Assembly: GCF_002837275.1 (NCBI RefSeq)
Contig: NZ_NXIF01000020.1
Location: 1-64,000, forward strand
Direction: 5' to 3'
DNA from: Malaciobacter halophilus
Lineage (GTDB): Bacteria > Campylobacterota > Campylobacteria > Campylobacterales > Arcobacteraceae
DNA length: 64,000 bases
Below, piece by piece: positions 1-64,000 of the stretch; the stretch's first letter is position 1; every line of letters starts with the position of its first letter. The notes beneath the pieces are model-generated. The model had not been told where the DNA came from. It was given only the letters and a program-made list of their open reading frames with translations, and made no database searches. Position numbers and translations under genes: made by a program.

Positions 1-1
1 T

Positions 2-139
2 GTTGATTTAAAAATGAGAACTTCTTTACCTGGTCTTTATGCTGCTGGTGATGTTAGAATTGATGCTGCTAAACAGGTGGTTTGTGCTGCTGGTGATGGT
101 GCTACTGCTGCTGTTGATATTATTGAGTTTTTAGGATAA
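2..139 (+). CDS. trxB: Thioredoxin reductase, C-terminal end (partial)
   Basis: Only the last 45 codons lie in the window. They contain the run [20 protein letters not shown] followed by GDGATAA, which is the conserved C-terminal FAD-binding segment of NADPH-dependent thioredoxin reductases. The family reduces thioredoxin in the cytoplasm. The catalytic CxxC would lie upstream of the window and cannot be checked, so a ferredoxin- or other thioredoxin reductase-like flavoprotein is possible. The stop is 10 bases before dapB, which suggests one transcript. Confidence 0.85.
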
Positions 140-149
140 GAGGGGAAAA

Positions 150-923
150 ATGTTAAAAGTAGGTATTGTTGGAAGTACGGGAAGAGTTGGAACACTATTA
201 ATTGATGATTTGAAAAATGATAGTGAAGCAAAACTTGCAGGTGTTCATGTATTTGATAAATTAGAAAAAGATGTTCCAAGTGATGTAGTTGTAACAAATG
301 ATATGAAAACTTTAATGGAAAGTGTTGATGTAATAATTGATTTTTCTGCACCAGTGGCAACTGAAGAGTTATTAACTCAAGTAGTAGAAAATGGTGTTAG
401 AAAACCTTTAGTTATTGCAACAACAGGTTTTTCTAAACATCAACAAAACCTATTGGTTGAAGCTAGTAAATTAGTTCCAATTTTATACTCTACAAATATG
501 AGTTTAGGTGTTGCTGTTTTAAATAAATTGGTTTCTTTAGCTTCAAAAACATTAAGTGATTTTGATATAGAGATTGTTGAACAACACCATAGGTATAAAG
601 TGGATTCTCCATCTGGGACAGCATTAACTTTAGCAGAGCATGCTGCACGTGCAAGAGATTTAGATTTAGATAGTGTTAGAGTTTCAGGAAGAGATGGAGA
701 TATTGGAGCTAGAACAAAAGATGAAATTGGAGTTATGAGTTTAAGAGGTGGAGATATAGTTGGACGACATACTGTAGGACTTTATAATGATGGTGAATTT
801 ATCGAATTACATCATACTGCAACTGCAAGAAATACTTTTTCAAAAGGGGCAATAAAAGTTGCAAAATGGCTTGTAAATAAAGAGCCAAGTTTATACTCAA
901 TCAATGACGCTTTAGGTCTATAA
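150..923 (+). CDS. dapB: 4-hydroxy-tetrahydrodipicolinate reductase
   Basis: The 257-residue protein begins with the Rossmann motif VGIVGSTGRVG (residues 4-14), which binds NAD(P)H. It carries the family signature EQHHRYKVDSPSGTAL (about residues 145-160), with the catalytic His and the Lys that binds the substrate. DapB reduces the dihydrodipicolinate-forming intermediate on the route to diaminopimelate and lysine, and so feeds peptidoglycan synthesis. Length is close to the E. coli enzyme (273). A GAGGGGAAAA ribosome binding site precedes the ATG. It follows trxB by 10 bases and is probably cotranscribed with it. Confidence 0.95.
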   Translation: MLKVGIVGSTGRVGTLLIDDLKNDSEAKLAGVHVFDKLEKDVPSDVVVTNDMKTLMESVDVIIDFSAPVATEELLTQVVENGVRKPLVIATTGFSKHQQNLLVEASKLVPILYSTNMSLGVAVLNKLVSLASKTLSDFDIEIVEQHHRYKVDSPSGTALTLAEHAARARDLDLDSVRVSGRDGDIGARTKDEIGVMSLRGGDIVGRHTVGLYNDGEFIELHHTATARNTFSKGAIKVAKWLVNKEPSLYSINDALGL

Positions 924-948
924 AATCAAAAAATTAAAATTCAAAACA

Positions 949-996
949 AGAAGAGAAAAGAAATTTTATAGCGCATCAAGTTCACTTTTCTCTTCT
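949..996 (+). promoter_or_regulatory. Long-loop hairpin in the purF leader
   Basis: AGAAGAGAAAAG (949-960) and CTTTTCTCTTCT (985-996) are perfect 12-base inverted repeats around a 24-base loop. The right arm ends 4 bases before the purF Shine-Dalgarno AAGG (1001-1004). No U-run follows, so this does not look like a simple intrinsic terminator. It could be a leader structure for purF, a protein-binding site, or an mRNA processing or stability element. The repeat is seen directly; any function is inference. Confidence 0.5.
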
Positions 997-1012
997 ATAT
1001 AAGGTTAAATAA

Positions 1013-2362
1013 ATGTGTGCAATAGTTGGAATTTACGGTAATGATAATGCTGCAAGACTTGCTTCAATAGCTCTTTTTGCAATGCAACATAGAGGTCAAG
1101 AAGCAACAGGAATATCTTCTTCAAATAATGGAAAAATTCATACAATTAAAAATAGAGGTTTAGTATCTGAAGTATTTGATGATGATGCTTTAAGAGTATT
1201 AAAAGGGAATATGGCAATAGGACACAACAGGTACTCAACTGCTGGAGGTGATTCTATTTTAGATGCTCAACCTGTATTTGCAAAATACAAATTAGGTGAG
1301 ATGTCAATTGTTCATAATGGTAACTTAATCAATAAAGATGAAGTAAGAGAAGAGTTGACAAATAATGGTGCAATTTTTCAAACTGGAATGGATACAGAGA
1401 ATTTAATTCACTTAATTGCAAAAAGTAGTAAAGACAGATTAAGAGATAGAATAAAAGAGGCATTAAATAAAACTATTGGTGCATACTGTTTTATTGTTCA
1501 ATCAAGGTCAAAACAGTTTGTAATTAGAGATAGATATGGAATTAGACCTTTATCTTTAGGTAAGATAAAATCTGGTGGATATATTATTGCAAGTGAAACT
1601 TGTGCTTTTGATTTAGTAGATGCTGAATTTATTAGGGATGTTAGACCAGGAGAGATGTTAGTTTTTGCAGAAGGTCATGATGAACCAGAATCAATTCAAC
1701 TTTTTGAACCTGAGTTTAGACCTTGTGCTTTTGAGTATGTTTATTTTGCAAGGCCAGATTCAGAAATAGATGGTAAAAATGTGTATAAAACTAGAGAAAA
1801 TATGGGAAGAACACTTGCTAAAAATGATTTAAATAGAGATTTTAAAGTTGATATGGTTGTTCCTGTACCAGACTCTGGTGTTCCAGCTGCATTAGGTTAT
1901 GCAGAAGAGAGCAAAATTCCATTTAAATATGGAATTATTAGAAATCATTATGTTGGTAGAACATTTATTGAACCAACTCAAGAGATGAGAAATTTAAAGG
2001 TTAGAATGAAGCTTTCTCCTATGAATTCATTAATTAAAGGTAAATCACTATTAGTAATTGATGATTCAATAGTAAGAGGAACTACATCTAAAAGAATTGT
2101 AAAAATGCTAAAAGATGCAGGAGCAAAAGAGGTTCACTTTAGAGTTGCAAGTCCAGAGATTAAATTTCCTTGTTATTATGGAATTGATACACCAAACCAA
2201 GAAGAGTTAATCTCTCATAAGATGACAAAAGATGAAATTTGTGAATATATTCAAGCAGATTCATTAGAATATCTTTCAATTGAGGACTTAAAAAACTCTA
2301 TAGGAGCTGATAGAAACTATGCACTTGAAAGTTTTGATGGAGACTATTTCGTAACAAAATAA
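1013..2362 (+). CDS. purF: Amidophosphoribosyltransferase
   Basis: PurF makes phosphoribosylamine from PRPP and glutamine, the first committed step of purine synthesis. The 449-residue protein starts MCAIVGIYG, so Cys2 becomes the N-terminal nucleophile of the glutaminase domain once Met is removed; there is no propeptide of the Bacillus type. HRGQEATGI (about residues 26-34) and HNRYSTAG are further glutaminase motifs. The PRPP-binding loop VIDDSIVRGTTS lies near residues 348-359. The leader holds a long-loop hairpin. The stop codon overlaps the next start by one base (TAATG), indicating translational coupling to the radical SAM gene. Confidence 0.96.
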   Translation: MCAIVGIYGNDNAARLASIALFAMQHRGQEATGISSSNNGKIHTIKNRGLVSEVFDDDALRVLKGNMAIGHNRYSTAGGDSILDAQPVFAKYKLGEMSIVHNGNLINKDEVREELTNNGAIFQTGMDTENLIHLIAKSSKDRLRDRIKEALNKTIGAYCFIVQSRSKQFVIRDRYGIRPLSLGKIKSGGYIIASETCAFDLVDAEFIRDVRPGEMLVFAEGHDEPESIQLFEPEFRPCAFEYVYFARPDSEIDGKNVYKTRENMGRTLAKNDLNRDFKVDMVVPVPDSGVPAALGYAEESKIPFKYGIIRNHYVGRTFIEPTQEMRNLKVRMKLSPMNSLIKGKSLLVIDDSIVRGTTSKRIVKMLKDAGAKEVHFRVASPEIKFPCYYGIDTPNQEELISHKMTKDEICEYIQADSLEYLSIEDLKNSIGADRNYALESFDGDYFVTK

Positions 2363-3324
2363 TGAGTAATTTAAAAGAAGTATTAACAATAGGAAGATAT
2401 TTTAGACAAAAGTTTGGAGAAACAATTTATAAAGTGCCAATTTCAATATCTGGATTTACATGTCCAAATATTGATGGAACAGTAGCAAGAGGGGGTTGTT
2501 CTTTTTGTGAGAATGACTCTTTTTCTCCAAATTTACAAGAGAATAAACCAAAGTTCAAATTAAATCCAAAAGTTGAAAAAAACCCATATTTAAATAATCA
2601 ATTAAAACAACTTGATATGCAGTTTAATGCTACAAAGCAAAGATTGGAAAATAAGTTTAATGCCAAGAAATTTATTGTTTATTTCCAATCTTTTACAAAT
2701 ACTTATGCACCATTAGATACTTTAAAAGCTTTATACTCTAAAGCTTTAAGTTATGAGAATGTTGTTGGGCTTTCAATAGGTACTAGAACAGATTGTATGA
2801 CCGATGAGATTTTAGACTATTTAGTAGAGTTATCAAAGAAAAAAGAGATTTGGATTGAGTATGGAATTCAATCTTTTTATGATGAAACTTTAGAAGAGAT
2901 AAATAGAGGTGACTCAAGTGAAAATATGAGATATTGGATAAAAAAAACAAAATCAAGAGGTTTAAATGTTTGTGGTCATCTAATCTATGGCCTTCCTGGA
3001 GAAACACAAGAGATGATGCTTGATACTTTAGAGCAAACTGTTAAATTAGATGTTGATTCTATTAAATTCCATCCTCTTTATGTAGTTAAAAATACTTTAT
3101 TAACTGCAAAGTTTAGAAATGGAAAATTTACGCCAATAAGTGAAGATTTGTATATTGATACTGTTGTAAAATCAATAAAAAAATTACCAGAAAATATCTC
3201 AATTCAAAGAGTAACTGCAGGAATTGATGATAATACACTATTATCTCCTTCATGGTGTAAAAACAAACATCAACAAATGTTTAAAATAAGAGAAGCTTTG
3301 TTAAAAGAAGGTTTTGTATATTAA
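2362..3324 (+). CDS. TIGR01212-type (YhcC-like) radical SAM protein
   Basis: The 320-residue protein has CPNIDGTVARGGCSFC near residues 34-49, a C-x11-C-x2-C cluster motif typical of the YhcC/TIGR01212 radical SAM family rather than the common C-x3-C-x2-C. GHLIYGLPGET (about residues 205-215) is the conserved second half of the radical SAM barrel. The family is distantly related to tRNA-modifying Elp3-like enzymes, but its substrate is not established to my knowledge. Its one-base overlap with purF suggests coexpression, though not necessarily a shared pathway. The 3' end lies in a bidirectional terminator shared with the LysR gene. Confidence 0.88.
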   Translation: MSNLKEVLTIGRYFRQKFGETIYKVPISISGFTCPNIDGTVARGGCSFCENDSFSPNLQENKPKFKLNPKVEKNPYLNNQLKQLDMQFNATKQRLENKFNAKKFIVYFQSFTNTYAPLDTLKALYSKALSYENVVGLSIGTRTDCMTDEILDYLVELSKKKEIWIEYGIQSFYDETLEEINRGDSSENMRYWIKKTKSRGLNVCGHLIYGLPGETQEMMLDTLEQTVKLDVDSIKFHPLYVVKNTLLTAKFRNGKFTPISEDLYIDTVVKSIKKLPENISIQRVTAGIDDNTLLSPSWCKNKHQQMFKIREALLKEGFVY

Positions 3325-3347
3325 GCTAGGAAAAGTTTCCTAAGCTT
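3323..3347. terminator. Bidirectional terminator, radical SAM gene / LysR gene
   Basis: AAGCTAGGAAA (3323-3333) pairs with TTTCCTAAGCTT (3336-3347), with one bulged base. T-rich sequence follows on the plus strand. The hairpin overlaps the stop codons of both convergent genes (3322-3324 and 3346-3348). Confidence 0.7.
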
Positions 3348-4242
3348 ATTTTATCTTAAGTAGATAGTCAACTACATTTTCAATAAAAGCATCATGTTTT
3401 CTATCTTTTCTATGGGCAATATATAGTTTTCTAACCATTTTTTGATTACCAATTCTTGATTCATATAAAGCACCTGCTTTAAGAAGTGATTCAATAGCAT
3501 TTCTTGACACAACTGAAACTGTTGGTACATCATCTTTATTTGAGTGTAAAACTGTTTGTACAATAGTTGTTGCACTTGTTACTTCACTTGTTACATTAAA
3601 TGTATCACAATCTGGATAATTTGCTTTATCTAAAGACTCTTTAAAAATTAATCTTGTATGAGAGTCTGGATTTCTACATACCCATCTATACGATAACAAA
3701 TCTTTTGCTTTTGCTTTTGCAGGTAATGGTTGATTTGAGAATATTACTATCTCATCTTCCATCCACTCTCTATAAATTATATTGTCATCTGGAATATAGT
3801 TTTCAACTAAAGCCATATCAATCTTTTTATCAAGTAAATCTTCAATTGCTTTATGAGATACAGAAACATTGATTGAAACATCATTATTGATATTCTCTTT
3901 TAGATTATTTAAAAATCTTGGTAATATATAGTTTCCAATTATAAATGAAGCACCAAATACAAAAGTTACATCTTTATTCATAATCTTTAGTAACTCTTTT
4001 TCTGCATTGTTTACACACCTTTCTATTTTTTGACCAATTGAGTAAAGCATTTGACCCTCTTTTGTAAGTCTAATACCATTTTTCTTTCTATCTACGATTT
4101 GTACATCAAGATAGTCTTCAATATACTTCATTTGCTGTGTAACTGCAGGTTGAGAAATACCAAGTTTTGCTGAAGCTTTTGAGAAAGATTTTTCCCTTAC
4201 AACAGTTAAAAATGTTTCTATTTTTGCAAAATCTGTTAGCAT
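3346..4242 (-). CDS. LysR-family transcriptional regulator
   Basis: The N-terminal 65 residues form the LysR winged helix-turn-helix: FLTVVREKSFSKASAKLGIS then QPAVTQQMKYIEDYL. Residues about 90-298 form the periplasmic-binding-protein-like effector domain. The inducer and targets cannot be read from the sequence. It is transcribed divergently from the UvrD-type helicase. A perfect 8-base inverted repeat (4255-4279) just upstream of its start is a candidate autoregulatory operator. Length (298) is normal for the family. Confidence 0.93.
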   Translation of the reverse strand: MLTDFAKIETFLTVVREKSFSKASAKLGISQPAVTQQMKYIEDYLDVQIVDRKKNGIRLTKEGQMLYSIGQKIERCVNNAEKELLKIMNKDVTFVFGASFIIGNYILPRFLNNLKENINNDVSINVSVSHKAIEDLLDKKIDMALVENYIPDDNIIYREWMEDEIVIFSNQPLPAKAKAKDLLSYRWVCRNPDSHTRLIFKESLDKANYPDCDTFNVTSEVTSATTIVQTVLHSNKDDVPTVSVVSRNAIESLLKAGALYESRIGNQKMVRKLYIAHRKDRKHDAFIENVVDYLLKIK

Positions 4243-4254
4243 TATTTTCTACCT

Positions 4255-4279
4255 TTATTATTCTTTATGATAATAATAA
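4255..4279. promoter_or_regulatory. Inverted repeat, candidate LysR operator
   Basis: TTATTATT (4255-4262) and AATAATAA (4272-4279) are perfect inverted repeats separated by 9 bases. They start 13 bases upstream of the LysR ATG, in the divergent intergenic region. LysR proteins often bind such dyads near their own promoter. In DNA this AT-rich the repeat could be chance. Confidence 0.35.
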
Positions 4280-4333
4280 CATTTGTTTATAAATAAATAA
4301 ATTAAGTAAAAAGTTAATTTAAATAATTTATGG

Positions 4334-4339
4334 TATAAT
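4334..4339 (+). promoter_or_regulatory. -10 element (TATAAT) for the uvrD-type gene
   Basis: TGGTATAAT (4331-4339) is an extended -10 with a perfect TATAAT core. Transcription would begin near 4346, just before the GGAG ribosome binding site at 4351-4354. This favours the ATG at 4360 over the in-frame TTG at 4342, which would lie upstream of the transcript. Confidence 0.7.
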
Positions 4340-4359
4340 CTTTGATTATTGGAGAAGAA

Positions 4360-6414
4360 ATGTCGGACAACTTTTTATTATCATTAAATGATTCACAAAA
4401 AAATGCAGCCCAGCATATAGATGGTGCATTACTTATTTTAGCAGGTGCTGGTTCTGGTAAAACAAAAACTATTACCACAAGATTAGCATATCTTATTTCA
4501 ATAGGAATAGACCCAGCTTCAATATTAACACTGACTTTTACAAATAAAGCAGCAACAGAGATGAGAGAAAGGGCTTATTCGCTTATTGATCCATCAATGG
4601 TACAAACACCACCTTTGCTTTGTACTTTTCATAAATTTGGATTGCTTTTATTAAAGTTTTATATGAATGAGTTAGGCAGGAAAAACAACTTTATAATTAT
4701 TGATACTGATGACAAAAAAAGAATATTAAAATCAATTGATAAAGAGTTGCCTCTTCCACTAGTTACAAGTGAGATTTCAAAATATAAAAACTCAATTTTA
4801 ACTCCTAGTGAAGCAAAAGCAGCTGCGCAATTAAAACTCTATCAAGAAGTAGCAGATGTATATGAAAAGTATGAGAACTATTTAGAAAAAAATAATCTTG
4901 TTGATTTTGACGATTTACTTTTATTACCTTATAAAATTTTATGTAATAATGAAAAACTTGCAAAAGAGCTGAGTCAAAAATATAATTATATTATGGTAGA
5001 TGAGTACCAAGATACAAATGAGTTGCAATATAAACTATTAAGAAAACTTTGTTGTACACACAACAATCTTTGTGTAGTTGGTGATGATGACCAGTCTATT
5101 TATGGTTGGCGTGGTGCAACAATAAAAAATATATTAAATTTTACAGAACATTTTGAAAATACAACAGTAGTAAAGCTAGAAGAAAATTATAGGTCAACAA
5201 ACACAATATTAGACCATGCAAACCAATTAATTGAGCATAATCGTGATAGGCTTGGTAAAAAATTAGTAGGAACAAGAGCAAAGGGAAATAGTGTAAAAGT
5301 TTATGAATCACACGATGAAAATGAAGAGACTAGAAAATTAGTTGATGACATTAAAAAACTTGTTTTAAGCGGTGAAAAAGCAAGTGATATTGCAATACTA
5401 TTTAGAGTTAATGCTTTATCAAGGTCATTGGAAGAAGGTTTTAATAAAGCTGGAATTGCATATAAATTAGTTGGTGGAATGAAGTTCTATGAAAGAGCAG
5501 AAATTAAAGACTTAATTGCTTATTTTAGAATACTTACAAACAACAATGATAACTTCTCTTTAAAAAGAATTATAAATAAACCTAAAAGAGGAATTGGAAA
5601 GACAACAATTGAAAAACTTGATGCAAAATCAGCTCAGAGTAAAAAGCCAATTTTTCAACTTTTAGAGGAGCTAGAACCAGAAGAGTTAGCAAAAGTAGTA
5701 GGAAAAAAGAACTCAAGAACACTAAAAGTGTTTATGGCCTCAGTTATGGATTTGAAAGATACATTAGAAGAGTCAAAGATGAGATTTTTAGACTCATTTG
5801 AAGATACTTTTGATTATAGAAGCTCTTATGATAATGCTCCTGATGGTTTTGATAGACAAGCAAATATTGATGAATTTTATGGATATATTAGGGACTATTT
5901 TATTCAAAATCCACATTTAGGATTAGAAGATTTTTTAAATGAGATTGCTTTAGAGTCTGAAAATAGTGAGTTTAGTGAAGAGATGGTTTCTATGATGAGT
6001 ATTCATGCTTCAAAAGGTTTGGAGTATAAACATCTGTTTATTATTGGGCTTGAAGAAGGATTTTTCCCTATTACAGGAGATGGAAGTGATATAGAAGAAG
6101 AGAGAAGACTTGGTTATGTAGCTATTACAAGAGCTATGGATAACTTGACTTTATCTTTTGTTCATTCAAGGTTTTATAAAGGGAAAAGAACAAGTCTTAC
6201 AAAAAGTAGATTTTTAAGTGAAAGTGGACTAATAAAAGGGTGTTTAACTATTGAGAAAAACTCTGCGTATAAAAAAGGAGATTTAGTAAAACATAAAATC
6301 TTTGGCATGGGAAGAGTTCAAAAAGCTGTAAAAGCTGGAAAAGATTATAAACTAACTATTAATTTTAGTGGACAAAGACGAGATATATTATCCTCTTTTG
6401 TAGAAAAAATTTAG
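4360..6414 (+). CDS. uvrD: UvrD/Rep/PcrA-type ATP-dependent DNA helicase (SF1A)
   Basis: Starting at ATG 4360, the protein is 684 residues. Seen in order: LNDSQKNAA (Q motif), LAGAGSGKT (Walker A, about residue 30), LTLTFTNKAATEM (Ia), MVDEYQDTN (Walker B), GDDDQSIYGWRGA (III), LEENYRSTN (IV), MMSIHASKGLEYKHLF (V) and YVAITRAMDNLTLSF (VI). It unwinds DNA 3' to 5' in repair and replication. It lacks the C-terminal nuclease of AddA. Whether UvrD, Rep or PcrA is the best name cannot be settled without a tree; the name uvrD is conventional for the single enzyme of this type in Campylobacterota. Confidence 0.92.
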   Translation: MSDNFLLSLNDSQKNAAQHIDGALLILAGAGSGKTKTITTRLAYLISIGIDPASILTLTFTNKAATEMRERAYSLIDPSMVQTPPLLCTFHKFGLLLLKFYMNELGRKNNFIIIDTDDKKRILKSIDKELPLPLVTSEISKYKNSILTPSEAKAAAQLKLYQEVADVYEKYENYLEKNNLVDFDDLLLLPYKILCNNEKLAKELSQKYNYIMVDEYQDTNELQYKLLRKLCCTHNNLCVVGDDDQSIYGWRGATIKNILNFTEHFENTTVVKLEENYRSTNTILDHANQLIEHNRDRLGKKLVGTRAKGNSVKVYESHDENEETRKLVDDIKKLVLSGEKASDIAILFRVNALSRSLEEGFNKAGIAYKLVGGMKFYERAEIKDLIAYFRILTNNNDNFSLKRIINKPKRGIGKTTIEKLDAKSAQSKKPIFQLLEELEPEELAKVVGKKNSRTLKVFMASVMDLKDTLEESKMRFLDSFEDTFDYRSSYDNAPDGFDRQANIDEFYGYIRDYFIQNPHLGLEDFLNEIALESENSEFSEEMVSMMSIHASKGLEYKHLFIIGLEEGFFPITGDGSDIEEERRLGYVAITRAMDNLTLSFVHSRFYKGKRTSLTKSRFLSESGLIKGCLTIEKNSAYKKGDLVKHKIFGMGRVQKAVKAGKDYKLTINFSGQRRDILSSFVEKI

Positions 6415-6462
6415 ACTATTAATTAGTTTAAATAAAATGAAAAATTAATAAGTGGAAAATAA

Positions 6463-7311
6463 ATGCAGAAAAGATTTTATGAAAAAGAACCATTAAATAA
6501 ATTATTGGTTGTAAATAAACCTATGTATGTTAGCTCAAATTCATACTTAAATAGAATCAAAAGAGCATATAGAAATAAAAAAGCAGGTTTTAGTGGTACA
6601 CTTGACCCTTTTGCTTGTGGATGTTTGATTGTTGCTTTTGGTCAATATACAAAACTTTTTAAGTACTTTAAAAAAACACCTAAAACTTATAAAGCTGTAT
6701 TATGGCTTGGTGCTACTTCTTATTCTGAAGATATAGAAAATATTATTGATATTAAAGATGAAAAAGTTTTGAAGTATGAGCAAATAGAAAAAGTAATACA
6801 AAGTTTAAAAAAAGAAATAGAGTATCTTCCTCCTAAATATTGTGCAAAAAAGATAAATGGTAAAAGAGCTTATGAACTTGCAAGAGCAGGTGAAGAAGTA
6901 AGTTTAAAAAAACAAACAATGAAAATAAGTAATATTAAACTTATCTCTTATATGCATCCTTTTATTACATTTGAAGCAAGTGTTAGTGAAGGTTCATATA
7001 TTAGAAGTTTAGGACAAATAATTGCTAAAGAACTTGGTGTTAAAGGCACTTTATCTTATCTTCAAAGATTAAATGAAGGAAAATTCTTTTTTGATAATCA
7101 AAAAGAGTTAGACCCAATTGAATATTTGGATTTGGAAGTTAATACATACACTGGAACAAAAAAGTGTTTAGATGATGGTAAAAAAATATCAATAGAGTAT
7201 TTAGAAAAAAAAGATGATGGGAAATATCTCATTTTATTTGAAGAGTTTTTTAGTATAATCGAAATTTCAAATATGGAAGTATCATATATATTAAATAAGG
7301 TAAGAAGATAA
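6463..7311 (+). CDS. truB: tRNA pseudouridine-55 synthase
   Basis: TruB makes pseudouridine 55 in the T-arm of tRNAs. The motif AGFSGTLDPFACGCLIVA (about residues 42-59) holds the catalytic Asp of the GTLDP signature. KTYKAVLWLGATSYSED and EGSYIRSL are further conserved segments. At 282 residues it is close to the minimal TruB without the long PUA extension of E. coli (314). The stop abuts the ispE start with no gap, so truB, ispE and smpB form a tightly coupled operon. Confidence 0.94.
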   Translation: MQKRFYEKEPLNKLLVVNKPMYVSSNSYLNRIKRAYRNKKAGFSGTLDPFACGCLIVAFGQYTKLFKYFKKTPKTYKAVLWLGATSYSEDIENIIDIKDEKVLKYEQIEKVIQSLKKEIEYLPPKYCAKKINGKRAYELARAGEEVSLKKQTMKISNIKLISYMHPFITFEASVSEGSYIRSLGQIIAKELGVKGTLSYLQRLNEGKFFFDNQKELDPIEYLDLEVNTYTGTKKCLDDGKKISIEYLEKKDDGKYLILFEEFFSIIEISNMEVSYILNKVRR

Positions 7312-8082
7312 ATGCAAGTAAGTATTAAATCTTATGCAAAGGTAAATATTTTTCTAAAAATTGCAGGAAAAAGGGAAGATTATCATGAGATAGTATCACG
7401 ATTCGTAAGAGTCAAATCTTTATATGATACTATTAGTTTTATTCCTAAAAATGAAACAAATGAGTTTAACCTTATAGGGGATTTTGGGTGTAAATTAGAA
7501 GATAACTCTATATATAAAGCATTTTTACAATTAAGAAAATATTGCCCAAAAATTGATGCTTTTTTTAGAGTTTATAGTATTAAAGTTGAAAAAAATATTC
7601 CAGAGTTCGCAGGACTTGGTGGAGGTAGTTCAAATGCAGCAGCTTTTCTAATTTTGGCAAATAAACATTTTAATTTATATTATAAAAAAGATAAGCTTGC
7701 AAGAATTGCAGCAAAAATTGGAGCAGACGTACCTTTTTTTGTATATGAGTATGATAGTGCAAATGTTACAGGTATTGGCGAAGTTGTTCATGAGTTTAAA
7801 GAAGAGCCTTTAGATATTGAAGTAGTTACACCAAAAGATATAAAATGTCACACAGGTAAAATTTTTACTTGTTTTAGAGATGATTTTTATAATGAAATAT
7901 CAAAAGAAAAAAGTAAAGAATTATTATCTATGAGTAGCAAAGATATTCTAAATAAGCTTACAATTGAAGAAGCAAATGATTTATATCTTCCTGCAATAAC
8001 ACAATATCCACAACTAAAAGAGTATGCAAAAACAAATTGGTTTTTTAGTGGTAGTGGAAGTTCATTTTTTAAGGTTAAATAA
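7312..8082 (+). CDS. ispE: 4-diphosphocytidyl-2-C-methyl-D-erythritol kinase
   Basis: IspE phosphorylates CDP-methylerythritol in the MEP pathway of isoprenoid synthesis. It is a GHMP kinase: [11 protein letters not shown] at the N terminus holds the catalytic Lys, [17 protein letters not shown] (about residues 97-113) is the ATP loop, and IGADVPFF holds the conserved Asp. [11 protein letters not shown] is the C-terminal GHMP motif. The protein is 256 residues, slightly short against 283 in E. coli. Its ATG directly follows the truB stop, and its stop overlaps the smpB start by one base. Confidence 0.94.
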
Positions 8083-8552
8083 TGGCAAAACAGAAGAGTA
8101 AAAATCAAGAGTTTAAAAATAAAAAAGCTTTTCATGACTATTTTATTTTAGAACAGTTTGAAGCAGGAATTGTGCTTGAAGGTAGTGAAGTTAAAGCTTT
8201 AAGAGAAGGAAGAGCAAATTTAAAAGATAGCTTTGTAAGAGTAATAAAAGGCGAAGTTTTTATTTTGAATATGCATATTTCACATCTAAGTACAGCCCAT
8301 AGCACATATAGACCAGATGAAAGAAGAAGCAGAAAACTTTTATTACATAAAAAAGAGATTGACAAAATGTACACAAAAGTAACAAAAGATGGTGTAACAT
8401 TAGTGCCACTAAAAATGTATTTTAATTCTAAAAATATAGTAAAAGTTTTAATTGCTACAGCTAAAGGTAAGAAACTTCATGATAAAAGAGAAGATTTAAA
8501 AAGAAAAACTATGCAAAGAGAGTCTCAACAGGCTTTAAAAAACTTTAAATAG
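8082..8552 (+). CDS. smpB: SsrA (tmRNA)-binding protein
   Basis: SmpB delivers tmRNA to stalled ribosomes for trans-translation. The sequence shows [20 protein letters not shown] followed by [15 protein letters not shown], the conserved tmRNA-binding core. The basic C-terminal tail ([20 protein letters not shown]) is the part that enters the mRNA channel. The 156-residue length is typical. No ssrA gene is visible in this window. The start overlaps the ispE stop by one base. Confidence 0.96.
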
Positions 8553-8672
8553 TTACAAAAATATTTCTTTTTGTATAAATTAAAGAAACCTTAAAAAAAT
8601 ATATCAATTATTAAGCTTAACTTTATTCAGTTTTAGCTAAGATTTTTTTTAAGTGACAAACCTGTGACTTGA

Positions 8673-8678
8673 TATATA
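8673..8678 (+). promoter_or_regulatory. Candidate extended -10 for the cco operon
   Basis: TGATATATA (8670-8678) resembles an extended -10. Initiation would fall near 8685, in the 148-base gap before ccoN. A strong AGGAGGAG ribosome binding site follows at 8689-8696. I see no complete FNR-type dyad in this gap. The assignment is by similarity only. Confidence 0.45.
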
Positions 8679-8700
8679 AAAAATTAGTAGGAGGAGATTG

Positions 8701-10170
8701 ATGCAAAACGGTGCAAGAATTGAGTATGATTACTCAGTTGCAAAAGCCTTTACATTTGCAACAATTTTGTTTGGTATCATTGGTATGGTAATTGGTGTTG
8801 TTTTAGCATTTCAATTAGCGTTTCCTGAGTTAAATCATTTAGCTGGGGAATATGGTACATTCAGTAGATTAAGACCATTACATACTAATGGTGTTGCATT
8901 TGGTTTCACACTAAGTGGTATTTTTGCTACGTGGTACTACATAGGACAAAGAGTTCTAAAGGTATCTTTAAAAGAGTCGCCATTTTTAATGGCAATTGCA
9001 AAGCTACACTTTGTGTTATATTTCATTACTATTCTTTTAGCAGTTGTAACTTTATTTATGGGTTATACAACATCTAAAGAGTATGCTGAGTTAGAATGGC
9101 CACTTGATATTTTAGTGGTTGTTTGGTGGGTATTATGGGGAATCTCTATTTTCGGATTGATTGGAATTAGAAGAGAAAGAACATTATATATCTCAATTTG
9201 GTATTTTATTGCTTCATTTATTGCAATTGCAATGTTATACTTATTTAATAATATGGAAGTACCTACTTACTTAGCTTCTGGTGGATATGGTTCATGGTTA
9301 CACTCTGTTTCTATGTATTCTGGTTCTAATGATGCTATTGTACAATGGTGGTATGGACACAACGCTGTTGCATTTGTATTTACAGTTCCTATTATTGCTA
9401 TGATTTATTATTTCTTACCAAAAGAGTCTGGACAAAATGTTTACTCTTATAAGTTATCTATTTTAGCATTCTGGGGTCTATTATTTGTATACTTATGGGC
9501 TGGTGGACACCACTTGATTTATTCAACTGTTCCAGATTGGATGCAAACAATGGGTTCTATTATGTCAGTTGTATTAATTTTACCATCATGGGGTTCTGCT
9601 ATTAATATGCTTTTAACTATGAAGGGACAATGGCAACAATTACAAACAAATACATTAATTAAGTTCATGATTTTAGCTTCAACATTCTATATGTTATCTA
9701 CTATTGAAGGACCAATTCAGTCAATTAAATCTGTTAATGCAATTGCACACTTTACAGATTGGATTCCTGGACACGTTCATGATGGTGTATTAGGATGGGT
9801 TGTATTTATGGTAATGGCAGCATTATTTCATATGGCACCAAGAATGTATGGAAGAGAAATCTACTCTAAATCATTAATGGATACTCAATTCTGGTTACAA
9901 ACTACTGGTATTGTATTATACTTTACTTCTATGTGGATTGCAGGTATTACTCAAGGTATGATGTGGAGAGCTTATGATGAGTACGGTTCATTAGTTTACT
10001 CATTTATTGATACAGTAACTGTATTACAACCATACTATACAATTAGAGCTGTTGGTGGGTTATTATACCTAATTGGTTTCTTTATGTTCTCATATAACAT
10101 GTATAAAACTGCAACTGCAGGTAGAATACTTGATAAAGAACCAGTAAATGCTTCACCAGTTGCAGCTTAG
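8701..10170 (+). CDS. ccoN: cbb3-type cytochrome c oxidase subunit I
   Basis: CcoN is the catalytic heme-copper subunit of the high-affinity cbb3 oxidase in the inner membrane. With ATG 8701 it has 489 residues and about 12 membrane segments. Visible metal ligands are the CuB His in WWYGHNAVAF (H220), the pair in GGHH (H270, H271), and heme ligands in PGHVHDG (H358, H360). The Tyr of WWYGH and the missing His-Tyr pair of type A oxidases mark it as type C. AGGAGGAG is a near-perfect ribosome binding site for this ATG; the TTG three bases upstream is too close to it. First gene of a nine-gene cluster. Confidence 0.97.
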   Translation: MQNGARIEYDYSVAKAFTFATILFGIIGMVIGVVLAFQLAFPELNHLAGEYGTFSRLRPLHTNGVAFGFTLSGIFATWYYIGQRVLKVSLKESPFLMAIAKLHFVLYFITILLAVVTLFMGYTTSKEYAELEWPLDILVVVWWVLWGISIFGLIGIRRERTLYISIWYFIASFIAIAMLYLFNNMEVPTYLASGGYGSWLHSVSMYSGSNDAIVQWWYGHNAVAFVFTVPIIAMIYYFLPKESGQNVYSYKLSILAFWGLLFVYLWAGGHHLIYSTVPDWMQTMGSIMSVVLILPSWGSAINMLLTMKGQWQQLQTNTLIKFMILASTFYMLSTIEGPIQSIKSVNAIAHFTDWIPGHVHDGVLGWVVFMVMAALFHMAPRMYGREIYSKSLMDTQFWLQTTGIVLYFTSMWIAGITQGMMWRAYDEYGSLVYSFIDTVTVLQPYYTIRAVGGLLYLIGFFMFSYNMYKTATAGRILDKEPVNASPVAA

Positions 10171-10185
10171 GAAAAGGGGTAAATT

Positions 10186-10869
10186 ATGTTTCATTGGTTA
10201 GAACAAAGACCGTTTTTCTTCGCGGTATTCGTATTTATTTTTGTTGCATTTGCAGGTATTGTTGAAGCGATTCCTGATTTTGCAAAACAAAGTAGACCTA
10301 CTGTTGGTACAAAACCATACACAGTGTTAGAGTTAGCAGGTAGACATGTTTATATTAAAGATTCATGTAATGCTTGTCACTCACAATTAATTAGACCATT
10401 TAAATCAGAAACTGATAGATATGGTATGTATTCATTATCTGGTGAGTATGCTTATGATAGACCATTCTTATGGGGTTCAAAAAGAACTGGGCCAGACTTA
10501 ATGAGAGTTGGAAACTATAGAACAACAGATTGGCATGAAAACCACATGTTAGATCCAGAATCAGTAGTTCCTGGTTCAATTATGCCAGCTTATACTCATC
10601 AATTTGAGAATATTGCTGATTTAGATACAGCTTATGCTGAAGCGTTAACTGTTAAAAATGTATTCAACACTCCATATGATCAAGATTTAGATGGTGATGG
10701 AAAAGTTGATGTTAAACTTGGTGATTATGAAAGTGCAATTGCTGCTGCTAAAGAAGAAGCAAAAGCTATTGCTGCTGATATGAAAAACCAAAAAGTAAAA
10801 GATGCCGTAGCAAACGGTCAAGTTCCTGAGATTGTTGCATTAATTGCATATTTAAATTCTTTAAAATAA
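10186..10869 (+). CDS. ccoO: cbb3-type cytochrome c oxidase subunit II
   Basis: CcoO is the membrane-anchored monoheme cytochrome c of cbb3 oxidase. One N-terminal membrane helix (about residues 9-29) is followed by the heme motif CNACH (C61 to H65). The conserved RTGPDLMRVGNYRTTDWHENH segment has its axial ligand region near GSIMPAY, where the Met binds heme. A DLDGDGKVD stretch near residue 165 resembles a calcium-binding loop, which is not a universal part of the family. It follows ccoN by 15 bases. Confidence 0.96.
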   Translation: MFHWLEQRPFFFAVFVFIFVAFAGIVEAIPDFAKQSRPTVGTKPYTVLELAGRHVYIKDSCNACHSQLIRPFKSETDRYGMYSLSGEYAYDRPFLWGSKRTGPDLMRVGNYRTTDWHENHMLDPESVVPGSIMPAYTHQFENIADLDTAYAEALTVKNVFNTPYDQDLDGDGKVDVKLGDYESAIAAAKEEAKAIAADMKNQKVKDAVANGQVPEIVALIAYLNSLK

Positions 10870-10878
10870 GAGGGTAGT

Positions 10879-11109
10879 ATGGATTACGAGACTTTAGTGA
10901 ATCTTCAAGGTTATTTGAAGTTTTTTTTGATACTTGTTGTATTTATTATTTTTTACTCATATGCTTTTTCTTTATATAGAAGAGATAAAAAGGGTGAAAG
11001 AAATTTTGAAAAATACTCTGATCTTGTTCATGATGATTCTATAAAGTCTGATCCTCTTGAAGAAAGAAATAAAGAAAAAGAGAAAAACGAGAAGGAGAGT
11101 ATCAAATGA
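10879..11109 (+). CDS. ccoQ: cbb3-type oxidase subunit CcoQ
   Basis: This 76-residue protein has a single membrane helix (about residues 13-32, LKFFLILVVFIIFYSYAFSL) followed by a highly charged Lys/Glu-rich tail. Position between ccoO and ccoP and this layout identify it as CcoQ (FixQ), which stabilises the oxidase complex. The stop overlaps the ccoP start (ATGA), so the two are translationally coupled. Identification rests on context and topology more than on motifs. Confidence 0.88.
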   Translation: MDYETLVNLQGYLKFFLILVVFIIFYSYAFSLYRRDKKGERNFEKYSDLVHDDSIKSDPLEERNKEKEKNEKESIK

Positions 11110-11996
11110 AATCTATGGTAATAGGTGGAATTGTTCTTATCATCGCTCTAATAGCAGGGACTTACATTGTTGCGGGTGATGCTTTTAATAGTGATGATTA
11201 TATCAATAGTTTAACGATGCTTGGTGCAATAGCAATTATTACAATTACTGTATTTGTTGCACTTAAGTATATTAATCAAATTAAAAATGATACTGCTAGT
11301 GGTGAATTAGCAGAAGAGAATTGGGATGGTATTGGTGAGTATAAAAACCCTATTCCTACTGGATGGGGACTTGCTTTTATAGGTACAATTGTTTGGATGT
11401 TTTGGTATTGGTCAGTTGGGTATCCTACAAATGGATTCTCTCAAATTGGGCAATGGAATGAAGAGACATTAGAGTACAATAAAAAGTTTGCTTCAAAATG
11501 GGAAAATCCAAGTGAAGAAACTTTAACAGCAATGGGTGAGTCAATATACTTAGTTCAATGTGCACCTTGTCACGGTGTAGATGCTGAGGGTATTGGTGGT
11601 AAAGCTCAAAACTTAACTCATAGAATGTCAAAAGAATCAGTTGAGTATGTAATCAAAAATGGTGCAAATAACTTAAAATCTGATTACCCAGGTGGTATGC
11701 CTCCTATGATGTTAACTGAAGAGGCTGATATACAAGCAGTAGCTTCTTATGTTGCAGGTGGATTTAAAGGTGAACAACCAGCAGCTTACGGTGTTTGTGC
11801 TGGATGTCATGGGGCTGACGGAAAAGGTATAGCTTATGTTGGTCCAAGTATTGTTGAATATACTGATGCTTTAGTTACATCAGTACTTAACAATGGTAAA
11901 AAAGGCGCTATTGGTATGATGCCAAGCTTTAAAGGTAGATTAAACCCTACTCAAGAAAAAGCATTAGCAACTTATATTAGAAGTTTAGGAGAGTAA
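11106..11996 (+). CDS. ccoP: cbb3-type cytochrome c oxidase subunit III (di-heme)
   Basis: CcoP is the di-heme cytochrome c that passes electrons to CcoO and CcoN. The 296-residue protein has two N-terminal membrane helices (about residues 4-24 and 36-53), the conserved segment NPIPTGWGLAF, and a further hydrophobic stretch (about 84-104). Two heme motifs follow: CAPCH (C152 to H156) and CAGCH (C231 to H235). Axial Met candidates are in GGMPPMM and GMMPSF. The start overlaps the ccoQ stop. Confidence 0.96.
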   Translation: MKSMVIGGIVLIIALIAGTYIVAGDAFNSDDYINSLTMLGAIAIITITVFVALKYINQIKNDTASGELAEENWDGIGEYKNPIPTGWGLAFIGTIVWMFWYWSVGYPTNGFSQIGQWNEETLEYNKKFASKWENPSEETLTAMGESIYLVQCAPCHGVDAEGIGGKAQNLTHRMSKESVEYVIKNGANNLKSDYPGGMPPMMLTEEADIQAVASYVAGGFKGEQPAAYGVCAGCHGADGKGIAYVGPSIVEYTDALVTSVLNNGKKGAIGMMPSFKGRLNPTQEKALATYIRSLGE

Positions 11997-11997
11997 T

Positions 11998-12237
11998 ATG
12001 GCTGGAAATTCTCAAATGAATGAAAATGAAAGAGGACTGTTTTCTCTTCTTCATGGAATTACAGGTATGTTAATTGCTACAGTGTTATTACTTACTATCT
12101 TAGGTGTATTAACGTATGGTGCAATTAAAGTACAACAAAATGAAGCAACTAACTTCTACAAGATTAATCAAGATTTAAATGCTATTAAGGCTAATAGTAA
12201 AGAGAATCACAAACAATATGAGTTAGTTGGGAAATAA
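11998..12237 (+). CDS. DUF4006 family membrane protein
   Basis: A 79-residue protein begins two bases after ccoP. NENERGLFSLLHGITGMLIATVLLL matches the pattern of the DUF4006 family, which follows ccoP in Campylobacterota. One membrane helix lies at about residues 22-46. A role in cbb3 oxidase assembly or stability is suggested by position only; no catalytic residues are seen. Confidence 0.8.
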   Translation: MAGNSQMNENERGLFSLLHGITGMLIATVLLLTILGVLTYGAIKVQQNEATNFYKINQDLNAIKANSKENHKQYELVGK

Positions 12238-12247
12238 GGGGACAGCA

Positions 12248-12340
12248 ATGGACAAAATTATTGGAATTTTATTATTAGCTTCAGCATTTTACTCTGTGTA
12301 TTTATCTTTCTTTGATTCTACTAGAGTGTTTGTTGGATAG
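12248..12340 (+). CDS. 30-residue membrane peptide in the cco operon
   Basis: ATG at 12248 opens a 30-codon frame, MDKIIGILLLASAFYSVYLS then FFDSTRVFVG, with stop TAG at 12338-12340. A good ribosome binding site (AGGGGA, 12237-12242) precedes it, and the next gene begins at the very next base. The peptide is nearly all one membrane helix. It exactly fills the gap between DUF4006 and the TPM-like gene, which supports it being real. It may be an oxidase-associated small subunit, by analogy with other tiny cbb3 partners such as CcoS or CcoM. Function unknown. Confidence 0.6.
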   Translation: MDKIIGILLLASAFYSVYLSFFDSTRVFVG

Positions 12341-12973
12341 ATGAAAACTTTAAAACTTATGAAAATGGCAGTGCTTTTTGCACTGTCATTTCTATTATCA
12401 TCAAATCTTTTCGCAAGTTCACAATTTATTCTTAGTAATGACGGATTAATTGATAGCAGAGTAATCAATAAAATCAATGAAATAGGTCAAGAGTCTAGAC
12501 AAAAACTTGGTGTAAATATTTATGTATACACTAAAAAAAGTTTAGGTTTAAAAGAAGGAACATCTACAAAAGATAAAATTGAGTTTATTAAAAATCAAGA
12601 ACAAGAGTTAGTAACTGCTTTAAAAAAACCATATGTCGTATTAACAATGGCAGTTGAAGATACTCATGTAAATTTAATTGTATCTTCACAATTAAAAGAA
12701 GTTGTAGATAAAAATGAGATATTAAATGAATATGTAATACCATTATTAGCTTCAAAAGATAAAAACACTCTTTTTGCAAAAGTTAGTGCAGCTGTATTAA
12801 ATGGATATGCAGCTATTGCAGATACAATATCAGAAAAAAAGGGTGTAGAATTACAGTCAAGTATAGGAAATTCTGGAAAAGTTACTGGAACAATTTGGCG
12901 AGTATTTATGTACACGCTAATAGTACTTGGTTTATTAGCATATATTTATGCTGTATTAAAAAGTAGAAAATAG
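12341..12973 (+). CDS. TPM-domain-like membrane-anchored periplasmic protein
   Basis: The 210-residue protein has a signal peptide (about residues 1-26, ending near LFASS), an extracytoplasmic region with the pattern of TPM domains (VINKINEIGQESRQKLGVNI, then YVYTKKS), and a C-terminal membrane helix (about 186-206) with a short basic tail. TPM domains occur in YgcG-like proteins and in photosystem repair proteins. The domain call is from pattern memory. Position inside the cco cluster suggests a role in oxidase biogenesis. The ATG directly follows the stop of the 30-residue peptide. Confidence 0.65.
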   Translation: MKTLKLMKMAVLFALSFLLSSNLFASSQFILSNDGLIDSRVINKINEIGQESRQKLGVNIYVYTKKSLGLKEGTSTKDKIEFIKNQEQELVTALKKPYVVLTMAVEDTHVNLIVSSQLKEVVDKNEILNEYVIPLLASKDKNTLFAKVSAAVLNGYAAIADTISEKKGVELQSSIGNSGKVTGTIWRVFMYTLIVLGLLAYIYAVLKSRK

Positions 12974-12981
12974 GAATTGTA

Positions 12982-13539
12982 ATGAAAAGAAATTATTGGC
13001 CACTGTTTTTTGTAGGAATATTTGGCTTTACTTTATCAATGATTGTTTGGACAATATACTCAGCTGTAAAAGTTCCTGTACATGAAGATGATACTTTTTT
13101 TAAAAAGTATCAAGATGTTGATATGCACTATAATGATATTATGAGGTCAAATGATATATTTTTATCAAAATATAATTTTAAAATAAAAATCAATAATAAA
13201 GAGTTTGATTTAGAAACAAAAGATATATTTTTATCACAAAGAGTTATTGAAAAAAGTAATATTCATAAAGATATTTTAAAAAAAGGTCTTAATAATATAG
13301 AAATTAAAATTACTGATAAAAATAAAAACAGTTTAAAAGATTTTAAAATAAAACTTAGAGTAACTGAATCAACAAACAATAATACAATAATTGATTTGAC
13401 AACAGACTCTTTTTCTTATGAAAATGGTACTTATACTTCAAATGTAACGGTTCCAAAAGAAGGGAAATGGAATGTTATTGGTACTTTTACAAAAGGTAAT
13501 ACAGAAGGTTATTTCTTTTTAAAGACAAATGCAAACTAA
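12982..13539 (+). CDS. FixH/CcoH-like cbb3 assembly protein
   Basis: The 185-residue protein has an N-terminal membrane helix (WPLFFVGIFGFTLSMIVWTI, about residues 5-24) followed by VKVPVHEDDTFFKKYQDVD and an extracytoplasmic beta-rich domain. The layout of a helix, a conserved xYxxxD linker and an Ig-like domain fits FixH/CcoH, which is needed for cbb3 oxidase maturation. The second domain ends GKWNVIGTFTKGNTEGYF, resembling the end of FixH/YtkA-type domains. Similarity is moderate. The last 11 bases overlap addB. Confidence 0.72.
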   Translation: MKRNYWPLFFVGIFGFTLSMIVWTIYSAVKVPVHEDDTFFKKYQDVDMHYNDIMRSNDIFLSKYNFKIKINNKEFDLETKDIFLSQRVIEKSNIHKDILKKGLNNIEIKITDKNKNSLKDFKIKLRVTESTNNNTIIDLTTDSFSYENGTYTSNVTVPKEGKWNVIGTFTKGNTEGYFFLKTNAN

Positions 13540-15871
13540 ACAAGAACTGATTGTATTTCCTACTTCAAGGGCAATAAGAGAGTATATTTTAATCAATAAA
13601 CAAAATAACTCCTTATTGCCTTTTTTTTTAACTGCAGATGAGTTTTTTAAAAAATCGTTCTATTTTGACAATAGAAAATTAATAGATGAAGAGCAAAAGT
13701 TTCTTTTTTTAAAAGAGGCAATTAAATTTGATGAATTTAAAAATCTTGGTATTTCGTCTAACTTTACACAATTTTTAAAGCAAAGTGATTATATTTTTCG
13801 ATTTTTCACAGAGATTACTAGTGAAAAAGTATCTATTAATGATATTAAAAACGTAGATACTTATGAGTTTTATGAAGAGCATTTGGAAGTTTTAAAAAAG
13901 GTAAAATATAATTATGAACAAATATTAGAGAATAATGGCTATATTGATAGGGTAAATGAACATAAATATAGTAAGTTAAATAAAGAGTTTTTAGATAAAT
14001 TCTCACATATACAGTTTAATTTTGAAGGTTATTTTACAAAAGTAGAGTTTGATAAAATTAGACAAATTTCTAAAAATACAAATCTTATAATAAATCTTTA
14101 TACAAATGAGTATAATAAAAAATCTTATGAAATATTTGAAAATATTAATCTTAAACTAGAAGAAGATTTTTTTTACTCTTTAGATATTTCAAATAAAAAA
14201 ATTCTAAAAAAACAAAAACTTGATAAAAAATTAGATAGTTTTACTATAAAAGGTTTTGCATCAAGAGTAACACAAATAGCATATATAAAAACTGCAATTG
14301 CAGAGTCAATAAAAAAAGCTATAGAACCTTCGAATATTGTACTTATACTTCCTGACGAAAATTTTGCAAATAGATTAAGACTTTTTGATGATGAAGGCTA
14401 TTTTAACTATGCTATGGGATTGGATGTTAAAAATAGCTATACGTATAAAATATTGTATACAATTAGTAGTTATATTAGTGAAAAAAATCTTAAAAATAGT
14501 GATGCAATTAATTTTTTTGATATAAATAAAGAGTTTATGGAGTTTATTAATAATAACTATAATAAAAAAATTACAAAAGAAGGATTTGAGTATATATGCG
14601 AATGCCTTATTTTATGGGAAAATAATAAAGAACTAAAAGAAAAATTAAATGAACTTTTTTATAAATTAAATAATCTTTTTTTTACATATAAAAGTGAAAT
14701 ACTTTATAAAGAGTTAATAAGAGTTTTACTTCAAAGAGTAAGTAGCATAAGTTTAGATGATGTTAATTCAGGAAAAATTACTGTTATGGGACTACTTGAA
14801 AGTAGAGCAATAAATTTTGATACTGTGATTATTTGTGATTTTAATGAAACATATATTCCTAAAGCATCACTAAAAGATAAGTTTTTATCAACAAAAGTAA
14901 AAGAGTTTGCAAAACTTCCTACTTTAAAAGATAGAGAAAATTTACAAAAATATTACTATAAAAGATTGATACAAAACTGTAAGAATTTATATGTAAGTTA
15001 TGTATCAAATGATAGTTCAACAATTAGTAGATTTGCAAGTGAGTTATTTGAGTTAAAAGCTGAACAAAGTTTACAAGATAACTCTTATAAACATATTTTA
15101 TATAATAAAAATAGTTTAAAACATTTTGATAAACAGATTGTTAAACAAATAGATTTATCAAAATTAACATGGTCTGCAACTTCTTTAAAGACATATTTAC
15201 AATGTAAAAGAAAATTCTATTTACAATATATTTTAAGATTAAAAGAACATGAAATAACTTTAAAACCAAAAGGGTATGAATTAGGCGATATAATCCATAA
15301 AATACTTTATGAATACTATGAATCATCTTTTGATAGTTTTGAACGATTAGAAGCACTATTTACTAAATATGCAAATAAAAATCCTTTTTTAACTTTGGAA
15401 TTAGAGGTTTGGAAAAAAAGAATTAAAGATTTTTATATTAATGAGCAACAAAGGGTAAGTAAAATTCAGATTTTACACAAAGAGATGCCTTTTAATCTAA
15501 CTTATCAAGATATTAAAATAAAAGGCGTAATAGATAGGGTTGATAAAGATAATGAAAACTTTTTAGTAATTGATTATAAAACCTCTTCAAGTTTAAAAGT
15601 AGATACTTTAAAAAATTATGTAAAAAGTAGTGATTTTCAGCTTGAATTTTACTATATTGCTTTACAAAATATATATAAAACCTCAGATATACAAAGTTAC
15701 TATTATGATTTAAATAGTGCAAAACTTTTAAAAGAGGTAGCTTTAAATGAAAAACTTGATTTGTTAAGAGAGATTTTTCAAGATTTAAAAACTAAAAGTG
15801 TAGATTTTGAAAAATGTGAAGATAAAGCTACTTGTAATTTCTGTTTTTATAAAACTATTTGTAATAGATAA
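13529..15871 (+). CDS. addB: AddB-like nuclease/inactivated helicase subunit
   Basis: The 780-residue protein is the AddB partner of the AddAB helicase-nuclease, which processes double-strand breaks for RecA. The N-terminal part (VFPTSRAIREYILINK) is helicase-like but lacks an intact Walker A, as is common in AddB of this group. The C-terminal PD-(D/E)xK nuclease is clear: HKILYEYYES, then VIDYKT with D682 and K684. Cys559 (LQCKRKFYL) with C769, C772 and C778 (CNFCFYKTIC) should bind the 4Fe-4S cluster of AddB nucleases. It overlaps the fixH-like gene by 11 bases, so repair and oxidase genes appear coupled. addA lies far away at 60.65 kb. Confidence 0.88.
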   Translation: MQTKQELIVFPTSRAIREYILINKQNNSLLPFFLTADEFFKKSFYFDNRKLIDEEQKFLFLKEAIKFDEFKNLGISSNFTQFLKQSDYIFRFFTEITSEKVSINDIKNVDTYEFYEEHLEVLKKVKYNYEQILENNGYIDRVNEHKYSKLNKEFLDKFSHIQFNFEGYFTKVEFDKIRQISKNTNLIINLYTNEYNKKSYEIFENINLKLEEDFFYSLDISNKKILKKQKLDKKLDSFTIKGFASRVTQIAYIKTAIAESIKKAIEPSNIVLILPDENFANRLRLFDDEGYFNYAMGLDVKNSYTYKILYTISSYISEKNLKNSDAINFFDINKEFMEFINNNYNKKITKEGFEYICECLILWENNKELKEKLNELFYKLNNLFFTYKSEILYKELIRVLLQRVSSISLDDVNSGKITVMGLLESRAINFDTVIICDFNETYIPKASLKDKFLSTKVKEFAKLPTLKDRENLQKYYYKRLIQNCKNLYVSYVSNDSSTISRFASELFELKAEQSLQDNSYKHILYNKNSLKHFDKQIVKQIDLSKLTWSATSLKTYLQCKRKFYLQYILRLKEHEITLKPKGYELGDIIHKILYEYYESSFDSFERLEALFTKYANKNPFLTLELEVWKKRIKDFYINEQQRVSKIQILHKEMPFNLTYQDIKIKGVIDRVDKDNENFLVIDYKTSSSLKVDTLKNYVKSSDFQLEFYYIALQNIYKTSDIQSYYYDLNSAKLLKEVALNEKLDLLREIFQDLKTKSVDFEKCEDKATCNFCFYKTICNR

Positions 15872-15905
15872 ACATCACATAACACCTTACTAAGGGCATC
15901 TTTTG

Positions 15906-15934
15906 TAAAATATCTCCTTTATAAAAAGGATATA
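15906..15934 (+). promoter_or_regulatory. Promoter and Shine-Dalgarno hairpin of the permease gene
   Basis: TAAAAT (15906-15911) may be a -10. TATCTCCTTT (15911-15920) pairs with AAAGGATATA (15925-15934) with one mismatch and a 4-base loop. The right arm holds the permease ribosome binding site AAGGA (15926-15930). If transcription starts upstream, the hairpin would hide that site; if it starts from the -10 named here, near 15918, the left arm would be mostly untranscribed. Confidence 0.35.
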
Positions 15935-15936
15935 GT

Positions 15937-17121
15937 GTGAATAAGAATAAATTATTTGGGAGTATGCTAATTATTGCTGGTACTACAATAGGTGCAGGAA
16001 TGTTAGCATTGCCAATTGCTAGTGCTGGTTTAGGCTTTACAGTCTCTTCAATTGTTATGATAGTTATTTGGGCATTTATGGCTTATACTGCTTTACTTAT
16101 GATAGAGGTGCACCAATTTGCTTCAAAAGACGCTACTTTACATACCTTAGCATACAAATTGCTTGGACGTAAAGGACAAGTAGTTGCAAGTTTTTCTATG
16201 ATGTTTCTATTTTATGCTTTGTGTGCTGCATATATTGCAGGTGGGGGAGAGCAAGTATATGAGAAATTAAAATTAATTTCAGAAGATTTTCCTATTCAAA
16301 GTGGAGCAATAATATTTACATTAATTATTTCAAGTGTAGTAACAATTAGTACAAGAAGTGTAGATTTATTAAATAGATTTTTATTTGTAGTTAAATTTGT
16401 TGTTTTAGCAGTTATGTTGGCTTTTTTATTCCCTTTTACTTCAATAGAAAAGTTAGTAAATATGCCAACAAGTAATGCTTTAGTTTTAGCTAGTTTACCA
16501 GTTGTTTTTACATCTTTTGGTTTTCATGGTTCAATTCCTTCAATTGTAAAATATGTAGGAAAAGATATAAAATCTTTAAAAATTATTATGTTGACTGGTT
16601 CAGCTTTACCTTTAATAGTATATATTTTATGGCAATTGGTATCTCATGGTAGTATCTCACAAACACAACTATTAGAAAATGAGTCTTTAAGCTCATTTAT
16701 AAATGCTTTAAGTGTAGTAGTAAATAGCTCTTATATCTCTGCAATGATTTCAATATTTGCAAACTTAGCTTTAGCTACTTCATTTTTAGGGGTTAGTCTA
16801 GGACTTTTTGATTTTATTCAAGATGTATTATCAAGTAAAGAAAAAAGAGCTTCAAGAGTAATAGCTTCATTAGTTACATTTTTACCGCCATTAGGTTTTG
16901 CACTATTTTATCCTCAAGGATTTATTAAAGCTTTAGGTTTTGCTGCATTTGCTTTGGTTATTTTAGCGCTATTTTTACCAGCTGCTATGGTATATAAACA
17001 AAGACAATCTACAAATGAAGGTTATAAAGTTGCTGGAGGAAATTTTGCTTTAGTATTAGTTGCTTTATTTGGTCTATGTATTATTTTAGTTCAAGTTTTA
17101 CAAATATTTAAAGTTTTATAA
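15937..17121 (+). CDS. Aromatic amino acid permease (TyrP/Mtr family)
   Basis: The 394-residue protein has about 11 membrane helices and the family signature GSMLIIAGTTIGAGMLALPI near residues 8-27. GFHGSIPSIVKYVGKD (about residues 198-213) is also typical of the HAAAP family of proton-driven tyrosine/tryptophan importers. Substrate cannot be fixed from the sequence: TyrP, Mtr and TnaB are all possible. The start is GTG at 15937, preceded by AAAAGGA. A hairpin may cover this site. A strong bidirectional terminator follows. Confidence 0.88.
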   Translation: MNKNKLFGSMLIIAGTTIGAGMLALPIASAGLGFTVSSIVMIVIWAFMAYTALLMIEVHQFASKDATLHTLAYKLLGRKGQVVASFSMMFLFYALCAAYIAGGGEQVYEKLKLISEDFPIQSGAIIFTLIISSVVTISTRSVDLLNRFLFVVKFVVLAVMLAFLFPFTSIEKLVNMPTSNALVLASLPVVFTSFGFHGSIPSIVKYVGKDIKSLKIIMLTGSALPLIVYILWQLVSHGSISQTQLLENESLSSFINALSVVVNSSYISAMISIFANLALATSFLGVSLGLFDFIQDVLSSKEKRASRVIASLVTFLPPLGFALFYPQGFIKALGFAAFALVILALFLPAAMVYKQRQSTNEGYKVAGGNFALVLVALFGLCIILVQVLQIFKVL

Positions 17122-17127
17122 GCATAA

Positions 17128-17157
17128 AAAAAGGAAAGCTTTTAAGCTTTCCTTTTT
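17128..17157. terminator. Bidirectional terminator, permease / porin 1
   Basis: AAAAAGGAAAGCTT (17128-17141) and AAGCTTTCCTTTTT (17144-17157) are perfect inverted repeats with A- and T-runs at the outer ends, so they can end transcription in both directions. They lie between two convergent genes. Confidence 0.9.
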
Positions 17158-17182
17158 AAGAAGTTACATTTAAACTTTCAAA

Positions 17183-18412
17183 TTAGAAAGAGTATTGTAC
17201 TTGCAATCTTCCTCTTGTAGAATCAATATCATCACCATTGTTATCATCTTTTTTCTCATATTGACCAAATCTTACATATGTTGATAAGTTTTTACTCATA
17301 TTATAAGTTAATTGAGTATAAATCTCTTCTTGGTCTGTTGAGTTAGATTTAGAATCTGTATCTAAGTTAGTATATTTTAAAGCTACATTTAATTTTGGCA
17401 TAACTTGTGCGTCAACTGATGCAAACACAATTGAAGCATCCGAAATCCCTGATAATGCAATATTCCAGTGCTCATCATAACCAGTAGCAGCACTATAATC
17501 TAGTGCAGTAACTCCACCTTCTTCATCAGTTTCACCATATCCTAAGTGAGCTCCAAAGATTCCCATGTTTGCTCTCATACCAAGTTTCCATAGTTTATTG
17601 TCATCTGATGAGTTATCTAAATCTAAAGAAGTATATCTAGCATACGGAGCTAATTTTACATCACCAATGTTATATTTAGCAGATAAACCTATAGTAAATG
17701 CATCAAATATATCTTGCATATCAATATACCAAGCATCTGCATTAATACCAGCAATATTTAACATTGCACCTGCAGTTATAATATTTTTATCTCCAAAATC
17801 ATCATTTGAAGTTGATGGTAAATTAATTGTATCCCCATTTGAGTCAGTTAATGAAATAGTACTAGAAGAATTCTCTTTAGGTAGATAATCTCCAGAAGTA
17901 CCTAAATTTGTTTGGTTAAAATATGCACCTGCTAGAGTAACAGGACCTACATTTGTAACTGCTAAGATACCAGTACCAGTTTGTTCATCACCCATTGCAT
18001 CTCTATGTAAAGTAAATGGAGTTGCTAAACCTTGCTTACCAAGTGTAATTGAAGTATTTGCAATTCCAGTGTAAGTAAAGTTTACTTCAGATAGAGTCAT
18101 GTCAACATTTGCATCTCCATCATCATGAGTGCTTAAAGATACAGGAGCTGTATCTGAACCAATAATAAATCTTGTATTTGCAGTGATATCTTCATTTACT
18201 TGAGATTTTACATTTACAGCAATTTTATAGTTATTAGATGTTGAACTATCATCTAATCCACCTGTATTCTCTTCATAATCATTATATCTGTATGCTACAG
18301 TTCCTGATACATCTACATTTTTAATTGCTTGCTCTAAATCTTGCGCGTTTGCACATGAAAAAGAAGCTAGTGCAATTGAAGTTGCTAAACTAAGTTTTGC
18401 GAATTTCTTCAT
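17183..18412 (-). CDS. Outer membrane porin (Arcobacter-type MOMP), copy 1
   Basis: Starting at ATG 18412 (MKKFAKLSLATSIALASFSC), the protein has 409 residues with a signal peptide cleaved after about residue 23 (ANA-QD). The remainder is an alternating beta-strand pattern ending in Phe (GRLQVQYSF), as expected for a BAM-assembled beta barrel. It carries small solutes across the outer membrane. It is a paralogue of the porin at 20421-21659: both share KNVDVSGTV, SQVNEDITA/SQVNDDVTA, TGTGILA, VTNVGPVTLAGAYFNQTNLG and the C terminus. An upstream GTG/ATG extension would precede the AAGGAAA ribosome binding site and is unlikely. Confidence 0.92.
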   Translation of the reverse strand: MKKFAKLSLATSIALASFSCANAQDLEQAIKNVDVSGTVAYRYNDYEENTGGLDDSSTSNNYKIAVNVKSQVNEDITANTRFIIGSDTAPVSLSTHDDGDANVDMTLSEVNFTYTGIANTSITLGKQGLATPFTLHRDAMGDEQTGTGILAVTNVGPVTLAGAYFNQTNLGTSGDYLPKENSSSTISLTDSNGDTINLPSTSNDDFGDKNIITAGAMLNIAGINADAWYIDMQDIFDAFTIGLSAKYNIGDVKLAPYARYTSLDLDNSSDDNKLWKLGMRANMGIFGAHLGYGETDEEGGVTALDYSAATGYDEHWNIALSGISDASIVFASVDAQVMPKLNVALKYTNLDTDSKSNSTDQEEIYTQLTYNMSKNLSTYVRFGQYEKKDDNNGDDIDSTRGRLQVQYSF

Positions 18413-18444
18413 TTTGTTTCCTTTGTGTTGTTTAAGTTGCAATT

Positions 18445-18461
18445 ATTATATAAAAATTATA
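18445..18461 (-). promoter_or_regulatory. Tandem -10 elements upstream of porin 1
   Basis: On the minus strand TATAAT occurs twice, at 18461-18456 and 18450-18445, 33 to 49 bases before the ATG. Either could be the -10 of the porin promoter, giving a leader of about 25 to 40 bases. Two perfect hexamers so close fit a strong promoter. Confidence 0.55.
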
Positions 18462-18497
18462 TTTAAGTTTTATTAAAAAGAGTTAGGTTTTATAAGT

Positions 18498-18532
18498 AAA
18501 TAAAAAATAATTTCAAATATTACTATTTGAAA
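18498..18532 (-). terminator. Intrinsic terminator after prfB
   Basis: TTTCAAATA (18511-18519) and TATTTGAAA (18524-18532) form a perfect 9-bp hairpin, directly after the prfB stop codon on the minus strand and followed there by a T-rich run. It would separate prfB from porin 1. Confidence 0.72.
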
Positions 18533-19630
18533 CTATTTTTTTGAAGTTGCAATTAGTACATCTTCAATGATTTTTGTAATATCTCCATCTAAGATTGCAT
18601 TAACATTTGAGTATCCTATATTACTTCTTGTATCTTTTACTTGCTGATAGGGTTGAAGTACATAAGAACGTATTTGATGTCCCCATCCAATTTCACTTTT
18701 ATCCGTTTCATTTGCTTGAGATTTTTGTTGTTCCAATTCTAATTCATAAAGTCTAGACTTTAGCATCTTCATAGCACTTGCTTTATTTTTGTGTTGGCTT
18801 CTATCGTTTTGACACTGAACTACAATATTTGTAGGAATATGAGTGATTCTAATAGCACTTTCTGTTTTATTTACATGCTGTCCACCAGCACCACTTGCTC
18901 TGTATGTATCAATTCTAATATCTTTATCTTCAATTTGAATGTCAATATCATCATCAATTTCTGGACTTACCATAACTGAAGCAAAAGAGGTATGCCTTTT
19001 GGCATTTGAATCAAAAGGTGAAATTCTTACAAGTCTATGAATACCATTTTCAGCCTTTAAATACCCATATGCATTTTCACCTTTTATGATAAAAGATACA
19101 TCTTTAATACCAGCTTCTTCCCCATCTTGATAATCTAAAATTTCAATCTTATAATCATATCTTTCTGCCCATCTTAGATACATTCTATAAAGCATACTTG
19201 CCCAATCTTGTGACTCAGTTCCACCAGCTCCTGGATGAATTGAAACAATTGCATTTAAAGAGTCGTTTTCATCACTTAACATAACTTCAATTTCAGTTTT
19301 TCTTACAAGCTCTTCAATTTCAGAAGCTTCTTCATAAAGCATAGATAAAGTATCTTCATCTTTATCTTCAAGTGCTAGTTGATAAATATCATTAGTATCT
19401 TCAAAGGCACTATTTGCTTTATCAAACTTCGAAAGTCTGCTTAGAATTCTATTTTTTTCAATACCAACTTTTGTAGCAAGAGATACATCATTCCAAAAAT
19501 CTGGATTCTCTTCTTGCTTTTGGATTTGTTCTAATCTTTGTTTTAGCTCATCTGGTTTTAAAATACTTGTAATATTTTCTAATTTTTTATTTAGTAGCTT
19601 TAAAAGCTCACTATATTCATAAGCGTCCAT
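18533..19630 (-). CDS. prfB: Peptide chain release factor 2
   Basis: RF2 ends translation at UGA and UAA codons. The 365-residue protein has the anticodon-like tripeptide in [15 protein letters not shown] (SPF) and the catalytic GGQ in [18 protein letters not shown] (about residues 243-260). The whole gene is in one frame with no in-frame UGA near codon 25, so the autoregulatory +1 frameshift of E. coli prfB is absent. The start overlaps the stop of the upstream cytochrome gene by one base. Confidence 0.97.
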
Positions 19631-20271
19631 TATTTAGTTTTTTCTTCTTCTTTTTTTTGATTTATACTTTTTAAATAAATATATACATTTTTAACATCTT
19701 TATCGTTCATCAATAGTGCATATGGTTTCATAACGAAAGCCATTCCTCTATCATATGTACCTAAGTTATAATCTCTAATTGAGATAGCAAAATCTTGTAA
19801 ATTTAAATCTTTTATAGGTCTTGATACATTTCTAGCTTTTAATTCACCTTTTTCTCCATGACATGAAACACATTTGTTTTTATATAGTTTCTCTCCTGAT
19901 TTACTTTTTCTTACATAGATTTGTTGTTTTTTAAGAGCAATTTCCTCTTTTTTTCTTTGCTCTAATCTTTGAAGTATTTTTGTTTCAAGTGCAGCTTGGT
20001 CAACACTACTTAATCCTTTTTCTTCTTTTTTGAAGATATATATGTAGTTGTTCCCATTTTTTGTTGAAGTGATTTTTATATCATCTGTTTTCCAACCTTC
20101 ATTGTTCATCTGTTTTGCAGATTTAAAGCCTTTACACTCTCCTCCATGTAGTGCTGTATTTTCAATAGTACTCATATCTTTATGATTTTCTTTAAAGCAC
20201 ATTGTTGTTTGTGCTGTTGCTATTGTAGCTGTCAATATAGAAGCAAGTGCTATACTTGGTAGAAATTTCAT
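19630..20271 (-). CDS. Periplasmic c-type cytochrome with unknown N-terminal domain
   Basis: The 213-residue protein has a signal peptide (about residues 1-20, ending IATAQ), an N-terminal region with two Cys (about C25 and C46) and a Lys/Glu-rich helical linker, then a class I-like cytochrome c domain. The heme motif is CVSCH (about residues 134-138, in [15 protein letters not shown]), with FVMKPY as a candidate Met ligand. A Lys/Glu tail ends the protein. It is probably a periplasmic electron carrier. It is one base into prfB, so an electron-transfer gene leads a translation-factor gene. Confidence 0.82.
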
Positions 20272-20297
20272 TTACATCCCTTTTTTTAAATTGGTAT

Positions 20298-20303
20298 ATT
20301 ATA
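20298..20303 (-). promoter_or_regulatory. -10 element of the cytochrome-prfB operon
   Basis: On the minus strand TGATATAAT (20306-20298) is an extended -10 with a perfect core, 27 bases upstream of the cytochrome ATG. An AAAGGGA ribosome binding site lies between. Confidence 0.65.
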
Positions 20304-20356
20304 TCAAAGTTAATATAAATAGTAATTTTAAGAGTGTAGATGTGAAATTATTCTTA

Positions 20357-20389
20357 TAAAAAAAAGCTAGAGACAAAAGTCTCTAGCTT
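20357..20389 (-). terminator. Intrinsic terminator after porin 2
   Basis: AAGCTAGAGAC (20364-20374) and GTCTCTAGCTT (20379-20389) form a perfect 11-bp stem with an AAAA loop. On the minus strand a T-run follows. It lies about 30 bases after the porin stop. Confidence 0.9.
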
Positions 20390-20420
20390 AATTTTGAGTT
20401 TAGTAGTTTAAACTTTCTTA

Positions 20421-21659
20421 TTAGAAAGAGTATTGTACTTGTAATCTTCCGATTGTTCCATCGTTGTCGTGACCATTTGTTTGTTGGTCTTCTAAGTCTG
20501 CTTCACCAAATCTGATGTATCCACCGAAGTTTTTAGACATTTGGTAAGTAGCTTGTAAGTAGTACTCTTTATCTGTTGTGTCAGGTCTTTTTGTACTTTC
20601 ATCATCTCTATCTAAAACATTGTAGTTAAGAGCTAAGTTTAATGAAGGTAAAACTTGAGCATTAACATTTAATTTTAATAATGAAGCATCATTAACACCA
20701 TTTAAGTTCATAGTCCAACCTTGGAAAGCAGTTTTAGCGTCATTATCTAAACCACCAATTCCACCTTCTGAATCAGTCCAACCATATCCAACATTAGCAC
20801 CAAAAATTCCCATTTTTGCACCTAATTCAACTTTTGTTAATGAATGATCTGCAGAAACATCATCTAAATCTAATTCAGTGTGTCTTGCACCAATTGATAA
20901 TTTAACATCACTTATATTAAATTTTGCTAATGCACCTAAAGTATAAGTATCAAATACATCTTGCATATCTAAATACCATGCATCTAATGCAACTGGTCCA
21001 ATGTTACCCATAAGACCTAAAGTAGCTATGTTTTTATCTCCAAAGTCATCATTTAAAGTTGACCCTAAATCAATTGTGTCTCCATTTGAATCAGTTAAAG
21101 TTACAGTTGTTTCAGAATTTAAACCAGGAAGAATATCACCAGAAGTTCCTAAGTTTGTTTGGTTGAAATATGCACCAGCTAAAGTAACAGGTCCTACATT
21201 TGTAAGAGCTAAGATACCAGTACCAGTTTGCTCATTTCCATCTGAATCAATAGCTACAGTCCATGGAGTTGTTAAACCTTGTTTACCAACATTTACTGTA
21301 GTATTAGCAATACCTGTATATGAGAAATAAACATTTGATAATTCTACATCAACATTTGCATCTCCACCATTTGTGTGATTTAAGCTTGCAAAACCACCAT
21401 CAGCACCAGCTACTAAAAATCTAGTAACAGCAGTAACATCATCATTAACTTGTGATTTTAAAGTTAAACCAATTTTATAATTGTTTGTGTCTTTATCTTT
21501 TGTGTTTTCATCAAAGCTTCTATCATCATATCTATATACAACTGTACCAGATACGTCTACGTTTTTGATTGCTTCTTCTAATGCTTTAGCTGAAGAAGTA
21601 GTTGAAAGACCAGCAACCGCTACAGCAGCTACTAAACTCATTTTTGCGAATTTTTTCAT
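20421..21659 (-). CDS. Outer membrane porin (Arcobacter-type MOMP), copy 2
   Basis: The 412-residue protein begins MKKFAKMSLVAAVAVAGLST with a signal peptide ending near SSAKA, then a beta-barrel sequence ending GRLQVQYSF. It is clearly paralogous to the porin at 17183-18412 and has the same modular order of segments; loop regions differ. The leader is long and contains a small hairpin and a GC-rich stretch unusual for this genome. GGAGAA precedes the ATG. It probably is the major porin, judging by the strong terminator and leader, but relative expression is inference. Confidence 0.93.
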   Translation of the reverse strand: MKKFAKMSLVAAVAVAGLSTTSSAKALEEAIKNVDVSGTVVYRYDDRSFDENTKDKDTNNYKIGLTLKSQVNDDVTAVTRFLVAGADGGFASLNHTNGGDANVDVELSNVYFSYTGIANTTVNVGKQGLTTPWTVAIDSDGNEQTGTGILALTNVGPVTLAGAYFNQTNLGTSGDILPGLNSETTVTLTDSNGDTIDLGSTLNDDFGDKNIATLGLMGNIGPVALDAWYLDMQDVFDTYTLGALAKFNISDVKLSIGARHTELDLDDVSADHSLTKVELGAKMGIFGANVGYGWTDSEGGIGGLDNDAKTAFQGWTMNLNGVNDASLLKLNVNAQVLPSLNLALNYNVLDRDDESTKRPDTTDKEYYLQATYQMSKNFGGYIRFGEADLEDQQTNGHDNDGTIGRLQVQYSF

Positions 21660-21699
21660 TTGTTCTCCTAAAATTTCGAAATTTAATAATCAGTTTACC

Positions 21700-21763
21700 G
21701 GAGCGCGCGAACCATTCTAAAAGATTTAGAAACCTTTCCCGATACACCGTTATGCAAATTGTA
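21700..21763 (-). promoter_or_regulatory. Porin 2 leader: hairpin, GC-rich patch and candidate -10
   Basis: On the minus strand TACAAT (21763-21758) is a possible -10, giving a leader of about 90 bases. Inside it TTCTAAA and TTTAGAA (21715-21721 and 21725-21731) form a 7-bp hairpin. A patch with GCGCGC (about 21700-21708) stands out in this AT-rich region. Long structured leaders are typical for small-RNA or stability control of porins, but that is inference. Confidence 0.35.
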
Positions 21764-21834
21764 CATAAGTAAATTTTAAAGTTTTCTTAAAATAAGTTTT
21801 TTAGGCAGTTTTAGACATAAATTTAAGTTTATTT

Positions 21835-22146
21835 TTACTTTGAAACCATTACTTTACAGTTAGGCATAATATGGGGCTTACAAATTGTTAGTTTCACTTT
21901 TGTTACATTGTATTTGTCATGAATATGTCTTTTAAGGTACTTTATAGCGTCTTCTATAAGTTTAAATCTCTTTTTTTTCATAATATACTCTATATCTTGT
22001 GCCACATCAGCATAGTTTACAAAGTATTTATTTTTATATTTATATTTTATTTTGCAAGTAACAATTACAGTTTGTTTTTTTTCTCTTTCAAAAGGAAGTA
22101 TTCCAATAATACACTTAAAAGTTAAATCTTCTATTTTTATTTTCAT
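21835..22146 (-). CDS. folB: Dihydroneopterin aldolase-like protein
   Basis: FolB cleaves dihydroneopterin to 6-hydroxymethyldihydropterin in folate synthesis. The 103-residue protein has the family opening IEDLTFKCIIGILPFEREKK (residues 4-23), with the conserved Glu of the pterin site, and the closing TICKPHIMPNC, where the Lys corresponds to the catalytic Lys of the VxKPxA motif. It is somewhat short and very rich in Lys (E. coli FolB is about 120). It lies 21 bases after plsY and probably shares its transcript. Confidence 0.82.
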   Translation of the reverse strand: MKIKIEDLTFKCIIGILPFEREKKQTVIVTCKIKYKYKNKYFVNYADVAQDIEYIMKKKRFKLIEDAIKYLKRHIHDKYNVTKVKLTICKPHIMPNCKVMVSK

Positions 22147-22167
22147 TTTATCTAAAAGAAAAGTTAA

Positions 22168-22791
22168 TTATATAACTTTTCCTTCTTCTCCTTTGATAAG
22201 TCTAATGATATTTGGAATATGTTTATAATAGATTATAAAAGCAATTATATACATAGGTGCATTGCTTCCAACTTCTAGTTGGTTATTAAGTAAAATAGCA
22301 CTTAAAACCACAGTAGTTAATCCTAAAAGTGAAGATAAAGACGAAACTTTTAAAACTTTTGCACAAAATATCCAAGCTATTGCACCAATTAGTGTAGGAA
22401 TAGGAATTAAAATTAGAAAAACTCCAAGTCCAGTAGCAACTCCTTTACCACCTTCTAATCCCAAATATATAGAGTAACAGTGACCAAGAACTGATAAAAC
22501 AGCTATTGCCCAAAGTGTTTCTTGAGGCATATTTAAAAGCATAGCAACTATTAAAACGGCTGTACCTTTTAAAGCATCTAATATTACTGTTGCAACTCCA
22601 AGTTTTTTTGCTAAGCTTGGATTTGTTTGTTTTACTACTCTTAGAACATTTGTTGCTCCAATAGATTTACTTCCTTCGTTTTTGATATTAACATTTGCAA
22701 AAAGTTTGGCTAAAATTAGACCAAAAGGAATAGAACCAACCAAATAAGCTGCTAAGTAAAATATCACGTTTGAATTTGTTAAAAAATCCAT
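22168..22791 (-). CDS. plsY: Acyl-phosphate:glycerol-3-phosphate acyltransferase
   Basis: PlsY transfers an acyl group from acyl phosphate to glycerol 3-phosphate, starting phospholipid synthesis at the inner membrane. The 207-residue protein has about five to six helices and the conserved loops GSIPFGLILAKLF (about residues 19-31), NEGSKSIGATNVLRV, GHCYSIYLGLEGGKGVATGL and a Glu-rich last loop. Length and motifs are typical. It is divergent from nadA, and the two promoters share a palindrome. Confidence 0.94.
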   Translation of the reverse strand: MDFLTNSNVIFYLAAYLVGSIPFGLILAKLFANVNIKNEGSKSIGATNVLRVVKQTNPSLAKKLGVATVILDALKGTAVLIVAMLLNMPQETLWAIAVLSVLGHCYSIYLGLEGGKGVATGLGVFLILIPIPTLIGAIAWIFCAKVLKVSSLSSLLGLTTVVLSAILLNNQLEVGSNAPMYIIAFIIYYKHIPNIIRLIKGEEGKVI

Positions 22792-22833
22792 ACAGTACCT
22801 TTATAAAAATTTTATTCTTTTTTAATTAAAAAG

Positions 22834-22858
22834 ATTATAACAAAAATTTTGTTATATT
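22834..22858. promoter_or_regulatory. Divergent plsY/nadA promoters joined by a palindrome
   Basis: On the minus strand TGTTATAAT (22842-22834) is an extended -10 for plsY. On the plus strand TGTTATATT (22850-22858) is an extended -10 for nadA. Between and overlapping both, 22836-22856 is a perfect 21-base palindrome centred on A22846 (arms TATAACAAAA and TTTTGTTATA). One bound protein would touch both promoters, or the symmetry may only reflect two back-to-back promoters. Confidence 0.5.
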
Positions 22859-22913
22859 CCCATTATCTATTTATAGTTAAAAAACTAAAATAAAAACCAC
22901 AAAGGTTAAAACT

Positions 22914-23906
22914 TTGAACTTAAAAGAAGAGATATTAAAACTAAAAAAGAATTTAGATGTAACAGTAGTTGCACACTTTTATCAAAGAGATGAAGTTTTT
23001 GAATTAGCTGATATTGTAGGAGACTCTTTAGAATTAGCAAAAAAATCAATGGAAACAAATAGTAAGTTTGTACTTTTTTGTGGTGTTGGTTTTATGGGAG
23101 AAGGTGTAAAAATCTTAAATCCTAAAAAAAGAGTTTTAATGCCAAAAATTGCCTGTTGTGCAATGGCAAGAATGATTGATGGTGATTATTATGATGATAG
23201 TATTTTAAAACTAAATGAAGCTGGAATTAAAAGTGAAGATATTTTACCAATCACATATATAAACTCAAGTGCAGCAGTAAAAGCTAGAGTTGGAAAAATG
23301 GGTGGACTTGTTTGTACTTCATCAAATGCTTATAAAATTATACAAAAAGGTTTAGAATCTGGTAAAAAGATACTTTTTGTACCAGATAGATGTCTAGGAC
23401 AAAATTTTGCAAAACAGATGAATCTAAAATCAGCTGTTATAGGAGATGGAACAGATTTAAAGAAAGCTGATATTATTTGCTATAATGGTTTTTGTTCTGT
23501 TCACCAACAGTTCACCGTAGAAGATGTGGAGTTTTATAAAGAGAAATATGATGATATTTTGATTGCTGTGCATCCTGAGTGTGACCCAAGTGTTTGTGAT
23601 GCAGCAGATTTTGTAGGTTCTACTTCTCAACTTATAAAATTTATAAAAGAGTTACCAGTTGAACAAAAAGTTGCAGTTGGAACAGAGTTTAATATGGTAA
23701 ATAGATTAAGAGAAAAGAATACTTTTATCTTAAGCTCAACAAAACCTGAGTGCCCAACAATGAATGAGACTACTTTAGAAGATTTATATAAAACTTTAAA
23801 ACTTATGGAAAAAGAGCAAGAAGAGCCATATGAAGGTGAGATTTTAATAGATGAAGAAGAATCAAAATGGGCAAGAGTTGCACTTCAAAGGATGTTTGAA
23901 ATATGA
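22914..23906 (+). CDS. nadA: Quinolinate synthase
   Basis: NadA condenses iminoaspartate with dihydroxyacetone phosphate to quinolinate, using a 4Fe-4S cluster, in NAD synthesis. The 330-residue protein shows AHFYQRDEVFELADIVGDSL (about residues 20-39), CCAMARM, GGLVCTSSNA, PDRCLGQNFA, CSVHQQF and HPECDPSVCDAADFVGST. The expected cluster Cys residues are in CCAM, HPEC and TKPECPTMNET. The start is TTG at 22914 with AAAGG at 22901-22905. The end overlaps nadC (ATGA). Confidence 0.96.
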   Translation: MNLKEEILKLKKNLDVTVVAHFYQRDEVFELADIVGDSLELAKKSMETNSKFVLFCGVGFMGEGVKILNPKKRVLMPKIACCAMARMIDGDYYDDSILKLNEAGIKSEDILPITYINSSAAVKARVGKMGGLVCTSSNAYKIIQKGLESGKKILFVPDRCLGQNFAKQMNLKSAVIGDGTDLKKADIICYNGFCSVHQQFTVEDVEFYKEKYDDILIAVHPECDPSVCDAADFVGSTSQLIKFIKELPVEQKVAVGTEFNMVNRLREKNTFILSSTKPECPTMNETTLEDLYKTLKLMEKEQEEPYEGEILIDEEESKWARVALQRMFEI

Positions 23907-24724
23907 TTAATATAAAAAAGTTTGTTAAAAATGCTATTATTGAAGATAATGGTAGGGGAGATTTATTTTTTGATGTAGCTCCAAAAGGAAGATTTACAGC
24001 AAGAGTTATATCTAAAGATGATGGTGTAATTGCAGGGGTAAAATATGCCAAAGTTTTAGCAAGAACTGAAAAGTTTGAATGTAAATTTTTAAAAAGAGAT
24101 GGAGAGATAGTAAAAAAAGGCGATGTAATTGCAAAGCTTGAAGGAAAAGCCTCTATTTTATTATCTAGTGAAAGAACTTTTTTAAATATTTTACAACATG
24201 CAAGTGGAATAGCAACACAAGCAAGTAAATATGCAACTTTAATTGAAGGATATGATGTAGCTTTACTTGATACTAGAAAAACAAGACCTCAATTAAGAGA
24301 TTTTGAAAAATATGCTAGTAGAGTAGGTGGAGCAATAAACCACAGACTTGGTCTTGATGATTGTTTAATGTTAAAAGATACACACTTAAAAACAATAGAT
24401 GATTTAAGTGAATTTATAAAAAAAGCAAGAAAAAGAATCTCATGGGTTACAAAAATAGAAATAGAGTGTGAAACTTTTGAACAAGTAGAACATGCAATGA
24501 AATCAGGTGCAGATATTATTATGTGTGACAATATGCAACCAGTTCAAATTGAAGAAGTTGTAAAGTTTAGAGATGAGAATTATCCTCATATATTATTAGA
24601 AGCAAGTGGAAATATAAACCTAGATACAATTCAAAGTTATGCTAAAACTGGTGTTGATGCTGTAAGTAGTGGAAGTATTATTCATCAAGCTACTTGGCTA
24701 GATTTTTCTATGAAGTTTGATTAG
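23903..24724 (+). CDS. nadC: Nicotinate-nucleotide pyrophosphorylase (carboxylating)
   Basis: NadC converts quinolinate and PRPP to nicotinic acid mononucleotide, directly after NadA. The 273-residue protein has ERTFLNILQHASGIATQASK (about residues 91-110), LLDTRKTRPQLRDFEKYA with the PRPP/quinolinate-binding basic residues, NHRLGLDDCLMLKDTH, IEIECE and LLEASGNIN. All conserved family segments are present. It overlaps nadA by four bases, so the two are coupled. Confidence 0.97.
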   Translation: MINIKKFVKNAIIEDNGRGDLFFDVAPKGRFTARVISKDDGVIAGVKYAKVLARTEKFECKFLKRDGEIVKKGDVIAKLEGKASILLSSERTFLNILQHASGIATQASKYATLIEGYDVALLDTRKTRPQLRDFEKYASRVGGAINHRLGLDDCLMLKDTHLKTIDDLSEFIKKARKRISWVTKIEIECETFEQVEHAMKSGADIIMCDNMQPVQIEEVVKFRDENYPHILLEASGNINLDTIQSYAKTGVDAVSSGSIIHQATWLDFSMKFD

Positions 24725-24780
24725 TGATTAACTTTTTGTTAGTAATTGCTTGTTAAAATTGCAAAGGAGTAAGAAAGTAG

Positions 24781-25764
24781 ATGAAAAAAGATTTTATACT
24801 GGATAATAAATTAGATTTTGCCAACTATAAGGAGGCATTGGATCTAATAGAAAAGAGTAGATATATACTTATAATAACTCATGTTAATCCAGATGCCGAC
24901 TCTATCTCTTCAGCTCTTGCTCTTTCAAATCTATTTTTTGAAAATAGAATTAAGCATAAAGTTTTTAATGTAAGTAGTGATTTACCTCAAAATTTAGATT
25001 TTATTAATAGGTTTGATAAAATCACTGACCAGTTACCAAAATTTTATGATTTAGCAATTAGTGTAGATTGTGGAACAATTAAAAGATTAGGATTTGAGTT
25101 ACCTAGTGATATTCCATTGATAAATATAGACCATCATAAATCAAATGATGATTTTGGAACTATAAATATTGTTGATTCAAATAGAAGTTCAACAGCTGAA
25201 ATAGTCTATGATTTTTTTAAATTTAATGGTTTATATATTACAAAACACTCAGCAACAGCACTTTATACTGGAATTTATGATGATAGTCTTAGATTTAGTA
25301 TTGCAAGGTGTGATGAAATGACCTTTGAAAAAGCCAATTTTTTAGTTAAATGCGGAGCAAATCCATCATTTATAGCAAATAAGCTTTTAAGAAGGGACTC
25401 TTTAGCAAAGTATAGAGTAATTCCTAAGGTTTTAAATAGTTTAGAACTATTTGATGAAGGAAAAATAGCTTTTATTAAAGCAGAGCCTTTATGGCTTAAA
25501 CAAACAGGTGCACATGTAAGAGATTGTGAAGATGCACTTGATATGATAATGAGTATGGCAATAGTAAAAATTGCTGTATTTTTAAGAGTAGTAAATAATG
25601 AAATTAGAGTATCTGCTCGTTCAAAGGGTGAAATAGATGTATCAAAACCTATTTCAAAATTTGGAGGAGGCGGGCATACCAATGCCGCTGGATGTACTTT
25701 AGAAACTACTAATTTAGAAGAAGCAAAAAATATGGTTTTAAAGGAAATTCTTGAGACGAGGTAG
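24781..25764 (+). CDS. nrnA: DHH/DHHA1 phosphoesterase, NrnA-like
   Basis: The 327-residue protein has the DHH order: ITHVNPDADSISSALAL (motif I), SVDCGT (II), INIDHHKSNDDFG (III, DHH), then a C-terminal DHHA1 domain ending FGGGGHTNAAGC. NrnA-type enzymes degrade nanoRNA and can dephosphorylate pAp. Metal ligands are the His/Asp residues of these motifs. It could instead serve c-di-AMP or pGpG breakdown, since the family is broad. AAAGGAG lies upstream of the ATG. It overlaps the M23 peptidase gene by 14 bases if the TTG start there is right. Confidence 0.88.
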   Translation: MKKDFILDNKLDFANYKEALDLIEKSRYILIITHVNPDADSISSALALSNLFFENRIKHKVFNVSSDLPQNLDFINRFDKITDQLPKFYDLAISVDCGTIKRLGFELPSDIPLINIDHHKSNDDFGTINIVDSNRSSTAEIVYDFFKFNGLYITKHSATALYTGIYDDSLRFSIARCDEMTFEKANFLVKCGANPSFIANKLLRRDSLAKYRVIPKVLNSLELFDEGKIAFIKAEPLWLKQTGAHVRDCEDALDMIMSMAIVKIAVFLRVVNNEIRVSARSKGEIDVSKPISKFGGGGHTNAAGCTLETTNLEEAKNMVLKEILETR

Positions 25765-27127
25765 AAGTAATTCAATAAATATTATAGTAATTGTAGTTTT
25801 ATTAGTTGTTATAGGTGTTGGGGGATTTATATATTTATCACCACAGTTTGAACAAAACAAACCCCTAATCAAATTTGATGAGAAAAAAGAGTATTGGAAT
25901 TTAAAAGATTCACTAAATGTAAATATAAGTGATGAGAGTGGAATTAAGTATTATAAAGTAATATATAAAGATGATAAAAACGAAACTGTATTAGAGAAAA
26001 AAGTATTAACTGAACCAAAAAATAGTATAGATGTAGAGATAAAATCTCCAAAGCTTGATATTTTCTTTAAAGGTAAAGATGTATCAATTATAGTTGAAGC
26101 AGTAGATAAAAGTAAATGGAACTTTTTTGAAGGTAACAAAATAGTAAAAGAGTTCAAAATTAAAATTGACAAAAAATCACCTGTTGCAAATGTAATCTCA
26201 AACTCTTTTGCAATTAGAAGAGGTGGGAGTGCTGTAGTAGTTGTTGAAGTAAAAGATGAAAATTTAAAAGATGCGTATATCTCTTTTAATAATGAAGAGA
26301 GATTTGAATTAATACCATTTTATAAAGATAATTTCTATATTTCACTTATAGCTTGGCCTGTAACAATAAAAGATTTTCAAAGAGTTAATTTAGTTGCTAT
26401 TGATAAAGCAAACAATAAATCACTTACAAAAGTTCCTTTATATATTAGAAAATTAAGAGTTAAAAATGACAATATAAAGATTTCTGATACTTTTGTAAGA
26501 GATATTAGCTCAAATGTTTTACAAAAAAGTGGTTTAGATGTACCAAATAATACAAAAGAGATTTTTGTAAAAGAGAATAGAGTATTAAGACAAATGAATA
26601 CTGATATTGTAAAAGAGATTACTAGAAAATTTATGAATAAAGATACAATTGAAGATTTTTCTATTAGACCTTTTCAAAGATTAAGTGGTTCTAAAACAGT
26701 TGCAGGCTTTGCAGATAGAAGACACTACTATTATAATAATGAAAAAATAGATGAAGCTTGGCATTTAGGAATGGATTGGGCAAGTATTAAAAATGCTACG
26801 ATTAAGACAACAAATAGAGGAAAAGTTATATTTAATGACTATTTAGGAATATATGGAAATACTATAATTATTGACCATAAACTAGGTTTACAATCACTAT
26901 ATGCTCATACAAGTAAATCTAACGTTTCAGTTGGACAAATGGTAGAAGCAAATAGTATAATTGGAAATACAGGAAGTACAGGAGCTGTATTTGGAGATCA
27001 TTTACATTTTGGTGTATTAGTTCAAGGAGTTGAAGTAAATCCTTTAGAATGGATGGATAGAAACTGGATTAGAACAAGAGTAACAAATGTAATTAAAGAA
27101 GCTAAAAAGGTAATCAATAGCAAATGA
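25751..27127 (+). CDS. Membrane-anchored M23 (LytM) peptidoglycan endopeptidase
   Basis: The 458-residue protein has an N-terminal membrane helix (INIIVIVVLLVVIGVGGFIY, about residues 9-28), a long periplasmic beta-rich region, and a C-terminal M23 domain. Zn ligands are visible in WHLGMDWA (His and Asp) and in GDHLHFGV, with YAHTSK between. Such proteins cut peptide cross-links and set cell shape in helical Campylobacterota. Its order before lpxC matches what I recall from C. jejuni. The start is TTG at 25751 with AAGGAAA upstream, inside the end of nrnA; the stop overlaps lpxC (ATGA). Confidence 0.92.
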   Translation: MRRGRSNSINIIVIVVLLVVIGVGGFIYLSPQFEQNKPLIKFDEKKEYWNLKDSLNVNISDESGIKYYKVIYKDDKNETVLEKKVLTEPKNSIDVEIKSPKLDIFFKGKDVSIIVEAVDKSKWNFFEGNKIVKEFKIKIDKKSPVANVISNSFAIRRGGSAVVVVEVKDENLKDAYISFNNEERFELIPFYKDNFYISLIAWPVTIKDFQRVNLVAIDKANNKSLTKVPLYIRKLRVKNDNIKISDTFVRDISSNVLQKSGLDVPNNTKEIFVKENRVLRQMNTDIVKEITRKFMNKDTIEDFSIRPFQRLSGSKTVAGFADRRHYYYNNEKIDEAWHLGMDWASIKNATIKTTNRGKVIFNDYLGIYGNTIIIDHKLGLQSLYAHTSKSNVSVGQMVEANSIIGNTGSTGAVFGDHLHFGVLVQGVEVNPLEWMDRNWIRTRVTNVIKEAKKVINSK

Positions 27128-28023
27128 GACAAAGAACAATAGCAAAAAGTGTAGAAATAGTAGGAATAGGACTTCATAAAGGTGTTCCTGTAAAAATGAG
27201 ATTAGAACCACTTGATTCTAATATGGGAATAATCTTTTATAGAAGTGATGAGGGTATTACTATTCCTTTGGCAATTGAAAATGTAGTTGATACAAAAATG
27301 GCAACTGTAATTGGTAAAGATGGTGTAGTAGTATCTACAATTGAGCATCTATTATCTGCACTTTATGCTTATGGTATTGATAATATTAGAGTAGTTTTAG
27401 ATAATGATGAGGTTCCAGTTCTTGATGGAAGCTCATCAGGGTATTGTATGTTAATAGATGAAGCTGGAATAAAAGAACTAGAAGCATCAAAAAAAGCTAT
27501 AAAGATAAAAAAAGAGGTTGAAGTTACTACAAGTGAAGGGAAAAGAGTTGCTTTAAAACCATCAAATCATATAATTTATGATTTCTCTATTGACTTTGAC
27601 CATCCTGTAATTGGTGAACAAAAATTTCATTTTGATTATTCAATTGATGAGTATAAAGAGAGTATTAGTAAAGCTAGAACTTTTGGTTTTTTGCATGAAG
27701 TACAATATTTAAGAAGTATTGGACTAGCCTTAGGTGGAAGTATGGAAAATGCTATTGTATTAGATAATACAAAGGTTTTAAACCCAGAAGGCTTAAGATA
27801 TGATGATGAGTTTGTAAGACACAAAATACTTGATGCAGTAGGTGATATGGCACTTCTTGGATATACTTTAGTAGGTGAATATGATGCACATGCTGGAAGT
27901 CATTACTTAAATCATCTTCTAACAAAAAAACTTTATGAAAATGAAGAGAATTATGAAATAATAGATTTAGAAGAGGCTGATGAAGAATCAAAAGTATTCC
28001 AAACAGCTTATGCAAGAGCTTAA
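27124..28023 (+). CDS. lpxC: UDP-3-O-acyl-N-acetylglucosamine deacetylase
   Basis: LpxC performs the committed step of lipid A synthesis. The 299-residue protein shows KSVEIVGIGLHKGVPVKMRL near the N terminus, STIEHLLSALYAYGIDNIRV (about residues 72-91, the Zn-binding His), EVPVLDGSS, ARTFGFL, DEFVRHKILDAVGDMALLG (His and Asp) and AHAGSHYLNH (catalytic His). Length is typical. It overlaps the peptidase gene by four bases. Confidence 0.97.
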   Translation: MRQRTIAKSVEIVGIGLHKGVPVKMRLEPLDSNMGIIFYRSDEGITIPLAIENVVDTKMATVIGKDGVVVSTIEHLLSALYAYGIDNIRVVLDNDEVPVLDGSSSGYCMLIDEAGIKELEASKKAIKIKKEVEVTTSEGKRVALKPSNHIIYDFSIDFDHPVIGEQKFHFDYSIDEYKESISKARTFGFLHEVQYLRSIGLALGGSMENAIVLDNTKVLNPEGLRYDDEFVRHKILDAVGDMALLGYTLVGEYDAHAGSHYLNHLLTKKLYENEENYEIIDLEEADEESKVFQTAYARA

Positions 28024-28032
28024 GGAAAGAGT

Positions 28033-28488
28033 TTGATTGATATTTTTGTAATTAGTATTGCTAATCCTATATTAATTGGAATTTATGAGAATAATAGATT
28101 AGTAAAGCAAATAGAAAAAGAGGGTAAAACCTCTGATATATTACCAATTGTAATAGATGAAATATTAAAAAAATATGAAAATATATCGGGTTTATATTTT
28201 GTAAATTCCCCAGGTTCTTATATGTCTATTAAAGTAACTTATGTTTTTTTAAAAACTATAAGTATTACTAAAAATCTCCCACTTTACGCAAGTAATGGCT
28301 TTAATTTTAATAAAAACTCACCTATAAAAGCTTTGGGTAAAAAGTATTTTATTAAAAAAGATGATACTATTAAAGTAGATTTTTTAGATAATGATACTAA
28401 AATACACGACTTTAAATTGCCAAATAGTTTAGAAAAAAAACTATTTAGTGAAAATACATTACCAATATATAATTTACCAGCGGTATAA
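28033..28488 (+). CDS. tsaB: Short, divergent TsaB-like protein
   Basis: The 151-residue protein is most like TsaB (YeaZ), the scaffold partner of TsaD for t6A37 tRNA modification. The best evidence is [20 protein letters not shown] (about residues 57-76), which matches the GPGSFTGLRxG region, and the position between lpxC and thrB. It ends long before the usual 220 to 230 residues and lacks most of the second domain. It may be a minimal TsaB or a degenerate copy. Start TTG at 28033, with AAGGAAAGA before it. Confidence 0.6.
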
Positions 28489-28501
28489 CAAAGGAAAAAG
28501 A

Positions 28502-29383
28502 TTGAGAGTAAGCGTACCAGCTACAAGTGCCAATATGGGACCAGGTTTTGATACTTTAGGGATTGCTTTAAAGATGAAAAATCAAGTGGTTATAAAACCT
28601 TCTAAGTTTCATAGTGTATCACTTAAAGGTGAGGGTTCAAATAACCCTGCATTAAAAGATAACAATATGTTTATCTCTATATTTAATGATTTTTATCATA
28701 ATTTATCAACAAAAAGAAGAAACTTTAGATTTGAGTTTTTCAATGAAGTGCCCATGTCAAGAGGATTAGGTAGTTCATCTGCTGTGATTGTAAGTGCAAT
28801 TGCTTCTGCTTATGCAATTGAAGGAATAGATTTACCAAAAAAGAAACTATTAAATCTTGCATTAGCTTATGAAAATCATCCTGATAATATTACTCCAGCA
28901 GTAATGGGTGGTTTTAATGTTGCTACTGTACAAGATAATGAAGTAAAGTTTATTAAAAAAGATATGCCAAAGTATTTAAAAGCTATTGTTGTTATTCCTA
29001 ACAGACCAATATCAACACATATGTCAAGAAAAACTTTACCATATAAATATTCAAAAGATGATGCTGTATATAATCTTTCACATTCATCTTTATTAACAGC
29101 TGCTTTTATGACAGAAAATTGGGAGATGTTAAGAGTAGCATCTTTAGATAAATTTCATCAAAAATATAGAATGAAACAGATGCCAGAGTTATTTGAAGTT
29201 CAAAAAGCATCATTAAAAGCAGGTTCATTAATGAGTACTTTATCAGGTTCAGGTTCGACTTTCTTTTCAATTGCTCATGCTGATGATGCAAAAAGAATTG
29301 AAAAAGAGTTAAGAGTAAAATTTCCACATTTTAGAGTATTTATAACTGATTTTGATAACTACGGCGCAAGAGTTGATAAGTAA
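28502..29383 (+). CDS. thrB: Homoserine kinase
   Basis: ThrB phosphorylates homoserine in threonine synthesis. Starting at TTG 28502, the protein is 293 residues and begins with [20 protein letters not shown]. The GHMP ATP loop is [20 protein letters not shown] (about residues 84-103), then [15 protein letters not shown] and the closing [16 protein letters not shown] at 28491-28498 supports this start; an in-frame ATG at 28448 would add 18 atypical residues and overlap tsaB. The partner thrC is at 56.3 kb. Confidence 0.93.
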
Positions 29384-29417
29384 AATTTCAAAATTAAGAA
29401 AAAGTTGGATATAATAA

Positions 29418-29696
29418 TTGGCTGATTTAAAAAGACCTTTACGAATGTGTATAATTTGTAGGGCAAGATTAGAAAAAAAAGAGCTATTAAGACTAAAGTG
29501 TGAATCTAAAAATCTTATAAAGTATAATGGTTTTGGAAGAAGTTTTTATATTTGTAACTCATGTATTGATGAGTTTTTAAACCAAGAACTTAATAGCAAA
29601 AAGAATAAAAAAATAGAAAACGCTCTAAATAGAGAGTGCAAAAATAAAGACGAGTACTTAGTACAACTTAAGGAGATATTAACAGATGTCAGATAA
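29418..29696 (+). CDS. ylxR: YlxR-type (DUF448) RNA-binding protein
   Basis: This 92-residue protein has the YlxR opening [20 protein letters not shown] and the motif [17 protein letters not shown], with paired Cys and basic residues. YlxR binds nucleic acid and sits beside infB in many bacteria; its exact role is unsettled. The start is TTG at 29418 because the conserved KRPLRMC begins before the first ATG. A TATAAT (29410-29415) overlaps the ribosome binding site. The end overlaps infB by 11 bases. Confidence 0.88.
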
Positions 29697-32382
29697 AGTA
29701 AGAGTATATGAGATTGCAGATGAGGCTGGAGCTAGTAGTAATGAAGTTATTAGTAAAGCAAATGACTTAGGAATAGAATTAAAATCACCTCAAAGTGCAG
29801 TATCATTAGAACAAGCAGAAGAGATTGTAAACTACATAATGACCGGAGCTAGTGCAAAAGTAAAAGCAAAAGCACCTGCAAAAGCAAAAAAGCCAGTTGC
29901 AAAAAAAGAGAAAAAAGAAGAGCCTAAAAAGCAAGATAATGAACTGAAGAAAGCTGAAACTTCAACTAGCACTAAAAAACAAAACGCTGAAATAAATAAA
30001 ACAGACAAGCCAGAATCAAAAAAAGAAGAGAAAAAAGAAGAAAAAACATCTGCAGAAGAAAAAAAACAGCCTGTTAATACTCAACGTGACGAAAAAACAA
30101 ATAGAATTATACCTAAAAGAAGAGGTCTAAAAATAGTTAAAAAGAAGAAGCCAGCTGCTTCAAAACCTCAAGAACAACAAACTGCTTCATTAAATGGTGA
30201 AGATACACCAAAACAAAAAATGAAATCACTTAGTGAAATTTTAGGTGGAGGAAATGAAGAAGAGAAAGTAGCTCCTAAAACAGCTACAACTGCACCAAAA
30301 ACAAAAATTAAAAAAGAGAAGAAAAAAGTTCCACCAAAAGCTCATACACATGGTAAAAAATTAGAAATTGATACATCAAAAGATTTTACAAATAGTGATG
30401 ATTCTTTATTAGGTGAAGAAGTAGTTTTATTAGATATGGGTATATCTGATAGTTCAAAACTATTTGAAGAACAAAAAAATAATAACAATAATAATAAAAA
30501 TACAAAACAAACAAGAAGTTCTAAACCTGCTGCTTTTGGAAATAGACCTCAAGGTTTAAGAAGAAAGAAAAGAAAGAAAAGAATTAAAAGAGTTGAAGAG
30601 ACAAAAGAGATAACTGAAGTTACTATACCTGAAGATATTAGAGTATATGAGTTTGCAGAAGCTTGTGGAAAATCTCCTGCTGAAGTAATTACTGTACTTT
30701 TTGGTCTTGGTATGATGGTTACTAAAAATGACTTCTTAAAACAAGATGAGTTAGAAATACTTGGTGAAGAGTTTGGAATTGAAGTTACTGTAAAAGATGC
30801 TTTAGAAGATGCAAACTATGTAGATGATTATTATGAAGAAGAAGTTGATGAGTCGAATTTTACTACAAGACCTCCTGTTGTAACAATTATGGGACATGTT
30901 GACCATGGTAAAACTTCTTTATTAGATAAGATTAGAAGTTCTAAAACAGCTTCAGCAGAAGCTGGTGGTATTACTCAACATATTGCAGCTTATACAATCA
31001 AACAGAATAATCAAAAAATTACTTTTGTAGATACTCCAGGTCACGCAGCCTTTTCATCAATGAGAGCTAGAGGTGCTAGTGTTACAGATGTAATTATTAT
31101 TGTTGTTGCAGCAGATGATGGTGTAAAACAACAAACAGAAGAGGTAATTTCTCATGCTAAGGCTTCTGATTGTCCAATAATTGTTGCTGTTAATAAAATG
31201 GATAAAGAGGGTGCAAATATCGATATGGTAAAAGCACAAATGGCAGAAAGAGAGCTTACTCCTGTTGATTGGGGTGGAGAAATAGAGTTTATCCCTGTTT
31301 CAGCTAAAACTGGTGATGGAATTGATGATTTATTAGAAAATATTTTATTACAATCTGAGATTTTAGAGCTACAAGCTGACCCTGAAGCAAAAGCAAAAGC
31401 GACTGTTGTTGAATCTTCTTTAGAAAAAGGTAGAGGACCTGTTGCAACTGTTATTGTTCAAAATGGTACATTAAAAGTTGGTGATAATATTGTTTGTGAT
31501 ACTACATATGGTAGAGTTAAAGCTATTACTAATGATTTAGGTAAACAAGTTAAAGAGTTAGGTCTTTCTGAAACAGGAAGAGTGTTAGGTTTAAATGAAG
31601 TTCCTGAATCAGGTGCAATAATGGTAACACAAGACTCTGATAAAGAAGCAAAAGATATTGCAACAAAAAGAGCAGAGCATGCTAGAGCTAAAGAGTTGTC
31701 TAAATCAACAAAAGTTTCACTTGAAGAGATGAGTGGTCTAATCGCAGAAGGAAAAATCAAACAACTTCCAGTTATTATTAAAACTGATGTTGGTGGTTCT
31801 CTTGAGGCAATTAAAGGAAGTTTAGAACAAATTCAAAATGATGAAGTAAAAGTAAAAGTAGTTCATGCAGGTGTTGGTGGAATCACTGAATCTGACCTTA
31901 TTTTAGCAAGTGCTAGTGAGGGATGTATTATTTTAGGATTTAATGTAAGACCAACAGGAAGTGTTAAAAATAAAGCAAAAGCTGATGGAATTACAATAAA
32001 TACTTATTCAATCATTTATGATTTAATCGATGATGTAAAAGATACGCTTTCAGGTATGATGAGTGCTATTGTAAGAGAAGAGAATACAGGTCAAGCAGAA
32101 GTTAGAGATACTTTTGTTGTTCCAAAAGTTGGAACAGTTGCTGGATGTTTAGTAACTGATGGTAAAGTTATTAGAGGTGGTCATGCAAGAATTATTAGAG
32201 ATGGAGTTGTAACTTATACTGGAAAAATCTCAAGTCTAAAAAGATTTAAAGATGATGTTAAAGAAGTTACAAACGGATATGAGTGTGGTGTAATGTTTGA
32301 AAAATTCAATGATATAAAAGTTGGAGATTTTATTGAGACATTTATCCAAATTGAAGAAAAAGTACACATAGACGATAAATAA
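29686..32382 (+). CDS. infB: Translation initiation factor IF-2
   Basis: IF-2 is the GTPase that places initiator tRNA on the ribosome. The 898-residue protein has an IF2_N-like start, then a Lys/Glu-rich disordered region (about residues 58-330) with an Asn-rich run near 265, then a second IF2_N (about 320-370). The G domain follows: [11 protein letters not shown] (about 404), DTPGHAAF and NKMDKEG. Domains II to IV fill the rest. AAGGAG precedes the ATG. It is followed closely by rbfA and rimP, a standard order. Confidence 0.97.
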
Positions 32383-32384
32383 TT

Positions 32385-32738
32385 ATGAAAAGCGTAAACT
32401 TACAAAGAACAGAGTCTTTATTAATGGAGTTAGTTCCAGAGGCTCTGTCAACTTTAAAAGATAGCAGAATAAACTCACTTTCTATTACTGATGTGGATTG
32501 TAAAAATGGAAAGTATGATGCGACTGTTTATTATGATGGAACTGACTATACAAAAGAAGAACACAAAGTTTTAAATTCACTTTTAAATAAAGCAAATGGG
32601 CATATAAAATCTTACTGCTTAAATGCAACAGGGTGGTACAAATGTCCAAACTTCAAATTTAAAGCTGATGATACTTTAGAACATAGTATGAAAATGGAAG
32701 CTTTATTTGAACAAATTAAATCAAAAAAAGAGGATTAA
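32385..32738 (+). CDS. rbfA: Ribosome-binding factor A
   Basis: RbfA helps mature the 30S subunit and 16S rRNA. The 117-residue protein has the expected start (NLQRTESLLMELVPEAL) and core pattern DCKNGKYDATVYYDG, with the KH-like fold and an AxG kink near LLNKANGHIKSYC. It has several Cys not typical of the family. It begins two bases after infB. Confidence 0.92.
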   Translation: MKSVNLQRTESLLMELVPEALSTLKDSRINSLSITDVDCKNGKYDATVYYDGTDYTKEEHKVLNSLLNKANGHIKSYCLNATGWYKCPNFKFKADDTLEHSMKMEALFEQIKSKKED

Positions 32739-32744
32739 ACTTAC

Positions 32745-33173
32745 ATGAGTTTAGAAGAATCTATAAAGATGACAGTAGAAGGTTGTGGTGCACAACTTTA
32801 TGATATTGTTACTACAAAAGAGAATGATAAAAATATATATAGAGTATATATTACAACTAAAGGTGGAGTTTCACTTGATAAGTGTGCCGAGATTTCAAGA
32901 CTTATATCTCCTATTTTAGATGTTGAGGAACCAATGAGTGGAAACTATAACTTAGAAGTTAGTTCTCCAGGAATTGAAAGAAAATTAAAAAAGATAGAAC
33001 ACTTTAAAGCCTCTGTTGGAGAAAAAGTAAAAATTAAAGATACTACTTCTGAAGTTTATAAAGGTGAACTTTTAAAAGCAGATGATGAAAAAATTATTGT
33101 TAAGACTGAGTTTACACAAGAAGAAATTTCATATGACTCAATATTAGCAGCTTCTACATATTTTGAATGGTAA
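32745..33173 (+). CDS. rimP: Ribosome maturation factor RimP
   Basis: RimP assists 30S assembly. The 142-residue protein shows [40 protein letters not shown] and [20 protein letters not shown] (about residues 66-85), the family's most conserved segment. A C-terminal SH3-like domain follows. It is six bases after rbfA; its stop is inside a terminator hairpin. Confidence 0.94.
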
Positions 33174-33198
33174 TAGAGAAATCTTCTCTATTACTTTT
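33170..33198 (+). terminator. Intrinsic terminator after rimP
   Basis: GTAATAGAGAA (33170-33180) and TTCTCTATTAC (33184-33194) form a perfect 11-bp stem with a 3-base loop, followed by TTTT. The rimP stop codon lies in the left arm. It should end the ylxR-infB-rbfA-rimP transcript. Confidence 0.82.
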
Positions 33199-33254
33199 AA
33201 CTAACTCTTTACTACATTTAATATATACTTAACAAAAACTTTTCGGAAATTATA

Positions 33255-34265
33255 ATGAAAATAGATAATAAATTTTTTATGAAACTAGCTATTGATGAAG
33301 CTTGGAAATATCAGTTTTTGACATATCCAAATCCTGCTGTTGGATGTGTAGTAGTTAAAGGTAACAGTGAGATTTTAAGTATTGAAGCACATAAAGAGGC
33401 TGGAATGCCACATGCAGAAGTTAATGCACTTAAACAGGCTTTTTTAAAGTACCATCCAAATGATGTTATTAAAACTTTAAGTGATAGTTTTGAAATTCAT
33501 GACTATTTAATTAGAAATCATAATGGCTTTTTTAATGATTGTACTATATTTGTAACATTAGAGCCTTGTAATCATATAGGCAAAACTCCTTCATGTGCAA
33601 ATTTAATAAAACATTTAAACCCCAAAAAAGTTGTAATTGCCCATGAAGATATAAATAAAGAAGCAAAAGGCGGCCAAAAAACATTAGAAGAAGCATCAAT
33701 AGTATGTGAACTAGGGTGTATGAAAAAAGAAGCATATGAGCTATTATATCCATTTTTGAAGTGGAATAGTAGTAGCTTTGTTTTTTATAAAATGGCACAA
33801 ACATTAAATGGTACAGTTGATGGAGGAAAAATCTCTTCAAATCAAACACTTGCATATGTTCATACACTAAGAGATAGAATTGATTTAATGGTAATTGGTG
33901 GAAATACTGTAAGAACTGATAGACCAACACTTGATGCAAGATATGTAGTAGGACGTGCACCCGAAGTTATGATATATTCAAAGAACAAGATTTTTGATAA
34001 TCAAATACCACTTTTTAAAGTACCAAATAGAAAAGTATTTATAAGTGATGATTTATTTAAGATTTTAGATTATAAGTTTGTGATGATTGAAGGAGCATAC
34101 ACTCTTTTAGAAAAATTAAATGAAAAAATAGATTATTTAGTTTTATTAATAAGTCCAAAAATTAGAAATGGCTTAAATGCAATAAACCAAATTGATTTAG
34201 ATTTTAAAATTGTACATGAAAATTATATTGGTAAAGAGAAGATAGTATATTTGAAAAGAAAATAA
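33255..34265 (+). CDS. ribD: Bifunctional riboflavin deaminase/reductase
   Basis: RibD carries out the deaminase and reductase steps of riboflavin synthesis. The deaminase domain (about residues 1-155) has NPAVGCVVVKG, GMPHAEVNAL (Zn His and catalytic Glu), and TLEPCNHIGKTPSCANLI with the Zn Cys pair. About 40 residues separate the HAE and PC motifs, more than in E. coli. The reductase domain has NGTVDGGKIS and VMIGGNTVRTDRPTLDAR-like LMVIGGNTVRTDRPTLDAR. At 336 residues it is slightly short of E. coli RibD (367). A GGAAA precedes the ATG. A strong terminator follows. Confidence 0.92.
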   Translation: MKIDNKFFMKLAIDEAWKYQFLTYPNPAVGCVVVKGNSEILSIEAHKEAGMPHAEVNALKQAFLKYHPNDVIKTLSDSFEIHDYLIRNHNGFFNDCTIFVTLEPCNHIGKTPSCANLIKHLNPKKVVIAHEDINKEAKGGQKTLEEASIVCELGCMKKEAYELLYPFLKWNSSSFVFYKMAQTLNGTVDGGKISSNQTLAYVHTLRDRIDLMVIGGNTVRTDRPTLDARYVVGRAPEVMIYSKNKIFDNQIPLFKVPNRKVFISDDLFKILDYKFVMIEGAYTLLEKLNEKIDYLVLLISPKIRNGLNAINQIDLDFKIVHENYIGKEKIVYLKRK

Positions 34266-34293
34266 AAAAGAGTGAATATCTTCACTCTTTTTT
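34264..34293. terminator. Bidirectional terminator, ribD / efp
   Basis: AAAAAAGAGTGAA (34264-34276) and TTCACTCTTTTTT (34281-34293) form a perfect 13-bp stem with a 4-base loop and A/T runs at the ends. It lies between convergent genes and overlaps the ribD stop codon. Confidence 0.9.
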
Positions 34294-34297
34294 AACG

Positions 34298-34858
34298 CTA
34301 TTTAACTTTTTCTAAATACTCACCAGTTCTAGTATCACATTTGATAATATCATCTTCAACTAAGTGAAAAGGCACTTGTACCACAGCACCACTTTCTAAA
34401 GTAGCAGGTTTTTTACCACCTTGTGAGTCACCTTTAAAGTTTGGTGGAGTATCTACAATTTTTAGTTCAACTGTCATAGGAGGCTCAACTGTAATAGCCT
34501 TACCATTGTAGAACATCATTTCAACATTCATACCATCAATTATCCATTTTTCAGCATCTCCAACTTGGTCATAAGTTAAACCAATTTGCTCATAGCTTTC
34601 TGTATCCATAAATTGTAGCATTTCACCATCATCATATAGATATTGCATAGTTTTTTGTTGTAAATCTGGAGTTTCACATTTATCACCAGCATGGAAAGTT
34701 TTTTCAATTACTTTACCATTTAAAAATGATTTGATTTTACATCTTACAAATGCAGCGCCTTTTCCAGGTTTTACGTGTTGGTATTCAGTAATTTTATAAG
34801 GGATACCTTCCATTTCGATTTTTAATCCCTTTTTTAATTCACTCATTGAAATTGCCAT
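34298..34858 (-). CDS. efp: Elongation factor P
   Basis: EF-P relieves ribosomes stalled at proline runs. The 186-residue protein shows the conserved loop [16 protein letters not shown], where the Lys of PGKG (about residue 33) is the site modified in other bacteria, and three beta domains with [13 protein letters not shown] at the C terminus. No epmA or epmB gene is in the window. It is eight bases downstream of serA, and together with rpsA forms one minus-strand cluster. Confidence 0.96.
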
Positions 34859-34866
34859 AGTTCTCC

Positions 34867-36450
34867 TTAAATTTCAGCATAAGAAACAGAAATAGCTGCT
34901 TCTAAATTAGCAAGTTTATTTAAAATTTCATGATTAACAGTTCCATCAACTAAAATAACTGCTAATGCACAATCTTTACCTCTAGAAAGTCTAAAATCTG
35001 CAATATTAATACCTTCATTGCCTAGTACTTTTCCTACTTCTCCAATTACACCTGGTACATCAGAGTTTCTAAGAAGTATCATATTGCCTTTTGGCTCAAT
35101 ATCAAATGCAAAGTTATTAATACCTATGATTCTTTGCATATTTTCATTAAATACAGTTCCAGAAATAGTGCTTACACCTTTTTCAGTAGTGATTTTAACA
35201 GTAACTTTATTACTATATCCACTATTGTGAGTAAGTTGAGTAGTATCAAAAGTAATACCTTTTTCTTCTGCCCAGAATTTTGCATTAACATAATTAACTT
35301 CTTCTCCACCAGATACAGAAAGTGCACCAACTCCTGCAAATGTTGATAAAGAGTCTAAATATTCTGATATTTCCCCTTCTGCTGAAACGTTTATTGATCT
35401 AATAGCACTTTTATCACTTTGAGCTAATAAGAATGCCATTTTCTGTGTTAATTCGATATATGGTTTTACAAAAGAAGGAATTTTACTTTCATCAATTGGA
35501 AGATTTAGAGCATTTGGATATGCACTTCCTCTTGCAGATTCAATAGCATTTTGTGCAGCTTGAACAGCAATTTTCTTTTGTGATTCTCTTGTATTTGCAC
35601 CTAAGTGTGCAGTTACAGTAATATTATCTAAATCTAAAAGAGGGTGGTTGTTTGCAGGTTCTTTTTTAAATACATCAATACCTGCCATTGCAATTTTTCC
35701 AGATTTTAAATTATTATATAGTGCCTCTTCATTATATAAACCACCTCTTGCGCAGTTTATAAGAATAACACCATCTTTCATTTTTGCTATCTCTTCTTCA
35801 CCAATAATATCAAGTGTTTCTTGATTTTTTGGTGTATGTATAGTAATAATATCACAAGCTAAAATATCATCAAAGTTTTTAGTATATTCAACACCCAAAT
35901 CAGTTGCTTTTGTTGAAGGAATATATGGGTCATAAGTTACTACGTCCATCTCAAAAGATTTAGCTCTTAACGCAACTCTATGTCCAATATTACCAAAACC
36001 AATAACACCTAATTTTTTACCAAATAACTCATTTCCATACCAATCTTCTCTTTTCCAGATTCTATCTTGTTTTAATTGATTGTGTGCATAAGGGAATTTT
36101 CTCATACAAGATAACATGTGAGCCATTGTAAGTTCAACTGCTGCTAAAGTGTTTGCTGTTGGAACATTCATAGCAATGATTCCTCTTTTGCTACAACCTT
36201 CCATATCAACATTGTCGTATCCAACACCAGCTCTAACTACAGCTTTTAAGTTTACAGCTGCATTTAAAAATTTCTCATCTACATCTGTAGAACTTCTTGT
36301 TATTGCTACATCAGCATCTTTTATTACATCTAAAAGTGCAGTTTTATCTATATCAGCGGCATAAACGTAGTTTACGTCCTCTGTATTCTTAAGGATGTTT
36401 AATCCATCCTCATGAATATGGTCACAAACTACGATAGTATGTTTACTCAT
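34867..36450 (-). CDS. serA: D-3-phosphoglycerate dehydrogenase
   Basis: SerA oxidises 3-phosphoglycerate, the first step of serine synthesis. The 527-residue long form has a substrate/NAD core with [20 protein letters not shown] (Rossmann), [14 protein letters not shown] and [13 protein letters not shown] (the catalytic His of HLGA). An intervening domain and a C-terminal ACT domain ([20 protein letters not shown]) follow, so serine feedback is likely. It lies 25 bases after rpsA. Confidence 0.96.
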
Positions 36451-36475
36451 TTTTAAAATCCCTCTTATTTAAAAA

Positions 36476-38128
36476 TTATTTAATTTGATCTTTTAATAAA
36501 TCACCTAAAGTCATATTTGCATCATCATTTACGGCTTTAAGAACTTCTCTTTCTTGTTGTAATTCTAATCTTTTAATAGATAATCTAACTCTATTTCTTT
36601 TTGTATCAATATTTACAACAACTGCTTCAATTTCATCACCAATTTTAATCTCATCAGCTTTTAATGGTCCAAAGTCTTCACTTCTTACTAAGCCATCTAA
36701 ATTATCATCTAGTTTGATAAATAATCCAAAGTCTTTAACATCTTTAATTGGTCCTTTAACAATATCACCAACTTTATGTGCATCTTGGAATTTTTTAGCA
36801 GGAGAGTCAGTAATCTCTTTTATACTTAAAGAGATATTCTCTTTGTCTTTGTCAATTTTAATGATTTTAACTTCTAGTTCATCACCTTTTTTGAACATTG
36901 ACTTACATTTTGCATTAGTTTCCCATGAAGCCTCTTCGTTATGTAATAAACCATCAATTTCACCAATAGTAACAAAAGCACCAAAGTCAGTTAAAGTAGC
37001 AACTTTACCTTTGATTACATCACCAACATTATTCTCTTTTAAGAATTTAGTAAATGGTTTTTCTTGAAGATTTTTTAAAGAAACTCTTAATCTTTTCTTA
37101 TCAATATCAAGCTCAATTACTTCAACATTAATCTCTTCTCCTAAAGTTAAAATCTCTTTAGGGTTTTTAATGTTTTTATTCCAAGTAATTTCAGATATAT
37201 GAAGTAATCCTTCAATATCATTTCCTAAATCAACAAATGCACCATAAGATTCAAAGTTAGAAACTGTAACTGTAATAGTATCTCCAACTTCTAATTGGTC
37301 TTTAATCTCTTCCCATGGATTTGGTAATGCAGCTTTAATTGATAAAGAAAGATGTTGTTTAGCTTTATCATAAGATAAAATTGCAACAGTAACTTCATCA
37401 CCTTCTTCATAATAATTAGCTGGATTAACAGGCCCTTTATAAGAGATTTCGTTATAGTTAACTAAACCATCAATTCCACCTAAATCAACAAACATACCAT
37501 ATGAAGTGATTTTTTTGATTGTACCATTTACAGGTTCACCAGATTCTAAAATTTCAGCTATTTTAGTATCTTTTTGTGCTTTAGCTTCTTCAATTAATTT
37601 CTTTCTTGAAATAATAATTGAGTTTTGGTTTTCATTAACTTTTAAAACTTTTGCTTTAACTTTTTTACCAATTGCACCGTGAACTTTTAAGTAAGATTGA
37701 GCCATTGGCATGAAGTATTCACATCCATCCTCATCTTCAACTATAAAACCACCTTTATTTTTTACAGAAACAATTTTACCCTCAACTACAACATCTTCAA
37801 GGTCTTCTTTATGTTTCTCTACAAACGCATCAAATTTCTCTTTTTGTAGAACTTTTCTATATGAAATTGCAGGTCTTTCTCCTCTATTTCCCATTAACAT
37901 AACAGGAATAGAATCTCCCTCTTTATAATTCATCTCACCATTTACAGTGATTTCAGAGATATTAAGTTTCCCTTCAATTTTTTGACCAACGTCAACAAGT
38001 GCGCTATCATCAGTAATTTCTACAATTACACCATTTACTACAGAGTTATTTTCAGCATTCTCAAAAGACTCATTAAGCATTTGCTCAAAATCAAAGTCTT
38101 CACCAATTTCAATATCTTCGATACCCAT
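36476..38128 (-). CDS. rpsA: 30S ribosomal protein S1
   Basis: S1 brings mRNA to the ribosome. The 550-residue protein has six S1 repeats, visible as returning patterns such as GTIKKITSYGMFVDLGGIDG, SNFESYGAFVDLGNDIEG, ATLTDFGAFVTIGEIDG and KDVKDFGLFIKLDDNLDG. The length matches the six-repeat proteobacterial form (E. coli 557). A perfect -10 (38174-38169) precedes it, so it probably starts the rpsA-serA-efp unit. Confidence 0.97.
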   Translation of the reverse strand: MGIEDIEIGEDFDFEQMLNESFENAENNSVVNGVIVEITDDSALVDVGQKIEGKLNISEITVNGEMNYKEGDSIPVMLMGNRGERPAISYRKVLQKEKFDAFVEKHKEDLEDVVVEGKIVSVKNKGGFIVEDEDGCEYFMPMAQSYLKVHGAIGKKVKAKVLKVNENQNSIIISRKKLIEEAKAQKDTKIAEILESGEPVNGTIKKITSYGMFVDLGGIDGLVNYNEISYKGPVNPANYYEEGDEVTVAILSYDKAKQHLSLSIKAALPNPWEEIKDQLEVGDTITVTVSNFESYGAFVDLGNDIEGLLHISEITWNKNIKNPKEILTLGEEINVEVIELDIDKKRLRVSLKNLQEKPFTKFLKENNVGDVIKGKVATLTDFGAFVTIGEIDGLLHNEEASWETNAKCKSMFKKGDELEVKIIKIDKDKENISLSIKEITDSPAKKFQDAHKVGDIVKGPIKDVKDFGLFIKLDDNLDGLVRSEDFGPLKADEIKIGDEIEAVVVNIDTKRNRVRLSIKRLELQQEREVLKAVNDDANMTLGDLLKDQIK

Positions 38129-38168
38129 ATTATTCCTTCGTATTAACCGTTATTTATTAAATGGGAAG

Positions 38169-38174
38169 ATTATA
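38169..38174 (-). promoter_or_regulatory. -10 element of rpsA
   Basis: On the minus strand TATAAT (38174-38169) in TTAGATATAATC lies 41 bases upstream of the rpsA ATG. Initiation would give a leader of about 33 bases with GAAGGAA as the ribosome binding site. Confidence 0.65.
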
Positions 38175-38205
38175 TCTAAAACTGGCTTAAACTAAAAATT
38201 TTAAG

Positions 38206-39042
38206 TTAGATTTTTTCTACTTGATTTACTACTTCTTGTATAATCCAATCCGGTGTTGAAGCACCAGCTGTTATTCCACAGATTTTTTTATTTTTAAACC
38301 AATTAGAGTTTAACTCTTTTGAGTTTTCAATTAAGTAAGAATCAGGACAGTTTTCTAGGCATATAGCTTGAAGTTGTTTTGTATTTGAAGAGTTTTTTCC
38401 TCCAATTACAATCATTACATCAACCTCCTTAGATAGGTCTCTTGCTGCATCTTGGTTCTCAAATGTAGCATCACAAATAGTATTAAATACTCTTACTTCT
38501 TTATTCTTTAAAATAAGTGCATTTACTATTTCTAAATAAACCTCTTTTTTCTTTGTAGTTTGAGCAACAGTTGCAATTTTATCATGTTTGAATTTTATAT
38601 TATTTAAGTCTTTTACACTCATTACAACATGTACATCTTCTTGGTCTTCACCATAAGATTTTACTCCTTTTACTTCAGGATGAGTGCTATCTCCAAAGAT
38701 TAAAATTGAGTAGTTCTCTTTTGACATTTTTTTTACAATTTGTTGGGGAGTTGTAACAAAAGGACAAGTGGCATTTATGACTTTTGCAGCTTTATTTTTC
38801 TTTAGGTTTTTTAAATCATCTTTTGGAATACCATGTGTTCTAATAATTACTGTATCATCTTTTTTTACTTCTTCAAGATTATTATATAAACCTACATTAA
38901 AGTTGTTTTTTAATCTATCAATCTCATTTTGATTATGTATTAAAGGACCCATTGTTGCAGAGTTTTCATATGACTCTGCGATTTTTATAGCTCTTTTTAC
39001 TCCAAAACAAAAACCATAACTTGAAGCTAATTTAACTTGCAT
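38206..39042 (-). CDS. ispH: 4-hydroxy-3-methylbut-2-enyl diphosphate reductase
   Basis: IspH makes IPP and DMAPP in the last step of the MEP pathway, using a cluster bound by three Cys. These are seen as C12 (YGFCFGVKRAI), the Cys of NATCPFVTTP (about 94) and of NTICDATFENQ (about 189). TVAQTT, SSNTKQL and ITAGASTPDWI are also conserved. The 278-residue length is usual for Campylobacterota. It begins eight bases after aroA. Confidence 0.96.
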   Translation of the reverse strand: MQVKLASSYGFCFGVKRAIKIAESYENSATMGPLIHNQNEIDRLKNNFNVGLYNNLEEVKKDDTVIIRTHGIPKDDLKNLKKNKAAKVINATCPFVTTPQQIVKKMSKENYSILIFGDSTHPEVKGVKSYGEDQEDVHVVMSVKDLNNIKFKHDKIATVAQTTKKKEVYLEIVNALILKNKEVRVFNTICDATFENQDAARDLSKEVDVMIVIGGKNSSNTKQLQAICLENCPDSYLIENSKELNSNWFKNKKICGITAGASTPDWIIQEVVNQVEKI

Positions 39043-39050
39043 AATTTTCC

Positions 39051-40325
39051 TTAGTATAGGGTGTCAAGTATCTTTTTAAAGTTTGGAAATGATGTCTGAA
39101 TACATTGAGTATCTTTTATATCCATATCACATATAGTTCCTGCAATTGCAAAACTCATTGCAATTCTATGGTCACCATAAGAATTAATTGTGGCTTTTTT
39201 GATTGTTCCACCAACTATTTCATAACCATCTTCAAACTCTGTATATTCAACACCACAAAGTTTTAAATTTTCTACTACAGAAGATATTCTATCACTCTCT
39301 TTAACTCTAAGCTCTTTTGCATTTATAACTTTAGATTTACCTTTTGCTAAACTCATTGCAATTGATAAAGCAGGCAATTCATCTATTAGCCATGAGATAT
39401 TATCTTTTACTTCTACACCTTTTAGTTCTTTGTGTTTAACAATAATATCTCCAATTGGTTCATAAATATTCTCTTTTTCAATATACTCAACCTGTGCTCC
39501 CATCTTTTCAAGAATTTTATAAGCTTCAATTCTTGTAGGATTTAAAGTTACATTTTTTATTGTAACTTTTGAGTTTGGATTTATTGCTGCAGCAACTGCA
39601 AAAAAGAATGCTGATGAAGGATCCGTTGGTACGGTAATATTAAGAGGTTTTAAGTATCCATTTAATGGCTTAATATTAATATATCCTTGTTTATCTAAAG
39701 TTATATCTGCTCCCATACCTTTTAACATTCTTTCTGTATGGTCTCTTGTTAACTCTTCTTCTTTATATTTACATGTATCTTCTGCTTTTAAAGCAGCTAA
39801 AATCATAGCAGATTTTACTTGTGCAGAGTTTACGGGTGATTGGTACTTAAATGCTTTAAGTTTATCTCCTCTTATAAATAAAGGAGCTTTATTTCCATCT
39901 TCTCTACCATCAATTTTTGCTCCAATACTTCTTAAAGGTTCTGCTACTCTTTTCATAGGTCTAGCTCTTAGATATTTGTCCCCTGTTAAAGTAAAAGCTC
40001 CATCTACACTTGCTAGTAAACCACAAAAAAGTCTCATTGCAGTACCTGAGTTTCCACAATCTAATACATCACTTGGTTCTGTTAACTGTTTTGTTGGAGT
40101 AATTTGTATATTTGAACCATCTTTTATAATCTTTGCTCCAAGTTGTTCTACAATACTTAAAGTATTTAAAGTATCCTCAGCTGTAAGATAGTTTTTTATA
40201 TATGATGTTTTGTCTGAAAATAGTGAAAACATTGCACATCTATGTGAGATTGATTTGTCACTACTTATTGTATCAATTGTAATATCAAAAGGTTTACCAA
40301 TTCTATTTATGTTTAATGTTTCCAC
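39051..40325 (-). CDS. aroA: 3-phosphoshikimate 1-carboxyvinyltransferase (EPSP synthase)
   Basis: AroA adds enolpyruvate to shikimate 3-phosphate on the route to chorismate. The 424-residue protein has [79 protein letters not shown] and [13 protein letters not shown]. These are all core EPSPS segments. The start is GTG at 40325 with AAAGGAAC before it. It lies nine bases after pheT. Confidence 0.96.
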
Positions 40326-40334
40326 TTTGTTCCT

Positions 40335-42656
40335 TTAGTCTCTTAGTCCAATATTTAGCTCTTGATTAAGTTTTTCTAAAATAGTATTCATTGTAGAAGT
40401 TATATCATCTTCTTCTAATGTTTTTTCGTCATTTTGTAAAACAAATCTAATAGTTAAACTTTCATTGTTTTCAAGTTTTTCATCACTATAAATATCAATT
40501 AAATTAAACTGTTTTATATTTTTATCTTCTATTGAGTTTATAACTTTTTTAATTTTTGCATAAGGCATATCTTTTGGTGCAATTATACTTAAATCTTTTC
40601 TTGATACTTGAAATTTTGATGTTGCATGAACTTTTACTAATTCATCTTTGATTTTATCAAAATCAATTTCTGCAATAAAAGTATCAGGTAAATCATACTC
40701 TTGGGCAATACTTGGATGAAGTTTACAGATGAATCCTACTTCTTGACCATCAATTATTACATTTGCATTTTGGTAAGGATGAATAAAACTATTTGTAATT
40801 TTTTGCATAGGTTCTAAATCAAATTTACCAATTGAGTTTAAAACTCTTTTTGCAAACTCAAAGAAATCAATATTTTCAGGTTTTCCAGCGTTTGTAAAGC
40901 TCTCTTGCTCTTTTGCTCCACTATGTATAAAAGAGATTTTATAGCTTTCTTGCCTATTCTCATCTATAACCTTACCAATTTCATAAAATGATGCACTTTT
41001 TACATTTTGTTTAAAGTTATTTGAACAAGCTTCCACTAAATTTAATAAAATTGTTGTTCTTAAAGTATTTAACTCATTTACAATTGGATTTAAAATATCT
41101 AACTCATCTTTTACAACAGCAAAACCATATTTTTGTAGGTTCTGTTTATTTGAGAATAAATAAGTTAATGTTTCATAAAAACCATTTTCTATTGCTTTTC
41201 TTCTTATTTTGTTTCTTTTAATTAAGTTTGCTGATGTTTGATTAAATCTATTAACCTCTTCAATTGCTAAAGGTTTAGCTTGAATATTGTCAATTCCAAC
41301 TATTCTTACTATTTCTTCAGTTACATCTGCAATATTTTTTATATCGTGTCTATGTAAAGGAATTTGAATTGAAAATACATTATTTAATCCTTCTTTTACT
41401 TCAAAACCTAAAGCGTTTAAAATATTCTCAATCTCTGCTTTTGGTATATCTTGACCAATAATTGAGTTTATCTTATCTATATTTATATCTAAGTATTTTC
41501 TTTCTATATCTTCAACAAAAGCTTCAGAACCATTATAAATCTTTGCTCCATGTTTTGATACAAAAGTTGTAAAACAATCAATTCCTTGTTTTATATTTGG
41601 CTCACTTCCTCTTGATGTTCTATAATAAATATCTCCAGTTTTTCTTTTAGTCTCAAATACTTTTTTAGCTAATTTTTCTGGATTAATATAAGAAGCTTCA
41701 ACTATAAAAATATCATCATTTGTATCTGAATTTTTATGTTCAACACCAACTGTACTTAAAAGCTCTTTTCCAAATACATTATCAAAACCATCTTTGTCTT
41801 TTTTTACATGAAGTACTGATAAAGAATTTTGTTTATCTGTATCTTCATTTGCGTATGCATTTAAAACTACTCCATATGAGTGTGTAGAGTATGAAATCGC
41901 ATCTTTTATATCATTTTCTTGATATTTTTCTATTGTTCCAACTCTTAATTTATGCAATACAGGCAGTTTAAAATCACTAAAATCAATAGCTTTAAATAGT
42001 AATGAACTGTTAACAGCACTTTCACATTCAACTTCTAAGAATTGTCCAATTCCCAAATCGTTATTGTCAATTTTTTTCTCTTTTTCAATAATATTGATAT
42101 TATAATAAGCGCTTAATTCTCTTGCAACACCATTTATACTTAGACAATCACCTCTATTTGCAGTAAGCTCAATTTCAATAATATCATCATTGATTAAAGG
42201 ATACTCTTTTAGTTCTTTACCAATTTGTAATTTTCCAATAGAGTTATCAAGCTCTAAAATCCCATCATTTAGTTTTGGTAAACCTAATTCAGTAGATGAA
42301 CAAATCATTCCAATTGATTCTACACCTCTTAGTTTTGCTTTTTTTATTTTAAAATCATCACTTAATTTACAGCCTACTGTTGCAACTGGAACATACTGAC
42401 CTTCTGCTACATTTTTTGCACCACAAACTATTTGTACAGTTTCTTCTCCAATATCAACTTGGCAAATATTCAATTTATCTGCATCTGGATGTTTCTTTTT
42501 TTCTAAAACTTTTCCTACTACAACTTTAGAAGCAATTCTTACTTTCTGTAAACTATCAACTTCAAGTCCAATTGAGTTAAGTGTTTTACAGATGTCGTCA
42601 GTAGAAATCTTTGAAATATCAATAAACTCTTCTAACCATTTTCTTGTAACTATCAT
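40335..42656 (-). CDS. pheT: Phenylalanyl-tRNA synthetase beta subunit
   Basis: PheT pairs with PheS to charge tRNA-Phe. The 773-residue protein has the N-terminal EMAP/tRNA-binding domain ([20 protein letters not shown], about residues 47-66), the B3/B4 editing region, B5 ([11 protein letters not shown]) and the C-terminal FDX-ACB anticodon-binding domain ([18 protein letters not shown]). Length is normal. Its start overlaps the pheS stop by four bases (ATGA). Confidence 0.96.
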
Positions 42657-43645
42657 TTAAACTGTCCTAATAATTTTAAATCACTTTCAAATAGAGATCT
42701 TAAATCTCCAATATTATGTATAAGCATTGCAAATCTTTCAACACCTAAACCAAAGGCATAACCAGAAACATTTTCATATCCAACTGCTTTAAATACATTA
42801 GGGTCAACTACACCACATCCAAGAACTTCAAGCCATCCTGTGTGTGAACATACTCTACATCCATCACCTTTACAAAATACACAAGATATATCAACTTCTG
42901 TACTTGGTTCTGTAAAAGGGAAGAATGATGGCCTAAATCTAACTTCTACTTCACCAAACATATGTTGTAAGAACTCAACTAACACATGCTTTAAGTTAGC
43001 AAATGAAATTTTATCTGCACTATCTACTACTAATCCTTCTACTTGGTGGAACATTGGTGTATGAGTTAAATCAAAATCTCTTCTAAATACAGTACCAGGT
43101 GCTATCATTCTAATTGGTGGCTTTTGTGATAACATTGTTCTAATTTGCACAGGAGAAGTGTGTGTTCTTAATACTGTAAAATCTTTATTGTAAAAAGTAT
43201 CTTGCATATCTCTTGCAGGGTGGTATTTAGGAAGGTTTAAAGCCTCAAAATTGTGAAAATCATCTTCTACTAAAGGTCCCTCTTCAACTGCAAAGTTTAG
43301 ATTTTGAAAATAAGTTATGATTCTATCCATTGTATCAATTACTGGATGAACTGAAGCACATGATAACTCATTGTTAAATCTAGTTACATCTATTATTTCG
43401 CTTTCAAGTTTTTTGTTTAAAGCCTCTTTTTCAAGTACTTCTTTTTTTGTGTCTATTGCTTCATTTAATGCAATTTTTTGCTCATTTAAGTTTTGAGCAA
43501 AAGCTTTTTTCTCTTCATTTGGTATAGTTTTTAGTTTTGCAAACTCTTTAGTTAAAACACCTTTTTTCCCTAGTGTATCAACCCTTAAAGATTCTAACTC
43601 TTCAAGTGAATTAGCATTATTAATTTTTTCAATCCATACTTTCAC
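42653..43645 (-). CDS. pheS: Phenylalanyl-tRNA synthetase alpha subunit
   Basis: PheS holds the class II catalytic core. The 330-residue protein has an N-terminal coiled coil (about residues 1-85), then [34 protein letters not shown] (motif 2), [14 protein letters not shown] and [20 protein letters not shown] (motif 3). The stretch [20 protein letters not shown] carries four Cys that may bind Zn, as in several bacterial PheS. The start is GTG at 43645 with AGGAGA upstream. It begins the pheST-aroA-ispH unit. Confidence 0.97.
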
Positions 43646-43686
43646 TTAACTTTCTCCTGTTCAATCGTTCTTTCTAAAGTGTAGGG

Positions 43687-43692
43687 ATTATA
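43687..43692 (-). promoter_or_regulatory. -10 element of pheS
   Basis: On the minus strand TATAAT (43692-43687), in AAGTATAATC, lies 42 bases upstream of the pheS GTG. It faces away from the HIT-gene promoter. Confidence 0.6.
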
Positions 43693-43716
43693 CTTAATAA
43701 TTTATTAGAGTTTGGT

Positions 43717-43722
43717 TATAAT
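43717..43722 (+). promoter_or_regulatory. -10 element of the HIT gene
   Basis: TATAAT (43717-43722) follows TTTGGT. It lies 28 bases before the ATG, with AAAAGGAAG as the ribosome binding site. Confidence 0.65.
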
Positions 43723-43749
43723 ATTTTGATAAAATAAAAAGGAAGTAAT

Positions 43750-44088
43750 ATGTGTCTATTTTGTAAAATTATAGATGGTGAAATACCAAATAATACAGTT
43801 CTTGAAAATGATGAGTTTTTATGTTTTCATGATATTAATCCAGCAGCTAAAATTCATGTGCTAATTATTCCAAAAAAACATTATGATTCATTTGATGTAA
43901 TTCCTGCACAATTAATGGCAAATATGACAGAATTTATTCATAAAGTTGCTGATAAACTAGGTGTAAGAGAAGATGGATACAGATTAATTACAAATATTAA
44001 AGACCATGGTGGTCAAGAAGTTCATCATTTACATATGCATTTATTAGCAGGAGAGTATGTAGGACGACTTGTAGGAGCTAAAAAGTAG
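43750..44088 (+). CDS. HIT family (HINT-like) nucleotide hydrolase
   Basis: The 112-residue protein has the HINT opening CLFCKIIDGEIPNNTVLEND and the histidine triad VHHLHMHLLAG (about residues 95-105). HINT proteins hydrolyse nucleoside phosphoramidates such as aminoacyl-adenylate-like compounds. The N-terminal CxxC may bind Zn. It is divergent from pheS, an arrangement I recall from C. jejuni. Its stop codon is inside a terminator shared with accA. Confidence 0.93.
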   Translation: MCLFCKIIDGEIPNNTVLENDEFLCFHDINPAAKIHVLIIPKKHYDSFDVIPAQLMANMTEFIHKVADKLGVREDGYRLITNIKDHGGQEVHHLHMHLLAGEYVGRLVGAKK

Positions 44089-44103
44089 TTTTTACTACTT
44101 TTT
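44080..44103. terminator. Bidirectional terminator, HIT gene / accA
   Basis: AAAAAGTAGT (44080-44089) and ACTACTTTTT (44094-44103) form a perfect 10-bp stem with a TTTT loop. Both stop codons (44086-44088 and 44095-44097) lie inside the stem. Confidence 0.88.
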
Positions 44104-45039
44104 GCTATCTTCGAATTTTCCTAAATTCATAAGTTTTTCATATCTTTTTTCAAGTCTTTGTGCAGTTGTTTGATTTTTTAACTCTTCAAGAGTATTTAAA
44201 AAATAATCACCTAAAGCTTGAATTGCTTCTTCTTTTTGTCTATGGGCACCAATTAATGGCTCATTTATTACATCATCAATTAAATCTAAATCTTTTAATG
44301 CTTCTGCTGTAATCTTAAGTGAATTTGCTGCAGTTTCTGCTTGTGCTGGGTCATTCCATAAAATAGCAGCACAACCTTCAGGAGAAATAACTGCATAAAC
44401 TGAATATCTCATCATTGCAAGTTTATCGGCTACTGAAATAGCAAGGGCACCACCTGAACCACCTTCACCAATTACTACTGAAATAGTAGGTGTTTTAAGG
44501 TTTGAGAATTCATATAAGTTTTTTGCAATTGCTTCACTTTGGTTTCTCTCTTCTGCTCCAATTCCTGGATATGCACCTGGAGTGTCAACTAACATAAGAA
44601 TTGGAATATTGAATTTTTCAGCCATTCTTGCACATCTTAAGGCTTTTCTATATCCTTCAGGGCTTGGCATACCAAAGTTTCTTTTTAGTTTGTTTTTAGT
44701 TCCTCTACCTTTTTGCTCACCAATAACCATTACTTTTTGCTCACCAATATATCCTAAATAACAAATAATAGCATTATCATCATTATAATGTCTATCTCCA
44801 TGTAGTTCATAAGCATCAGTAAGTAAACCTCTTATATAATCAAGAGCATAAGGTCTGTCTGGATGTCTTGCAAGTTGTAGTTTTTGATAATCATTTAAAT
44901 TTTTAAAAGTTTTTTCTACTTCTTTTTTTAGTTTTTTGTCTAAGATCTCAACGGCATGTTCATCTGCACGGCTTTTTGCAACTAAAATGTCTTCTTCAAT
45001 CTGTTGTATTTTGTTTTCAAAATCTAGATAAGTTGCCAA
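44095..45039 (-). CDS. accA: Acetyl-CoA carboxylase carboxyltransferase alpha subunit
   Basis: AccA with AccD moves CO2 from biotin to acetyl-CoA, making malonyl-CoA for fatty acids. The 314-residue protein shows [62 protein letters not shown] and [11 protein letters not shown]. The start is TTG at 45039, with AAGGAA before it. A 10-bp hairpin sits directly upstream of that site, between fabF and accA. Confidence 0.96.
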
Positions 45040-45053
45040 ATATATTCCTTTTT

Positions 45054-45076
45054 TTAAGAAGGAAAATCCTTCTTAA
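45054..45076 (-). promoter_or_regulatory. Hairpin between fabF and accA
   Basis: TTAAGAAGGA (45054-45063) and TCCTTCTTAA (45067-45076) form a perfect 10-bp stem with an AAA loop. On the minus strand it is followed by A residues and the accA ribosome binding site, not by T residues, so it is not a standard terminator. It might affect accA translation or mRNA processing. Confidence 0.5.
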
Positions 45077-45085
45077 GAGTGTTTA

Positions 45086-46345
45086 TTAGTCTATAAATTT
45101 CTTGAAAATAATAGAACCGTTTGTTCCACCAAATCCAAAGTTATTACTCATTACTGTAGTTAATTGGGCTTCTCTTGACTTATTTGGAACAAAATCAAGT
45201 TTACATTCCTCATCAGGATTTATAAGATTAATAGTTGGAGGAATAACTCCTTCTGTTAATGCTTTTAATGTAAAAATAGCTTCTATTGCACCAGCTGCAC
45301 CTAAACAGTGACCAACTTGTCCTTTTGTTGACGTAACAGGAGGGCAATTTTCAATACCATCAAAAAGTTCTACAATTGCTTTAGATTCATTTGCATCTCC
45401 AACAGGAGTTGATGTACCATGAGCATTGATATAGTCAACTTTTATATCTTCACCAAGATTTGCCTTTGCCATTTCAAGAGCTGCTTTCATAGCTCTTAAT
45501 GGACCATCAATTACAGGAGCAGTAATATGATTTGCATCAGCGCTTTCTCCAAAACCAATAACTTCAGCATAGATTTTTGCACCTCTTTGCTGTGCAGATT
45601 CTAATGTTTCAAGAACTAATGCACCAGCTCCTTCACCCATTACAAATCCATCTCTGTCTTTGTCAAATGGTCTTGAAGCTGTTTGTGGGTCATCATTTCT
45701 AGCACTTAATGCTTTCATTGATGCGAATCCACCAACCCCAGCACCACAAATTGCACTTTCAGCACCAACAACTAAAACTCTATCTGCACCGTTTGTTGCA
45801 ATTGTTTTAACTGCATCAGATAGTGCATGTGTTGAAGCTGCACAAGCAGTAACATGTGATAAACTAGGACCTTTTAATCCATGCTCAATAGAGATAAAAC
45901 CACCAAGCATATTTACTAGTGATGAAGGTATGAAAAATGGTGAAATTCTTCTAGGACCTCTTGATTGACAAACTACCGAATTTTTTTCAATAGTTCCAAG
46001 TCCACCTATACCAGATGCTGAAATAATCCCAAATCTATGAGCAATTGATTCATCTACTTTTTTATTTTCATCTGTAATGAAATTTGCATCTTTCATAGCT
46101 TCTTTAGCAGCTTTTATACCCAATTGAATAAATCTATCAGCCTTTTTAACCTCTTTTTTGTCCATTACTTCTGTTGGATCAAAATCTTTTACTTCACCAG
46201 CAATTTGTACAGGATACTCTGAAGCATCAAAAAGTGTAATTTTTTCAATACCACACTTACCTTCAACTACAGCTTTAAAAGACTCCTCAACGTTGTTTCC
46301 TACAGAATTAATAGTACCTAAACCAGTTACAACAACTCTTCTCAT
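45086..46345 (-). CDS. fabF: 3-oxoacyl-ACP synthase II
   Basis: FabF condenses malonyl-ACP with acyl-ACP to lengthen fatty acids. The 419-residue protein begins MRRVVVTGLGTINSVGNNVE and has the catalytic Cys in VTACAASTHAL (about residue 168), and catalytic His in NAHGTSTPVGD and GQVGHCLGAAGA. SNNFGFGGTN closes the fold. FabB is less likely given the opening and the neighbour acpP. It lies downstream of acpP, past a terminator. Confidence 0.96.
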   Translation of the reverse strand: MRRVVVTGLGTINSVGNNVEESFKAVVEGKCGIEKITLFDASEYPVQIAGEVKDFDPTEVMDKKEVKKADRFIQLGIKAAKEAMKDANFITDENKKVDESIAHRFGIISASGIGGLGTIEKNSVVCQSRGPRRISPFFIPSSLVNMLGGFISIEHGLKGPSLSHVTACAASTHALSDAVKTIATNGADRVLVVGAESAICGAGVGGFASMKALSARNDDPQTASRPFDKDRDGFVMGEGAGALVLETLESAQQRGAKIYAEVIGFGESADANHITAPVIDGPLRAMKAALEMAKANLGEDIKVDYINAHGTSTPVGDANESKAIVELFDGIENCPPVTSTKGQVGHCLGAAGAIEAIFTLKALTEGVIPPTINLINPDEECKLDFVPNKSREAQLTTVMSNNFGFGGTNGSIIFKKFID

Positions 46346-46367
46346 TAATTATGCTCCGTTTCTTGTA

Positions 46368-46373
46368 TTTATA
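46368..46373 (-). promoter_or_regulatory. Candidate -10 of fabF
   Basis: On the minus strand TATAAA (46373-46368), in AGATATAAATAC, lies 22 bases before the fabF ATG. A GGAG ribosome binding site follows. The hexamer is imperfect and the leader short. Confidence 0.4.
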
Positions 46374-46430
46374 TCTTATTTAAAATATTCAATTTTCAAT
46401 AAAAACTCAAGATTTTAAATATAAAAGCAA

Positions 46431-46460
46431 AATAAAAAGCTAGAAAGCTAGCTTTTTATT
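46431..46460 (-). terminator. Intrinsic terminator after acpP
   Basis: AATAAAAAGCTAG (46431-46443) and CTAGCTTTTTATT (46448-46460) form a perfect 13-bp stem with an AAAG loop. On the minus strand the T-rich arm follows the loop. It sits 14 bases after the acpP stop. Confidence 0.85.
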
Positions 46461-46473
46461 CCAAAAGTTAAAA

Positions 46474-46704
46474 TTACGCGTGCTCTTCGATGTATTTAAT
46501 AGCATCAGCAACAGTTTGGATACCTTCTGCATCTTCATCAGGGATTTCGATATCAAACTTCTCTTCTAAAGCCATAACTAATTCAACTACGTCTAAAGAG
46601 TCTGCTCCTAAATCCTCGATAAATTTAGAATCTTCTTTGATCTCTGCAATATCACAATCAAGTTGCTCTACTACTACTTCTTTTACATCATCTAATAATG
46701 CCAT
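46474..46704 (-). CDS. acpP: Acyl carrier protein
   Basis: ACP carries growing acyl chains on a phosphopantetheine arm. The 76-residue acidic protein has [20 protein letters not shown], with Ser36 or so of the DSL motif as attachment site, and [20 protein letters not shown]. It has its own promoter and terminator, as suits a very highly expressed gene. AAAAGGAAA precedes the ATG. Confidence 0.98.
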
Positions 46705-46733
46705 ATTTTTTCCTTTTATAAAATTATCATCGT

Positions 46734-46739
46734 ATTATA
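46734..46739 (-). promoter_or_regulatory. -10 element of acpP
   Basis: On the minus strand TATAAT (46739-46734) in TTGGCTATAAT lies 30 bases before the acpP ATG. It sits between fabG and acpP and allows separate acpP expression. Confidence 0.7.
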
Positions 46740-46785
46740 GCCAAAAAGATTTTAAAAATTCTTTTAAACATTTTTTTAGCGAAAA

Positions 46786-47529
46786 TTAAACGTATAAACC
46801 ACCATTTACTTTTAGGATTTCTCCTGTGATATAGCTTGAATGGTCACTTAATAAAAATGCTACTGCATCAGCTATTTCACTTGCTTGACCAAATCTACTT
46901 AAAGGAATATTTTTTTCATATTCTGCTTTTATTTCATCTTTTAACTCATCAGTCATGTCAGTTTGAATAAATCCAGGAGTTACTGCATTATATCTTATCC
47001 CTCTTGCAGCAGCTTCTTTTGCAAAAGATTTAGTCATTGCATTTAATCCACCTTTTGAAGCAGAATAGTTTGTTTGCCCAGCATTTCCCATCTCTCCAAC
47101 AATTGAAGAGATATTAACAACAGAACCAAATCTTTTTTTACCCATTGCTTTTAATGCACCTTTACAACCAATAAATGCAGAAGTTAAATTTGCATTAATA
47201 ACATCATTAAAATCATCAACAGACATTCTTAATGCTAGTTTATCTTTAGTAATACCAGCATTGTTTACTAAATATGATAATTCATTATCTGCATCAATAA
47301 TAGTTTTTATAGCAGCATTAAACTCATCTTCTATTGTTACATCAGCTTTGATAATAGCAGCATTCCCACCTTCTGCTTCAATCTCTTCTTTTATTTTTTC
47401 TGCAGCATCAGCTCCACTTCTATAATTAATCCACACTTTCAATCCGTGTGTTGCTAATGTTTTAGCTATTTGTGCACCAATACCTCTACTAGCACCAGTA
47501 ACTAATACATTTTTACCACTAAATTTCAT
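46786..47529 (-). CDS. fabG: 3-oxoacyl-ACP reductase
   Basis: FabG reduces 3-oxoacyl-ACP with NADPH. The 247-residue short-chain dehydrogenase has TGASRGIGAQIAKTLA, NNAGITKDKLALRM, and the catalytic Ser-Tyr-Lys in NISSIVGEMGNAGQTNYSAS then KGG. RYNAVTPGFIQTDMT is a typical FabG loop. Its position before acpP and fabF supports this over other SDR enzymes. An extended -10 lies 77 bases upstream. Confidence 0.96.
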   Translation of the reverse strand: MKFSGKNVLVTGASRGIGAQIAKTLATHGLKVWINYRSGADAAEKIKEEIEAEGGNAAIIKADVTIEDEFNAAIKTIIDADNELSYLVNNAGITKDKLALRMSVDDFNDVINANLTSAFIGCKGALKAMGKKRFGSVVNISSIVGEMGNAGQTNYSASKGGLNAMTKSFAKEAAARGIRYNAVTPGFIQTDMTDELKDEIKAEYEKNIPLSRFGQASEIADAVAFLLSDHSSYITGEILKVNGGLYV

Positions 47530-47605
47530 TTTATTCCTTTCACGTAATTAAATATATTCCAAGTAAAACTAGATGGTTTATTATCCTTTTTTACATTAAG
47601 GCGCA

Positions 47606-47611
47606 ATTATA
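47606..47611 (-). promoter_or_regulatory. -10 element of fabG
   Basis: On the minus strand TGTTATAAT (47614-47606) is an extended -10 with perfect core. It gives a fabG leader of about 70 bases with GAAAGGAAT as the ribosome binding site. Confidence 0.65.
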
Positions 47612-47649
47612 ACACCATTTTTATAAAGAAAGAAAAAAGCAGTTAGCTA

Positions 47650-48552
47650 TTACTTATAAAAAAATTTAATTAAAGTTTTGTTTTTCTTATTTATATAATC
47701 TTCTATTTGAATATAATCACTATTATGTAAAGCTTTCTCTTTACAAATATCATTGCATATATGGCATCCTACACAATTAAAACTATTAAAAACAATTTCA
47801 TTTTTATTGCTATTTTGAAAAATAGCATTTGTAGGACATAAATTTACACAATCTAAACAGTTTGTACATCTATTTTTATCTATTGTTTTGTTAAAAAATA
47901 GTGTAGAGTTTTCAATATTTAATTTTGTTTTTTCATAACCTTTAGATACTTTTTTTAAGTTCTTTATCAATAAATCTTTTATTTGAGGTTTTATTTGATT
48001 TAAAATAAAACTCTTTTGTTTATTTTTTAAAATAGATTTAAATAGATTTTTATTTACAAAATTTTTAAAATCTTTTTTTCTATCTATTTTTTTAAATTCT
48101 ATATAAAAGTTATAATTAAAATATTTTAAAATATTTTTTGTTTGTTTATATATATTTTGTAAATAGAAAAAATTATTTTTTTCTTTATCATACTCTAAAA
48201 TTAGTTTAGGTTTATTTATTACTAAAATTATTAGATAAGTACAATTTAACATTCCAAAAGATGGTATATCATCTCTTTCTTTTATAATATTTTTATTTGA
48301 ATTTATAAAGTTATAAATAAAATTATTTATATCAAAACTATTAATTTTTAGTGCATGTGTAGGACAAACTCCTACACAATCTGCACACTGTGTACATCTT
48401 TTATCAAAAAGTTTAATTTTTTCATTTAGTAAACCTAAAGCATCAAAATTGCACCTTGAAAAACATAAATCACACTCATTTAAAAAGTATTCAGTTCTTA
48501 AGCATTTTAAACTATCTAATTCAAAGGTTTCATTTTTTTGAATAGAGTCCAA
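47650..48552 (-). CDS. Four-cluster ferredoxin-like 4Fe-4S protein
   Basis: The 300-residue protein has two ferredoxin-like halves. The N-terminal half has C17, C27, C30, C34 (C-x9-C-x2-C-x3-C) and C53, C56, C59, C63 (CTQCADCVGVCP). The C-terminal half has C229, C232, C235, C239 (CTNCLDCVNLCP) and C260, C263, C266, C270 (CVGCHICNDIC). That would hold up to four 4Fe-4S clusters. The middle (about residues 75-225) is Lys/Asn/Phe-rich and even more AT-rich than its neighbours. No signal peptide is seen, so it is likely cytoplasmic. The start is TTG at 48552, two bases after queE. A role as electron donor to QueE or a molybdoenzyme is inference. Confidence 0.75.
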   Translation of the reverse strand: MDSIQKNETFELDSLKCLRTEYFLNECDLCFSRCNFDALGLLNEKIKLFDKRCTQCADCVGVCPTHALKINSFDINNFIYNFINSNKNIIKERDDIPSFGMLNCTYLIILVINKPKLILEYDKEKNNFFYLQNIYKQTKNILKYFNYNFYIEFKKIDRKKDFKNFVNKNLFKSILKNKQKSFILNQIKPQIKDLLIKNLKKVSKGYEKTKLNIENSTLFFNKTIDKNRCTNCLDCVNLCPTNAIFQNSNKNEIVFNSFNCVGCHICNDICKEKALHNSDYIQIEDYINKKNKTLIKFFYK

Positions 48553-48554
48553 CT

Positions 48555-49307
48555 TTAAACACCTCTTTTATTGTCCCAAACGCGAATATGTAATCTATCA
48601 CAATATTTAAACCCTTTCTCTAAAGCTAGGTTAATTACAGATTCACTATTTTCATTCATTTGTTGTGCATTATCTCCCATTGGCATAAGATAGACTTCTA
48701 CTTTAGGAAGTTGTTTAAGTATCTCTTCTATTTCACTATTTGCTTGTGATAAGAAGTCTTTATTTACTACAAATTTAAGATATTTATCTTCACATTTATT
48801 TATTATGTTGCTTAAAGTTTTTATATTTACTCTCTTTTTTAAAGGCTCTAAAGAGTTACTTAGTTTTACACTCATAGAAAAAAGTATCTTTTTTTGATAA
48901 TCTTTTGTTATATCTATATTTAATGATGCATTTGTTTCTATTGTTACATGATAATTATTTGAAATATAGTATTCTAAAGTTTTTTGAAACTCTTCATTTT
49001 TCCAATATAAAAGAGGTTCACCTCCTGTGATAACAATATCACATTTATAAGAAGGAAGAAAATTATTCACTTCTTCTATTAGCTCTTTAGAAGTAGAAAA
49101 AGTATGCCATTGGTCTTTAAATGCTAAATCAACTGCATAATAAGAATCACATGCACACTTTTTTATACCACTTGGAGTCTCATATTCAACGGCAAAGCCT
49201 TCACATCTAAAATTGCATTTACCAAAACGTATAAATACAGATGAAGTTCCTACTCTTTTACCTTCTCCTTGAATTGTAGGTCCAAAAATTTCATTTACTT
49301 CAAGCAT
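48555..49307 (-). CDS. queE: 7-carboxy-7-deazaguanine synthase (atypical radical SAM)
   Basis: QueE makes 7-carboxy-7-deazaguanine from carboxytetrahydropterin for queuosine. The 250-residue protein has the QueE opening EIFGPTIQGEGKRVGTSSVF then IRFGKCNFRC, and TGGEPLLYW (about residues 95-103). The cluster Cys are C31, C35, C51 and C53; position 38, where a usual C-x3-C-x2-C enzyme has Cys, is Phe. QueE proteins with stretched cluster loops are known (C-x14-C-x2-C), but this spacing differs. Location beside queD and queC supports the call. Overlaps queD by eight bases. Confidence 0.88.
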   Translation of the reverse strand: MLEVNEIFGPTIQGEGKRVGTSSVFIRFGKCNFRCEGFAVEYETPSGIKKCACDSYYAVDLAFKDQWHTFSTSKELIEEVNNFLPSYKCDIVITGGEPLLYWKNEEFQKTLEYYISNNYHVTIETNASLNIDITKDYQKKILFSMSVKLSNSLEPLKKRVNIKTLSNIINKCEDKYLKFVVNKDFLSQANSEIEEILKQLPKVEVYLMPMGDNAQQMNENSESVINLALEKGFKYCDRLHIRVWDNKRGV

Positions 49308-49833
49308 AAAAAGTACTTTTGCTTTTTGGTGTTTCCAAAAACTCTATATGGGATACTTTTATTCCTAAATTATGCATCTTATTTTGAACAATTTGTAAAA
49401 ACCATGCTGAAAGATTTTCACTAGTTGGAACAAAATCAACCAACACATAACCTTCATAAAGCTCTTTAATATAGTGTTCGTCATTTGAGAATTTTGTTAA
49501 ATCAACTAAGTAATAACCTTGTTCAAACTTTATTAATTCACTCTTTTTTACTTTTGGCAATAAAGTATCAAATAGTGGGTCATTTATATCTAAAATAAAT
49601 TTATGGTCAAGTACATTATCAATAAAAGATTTAAACCAATTAAGATGCTTAAAATCAGTTACCATACCATCTTTTAGCTCTTTAGATTCTAAATATACTA
49701 AGATTTTTCCTTGATGTCCATGTAAATGTCTACATTTTAAGCACCCATCCAATGAAAAATCAGTATTTAATGTTTGAGACCAAACCCTATGACCATAACA
49801 AAAATCAAACTCTTTTGATATTTTCCAGTGCAT
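49300..49833 (-). CDS. queD: 6-carboxy-5,6,7,8-tetrahydropterin synthase
   Basis: QueD converts dihydroneopterin triphosphate to carboxytetrahydropterin. The 177-residue protein has FDFCYGHRVW (Zn ligand H15) and CRHLHGHQGKILVYL with C34 as the likely catalytic Cys and H38 and H40 as Zn ligands, spaced as in E. coli QueD. It is about 55 residues longer than the E. coli protein because of an inserted middle region. It overlaps queC by one base and queE by eight. Confidence 0.9.
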   Translation of the reverse strand: MHWKISKEFDFCYGHRVWSQTLNTDFSLDGCLKCRHLHGHQGKILVYLESKELKDGMVTDFKHLNWFKSFIDNVLDHKFILDINDPLFDTLLPKVKKSELIKFEQGYYLVDLTKFSNDEHYIKELYEGYVLVDFVPTSENLSAWFLQIVQNKMHNLGIKVSHIEFLETPKSKSTFYA

Positions 49834-50504
49834 TATTTTACCTTATAAGGAATTTTATCTTCACTATTTGCTTTTTTAAATCCATTAAGTCTTAATCTAC
49901 AACTATCACAAACTCCACATGCCTCTTCTTCTTCTTTATAACAAGACCAAGTAAGGTTTAATGGAACATTTAATTCAAGTGCTTTTAAAACAATTTCATC
50001 TTTCATTAGATGAACTAAAGGTGTTTTAATTTCAAGTACAGTACTTTCTTTTGTACCTACATTAATTGTATTTGTAATTGATTTTATAAAATCATCTGTA
50101 CAGTCTGGATAACCTGAACTATCTTCTTCAACCACTCCAATAAAAAGTGCATTAGCACTCTCTTTTTCAGCAATTGCAGTTGCAATTGATAAAAAAATAC
50201 CATTTCTAAAAGGTACATATGTAATTGGTACACCAGATTCAAGTCCATCTACTGGAACATCAATAGATTTATCTGTTAATGCACTTGCTCCAATTTGAGT
50301 AAAAAATGGAATATCAATTTCATATTTTTCTTTAATTTGCAAATCTTCACAAATATCTCTAAATGCTTTAAGCTCTCTTTTCTCTGTTCTTTGTCCATAA
50401 TTAAAGTGAACGGCAATAATATCATAACCTTCATCTTTTGCCATGTATGATGCCAATGTAGAGTCCATTCCTCCACTTAATATACAAACTGCTCTTTTTT
50501 TCAT
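49833..50504 (-). CDS. queC: 7-cyano-7-deazaguanine synthase
   Basis: QueC makes preQ0 from carboxydeazaguanine, ammonia and ATP. Starting at ATG 50504 the protein has 223 residues, with [20 protein letters not shown] as the PP-loop near the N terminus, [12 protein letters not shown], and the Zn site C-x7-C-x2-C-x2-C in [18 protein letters not shown] near the C terminus. The chosen ATG overlaps the moeA stop (ATGA); an earlier frame start at 50546 would lie well inside moeA. Confidence 0.95.
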
Positions 50505-51715
50505 TTTGTTAAAAAATCCTTTTTTACATCTGTAAAAAATTTCCAATTTATTGGTAAGATTTTAATTTGTTCATCTTTTAATAGTTCATCTTTTTTTTCA
50601 TCTACTACAATCATACTATTTGCATTTGAAAGGACATTTACCATACCTGGTGCTCTTTTTTGTGAAGGAGTAAAATATTCTCCATCAAAATCACCTGGAA
50701 TAATTGTTGTTCTTTTTTTATTTTTTAACTCTTCTGATATTTTTCCTAATATAAAATTATGAAAAATATTTCTTGAACCTCTTAATTTTTGTAAAATAAC
50801 TTTTCCAAAAAGTTCAAAAATAAGTGCTGAAGCTAATGGATTACCTGGTAAGTTTAAGATATAAGTATCTTTAATTTTTCCAAAAACTGTTGGTTTACCT
50901 GGTTTTACATAGATTCCATCAATAATTGTTTTAAAGTCTAAAGTATTAAATGCCTCTTTTGTAAAATCAGCATCTCCTACACTTACACCACCTGATGTAA
51001 CAATTAAATCAGCATCTAAAGAGTTTTCAATTAGCTCTTTAATAGAATCAACACTATCTTTTGCTTGTCCCATAAAAGTAACTTCACAGCCAAGTTCAAT
51101 TGCTCTTGCTAAAAATGTAGGAGTATTTGAATTATAAATTTGATAATCCTCAATTTTTTCATAATGAAGCTTTAACTCTTCTCCTGATGCAAAAATAGCA
51201 ATTTTTGGTTTTTTATATACTTTTATATGTGAAAAACCTTGAGATGAAAGTAGGGTGATTTTTGCGAAATTGATTCTATCACCTTTTTTTAGTAAAAGTT
51301 CATTTAAACTAATATCTTCACCAATATATCTAATATGTTGAAACTCTTTTACATCTTTTGTTATTGATATTTTATTATTATGTTTTTTTGTCTCTTCTTT
51401 AGGTATTATAGCTGTTGTATTTTTAGGAACTCTAGCTCCAGTCATTATTTTAACGCAACAATTTTCTTTAAGTTCAATAGTATTATTATCTCCTGCAAAA
51501 ATTGTATCTATAACTTCTAATGGATTATTTCTATCTTCAAATCTAATAGCATAACCATCCATTGCTGAGTTATCAAATTTTGGTAGAGCAGAAGTTGCAT
51601 AAATATCTTTTGCACAAACTCTATTAATACTCTCTTCAATTGGTATGATTTCAAATTTTAAATCAACCTTCAAATTCTCAATAATATTTAATGTTTCATT
51701 AACGCTAAAAGCCAT
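50501..51715 (-). CDS. moeA: Molybdopterin molybdenumtransferase
   Basis: MoeA inserts molybdate into adenylylated molybdopterin. The 404-residue protein has [20 protein letters not shown] (about residues 40-59), [12 protein letters not shown], the MoaB/Mog-like domain with [20 protein letters not shown] and [18 protein letters not shown], and [12 protein letters not shown] followed by [12 protein letters not shown]. All are standard MoeA motifs. It begins the moeA-queC-queD-queE-ferredoxin operon. Confidence 0.94.
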
Positions 51716-51750
51716 TTAATTCCTTTACTAATACCTTATGACAAGTTTGC

Positions 51751-51756
51751 TATAAT
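51751..51756 (+). promoter_or_regulatory. -10 element of the membrane protein-rsmE pair
   Basis: TTTGCTATAAT (51746-51756) is an extended -10 with a perfect TATAAT. The ATG is 30 bases further on, preceded by AGAGAGA. Confidence 0.65.
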
Positions 51757-51785
51757 ACCAAAATTTTTTAAAAGAGAGATAAACA

Positions 51786-52190
51786 ATGGAAATTATGCAA
51801 GAAGCAGTTACAACTCACGTTTATGCGATATATTTTTTCTTAATAATTATACTTTTTAATTTTTACAGTTTAGTAACAGTTAAAAATTTTGTAAAATTAG
51901 GGAAAAGATTAAAGATTATGACTCCTTTATATCACTTGTCAAATGCAGTGATAATGTACACAGGAGCAATTGTTTCTGCTTATGCTCATCATTTTAGCTT
52001 TACCGTAATTCTTATGATTGCAGCATCAATCTTTTTATTAGTAATTGAAATAAAAAGATATAAAAAAATGAGAGTAATAAAATCAACAGACACTAAACTA
52101 CAAGAAGAGTTTATACCTTATGCTAAAAAAATATACACAATAGAACTAAGTGTATTAGTAGCTGTTTATATTATTTCAAAGGTATTTTAA
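51786..52190 (+). CDS. Small membrane protein of unknown function
   Basis: I do not recognise this 134-residue protein. It has about four membrane helices: residues 11-31 (VYAIYFFLIIILFNFYSLVT), 48-65, 69-87 (FSFTVILMIAASIFLLVI) and 114-132. Short basic loops (KLGKRLK, KRYKKMR) lie between. Conserved-looking His (YHLSN, YAHHF) might bind metal or heme. It is directly joined to rsmE: its stop is followed at once by the rsmE ATG. A helper role in that unit is not evident. Confidence 0.75.
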   Translation: MEIMQEAVTTHVYAIYFFLIIILFNFYSLVTVKNFVKLGKRLKIMTPLYHLSNAVIMYTGAIVSAYAHHFSFTVILMIAASIFLLVIEIKRYKKMRVIKSTDTKLQEEFIPYAKKIYTIELSVLVAVYIISKVF

Positions 52191-52862
52191 ATGCAATTTA
52201 CTTATCATGCAGAAGCAAAAAATGAGATAATTAAATTGGAAAATGATAGTTTTAAACACTTAATTAAAGCAAGAAGACATAAGGTAGGACAAGAGATTGC
52301 TTTTAGGAACTTAGAAGATGAGTTTTTATACTTTTATGAAATAGAAACAATTGATAGAAGAAGCGCCTTGTTAAAGCTTAAATCTTCAAAACACAATATA
52401 GTAAGAGCTAATAAGATTTTACATATTGCTTGGTGTATTGTTGACCCTAAAACTGTGGAAAAAGAGCTTTCATATTTAAATGAATTAGGAGTTGCAAAAA
52501 TAACTTTTATACCTTGTGAATATTCACAAAACAACTTTAAATTAAATTTTGAGAAGATGAACAAAATACTTTTAAACTCTTCTCAACAGTGTGGAAGAAG
52601 TGATATTATTAGATTAGATACAGCATTAAGTTTAGAAGAGTTTATAAAAGACAACCCTGATGCTTATATGCTTAATTTTTCTCAAAACTTGGTGGAGGAT
52701 AATAAAAATAGTATTAAAACGATTATAATAGGATGTGAAGGTGGATTTTCAAGTAAAGAGGTTGAAAGTTTTAATAAGAATAAAATTGTAGGATTTAATA
52801 CAAATTTAATTTTAAAGTCTCAAACAGCTATTACAGCTGTTGCTGCAAAAATATTAATTTAA
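52191..52862 (+). CDS. rsmE: 16S rRNA (uracil-1498-N3)-methyltransferase
   Basis: RsmE methylates U1498 in the 30S decoding region. The 223-residue protein has an N-terminal PUA-like part (DSFKHLIKARRHKVGQEIAF) and a SPOUT knot with KTVEKELSYLNELGVAKITF, SSQQCGRSDI, IIIGCEGGFSSKEV and the closing LILKSQTAITAVAAKIL. It lacks the usual perfect QSxR before the glycine loop (here SSQQCGRS), which is still close. No gap from the upstream gene. Confidence 0.92.
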   Translation: MQFTYHAEAKNEIIKLENDSFKHLIKARRHKVGQEIAFRNLEDEFLYFYEIETIDRRSALLKLKSSKHNIVRANKILHIAWCIVDPKTVEKELSYLNELGVAKITFIPCEYSQNNFKLNFEKMNKILLNSSQQCGRSDIIRLDTALSLEEFIKDNPDAYMLNFSQNLVEDNKNSIKTIIIGCEGGFSSKEVESFNKNKIVGFNTNLILKSQTAITAVAAKILI

Positions 52863-52863
52863 T

Positions 52864-52895
52864 AAAAAGATAAACTTAAGATAGTTTATCTTTTT
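52864..52895. terminator. Bidirectional terminator, rsmE / cytochrome gene
   Basis: AAAAAGATAAACT (52864-52876) and AGTTTATCTTTTT (52883-52895) form a perfect 13-bp stem with a 6-base loop and A/T runs at its ends. It lies between convergent genes. Confidence 0.88.
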
Positions 52896-52899
52896 ACCC

Positions 52900-53295
52900 T
52901 TACCAACTTCTAACTATAGAGTGACATCTTGAACATGCATTTAAGATATCTGAGTATGCATTTGCAGCATTTAAATATGCTTTATCATCTAAATTTAGCT
53001 CTAAAATATTAATATCTAAAGTAATTCTTTTAGAAGCATTAGATGCAACATTTACCATATGTTTTTTATCTTTTGGTAAATATTTAGCAATGATTTTTTC
53101 ATCAGAAAATAATTTATTTCCATCTTGAACAAGTTTAGCACCACTTCTAATTAATTCAATATTGTTATTTAAAAAACCTTGTTGAATTTGAGTCATTCCT
53201 TGTTCCATAATAGACATAGATTTCTGCATAACATCTTGTGCACTAGCCACACCAAATGCTAATGTACATGCTAATACGATTTTTCCTAACTTCAT
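52900..53295 (-). CDS. Periplasmic cytochrome c'-like protein
   Basis: The 131-residue protein has a signal peptide (about residues 1-19, ending GVASAQ) and then only helical-looking sequence, ending in CSRCHS (about residues 122-127). A heme motif at the C-terminal end of a helix bundle is the layout of cytochromes c' and c-556. The ligand-binding role of c' proteins (NO, O2) cannot be concluded here. It is monocistronic, just downstream of petC. Confidence 0.8.
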   Translation of the reverse strand: MKLGKIVLACTLAFGVASAQDVMQKSMSIMEQGMTQIQQGFLNNNIELIRSGAKLVQDGNKLFSDEKIIAKYLPKDKKHMVNVASNASKRITLDINILELNLDDKAYLNAANAYSDILNACSRCHSIVRSW

Positions 53296-53421
53296 TTTTG
53301 TCCCTTTAATTTTTGTTACAATTATGTTACTATTTAATCTGTTAAACAGTACTTAAGTTTTATAAAAAAATTTAATAATTGAAAAAAATAAAAAAGTTAT
53401 TTGTAGAATTGTAGCAGGCAT

Positions 53422-53456
53422 AAAAAAAGGCCTAGATATGTATCTAGACCTTTTGT
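53422..53456 (-). terminator. Intrinsic terminator after petC
   Basis: AAAAGGCCTAGATA (53425-53438) and TATCTAGACCTTTT (53441-53454) pair with one mismatch. On the minus strand a T-run follows. It is about 15 bases after the petC stop. Confidence 0.82.
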
Positions 53457-53470
53457 TTATATAAAAACTA

Positions 53471-54343
53471 TTAGTGTAGTTCTCTCCAAATTTTTGCTTT
53501 CCATAACCAAGCAAAAATTGCAAGAATAACTAAATAAATTAAGAATTTAGGCCCTAAAGCCTCTCTTTCTGCTTTTTTAGAATCACCAACTTGTTCCATA
53601 TAATCTATAACTTGTTGCTCTGCATCTTGAGTTAAACCAACTCTAGGCATAGCAGTTCCCTCTAAATGTTTTTGAGGGTCATTAACAAATGTATGTAAGT
53701 ATGACTCACCTCTACTTCTGATATATTGAGATAAATCAGGAGGTAGTTTACCCATATATGCTTTGATATTTTCATTAGGAGTTTTAGCAGCCATTGTACC
53801 ACCTTTCATATCTCCATATTTAATACCATGACATCTTTGACAAGCATCAACAAACACTTCTTTGTTTGACATCTTTTCAGGTGCAATTGATTGTAAATAA
53901 GCAACCATATCTGCAATCTCTTGTGGTTTCATCCAAGAGTAACCTGGCATTGGATGAATTCTTCCATCTTTAAATTTATGCTCAACTTTTGAAGCTTTTG
54001 CAGGGTCTTTAATAAATGCAGCTAAATAATCTGCATTATAAATTTTCCCAGCAGTACTTAAATCTGGTGGAACAACTCCATAGCTTGCAGCAGAAGTTGC
54101 ATCATCCATTACAGGAGGGAATCCCTCTTTTTCAATAGAGTGACAAGCAGTACAGTTAGCTTGAACTAATGCTGCACCATTTGTAGCATTACCTTGTAAT
54201 CCATTTAATCCATCAACATCTTTGAACTCATAATCAGCTGGCTCAACATGAGGGTGCATTTGTGAGTGAGCAAATGGCTCAACTCCCCAATAAGTAATAA
54301 GAGTAAATACTACTACTACTGCTAATATTTTTAATTCTCTCAT
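53471..54343 (-). CDS. petC: Ubiquinol-cytochrome c reductase, di-heme cytochrome c1
   Basis: This is the cytochrome c subunit of the bc1 complex. The 290-residue protein has an N-terminal helix (about residues 5-20) and a C-terminal anchor helix (about 268-284, FLIYLVILAIFAWLW). Two heme motifs are seen: CTACH (C64 to H68) and CQRCH (C168 to H172). The di-heme form is usual in Campylobacterota, unlike the mono-heme c1 of alphaproteobacteria and mitochondria. GTAMPRVG and HPMPGYSW offer Met ligands. Its start overlaps the petB stop by one base. Confidence 0.94.
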   Translation of the reverse strand: MRELKILAVVVVFTLITYWGVEPFAHSQMHPHVEPADYEFKDVDGLNGLQGNATNGAALVQANCTACHSIEKEGFPPVMDDATSAASYGVVPPDLSTAGKIYNADYLAAFIKDPAKASKVEHKFKDGRIHPMPGYSWMKPQEIADMVAYLQSIAPEKMSNKEVFVDACQRCHGIKYGDMKGGTMAAKTPNENIKAYMGKLPPDLSQYIRSRGESYLHTFVNDPQKHLEGTAMPRVGLTQDAEQQVIDYMEQVGDSKKAEREALGPKFLIYLVILAIFAWLWKAKIWRELH

Positions 54344-55590
54344 TATGCACCTCTCTTTTTAGCATCAGCTTTTGTAATAATTGGTAAAAGAATAAATAGA
54401 ATTATAAATACCATAGCAGATACAAATCCTACCCATGCGTTAATACCTGTTGGAGGTAGTTTACCATATACAGTTAATACAATTAAGTCAACCATTAAAA
54501 TCCAGAACCAAATATTAAATCCAGGTCTTTTATGAGCTGGTAATACTTCAGGATCTCTATCTAAGAATGGTAAGATAAAGAAGATAACGTTTGCAAATCC
54601 AAATGCAGCAAGACCAATATCAAATGCTTTAATAGGTCCAACATCAAAGAAGAAACCTCTTAATACTTCATATGACCATAAGAAATACCACTCAGGATAA
54701 ATATGCGCTGGAGTAACCATGTTATCAGCAGGGTCGAAGTTTACTGGGTCCATTGCAAAATTGTAATGGAAGAATACTAAATAAAAATAGAATATCAAGA
54801 AAATTCCAAGTACAGCTAAATCTTTAGAGATAAATACTGGCCAAAATGGAATAACTTTAGACTCTTTTTTATTTCCACTTAAATACTTTTCAGCCTCAGC
54901 ATCATAATCAATATCTTCAGACTCTTGATTATTAACGTGAGGAATTCTTAATGTATAGAAGTGAAGTACAATAATACCCATAATAACAATTGGTAATAAA
55001 AATACGTGTAACATAAAGAATCTTGTTAATGTAGCATCAGCAACATTAAAGTCACCTCTAATCCATACAACTAATGCATCACCGATAAATGGTACACCAC
55101 CAAAAAGGTTAGTAATAACCATTGCCGCCCAGTAAGACATTTGTCCCCATGGTAACATATATCCAGAGAATCCAGCAGCAGAGAATGTAACAAATAATAA
55201 CATACCTGAAATCCAAATCATCTCTCTACCTTGTTTATAAGAACCATAGTAGATACCTGTTAACATGTGAATATAGATGATTAAAAATACAACAGAAGCA
55301 GCAACACCGTGCATATGTCTAAATAACCAACCATATGCAACTTCTTGCATAATTGTATAGTTTACAGAGTCAAATGCTAAATTCACATCTGGCTTGTAGT
55401 ACATCATTAAGAAAATTCCAGAAATTACTAAAATACCAAAAGTAGTAGCTAGTAATACACCCATTGCCCATAAGAAGTTAATATCTTTTGGAATCCAATA
55501 CTCAGTCATTAAAACTTTGTTAAGTGTAGTAGTATTTAATCTTTGATCTAACCACTCACCAACAGAGTTTGCTTTCGTAAATTTTGCCAT
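54343..55590 (-). CDS. petB: Ubiquinol-cytochrome c reductase, cytochrome b
   Basis: Cytochrome b oxidises quinol across the inner membrane. The 415-residue protein has about eight helices. RHMHGVAASVVFLIIYIHML holds the first pair of heme His; HVFLLPIVIMGIIVLHFYTL holds the second pair. GFSGYMLPWGQMSYW and HIYPEWYFLWSYEVLR (PEWY) form the quinol-oxidation site. Length fits bacterial bc1 cytochrome b. It follows petA by 11 bases. Confidence 0.96.
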   Translation of the reverse strand: MAKFTKANSVGEWLDQRLNTTTLNKVLMTEYWIPKDINFLWAMGVLLATTFGILVISGIFLMMYYKPDVNLAFDSVNYTIMQEVAYGWLFRHMHGVAASVVFLIIYIHMLTGIYYGSYKQGREMIWISGMLLFVTFSAAGFSGYMLPWGQMSYWAAMVITNLFGGVPFIGDALVVWIRGDFNVADATLTRFFMLHVFLLPIVIMGIIVLHFYTLRIPHVNNQESEDIDYDAEAEKYLSGNKKESKVIPFWPVFISKDLAVLGIFLIFYFYLVFFHYNFAMDPVNFDPADNMVTPAHIYPEWYFLWSYEVLRGFFFDVGPIKAFDIGLAAFGFANVIFFILPFLDRDPEVLPAHKRPGFNIWFWILMVDLIVLTVYGKLPPTGINAWVGFVSAMVFIILFILLPIITKADAKKRGA

Positions 55591-55601
55591 AAATTAACTC
55601 C

Positions 55602-56102
55602 TTACGCCTTCATCGCTGCAGCGATTTTTTTGTATTCTGGTCCCTCTTCACCTAAAACAAGAGTAGTTCCAGAAACACTAAATGGAGGTAAATCAAGAGG
55701 TCTTGGAGGAGGTCCAAATGTTTGTTTACCACTAGCATTAAACTCCCCACCATGACATGCACATTTCCACATGTTCTTTTTCCATGCAGGAATACATCCT
55801 AAGTGAGTACATAATCCAATAGCAATTGTAAATCTATCTTCACCAACTACTAAGTCTCTACTTGAACTTTCCATTTCAGCTGTTTTTTTAAGAACAAAAA
55901 TCGGCTTACCTCTCCACATGATTGTACTTGGTTCACCAGCTTTGATTCCACTAAGGTCAACCTCAGTAAATCCACTAGCTAAAACACTTGGAAGTGGGTC
56001 CCATGCTTTCTTCATCCCAACTAAAGAAGCGGCACCTCCAACTGCAGCAACTGCAGCAAAAGTGTATCCAAGAAAATCCCGTCTATTTGTTTCGTTAGAC
56101 AT
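55602..56102 (-). CDS. petA: Ubiquinol-cytochrome c reductase, Rieske iron-sulfur protein
   Basis: The Rieske subunit takes the first electron from quinol. The 166-residue protein has a twin-arginine signal-anchor, NRRDFLGYTFAAVAAVGGAA (R7, R8). The 2Fe-2S ligands are C98 and H100 in CTHLGC and C114 and H117 in CACHGG; C103 and C116 should form the disulfide. GPPPRPLDLPPF is the conserved Pro loop. It has a good -10 and begins petABC. Confidence 0.96.
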   Translation of the reverse strand: MSNETNRRDFLGYTFAAVAAVGGAASLVGMKKAWDPLPSVLASGFTEVDLSGIKAGEPSTIMWRGKPIFVLKKTAEMESSSRDLVVGEDRFTIAIGLCTHLGCIPAWKKNMWKCACHGGEFNASGKQTFGPPPRPLDLPPFSVSGTTLVLGEEGPEYKKIAAAMKA

Positions 56103-56134
56103 TTATCTTCCTTATTTTAAAATAAAATTCATTT

Positions 56135-56140
56135 ATTATA
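56135..56140 (-). promoter_or_regulatory. -10 element of petABC
   Basis: On the minus strand TATAAT (56140-56135) in AACAATATAATAAATG lies 33 bases before the petA ATG. AAGGAAG is the ribosome binding site. The 148-base gap back to thrC holds nothing else I can name besides the thrC hairpin. Confidence 0.6.
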
Positions 56141-56235
56141 TTGTTAATTTTCTTAAAGTGTTATGACACAAGTCAAATTGAGAAAGGTATTGTAAGTTTT
56201 GTGATAAAAATACACATAAAAATTATAAGATTTTG

Positions 56236-56264
56236 TTATTAGAGAGTAGCTTACTCTCTAATAA
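56236..56264 (-). terminator. Hairpin spanning the thrC stop codon
   Basis: TTATTAGAGAGTA (56236-56248) and TACTCTCTAATAA (56252-56264) form a perfect 13-bp stem with a 3-base loop. The thrC stop is in the stem. On the minus strand the run after it is CAAAAT rather than T-rich, so termination may be weak or Rho-assisted. Confidence 0.6.
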
Positions 56265-57729
56265 ATTTTACGATTTCTTTTTCAATATTCTGTTTATCTA
56301 TTACAGAATCATGAATTATTTTAGAAGAAAATAATTTTTTTATGCTTTGAGGTAAACTAGCATTATATTTAGTAGAAATCTCTTCTAATGCCTCTTTATC
56401 TGCATAAGTTTTATTATCTTGTTTTAGAGCATTTAATACTGTTGGAGAGAATTTTGTCCACTCTGCTGTTGAGTAAATAACAGTTTTTAAATCTTTTTCT
56501 CTTAGGTTCTCATACGCTTTTAAACAAGTAGCTGTATGAGGGTCCATTAAGTACCCTTGGTCTAAAAATTGTTTTATTATTTTAGCTCCATATTTATCAT
56601 CTGAGTTTATAGCTAAAAACTCATCTTGAAGCATTTTAGTCTCTTCTTTAGTTAGCTCAAATTTACTATTTTCATTTAGGTTATCAAATAGTTCTTTTGT
56701 TCTTTTTGCTCCATATAAATCATACATAACTCTTTCAATATTTGAAGATTTTAATATATCCATTGCTGGAGATTTTGTAAGAATTAACTCTTTATTAGAA
56801 ATATCATAAACACCAGTATTAATCCATTCTGTTAAAATATTATTCTCATTTGATGCAACCAATAGTTTTTCAATTGGAAGTCCCATTTTTTTTGCATAAT
56901 ATCCTCCAAGAACATTACCAAAATTTCCACTTGGAACTACTAAATATATCTTCTGTTTATATTCAATCTCTTCTTGTCTTAGTAGCTCTAAATATGAATG
57001 AAAATGGTATATGATTTGAAATATGATTCTTCCAAAATTTACAGAGTTTGCAGCACTTAGTTTAATACCATCATTTTCTAACTCTTGTTTAAAAGATTCA
57101 GAAGATAATAGATTTTTTAAAGCTGTTTGTGCATCATCAAAGTTACCTTTTATTCCAATAACTTTTTGATTTTGTCCATCTTCACAAACCATTTGTAGTC
57201 TTTGAACATCAGATGTTCCTCCATCTGGATACATACAAGCAATTTTTATATTTTGTTTATTTTTAAAAGTATTAAGAGCAGCTGGCCCTGTATCTCCGCT
57301 TGTTGCAGCTAAAATTAGATATTTTTCATCTTTGTTTTTTGCAATTGAAGAAAGAATAGAACCAAAAGGCTGTAAAGCCATATCTTTAAAAGCTCTTGTT
57401 GGACCATGGTATTGTTCATGTACAAATAAATCATCTTTTACTTTTACAACAGGACAAGGATTTGAAGGATTATCAAACTTATCATATAAAGCTAAGGCTT
57501 CATTTATTTGTTCATCACTAATATCAATTTCAAAAGCTTTTAATATATCAAAAGCAAGCTCTTTATAATTACTTTTTAAATGCTTTTTCAAAAAATCTTC
57601 TTCAAGTTTTGGAAGTTCTTTTGGTACATAAAGCCCTCCAAAAGAAGCACTTGGATTTAAAATTGCTTCACTAAAAGTAACTTCACACGGTTTTACTTTA
57701 TCATTTCCTCTTGTTTCTATAAAGTTCAT
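56251..57729 (-). CDS. thrC: Threonine synthase
   Basis: ThrC makes threonine from phosphohomoserine with PLP. The 492-residue protein is the longer (class II-like) form. It shows EQYHGPTRAFKDMALQPFGS (about residues 109-128) with the PLP Lys in FKD, TSGDTGPAAL, YPDGGTSDVQRLQM and VVPSGNFGNVLGGYYAKKMG. The catalytic features are complete. It follows argB by nine bases. thrB is elsewhere, at 28.5 kb. Confidence 0.95.
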   Translation of the reverse strand: MNFIETRGNDKVKPCEVTFSEAILNPSASFGGLYVPKELPKLEEDFLKKHLKSNYKELAFDILKAFEIDISDEQINEALALYDKFDNPSNPCPVVKVKDDLFVHEQYHGPTRAFKDMALQPFGSILSSIAKNKDEKYLILAATSGDTGPAALNTFKNKQNIKIACMYPDGGTSDVQRLQMVCEDGQNQKVIGIKGNFDDAQTALKNLLSSESFKQELENDGIKLSAANSVNFGRIIFQIIYHFHSYLELLRQEEIEYKQKIYLVVPSGNFGNVLGGYYAKKMGLPIEKLLVASNENNILTEWINTGVYDISNKELILTKSPAMDILKSSNIERVMYDLYGAKRTKELFDNLNENSKFELTKEETKMLQDEFLAINSDDKYGAKIIKQFLDQGYLMDPHTATCLKAYENLREKDLKTVIYSTAEWTKFSPTVLNALKQDNKTYADKEALEEISTKYNASLPQSIKKLFSSKIIHDSVIDKQNIEKEIVKFIRE

Positions 57730-57738
57730 TTTTTCCCT

Positions 57739-58641
57739 CTAAATTTCGTTTAATAGTTTTTCTATATCTATTCCGTTGTTATTTCCATCTTTTCTAACAA
57801 ACTGTGTTCCAATTCCATCACTAGTAAATAGTTCTAAAAGAATAGAGTGTTCAACTCTTCCATCAATAATATGTGCTTTATTTACACCATTATAAATAGC
57901 ATCTATACATGAATCAACCTTTGGAATCATACCACCTGCAATTGTTCCATCTTTTTTGTATTTATTTACATCACTTTTATCAAGTGAGTTTAAAAGTTTA
58001 CCTTCTTTATCTAATACACCTTTTGTATCTGTTAAAAATAGTACTTTTTGAGCATTTATGGCACTTGCAACTTTACTTGCTGCTACATCTGCATTTATAT
58101 TAAACCCAGGATGATTTGGTTTTGCACTATCGGCAATAGGAGCAATTACTGGAATAAAACCCTCTTTTACAAGGTTATTTATTAGTTGACCATTAACTTC
58201 TGTTACAACACCTGTATATCCAAACTTACCATCTTCTTTAGGCATAGCTTTAATAATAGATGAGTCTTTCCCTGAAATACCAATAGCTTTTGCTCCATGA
58301 TAATTTAAAAGTGAAGTTATATTTTTATTTATATCTCCACTTAAAACCATCTCAACTATTCTCATTGTTTGTTCACTAGTAACTCTATGTCCATCAACAA
58401 ATTTAGATTCAATACCTAATTTTTCAAGTAGTTCAGAGATTCTAGCTCCACCACCATGTACAATAACAGGATTCATTCCTACTAGTTTTAATAATACTAT
58501 GTCTTCTGCAAACTTTTCTTGAAGTTCTGGTGAAGTTTGTGCCGAACCACCATATTTAATAACAATAGTTTTTCCATAAAACTTTTTTATATGCGGAATA
58601 GCATCAAGTAAGACTTGAACTTTTTGATATTTTTTTTGCAT
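57739..58641 (-). CDS. argB: Acetylglutamate kinase
   Basis: ArgB phosphorylates N-acetylglutamate in arginine synthesis. The 300-residue protein has KTIVIKYGGSAQTSPELQEK (about residues 20-39), NPVIVHGGGARISELLEKLG, NINADVAASKVA and LFLTDTKGVLD, all amino-acid kinase motifs. An N-terminal extension of about 18 residues resembles that of arginine-sensitive ArgB enzymes, so feedback inhibition is possible. It has a clear -10 and leads argB-thrC. Confidence 0.96.
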   Translation of the reverse strand: MQKKYQKVQVLLDAIPHIKKFYGKTIVIKYGGSAQTSPELQEKFAEDIVLLKLVGMNPVIVHGGGARISELLEKLGIESKFVDGHRVTSEQTMRIVEMVLSGDINKNITSLLNYHGAKAIGISGKDSSIIKAMPKEDGKFGYTGVVTEVNGQLINNLVKEGFIPVIAPIADSAKPNHPGFNINADVAASKVASAINAQKVLFLTDTKGVLDKEGKLLNSLDKSDVNKYKKDGTIAGGMIPKVDSCIDAIYNGVNKAHIIDGRVEHSILLELFTSDGIGTQFVRKDGNNNGIDIEKLLNEI

Positions 58642-58671
58642 AATATTTCCTAGGATGATTTAAAAAGGCCT

Positions 58672-58677
58672 ATTATA
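58672..58677 (-). promoter_or_regulatory. -10 element of argB-thrC
   Basis: On the minus strand TATAAT (58677-58672) in TTAGCTATAAT lies 31 bases before the argB ATG. Confidence 0.65.
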
Positions 58678-58701
58678 GCTAAAAGATACTTAATAGGTAA
58701 A

Positions 58702-58725
58702 AGAAGTAGGAAAGTTCCTACTTCT
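58702..58725 (-). terminator. Intrinsic terminator after the diguanylate cyclase gene
   Basis: AGAAGTAGGAA (58702-58712) and TTCCTACTTCT (58715-58725) form a perfect 11-bp stem with a very small loop. On the minus strand a short TTTT follows. The stop codon (58718-58720) is inside the stem. Confidence 0.75.
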
Positions 58726-60541
58726 GTAAAAGTTCAGCTTTGAAAGCTACTACTTTATTTCTTCCTGTCTCTTTTGCTTCATATAAAGCTAAGTCAGCAT
58801 ATTTGATACAATCTTTTACATTATTATTGTCTTTTGGATACATAGATGTTCCAATACTCATGGTTTTTGAAATTGTAGTACTTCCAGCTGGAATTTTTTT
58901 CTCAGCAAAAGCATTTTTAATTTTAAGTGCAAGAGATTCTACTGCTTTTTCATCACAATTGTATAAAAGAACAATAAACTCTTCTCCTCCAAACCTTACA
59001 ATAATATCTGATTCTCTTGTATTCTCAATTAGTGTTTCAGCTACAATTTTTATTGCATTATCACCCACATCATGTCCATATGTATCATTTACCATTTTAA
59101 AATGGTCTATATCTACCATTAAAACACCAAATTTAACATTTGCTCTTGTTGCTTGTGCTGTAATTTTATCTATTGAATCATCTAAATATTTTCTATTATA
59201 TAGTCCTGTTAATGGGTCTGTTCTTGCATTAAGCTCCAGAATATTCATAAGTTTTTTACTTACAATAACAGTTTTAGCAGAATCAATATAATCTTGAATA
59301 TATGGAATAATTTCTCTTATTCTTTGTGTCTCTTTTACTGAATCTGTATAAATAGAGACAATTAAATCAAGCTCATTAGAGATTGAATAAGGAATACAAA
59401 AATAGTTAACATTATCACATTTATCACAAGATGAACAAACATCTTTAAATTGTGTTGAATCTATGATTGTATTTGTTCTATCCGCTCTACAACCAGTCTC
59501 AACAATATTACAATACATCTGTTCTTGTACATATACAACTTCTATTTTATTGTTGATTGTATCTGATTCAAAGAAGTTAAAGTTTTTAATATCTAATTTA
59601 TCTCTAAATACATGAGCAAGTCTTGAGTAAATCTCATCTAAAGTTTCATCATATTCAATTGTTTTTCTAAATCTATAAACATCAGATAATCTATCTACTG
59701 TATTTTTTACATTTATTAAGTGGTCTTTCTCTTCAATTAAATTATCAGATAAGAAAATTGATATTTTAGAATCAATTGCATCAAGAGTAATTTCAAGTTT
59801 TTCTAATAATCCATTAATCCATGAAGCTACATCTTTTGCTTCTTTACCTTGTGCATTCTCAATTCTATGTGAATAATCTCCACTTTGTGCTTTATTCATA
59901 ACTTTTTTTATCTCATCAAATAAACTTAAAAATGGAGAGATTAAAAAGTTAATTAAAAATATAATTATAATCATTAAAACAAGGGCAATTATTGCAGTAT
60001 GAGTAACTGTTGTAATTCCAACTTCTTTTGAATCATCAATAGACATAGTAATAGTAATTGCACCTAAAGTATCACCCTCTTTAGCATTTGTATGACACTT
60101 CATACAGTCAATTTTTCCTTGACTTGTGGCAATATATGGAATAGTGATTCTATAATGACTTTTAGAAAAGATATTTTCAGTGATAACTCTTTTTGTTTCT
60201 CCTGTTTTTAAAACCTCTTTATCTACATCATCCCTTGCGATTTCATTATTAAATCCAATTCCGAACATATCAACTACATCTTGTCCTCTACTTAACCAAA
60301 TTTTATCAATATTTGGAAGGTCTTCTAGTTGACTTAAGAAAAGCTCTCTGTTTTCAATAACACCAGTGACCATTTGAGAAGTTAGTGAGTGTTCAATAGT
60401 TTTTGCTAGAGCTTGAGCTTTTGCATCGATATTCTTTACACCATAATCCCTAAAATTATAGATTAAGTTTGCAATTAGTAAAACAAACATTGCGAATGTA
60501 ATAAAAATCACAAGAAAGATAATCTTATTTTTTGTCTGCAT
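58718..60541 (-). CDS. Membrane diguanylate cyclase with periplasmic CxxCH heme motif
   Basis: The protein has 607 residues from ATG 60541 (GGAG five bases upstream; a GTG at 60547 overlaps that site). Order: membrane helix (about 7-27), a periplasmic domain with CMKCH (C146, C149, H150) like the Tll0287/DUF3365 heme-sensing group, a second helix (about 182-204), a HAMP region (to about 262), a Cys-rich GAF-like region (ETGCRADRT, CSSCDKC), and a GGDEF domain. GGEEF is at 518-522, with I-site RESD at 509-512. It should make c-di-GMP under product inhibition. Redox or gas sensing through c-type heme is inference. Confidence 0.87.
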   Translation of the reverse strand: MQTKNKIIFLVIFITFAMFVLLIANLIYNFRDYGVKNIDAKAQALAKTIEHSLTSQMVTGVIENRELFLSQLEDLPNIDKIWLSRGQDVVDMFGIGFNNEIARDDVDKEVLKTGETKRVITENIFSKSHYRITIPYIATSQGKIDCMKCHTNAKEGDTLGAITITMSIDDSKEVGITTVTHTAIIALVLMIIIIFLINFLISPFLSLFDEIKKVMNKAQSGDYSHRIENAQGKEAKDVASWINGLLEKLEITLDAIDSKISIFLSDNLIEEKDHLINVKNTVDRLSDVYRFRKTIEYDETLDEIYSRLAHVFRDKLDIKNFNFFESDTINNKIEVVYVQEQMYCNIVETGCRADRTNTIIDSTQFKDVCSSCDKCDNVNYFCIPYSISNELDLIVSIYTDSVKETQRIREIIPYIQDYIDSAKTVIVSKKLMNILELNARTDPLTGLYNRKYLDDSIDKITAQATRANVKFGVLMVDIDHFKMVNDTYGHDVGDNAIKIVAETLIENTRESDIIVRFGGEEFIVLLYNCDEKAVESLALKIKNAFAEKKIPAGSTTISKTMSIGTSMYPKDNNNVKDCIKYADLALYEAKETGRNKVVAFKAELLQK

Positions 60542-60640
60542 ATTCACTCCAAAAAAAATAGTAATCTTAATAATAACATTAAAATAATAAAATAAGGAAA
60601 TATTAAATTTAAAATATGGGAAAATTTAACATTTCTTTTG

Positions 60641-60646
60641 TATTAT
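60641..60646 (+). promoter_or_regulatory. -10 element directly upstream of addA
   Basis: TTTTGTATTAT (60636-60646) ends seven bases before the addA ATG. Initiation would fall on or next to the A of the start codon. No Shine-Dalgarno sequence is visible in the 30 bases before it. A leaderless transcript is possible. Confidence 0.45.
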
Positions 60647-60652
60647 TAACTT

Positions 60653-63400
60653 ATGAAACAATATTTAGCATTAAAAGCAAGTGCTGGAAGTGGTAAAACT
60701 TTTGCACTAACTGTAAGATATATAACACTACTATTAAATGATGCAAATCCAAGTGAAATCTTAACACTTACATTTACAAATAAAGCTGCAAATGAGATGA
60801 GTGAAAGAATTTATAAAACTTTGCAAACATTAGGTGATGATGAAGCATATTTAAATGCTATACAGATTCAATCAGGATTAACAAAAGAGCAGATACTAGG
60901 AAAAAAACACTTACTTGTTAAAAAATTTGTAAATGCAACTTTATCAATTTTTACTATTGATAAATTTGTAAATAAAATTTTAAGAGAGTTTTGTGGCTAT
61001 GTAGGTATTAGTGACGATTTTGATATAAAACAAGATGATATAGAGACTTTAAGTTATAAGTTTTTAGAGTCTTTAGAACTTGAAAGTTTTGATAAATTAA
61101 TTGAGTTTTCATGGTATGAAAATAAGAAGTTTAACTCTTTATTTGAGCTTTTTAAATTACTGTTGGAAAAAAATGAAGATATTGAAGTAGTAAATATTGA
61201 TTCATCACTTATTCCTTTACAAAAAAAAGAAGCGTTAAAACATGCTATGAAAATAAAAGAGCTAGTATTAAATTGTGACATTGCTTCAAATGCTGCAAAA
61301 AAAGCAGTTGATTATGAAAACTTTGAAGAGTTGCTAAGTAAAAATTGGTTTACAAAAGATAGTGCAAAAGATTATAATTACTTCAAAAAATTCTCAGATG
61401 AGGTTTTAGAGTCACATTTTAGTGCTTTAAAACATGAAATCATGAACTATTATAAGCTTCGTTCAGCTTACTCTTTAAGTAGGCTTTTTGAACTTTTTCA
61501 TGGCTTTAAAGAGTTTAAATTCTCTTTTAATAAAGCTAAAAACTATTTAGAATTTAATGACATTTCAAATATTGTTTATGAACTTTTATCAACAAAAATA
61601 GATAAAGAGTTTTTATATTTTAGATTAGACTCAAAGTTTTCACATATATTAATTGATGAATTTCAAGATACTTCACTTTTACAATATAAAATTTTAAAAC
61701 CGTTAATAGAAGAGATATTATCTGGAAATAAAGAGAAGTTAAAATCATTCTTTTATGTGGGAGATACAAAACAGTCTATTTATAGATTTAGAGGTGGAAA
61801 AAGAGAGCTATTTGATTATGTTGCAAGAACTAATCCTTTAATACAAGTAGAAGTTTTAAATAAAAACTTTAGGTCTTGTGAAAACATTGTAAATTATGTT
61901 AACTCTTTATTTTTACCCTTATCAAACTATGAATATCATGAACAGTTATCAATAAATAAAGATGGTTATGTAGAAGTTTTTGAAGATGATGCTTTACATG
62001 AAGATGATGAAAAGTTCAAAAACATAGCTTCAGCAATAGCTTCATTAATACAAAAAGGAGTCAATAGCAATGATATTGCAATTTTGACATATACCAATTC
62101 TGATGTATTAGCTTTATATTCATATTTGAGTGAAAAGTTTCCAAGTTTAAAAATCTCCACAGAAATGACTTCAAAACTTATTAATCAAGAGAATGTAAAA
62201 GCTGTTATAAATATGATTAAATATCTATATTTTAAAGAAGAGATTTATAGACAAAATGTAAATGCACTTATAGGAAAAGAGCCTTTTAGTAAACTAGAAA
62301 TAGAAGTTGATTTGTATAAAAATAGTTTGCAAGAAGTTATTAAAATAGTTGCTACAACTTTAAAAGTAATGGATGATAATGTTATTAAACTTTTAGAAGA
62401 ATCAAGCTCTTTTGAAACTATTGTTGATTTTGTATATGAAATAGATAAACTTGAAGCTTCTATTTTAAATAGTGAACAAACAGGATTACAAATTCTTACA
62501 ATTTTTAAATCAAAAGGTTTAGAGTTTCAAACAGTATTTTTACTTGATAGAATAAAAAGAAAAAATGCCGATAGAAGTTCATTGCTTTTTGAATATGATG
62601 AAGTCTTTTTAAAAAATATCTATTATAAGATTAAGAATTTAGAGTATTATAATGAAGATTATAAAAAAGCTTTACAAAAAGAGAAAGCTTTAAGTTTTGA
62701 TGATGAGTTAAATATTTTGTATGTTGCTTTGACAAGAGCTAAACAAAATCTAATAATATTTAAGAAAAAAGATAAATCAGTTTTTGATATATTAGGGATT
62801 AAACCTTTAAAAATAGGCGAATTAATAGCAAGTACAAAAAAATCAATCAATTATGAAAAAAGTGATAAAGTAAAGTATCATCCATTATCTTTAGGTACAC
62901 AAGATAATATTATAAAAAAAGAGGATGATGAGAGTGACTATTCTAACTCTTTATATAATAGATATTTTGGTTTGGCAACTCATTATTGTTTAGAAATGTT
63001 AGGCGACTTTACTATAAAGAGTTTAAAAAAATCAATCTCCTTAGCACTATTTAAATATTCAAGTTACTTAAGTAAAGAGGATTTTGTAAAAATAGAAAAT
63101 AGAGTTAGTTTAATGCTTGAAGATAAAAGTTTTCAAGAATTAATAAAAGATGCAACTTTTACAAGTGAACAATCAATTATTTATAATGGTGAAATAAAGA
63201 TAATTGACTTGTTATTACAAAAAGAGAATAGATATTATATTTTAGATTATAAAACTACAAAAGAAGAGCTAAAAGAGCATGAAACTCAAGTTCGTAGTTA
63301 TGTAAAAGCTATTAAAGATATTGTAAAAAGTGATGAGGTTGAGGGCTATTTGCTATATTTAAAACCAGATGAATTTATAATGAAAAAGCTAAAAGAGTAA
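60653..63400 (+). CDS. addA: AddA/RecB-like helicase-nuclease
   Basis: The 915-residue protein is the motor of the AddAB-type double-strand break repair enzyme. LKASAGSGKT (residues 7-16) is Walker A; then LTLTFTNKAANEMSERI, ILIDEFQDTSLLQYKIL (Walker B), YVGDTKQSIYRFRGGKRE, TIFKSKGLEFQTVFLLD and LYVALTRAKQNL. The C-terminal nuclease has GLATHYCLEML and ILDYKTTKEEL (D865, K867) followed by QVRSYVKAI. The N terminus just before Walker A shows that the ATG is the true start. addB is about 45 kb away. Confidence 0.92.
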   Translation: MKQYLALKASAGSGKTFALTVRYITLLLNDANPSEILTLTFTNKAANEMSERIYKTLQTLGDDEAYLNAIQIQSGLTKEQILGKKHLLVKKFVNATLSIFTIDKFVNKILREFCGYVGISDDFDIKQDDIETLSYKFLESLELESFDKLIEFSWYENKKFNSLFELFKLLLEKNEDIEVVNIDSSLIPLQKKEALKHAMKIKELVLNCDIASNAAKKAVDYENFEELLSKNWFTKDSAKDYNYFKKFSDEVLESHFSALKHEIMNYYKLRSAYSLSRLFELFHGFKEFKFSFNKAKNYLEFNDISNIVYELLSTKIDKEFLYFRLDSKFSHILIDEFQDTSLLQYKILKPLIEEILSGNKEKLKSFFYVGDTKQSIYRFRGGKRELFDYVARTNPLIQVEVLNKNFRSCENIVNYVNSLFLPLSNYEYHEQLSINKDGYVEVFEDDALHEDDEKFKNIASAIASLIQKGVNSNDIAILTYTNSDVLALYSYLSEKFPSLKISTEMTSKLINQENVKAVINMIKYLYFKEEIYRQNVNALIGKEPFSKLEIEVDLYKNSLQEVIKIVATTLKVMDDNVIKLLEESSSFETIVDFVYEIDKLEASILNSEQTGLQILTIFKSKGLEFQTVFLLDRIKRKNADRSSLLFEYDEVFLKNIYYKIKNLEYYNEDYKKALQKEKALSFDDELNILYVALTRAKQNLIIFKKKDKSVFDILGIKPLKIGELIASTKKSINYEKSDKVKYHPLSLGTQDNIIKKEDDESDYSNSLYNRYFGLATHYCLEMLGDFTIKSLKKSISLALFKYSSYLSKEDFVKIENRVSLMLEDKSFQELIKDATFTSEQSIIYNGEIKIIDLLLQKENRYYILDYKTTKEELKEHETQVRSYVKAIKDIVKSDEVEGYLLYLKPDEFIMKKLKE

Positions 63401-63416
63401 GATAAACTTACTCTTT
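63392..63416. terminator. Bidirectional terminator, addA / chemotaxis receptor
   Basis: AAAGAGTAAG (63392-63401) and CTTACTCTTT (63407-63416) form a perfect 10-bp stem with an ATAAA loop. It contains the addA stop (63398-63400) and the receptor stop (63408-63410). Confidence 0.85.
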
Positions 63417-64000
63417 AATTTTAGCTTTTTTAGCTTCATTTACAATTTGGTTTGCAATCTCATTTGTATCTGTTGAGATTTCATCTGCTTTATTTGCAAT
63501 ATGTGCATTTGATTGTGTTATTTGGTCAAGTGAATTAACTGCATCATTTATCTGTTCAATTCCATGAAGTTGCTCTTTTGAGTTGTTTGTAACTTCTTGA
63601 GATAATTCTCTTGATTTTTTTATACTCTCTTCTAAAAGTTTATAACCTTCAATCATCTCATTTGCAATCTCTTTTCCTTCATTTGCTTTAAGTGCAGCAT
63701 TTTCTACAATCTTTTTTATCTCATTTGCAGCTTGTGCACTTCTATTGGCTAGATTTCTAACTTCTTGGGCAACTACTGCAAAACCTTTTCCAGCTTCTCC
63801 TGCTGTTGCTGCTTCTACTGCTGCATTTAAACTTAAAATATTTGTTTGAAATGCTATTTGGTCAATTACTGTAATTGCTTGAGCAATTGAGTCTGTTTGC
63901 TCATTTATATCATCCATTGAGTTTGCTGTATTATTTGCTGAAATTTTACCTGTTTCTACTTCTTTTATTAATCTATTTGATGTTTCATCCATAGTTCTCA
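63408..64000 (-). CDS. Methyl-accepting chemotaxis protein, C-terminal part (partial)
   Basis: Only the signalling end is in the window; the gene continues past its right edge. The part seen (about 197 codons) is a long helical coiled coil with the hairpin tip [20 protein letters not shown] then [20 protein letters not shown], the site that binds CheA and CheW. The downstream helix has Glu/Gln-rich patches typical of methylation helices. The sensor domain is not visible, so the ligand is unknown. No pentapeptide CheR tether is seen at the C terminus. Confidence 0.93.

Follow-up and report, generated by a model that had tools for sequence, protein, structure and literature searches.

The gene described here lies on the minus strand of the window, by which we mean the whole stretch of 64,000 nucleotides of Malaciobacter halophilus DNA (contig NZ_NXIF01000020.1) that was analysed. 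Its open reading frame runs from an ATG at 60541 to a stop codon at 58718-58720 and encodes a product of 607 amino acids. An in-frame GTG at 60547, two codons 5' of this ATG, is the mechanical start, and a GGAG, read from the sequence, stands about 8 bases ahead of the ATG at 60541. No terminator was found between positions 58500 and 60800, where about none was expected by chance. The following features were assigned along the gene.

58718..60541, minus strand: whole gene, 607 amino acids, in the order transmembrane helix, heme Cache domain, transmembrane helix, HAMP-like linker, Cys4 GAF domain, GGDEF domain
60461..60523, minus strand: first transmembrane helix (TM1), about residues 7-27 (Kyte-Doolittle scan)
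60008..60460, minus strand: predicted periplasmic single-Cache domain with the c-heme motif, about residues 28-178 (AlphaFold2 model, fold and profile matches)
60371..60373, minus strand: Met57, predicted distal heme ligand (alignment to GSU0935 Met60; conservation)
60092..60106, minus strand: CMKCH heme c attachment motif, C146-H150 (sequence, conservation)
59933..60001, minus strand: second transmembrane helix (TM2), about residues 181-203 (Kyte-Doolittle scan)
59756..59932, minus strand: HAMP-like linker, about residues 204-262 (weak matches in relatives, none in the query)
59234..59722, minus strand: predicted cytoplasmic Cys4 GAF-fold domain, about residues 274-436 (model and fold matches)
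59396..59512, minus strand: Cys4 motif C344, C351, C369, C382, with the lineage-specific extras C372 and C375 (conservation)
58754..59224, minus strand: GGDEF diguanylate cyclase domain (Pfam PF00990)
59006..59017, minus strand: I-site RESD, residues 509-512 (sequence)
58976..58990, minus strand: active-site GGEEF, residues 518-522 (sequence)

The output domain and its chromosomal surroundings

The GGDEF domain (PF00990, E 7.2e-48) is the sole domain that Pfam and NCBIfam name above threshold in the 607-residue query. The intact GGEEF (from residue 518) and the I-site RESD (from residue 509) are both present, as the first-pass annotation had stated. Among the 185 frames compared, GGEEF is intact in 168 and replaced by GGDTF or SGDTF in seven, and the ten frames without the motif comprise one truncated frame and nine degenerate second copies in Sulfuricurvum-type loci. 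The RxxD motif accompanies a recognised active-site motif in 158 of 175 frames and is missing from the other 17. The existence of sister paralogues with degenerate GGDTF or SGDTF motifs in Sulfuricurvum-type loci lends some weight to the idea of a c-di-GMP receptor or pseudo-cyclase in place of a synthase, but the copy studied here has both GGEEF and RESD, and we regard this alternative as very unlikely and treat the protein as a synthase. In one Sulfuricurvum-type locus (L098, frames 2427-4268 and 6249-4354) two members that share the heme and Cys4 sensor adjoin on opposite strands, one with GGEEF and the other degenerate (e.g., SGDTF), and the arrangement is similar in L156, L168, and L174; such side-by-side members are possible cyclase/receptor pairs. 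The linker between TM2 and the Cys4 domain is called HAMP-like with reservation: Pfam HAMP gives no match in the query, PF00672 matches weakly in one of 52 relatives (E 0.0026) and in one of nine distant relatives (E 0.001), and HAMP_2 matches, again weakly, in one of these nine (E 0.023).

The gene had been placed next to the bc1 genes and linked to them. The adjacency does not hold, as argB and thrC intervene, and bc1 genes accompany the cyclase only at L032, L035, L059, and L069 of the loci compared, many of which (L001-L030) are too short to reach bc1. In close orthologues the cyclase is flanked by argB and a UvrD-like gene, which is not the case in other members, and in many Sulfurimonas-type loci the neighbours are different housekeeping genes that, judged from their first residues, resemble glmS, glnD, mrp, and thiC. 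Since the flanks differ outside the close orthologues and no shared functional neighbour was seen among the loci compared, coupling to bc1 was dropped, and the bc1 neighbourhood is chromosomal backbone. Two further frames in this region deserve mention in their own right. A 131-residue exported-looking protein with a C-terminal CSRCH (52900-53295), for which no Pfam match above threshold was obtained, adjoins the bc1 genes, and the neighbouring chemoreceptor (63408-64000, continuing in L211) is a 770-residue frame without CxxCH.

The periplasmic domain and its predicted heme ligands

In the Kyte-Doolittle scan, hydrophobic stretches at residues 3-31 and 173-211 flank the CMKCH motif, which is therefore periplasmic by topology. 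Conservation was counted over 182 distinct homologous heme domains and 184 distinct Cys4 domains, a set that leaves aside L084 of G111 and the loci L191-L210, which were added later in search of exceptions. C146 and C149 are present in 182 of the 182 heme domains and H150 in 181, so that the motif is not due to chance; loss of CxxCH in orthologues had been named as the observation that would speak against a heme sensor, and the comparison shows the motif retained. Likewise, 67 full-length homologues all have both cysteines of CxxCH, and 66 of them have the histidine. These 67 are the rows that remained once the partial rows L066, L067, and L068 and the secondary matches L062_1 and L066_1 had been set aside, and they were thinned to 52 at 86% identity for building the profile. 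The homologue at L066 (G072 C57) contains many stops and is probably a pseudogene or an assembly error.

The AlphaFold2 model of the periplasmic domain (pLDDT 86.1) has a Cache fold. Among the fold matches listed, WalK is the best (Z 11.6, rmsd 3.0, 128 residues aligned), followed by Tll0287, the heme protein on which the family was founded (5b82; Z 9.9, rmsd 3.7, 121 residues aligned). CxxCH (model residues 120-124) is placed on a short helix (120-123) between the strands 103-111 and 132-141, which are strands 3 and 4 of the fold. The first-pass annotation was thus correct in locating CMKCH at C146-H150 between the two transmembrane segments, whereas a position between two helices of the domain has to give way to the short-helix placement just described. 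A short CxxCH helix inserted between these same two strands defines sCache_heme domains in the available text of PMC12889525.

At the sequence level, the profile of the 52 relatives matches GSU0935 (3b42) with an E-value of 6.8e-4 over most of the domain and with CxxCH in register. Because the unrelated PrgX scores nearly as well with the same profile (E 0.0015-0.0024, over a helical part only), the E-value for 3b42 is modest by itself, and GSU0935 is absent from the PDB sequence matches of the query alone, being found only through the profile of its relatives. Pfam families give a graded picture: PF11845 matches 19 of the 52 relatives (best E 0.011) and PF21563 matches 14 (best E 1.6e-6), while the query has no match to either at E<=1 in the Pfam search, and PF11845 was dropped as its label since the match lies below threshold. 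By predicted fold and the in-register profile match, we assign the periplasmic domain to the sCache_heme type represented by GSU0935 and Tll0287.

The comparison with GSU0935 also yields a predicted distal heme ligand. The chain residues C106, C109, and H110 of the GSU0935 structure correspond to the published C140, C143, and H144, hence chain Met26 is Met60, and the profile alignment places Met57 of the query at this very residue. The available sections of PMC8396549 give His144 and Met60 of one subunit as the heme ligands of GSU0935, the methionine being bound when the heme is reduced, detached when it is oxidised, and displaced by CO or NO. Since Met57 aligns with the distal ligand Met60, ligation of the heme by His150 and Met57 is predicted. 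Met57 is present in 178 of the 182 domains; two of the four exceptions are truncated at this position, and the other two are L061, with Val in its place, and L048, with Asn. L048 is also the only row lacking the heme histidine: in this frame (4952-6832) CINCI replaces CxxCH and Met57 is lost as well, with the Cys4 site and GGEEF kept. A methionine occupies the equivalent place in all seven heme-Cache domains examined on MCP, GGDEF-EAL, and HD-GYP outputs (L204-L210), one of which (L207, 1904-3310) is a heme-Cache fused to an apparent HD-GYP domain. Two distant members (L200, L202) have neither CxxCH nor Met, and two others (L061, L201) keep CxxCH without Met; the exceptions in this comparison are few, and some are kin.

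The earlier proposal that a diguanylate cyclase here bears a periplasmic sensor with covalent heme is well supported by conservation, fold, and profile match, and the periplasmic domain of the cyclase very probably carries covalent heme c. That CxxCH stays without heme in vivo and that the domain binds a small ligand instead would suit its standard Cache fold and the existence of heme-less members; nevertheless, with CxxCH intact in 181 of 182 domains, Met57 tracking CxxCH, and genes for cytochrome c assembly present in the same genome (PF01578 in two large frames of 928 and 1062 residues), this is hardly to be expected.

The cytoplasmic four-cysteine domain

Residues 274-436 match no Pfam family in the query and have no sequence relative in the PDB (best E 0.89), and the Pfam GAF family is not among the first 25 of the 51 families listed for 52 members. 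The model of this region (pLDDT 84.7) nevertheless adopts a GAF fold, with 5w10 as the best match (Z 13.1, rmsd 3.4, 156 residues aligned), and the GAF domain of NifA (8jrc) matches it with Z 11.3. The domain contains a striking concentration of cysteines: residues 340-384 hold four to seven of them in all 184 members, compared with a Cys content of 0.4% over its remaining residues. C344 is conserved in 181, C351 in 184, C369 in 183, and C382 in 184 of the 184 distinct domains, and an arginine directly follows C351 in 182. The spacing C351-X17-C369 is invariant in the 183 members in which it was measured, and the first and last gaps vary (5-14 and 10-14 residues, respectively). According to the secondary structure of the model, the four cysteines are spread from beyond the second strand into the strand of C382, a region that we infer to be the usual lid of the GAF pocket.

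The first reading of this protein had located a second, cytoplasmic redox switch at the CSSCDKC sequence. The idea of a second conserved site stands, as there is a Cys4 site in a predicted GAF fold, but it was misplaced: within CSSCDKC only the first cysteine, C369, is conserved (183/184), position 372 being Cys in 109 and position 375 in 20 of the 184 domains. The full CSSCDKC sequence is a lineage trait, and the conserved unit consists of the four cysteines C344, C351, C369, and C382, set in a domain of predicted GAF fold to which no Pfam family could be assigned in the query. Four members that lack one canonical cysteine all carry Cys372, which hints that this residue makes up for the missing one, a suggestion to be weighed against its presence in 109 of the 184 domains anyway.

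The cofactor of this site is most likely an iron-sulfur cluster, with zinc or a thiol switch as the second choice; the assignment is a guess, and no CxxC pair is common to all members. A structural zinc site or a thiol/disulfide switch in place of the cluster is quite conceivable, if short of an even chance. Zinc suits four conserved cysteines equally well, and the site is retained where the periplasmic domain has been lost, as would be expected of a structural element. On the other hand, the cysteines have been lost wholesale in the members L199-L202, in which GGEEF is kept, which speaks against an essential structural site, as do the variable first and last spacings.

Distribution, candidate signals, and known systems

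Within the same family, 89 of 104 genomes have homologues at E<=1e-40, often in two or more copies. In a sample of 298 genomes from the whole order, the Cys4-GAF profile matched 138, representing 50 of 81 genera; in a sample of 200 from the whole phylum it matched 51, and the matches listed there all come from the same order. A contig scan of named genomes returned 192 relatives, and the 80 that were retained carry names like Sulfurimonas and Sulfuricurvum. Heme and Cys4 are widely found together among the relatives of Sulfurimonas and Campylobacter. The Cys4 domain gave no tblastn match against 72,556 plasmid records, and spread by plasmids was discarded as an explanation. A quick tree (106 rows, thinned, with only every sixth of L101-L180), in which long branches were flagged, is taken as evidence for no more than the existence of several paralogue groups.

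The two sensor domains usually occur together: 192 frames in the loci examined contain both, three only Cys4 (one a fragment), and one, a fragment, only the heme domain, with overlapping loci counted more than once. In the groups f15 and f12, however, 11 of the 11 members examined (L090, L092, L191-L198, L203) keep Cys4 without the heme domain, the first cysteine of L194 being displaced in the alignment, and the heme domain is therefore dispensable for the enzyme. In group f13, whose members L199-L202 are distant, weakly aligned, and left with no or one cysteine at the Cys4 site, L199 and L201 keep CxxCH, L200 and L202 have lost both sites, and all have GGEEF. As some lineages have given up only the heme and others only Cys4, the two are separable inputs. 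These separate, unit-wise losses suit a pair of sensor sites better than a single one and make it less likely that electrons must pass between the two.

The protein is probably a membrane diguanylate cyclase with a heme c single-Cache domain outside and a Cys4 GAF domain inside, both of which steer GGDEF. Support for this reading is at the level of sequence and comprises conservation, the fold class of the models, the register with GSU0935, the catalytic motifs, and the cytochrome c assembly genes; heme attachment and ligation, the Cys4 cofactor, the signal, and the sign of the response are what we infer. In the proposed mechanism, the heme c outside would be held by His150 and by Met57 of the first helix in a resting reduced form. 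Oxidation of the iron or binding of NO would release Met57 and move the N-terminal helix, and this movement would be passed through TM2 to the HAMP-like linker. The Cys4 GAF domain inside would report cytoplasmic O2, NO, or redox state, both sensors would act on how the GGDEF dimer is arranged and thereby on c-di-GMP synthesis, and RESD would provide product feedback.

By analogy with the characterised proteins, coupling of redox state or NO to c-di-GMP, as first proposed, is plausible, and O2 sensing by the heme domain is less likely because, according to the available text of PMC12889525, the sCache_heme proteins that have been characterised do not bind O2 in a stable complex. The heme domain might be specifically an NO sensor, any redox change being incidental. 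The same text describes a signal-fused sCache_heme protein of P. azotoformans that holds NO, releases it slowly, and forms no stable O2 complex, and according to the sections available of PMC8396549, GSU0582 and GSU0935 both take up NO whether oxidised or reduced, and on the reduced heme Met60 gives way to NO or CO. The latter work, however, supports a redox-linked ligand switch. Moreover, cytochrome cd1 (PF02239) was matched in 56 of 138 genomes with Cys4 versus 69 of 160 without it (Fisher p 0.72), and strong NirS-like matches in 16 of 138 versus 23 of 160 (p 0.50), a test that ignores kinship and whose marker, Cys4, takes in some heme-less members. A link to NO or denitrification by phylogenetic profile was accordingly rejected, and since the genome of the query has no PF02239 match either, a role in endogenous denitrification is not supported. 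We consider a dedicated NO sensor rather doubtful, and external NO or redox potential remain as signals. With low confidence, redox is slightly favoured over NO for the Cys4-paired heme family because the methionine is conserved.

The same input appears on several outputs in the genome of the query, which has 2.75 Mb and 39 GGDEF matches. Five heme-Cache matches were obtained, namely the query, a paralogue on C31, proteins on C7 and C38, and an MCP on C90, all of which have CxxCH and Met (aligned or by eye). In their translations, the C7 (L205/L212) and C38 (L217) proteins join the heme-Cache domain to a degenerate GGDEF and then an EAL region, so that the heme input would here serve a putative enzyme of c-di-GMP breakdown. 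A search of this genome for PilZ gave nothing at E<=0.001, hence its effectors of c-di-GMP either belong to another type or have diverged.

Campylobacterales live on redox gradients, and to our knowledge the inputs that set their c-di-GMP level are largely unknown. The pairing hints that redox state or nitric oxide may act directly on their surface lifestyle. A more far-reaching and tentative reading, which we would place slightly on the doubtful side, is an ancient two-compartment sensor of the Campylobacterales, in which one enzyme compares across the membrane the redox/NO state of the periplasm, sensed by the His/Met heme c, with that of the cytoplasm, sensed by the Cys4 iron-sulfur GAF domain, and sets c-di-GMP accordingly. 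If true, c-di-GMP synthesis, its breakdown, and motility would all be under the control of a single periplasmic signal, as two EAL-type proteins and a chemoreceptor of this genome share the kind of heme sensor. A widespread candidate c-di-GMP input is now defined per residue, as a predicted His/Met heme switch and an unnamed Cys4 GAF domain, and the natural members with both sites, either one, or neither are ready controls for establishing which signal reaches the cyclase.

Heme-sensor cyclases are already known in outline. Fusions of sCache_heme to GGDEF/EAL and the presence of this domain in more than 50% of Campylobacterota genomes are given by the Deshpande et al. 2026 preprint (PMC12889525), the available part of which does not name the family of the query, the Met ligand, or the cytoplasmic Cys4 domain. 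In the literature searched (titles and the beginnings of abstracts, with few subscription journals), we found neither the order-wide pairing of heme with Cys4-GAF nor the query's family, its Met signature across Campylobacterales, or the Cys4-GAF domain itself. The sCache_heme family (DUF3365/Tll0287, PF11845) has in common with the query the Cache fold and the CxxCH insert between strands 3 and 4, although the query scores below its Pfam model.

For the cytoplasmic domain, the available sections of PMC4601167 offer two comparisons. AirS of Staphylococcus aureus, a sensor kinase with a [2Fe-2S] cluster on CX7CXCX17C, has a four-Cys sensor region and the X17 spacing in common with the query, which may be coincidence; its output is a kinase and the other spacings differ. 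NreB of staphylococci, a PAS domain with [4Fe-4S], likewise places four cysteines in a small sensor domain ahead of the output, but it is PAS rather than GAF and a soluble kinase. DcrA of Desulfovibrio vulgaris resembles the query in combining a periplasmic c heme with a cytoplasmic sensor-fold domain and differs in its MCP output and in a cytoplasmic PAS domain without heme, for which the available text of PMC8396549 mentions no Cys4. GSU0935 and GSU0582 of Geobacter sulfurreducens (3B42, 3B47) differ from the query in their MCP output and the lack of a Cys4 GAF domain; like the query, they have a periplasmic Cache/PAS-like domain with one c heme between two transmembrane helices, and GSU0935 shares with it both CxxCH and the distal Met in register.
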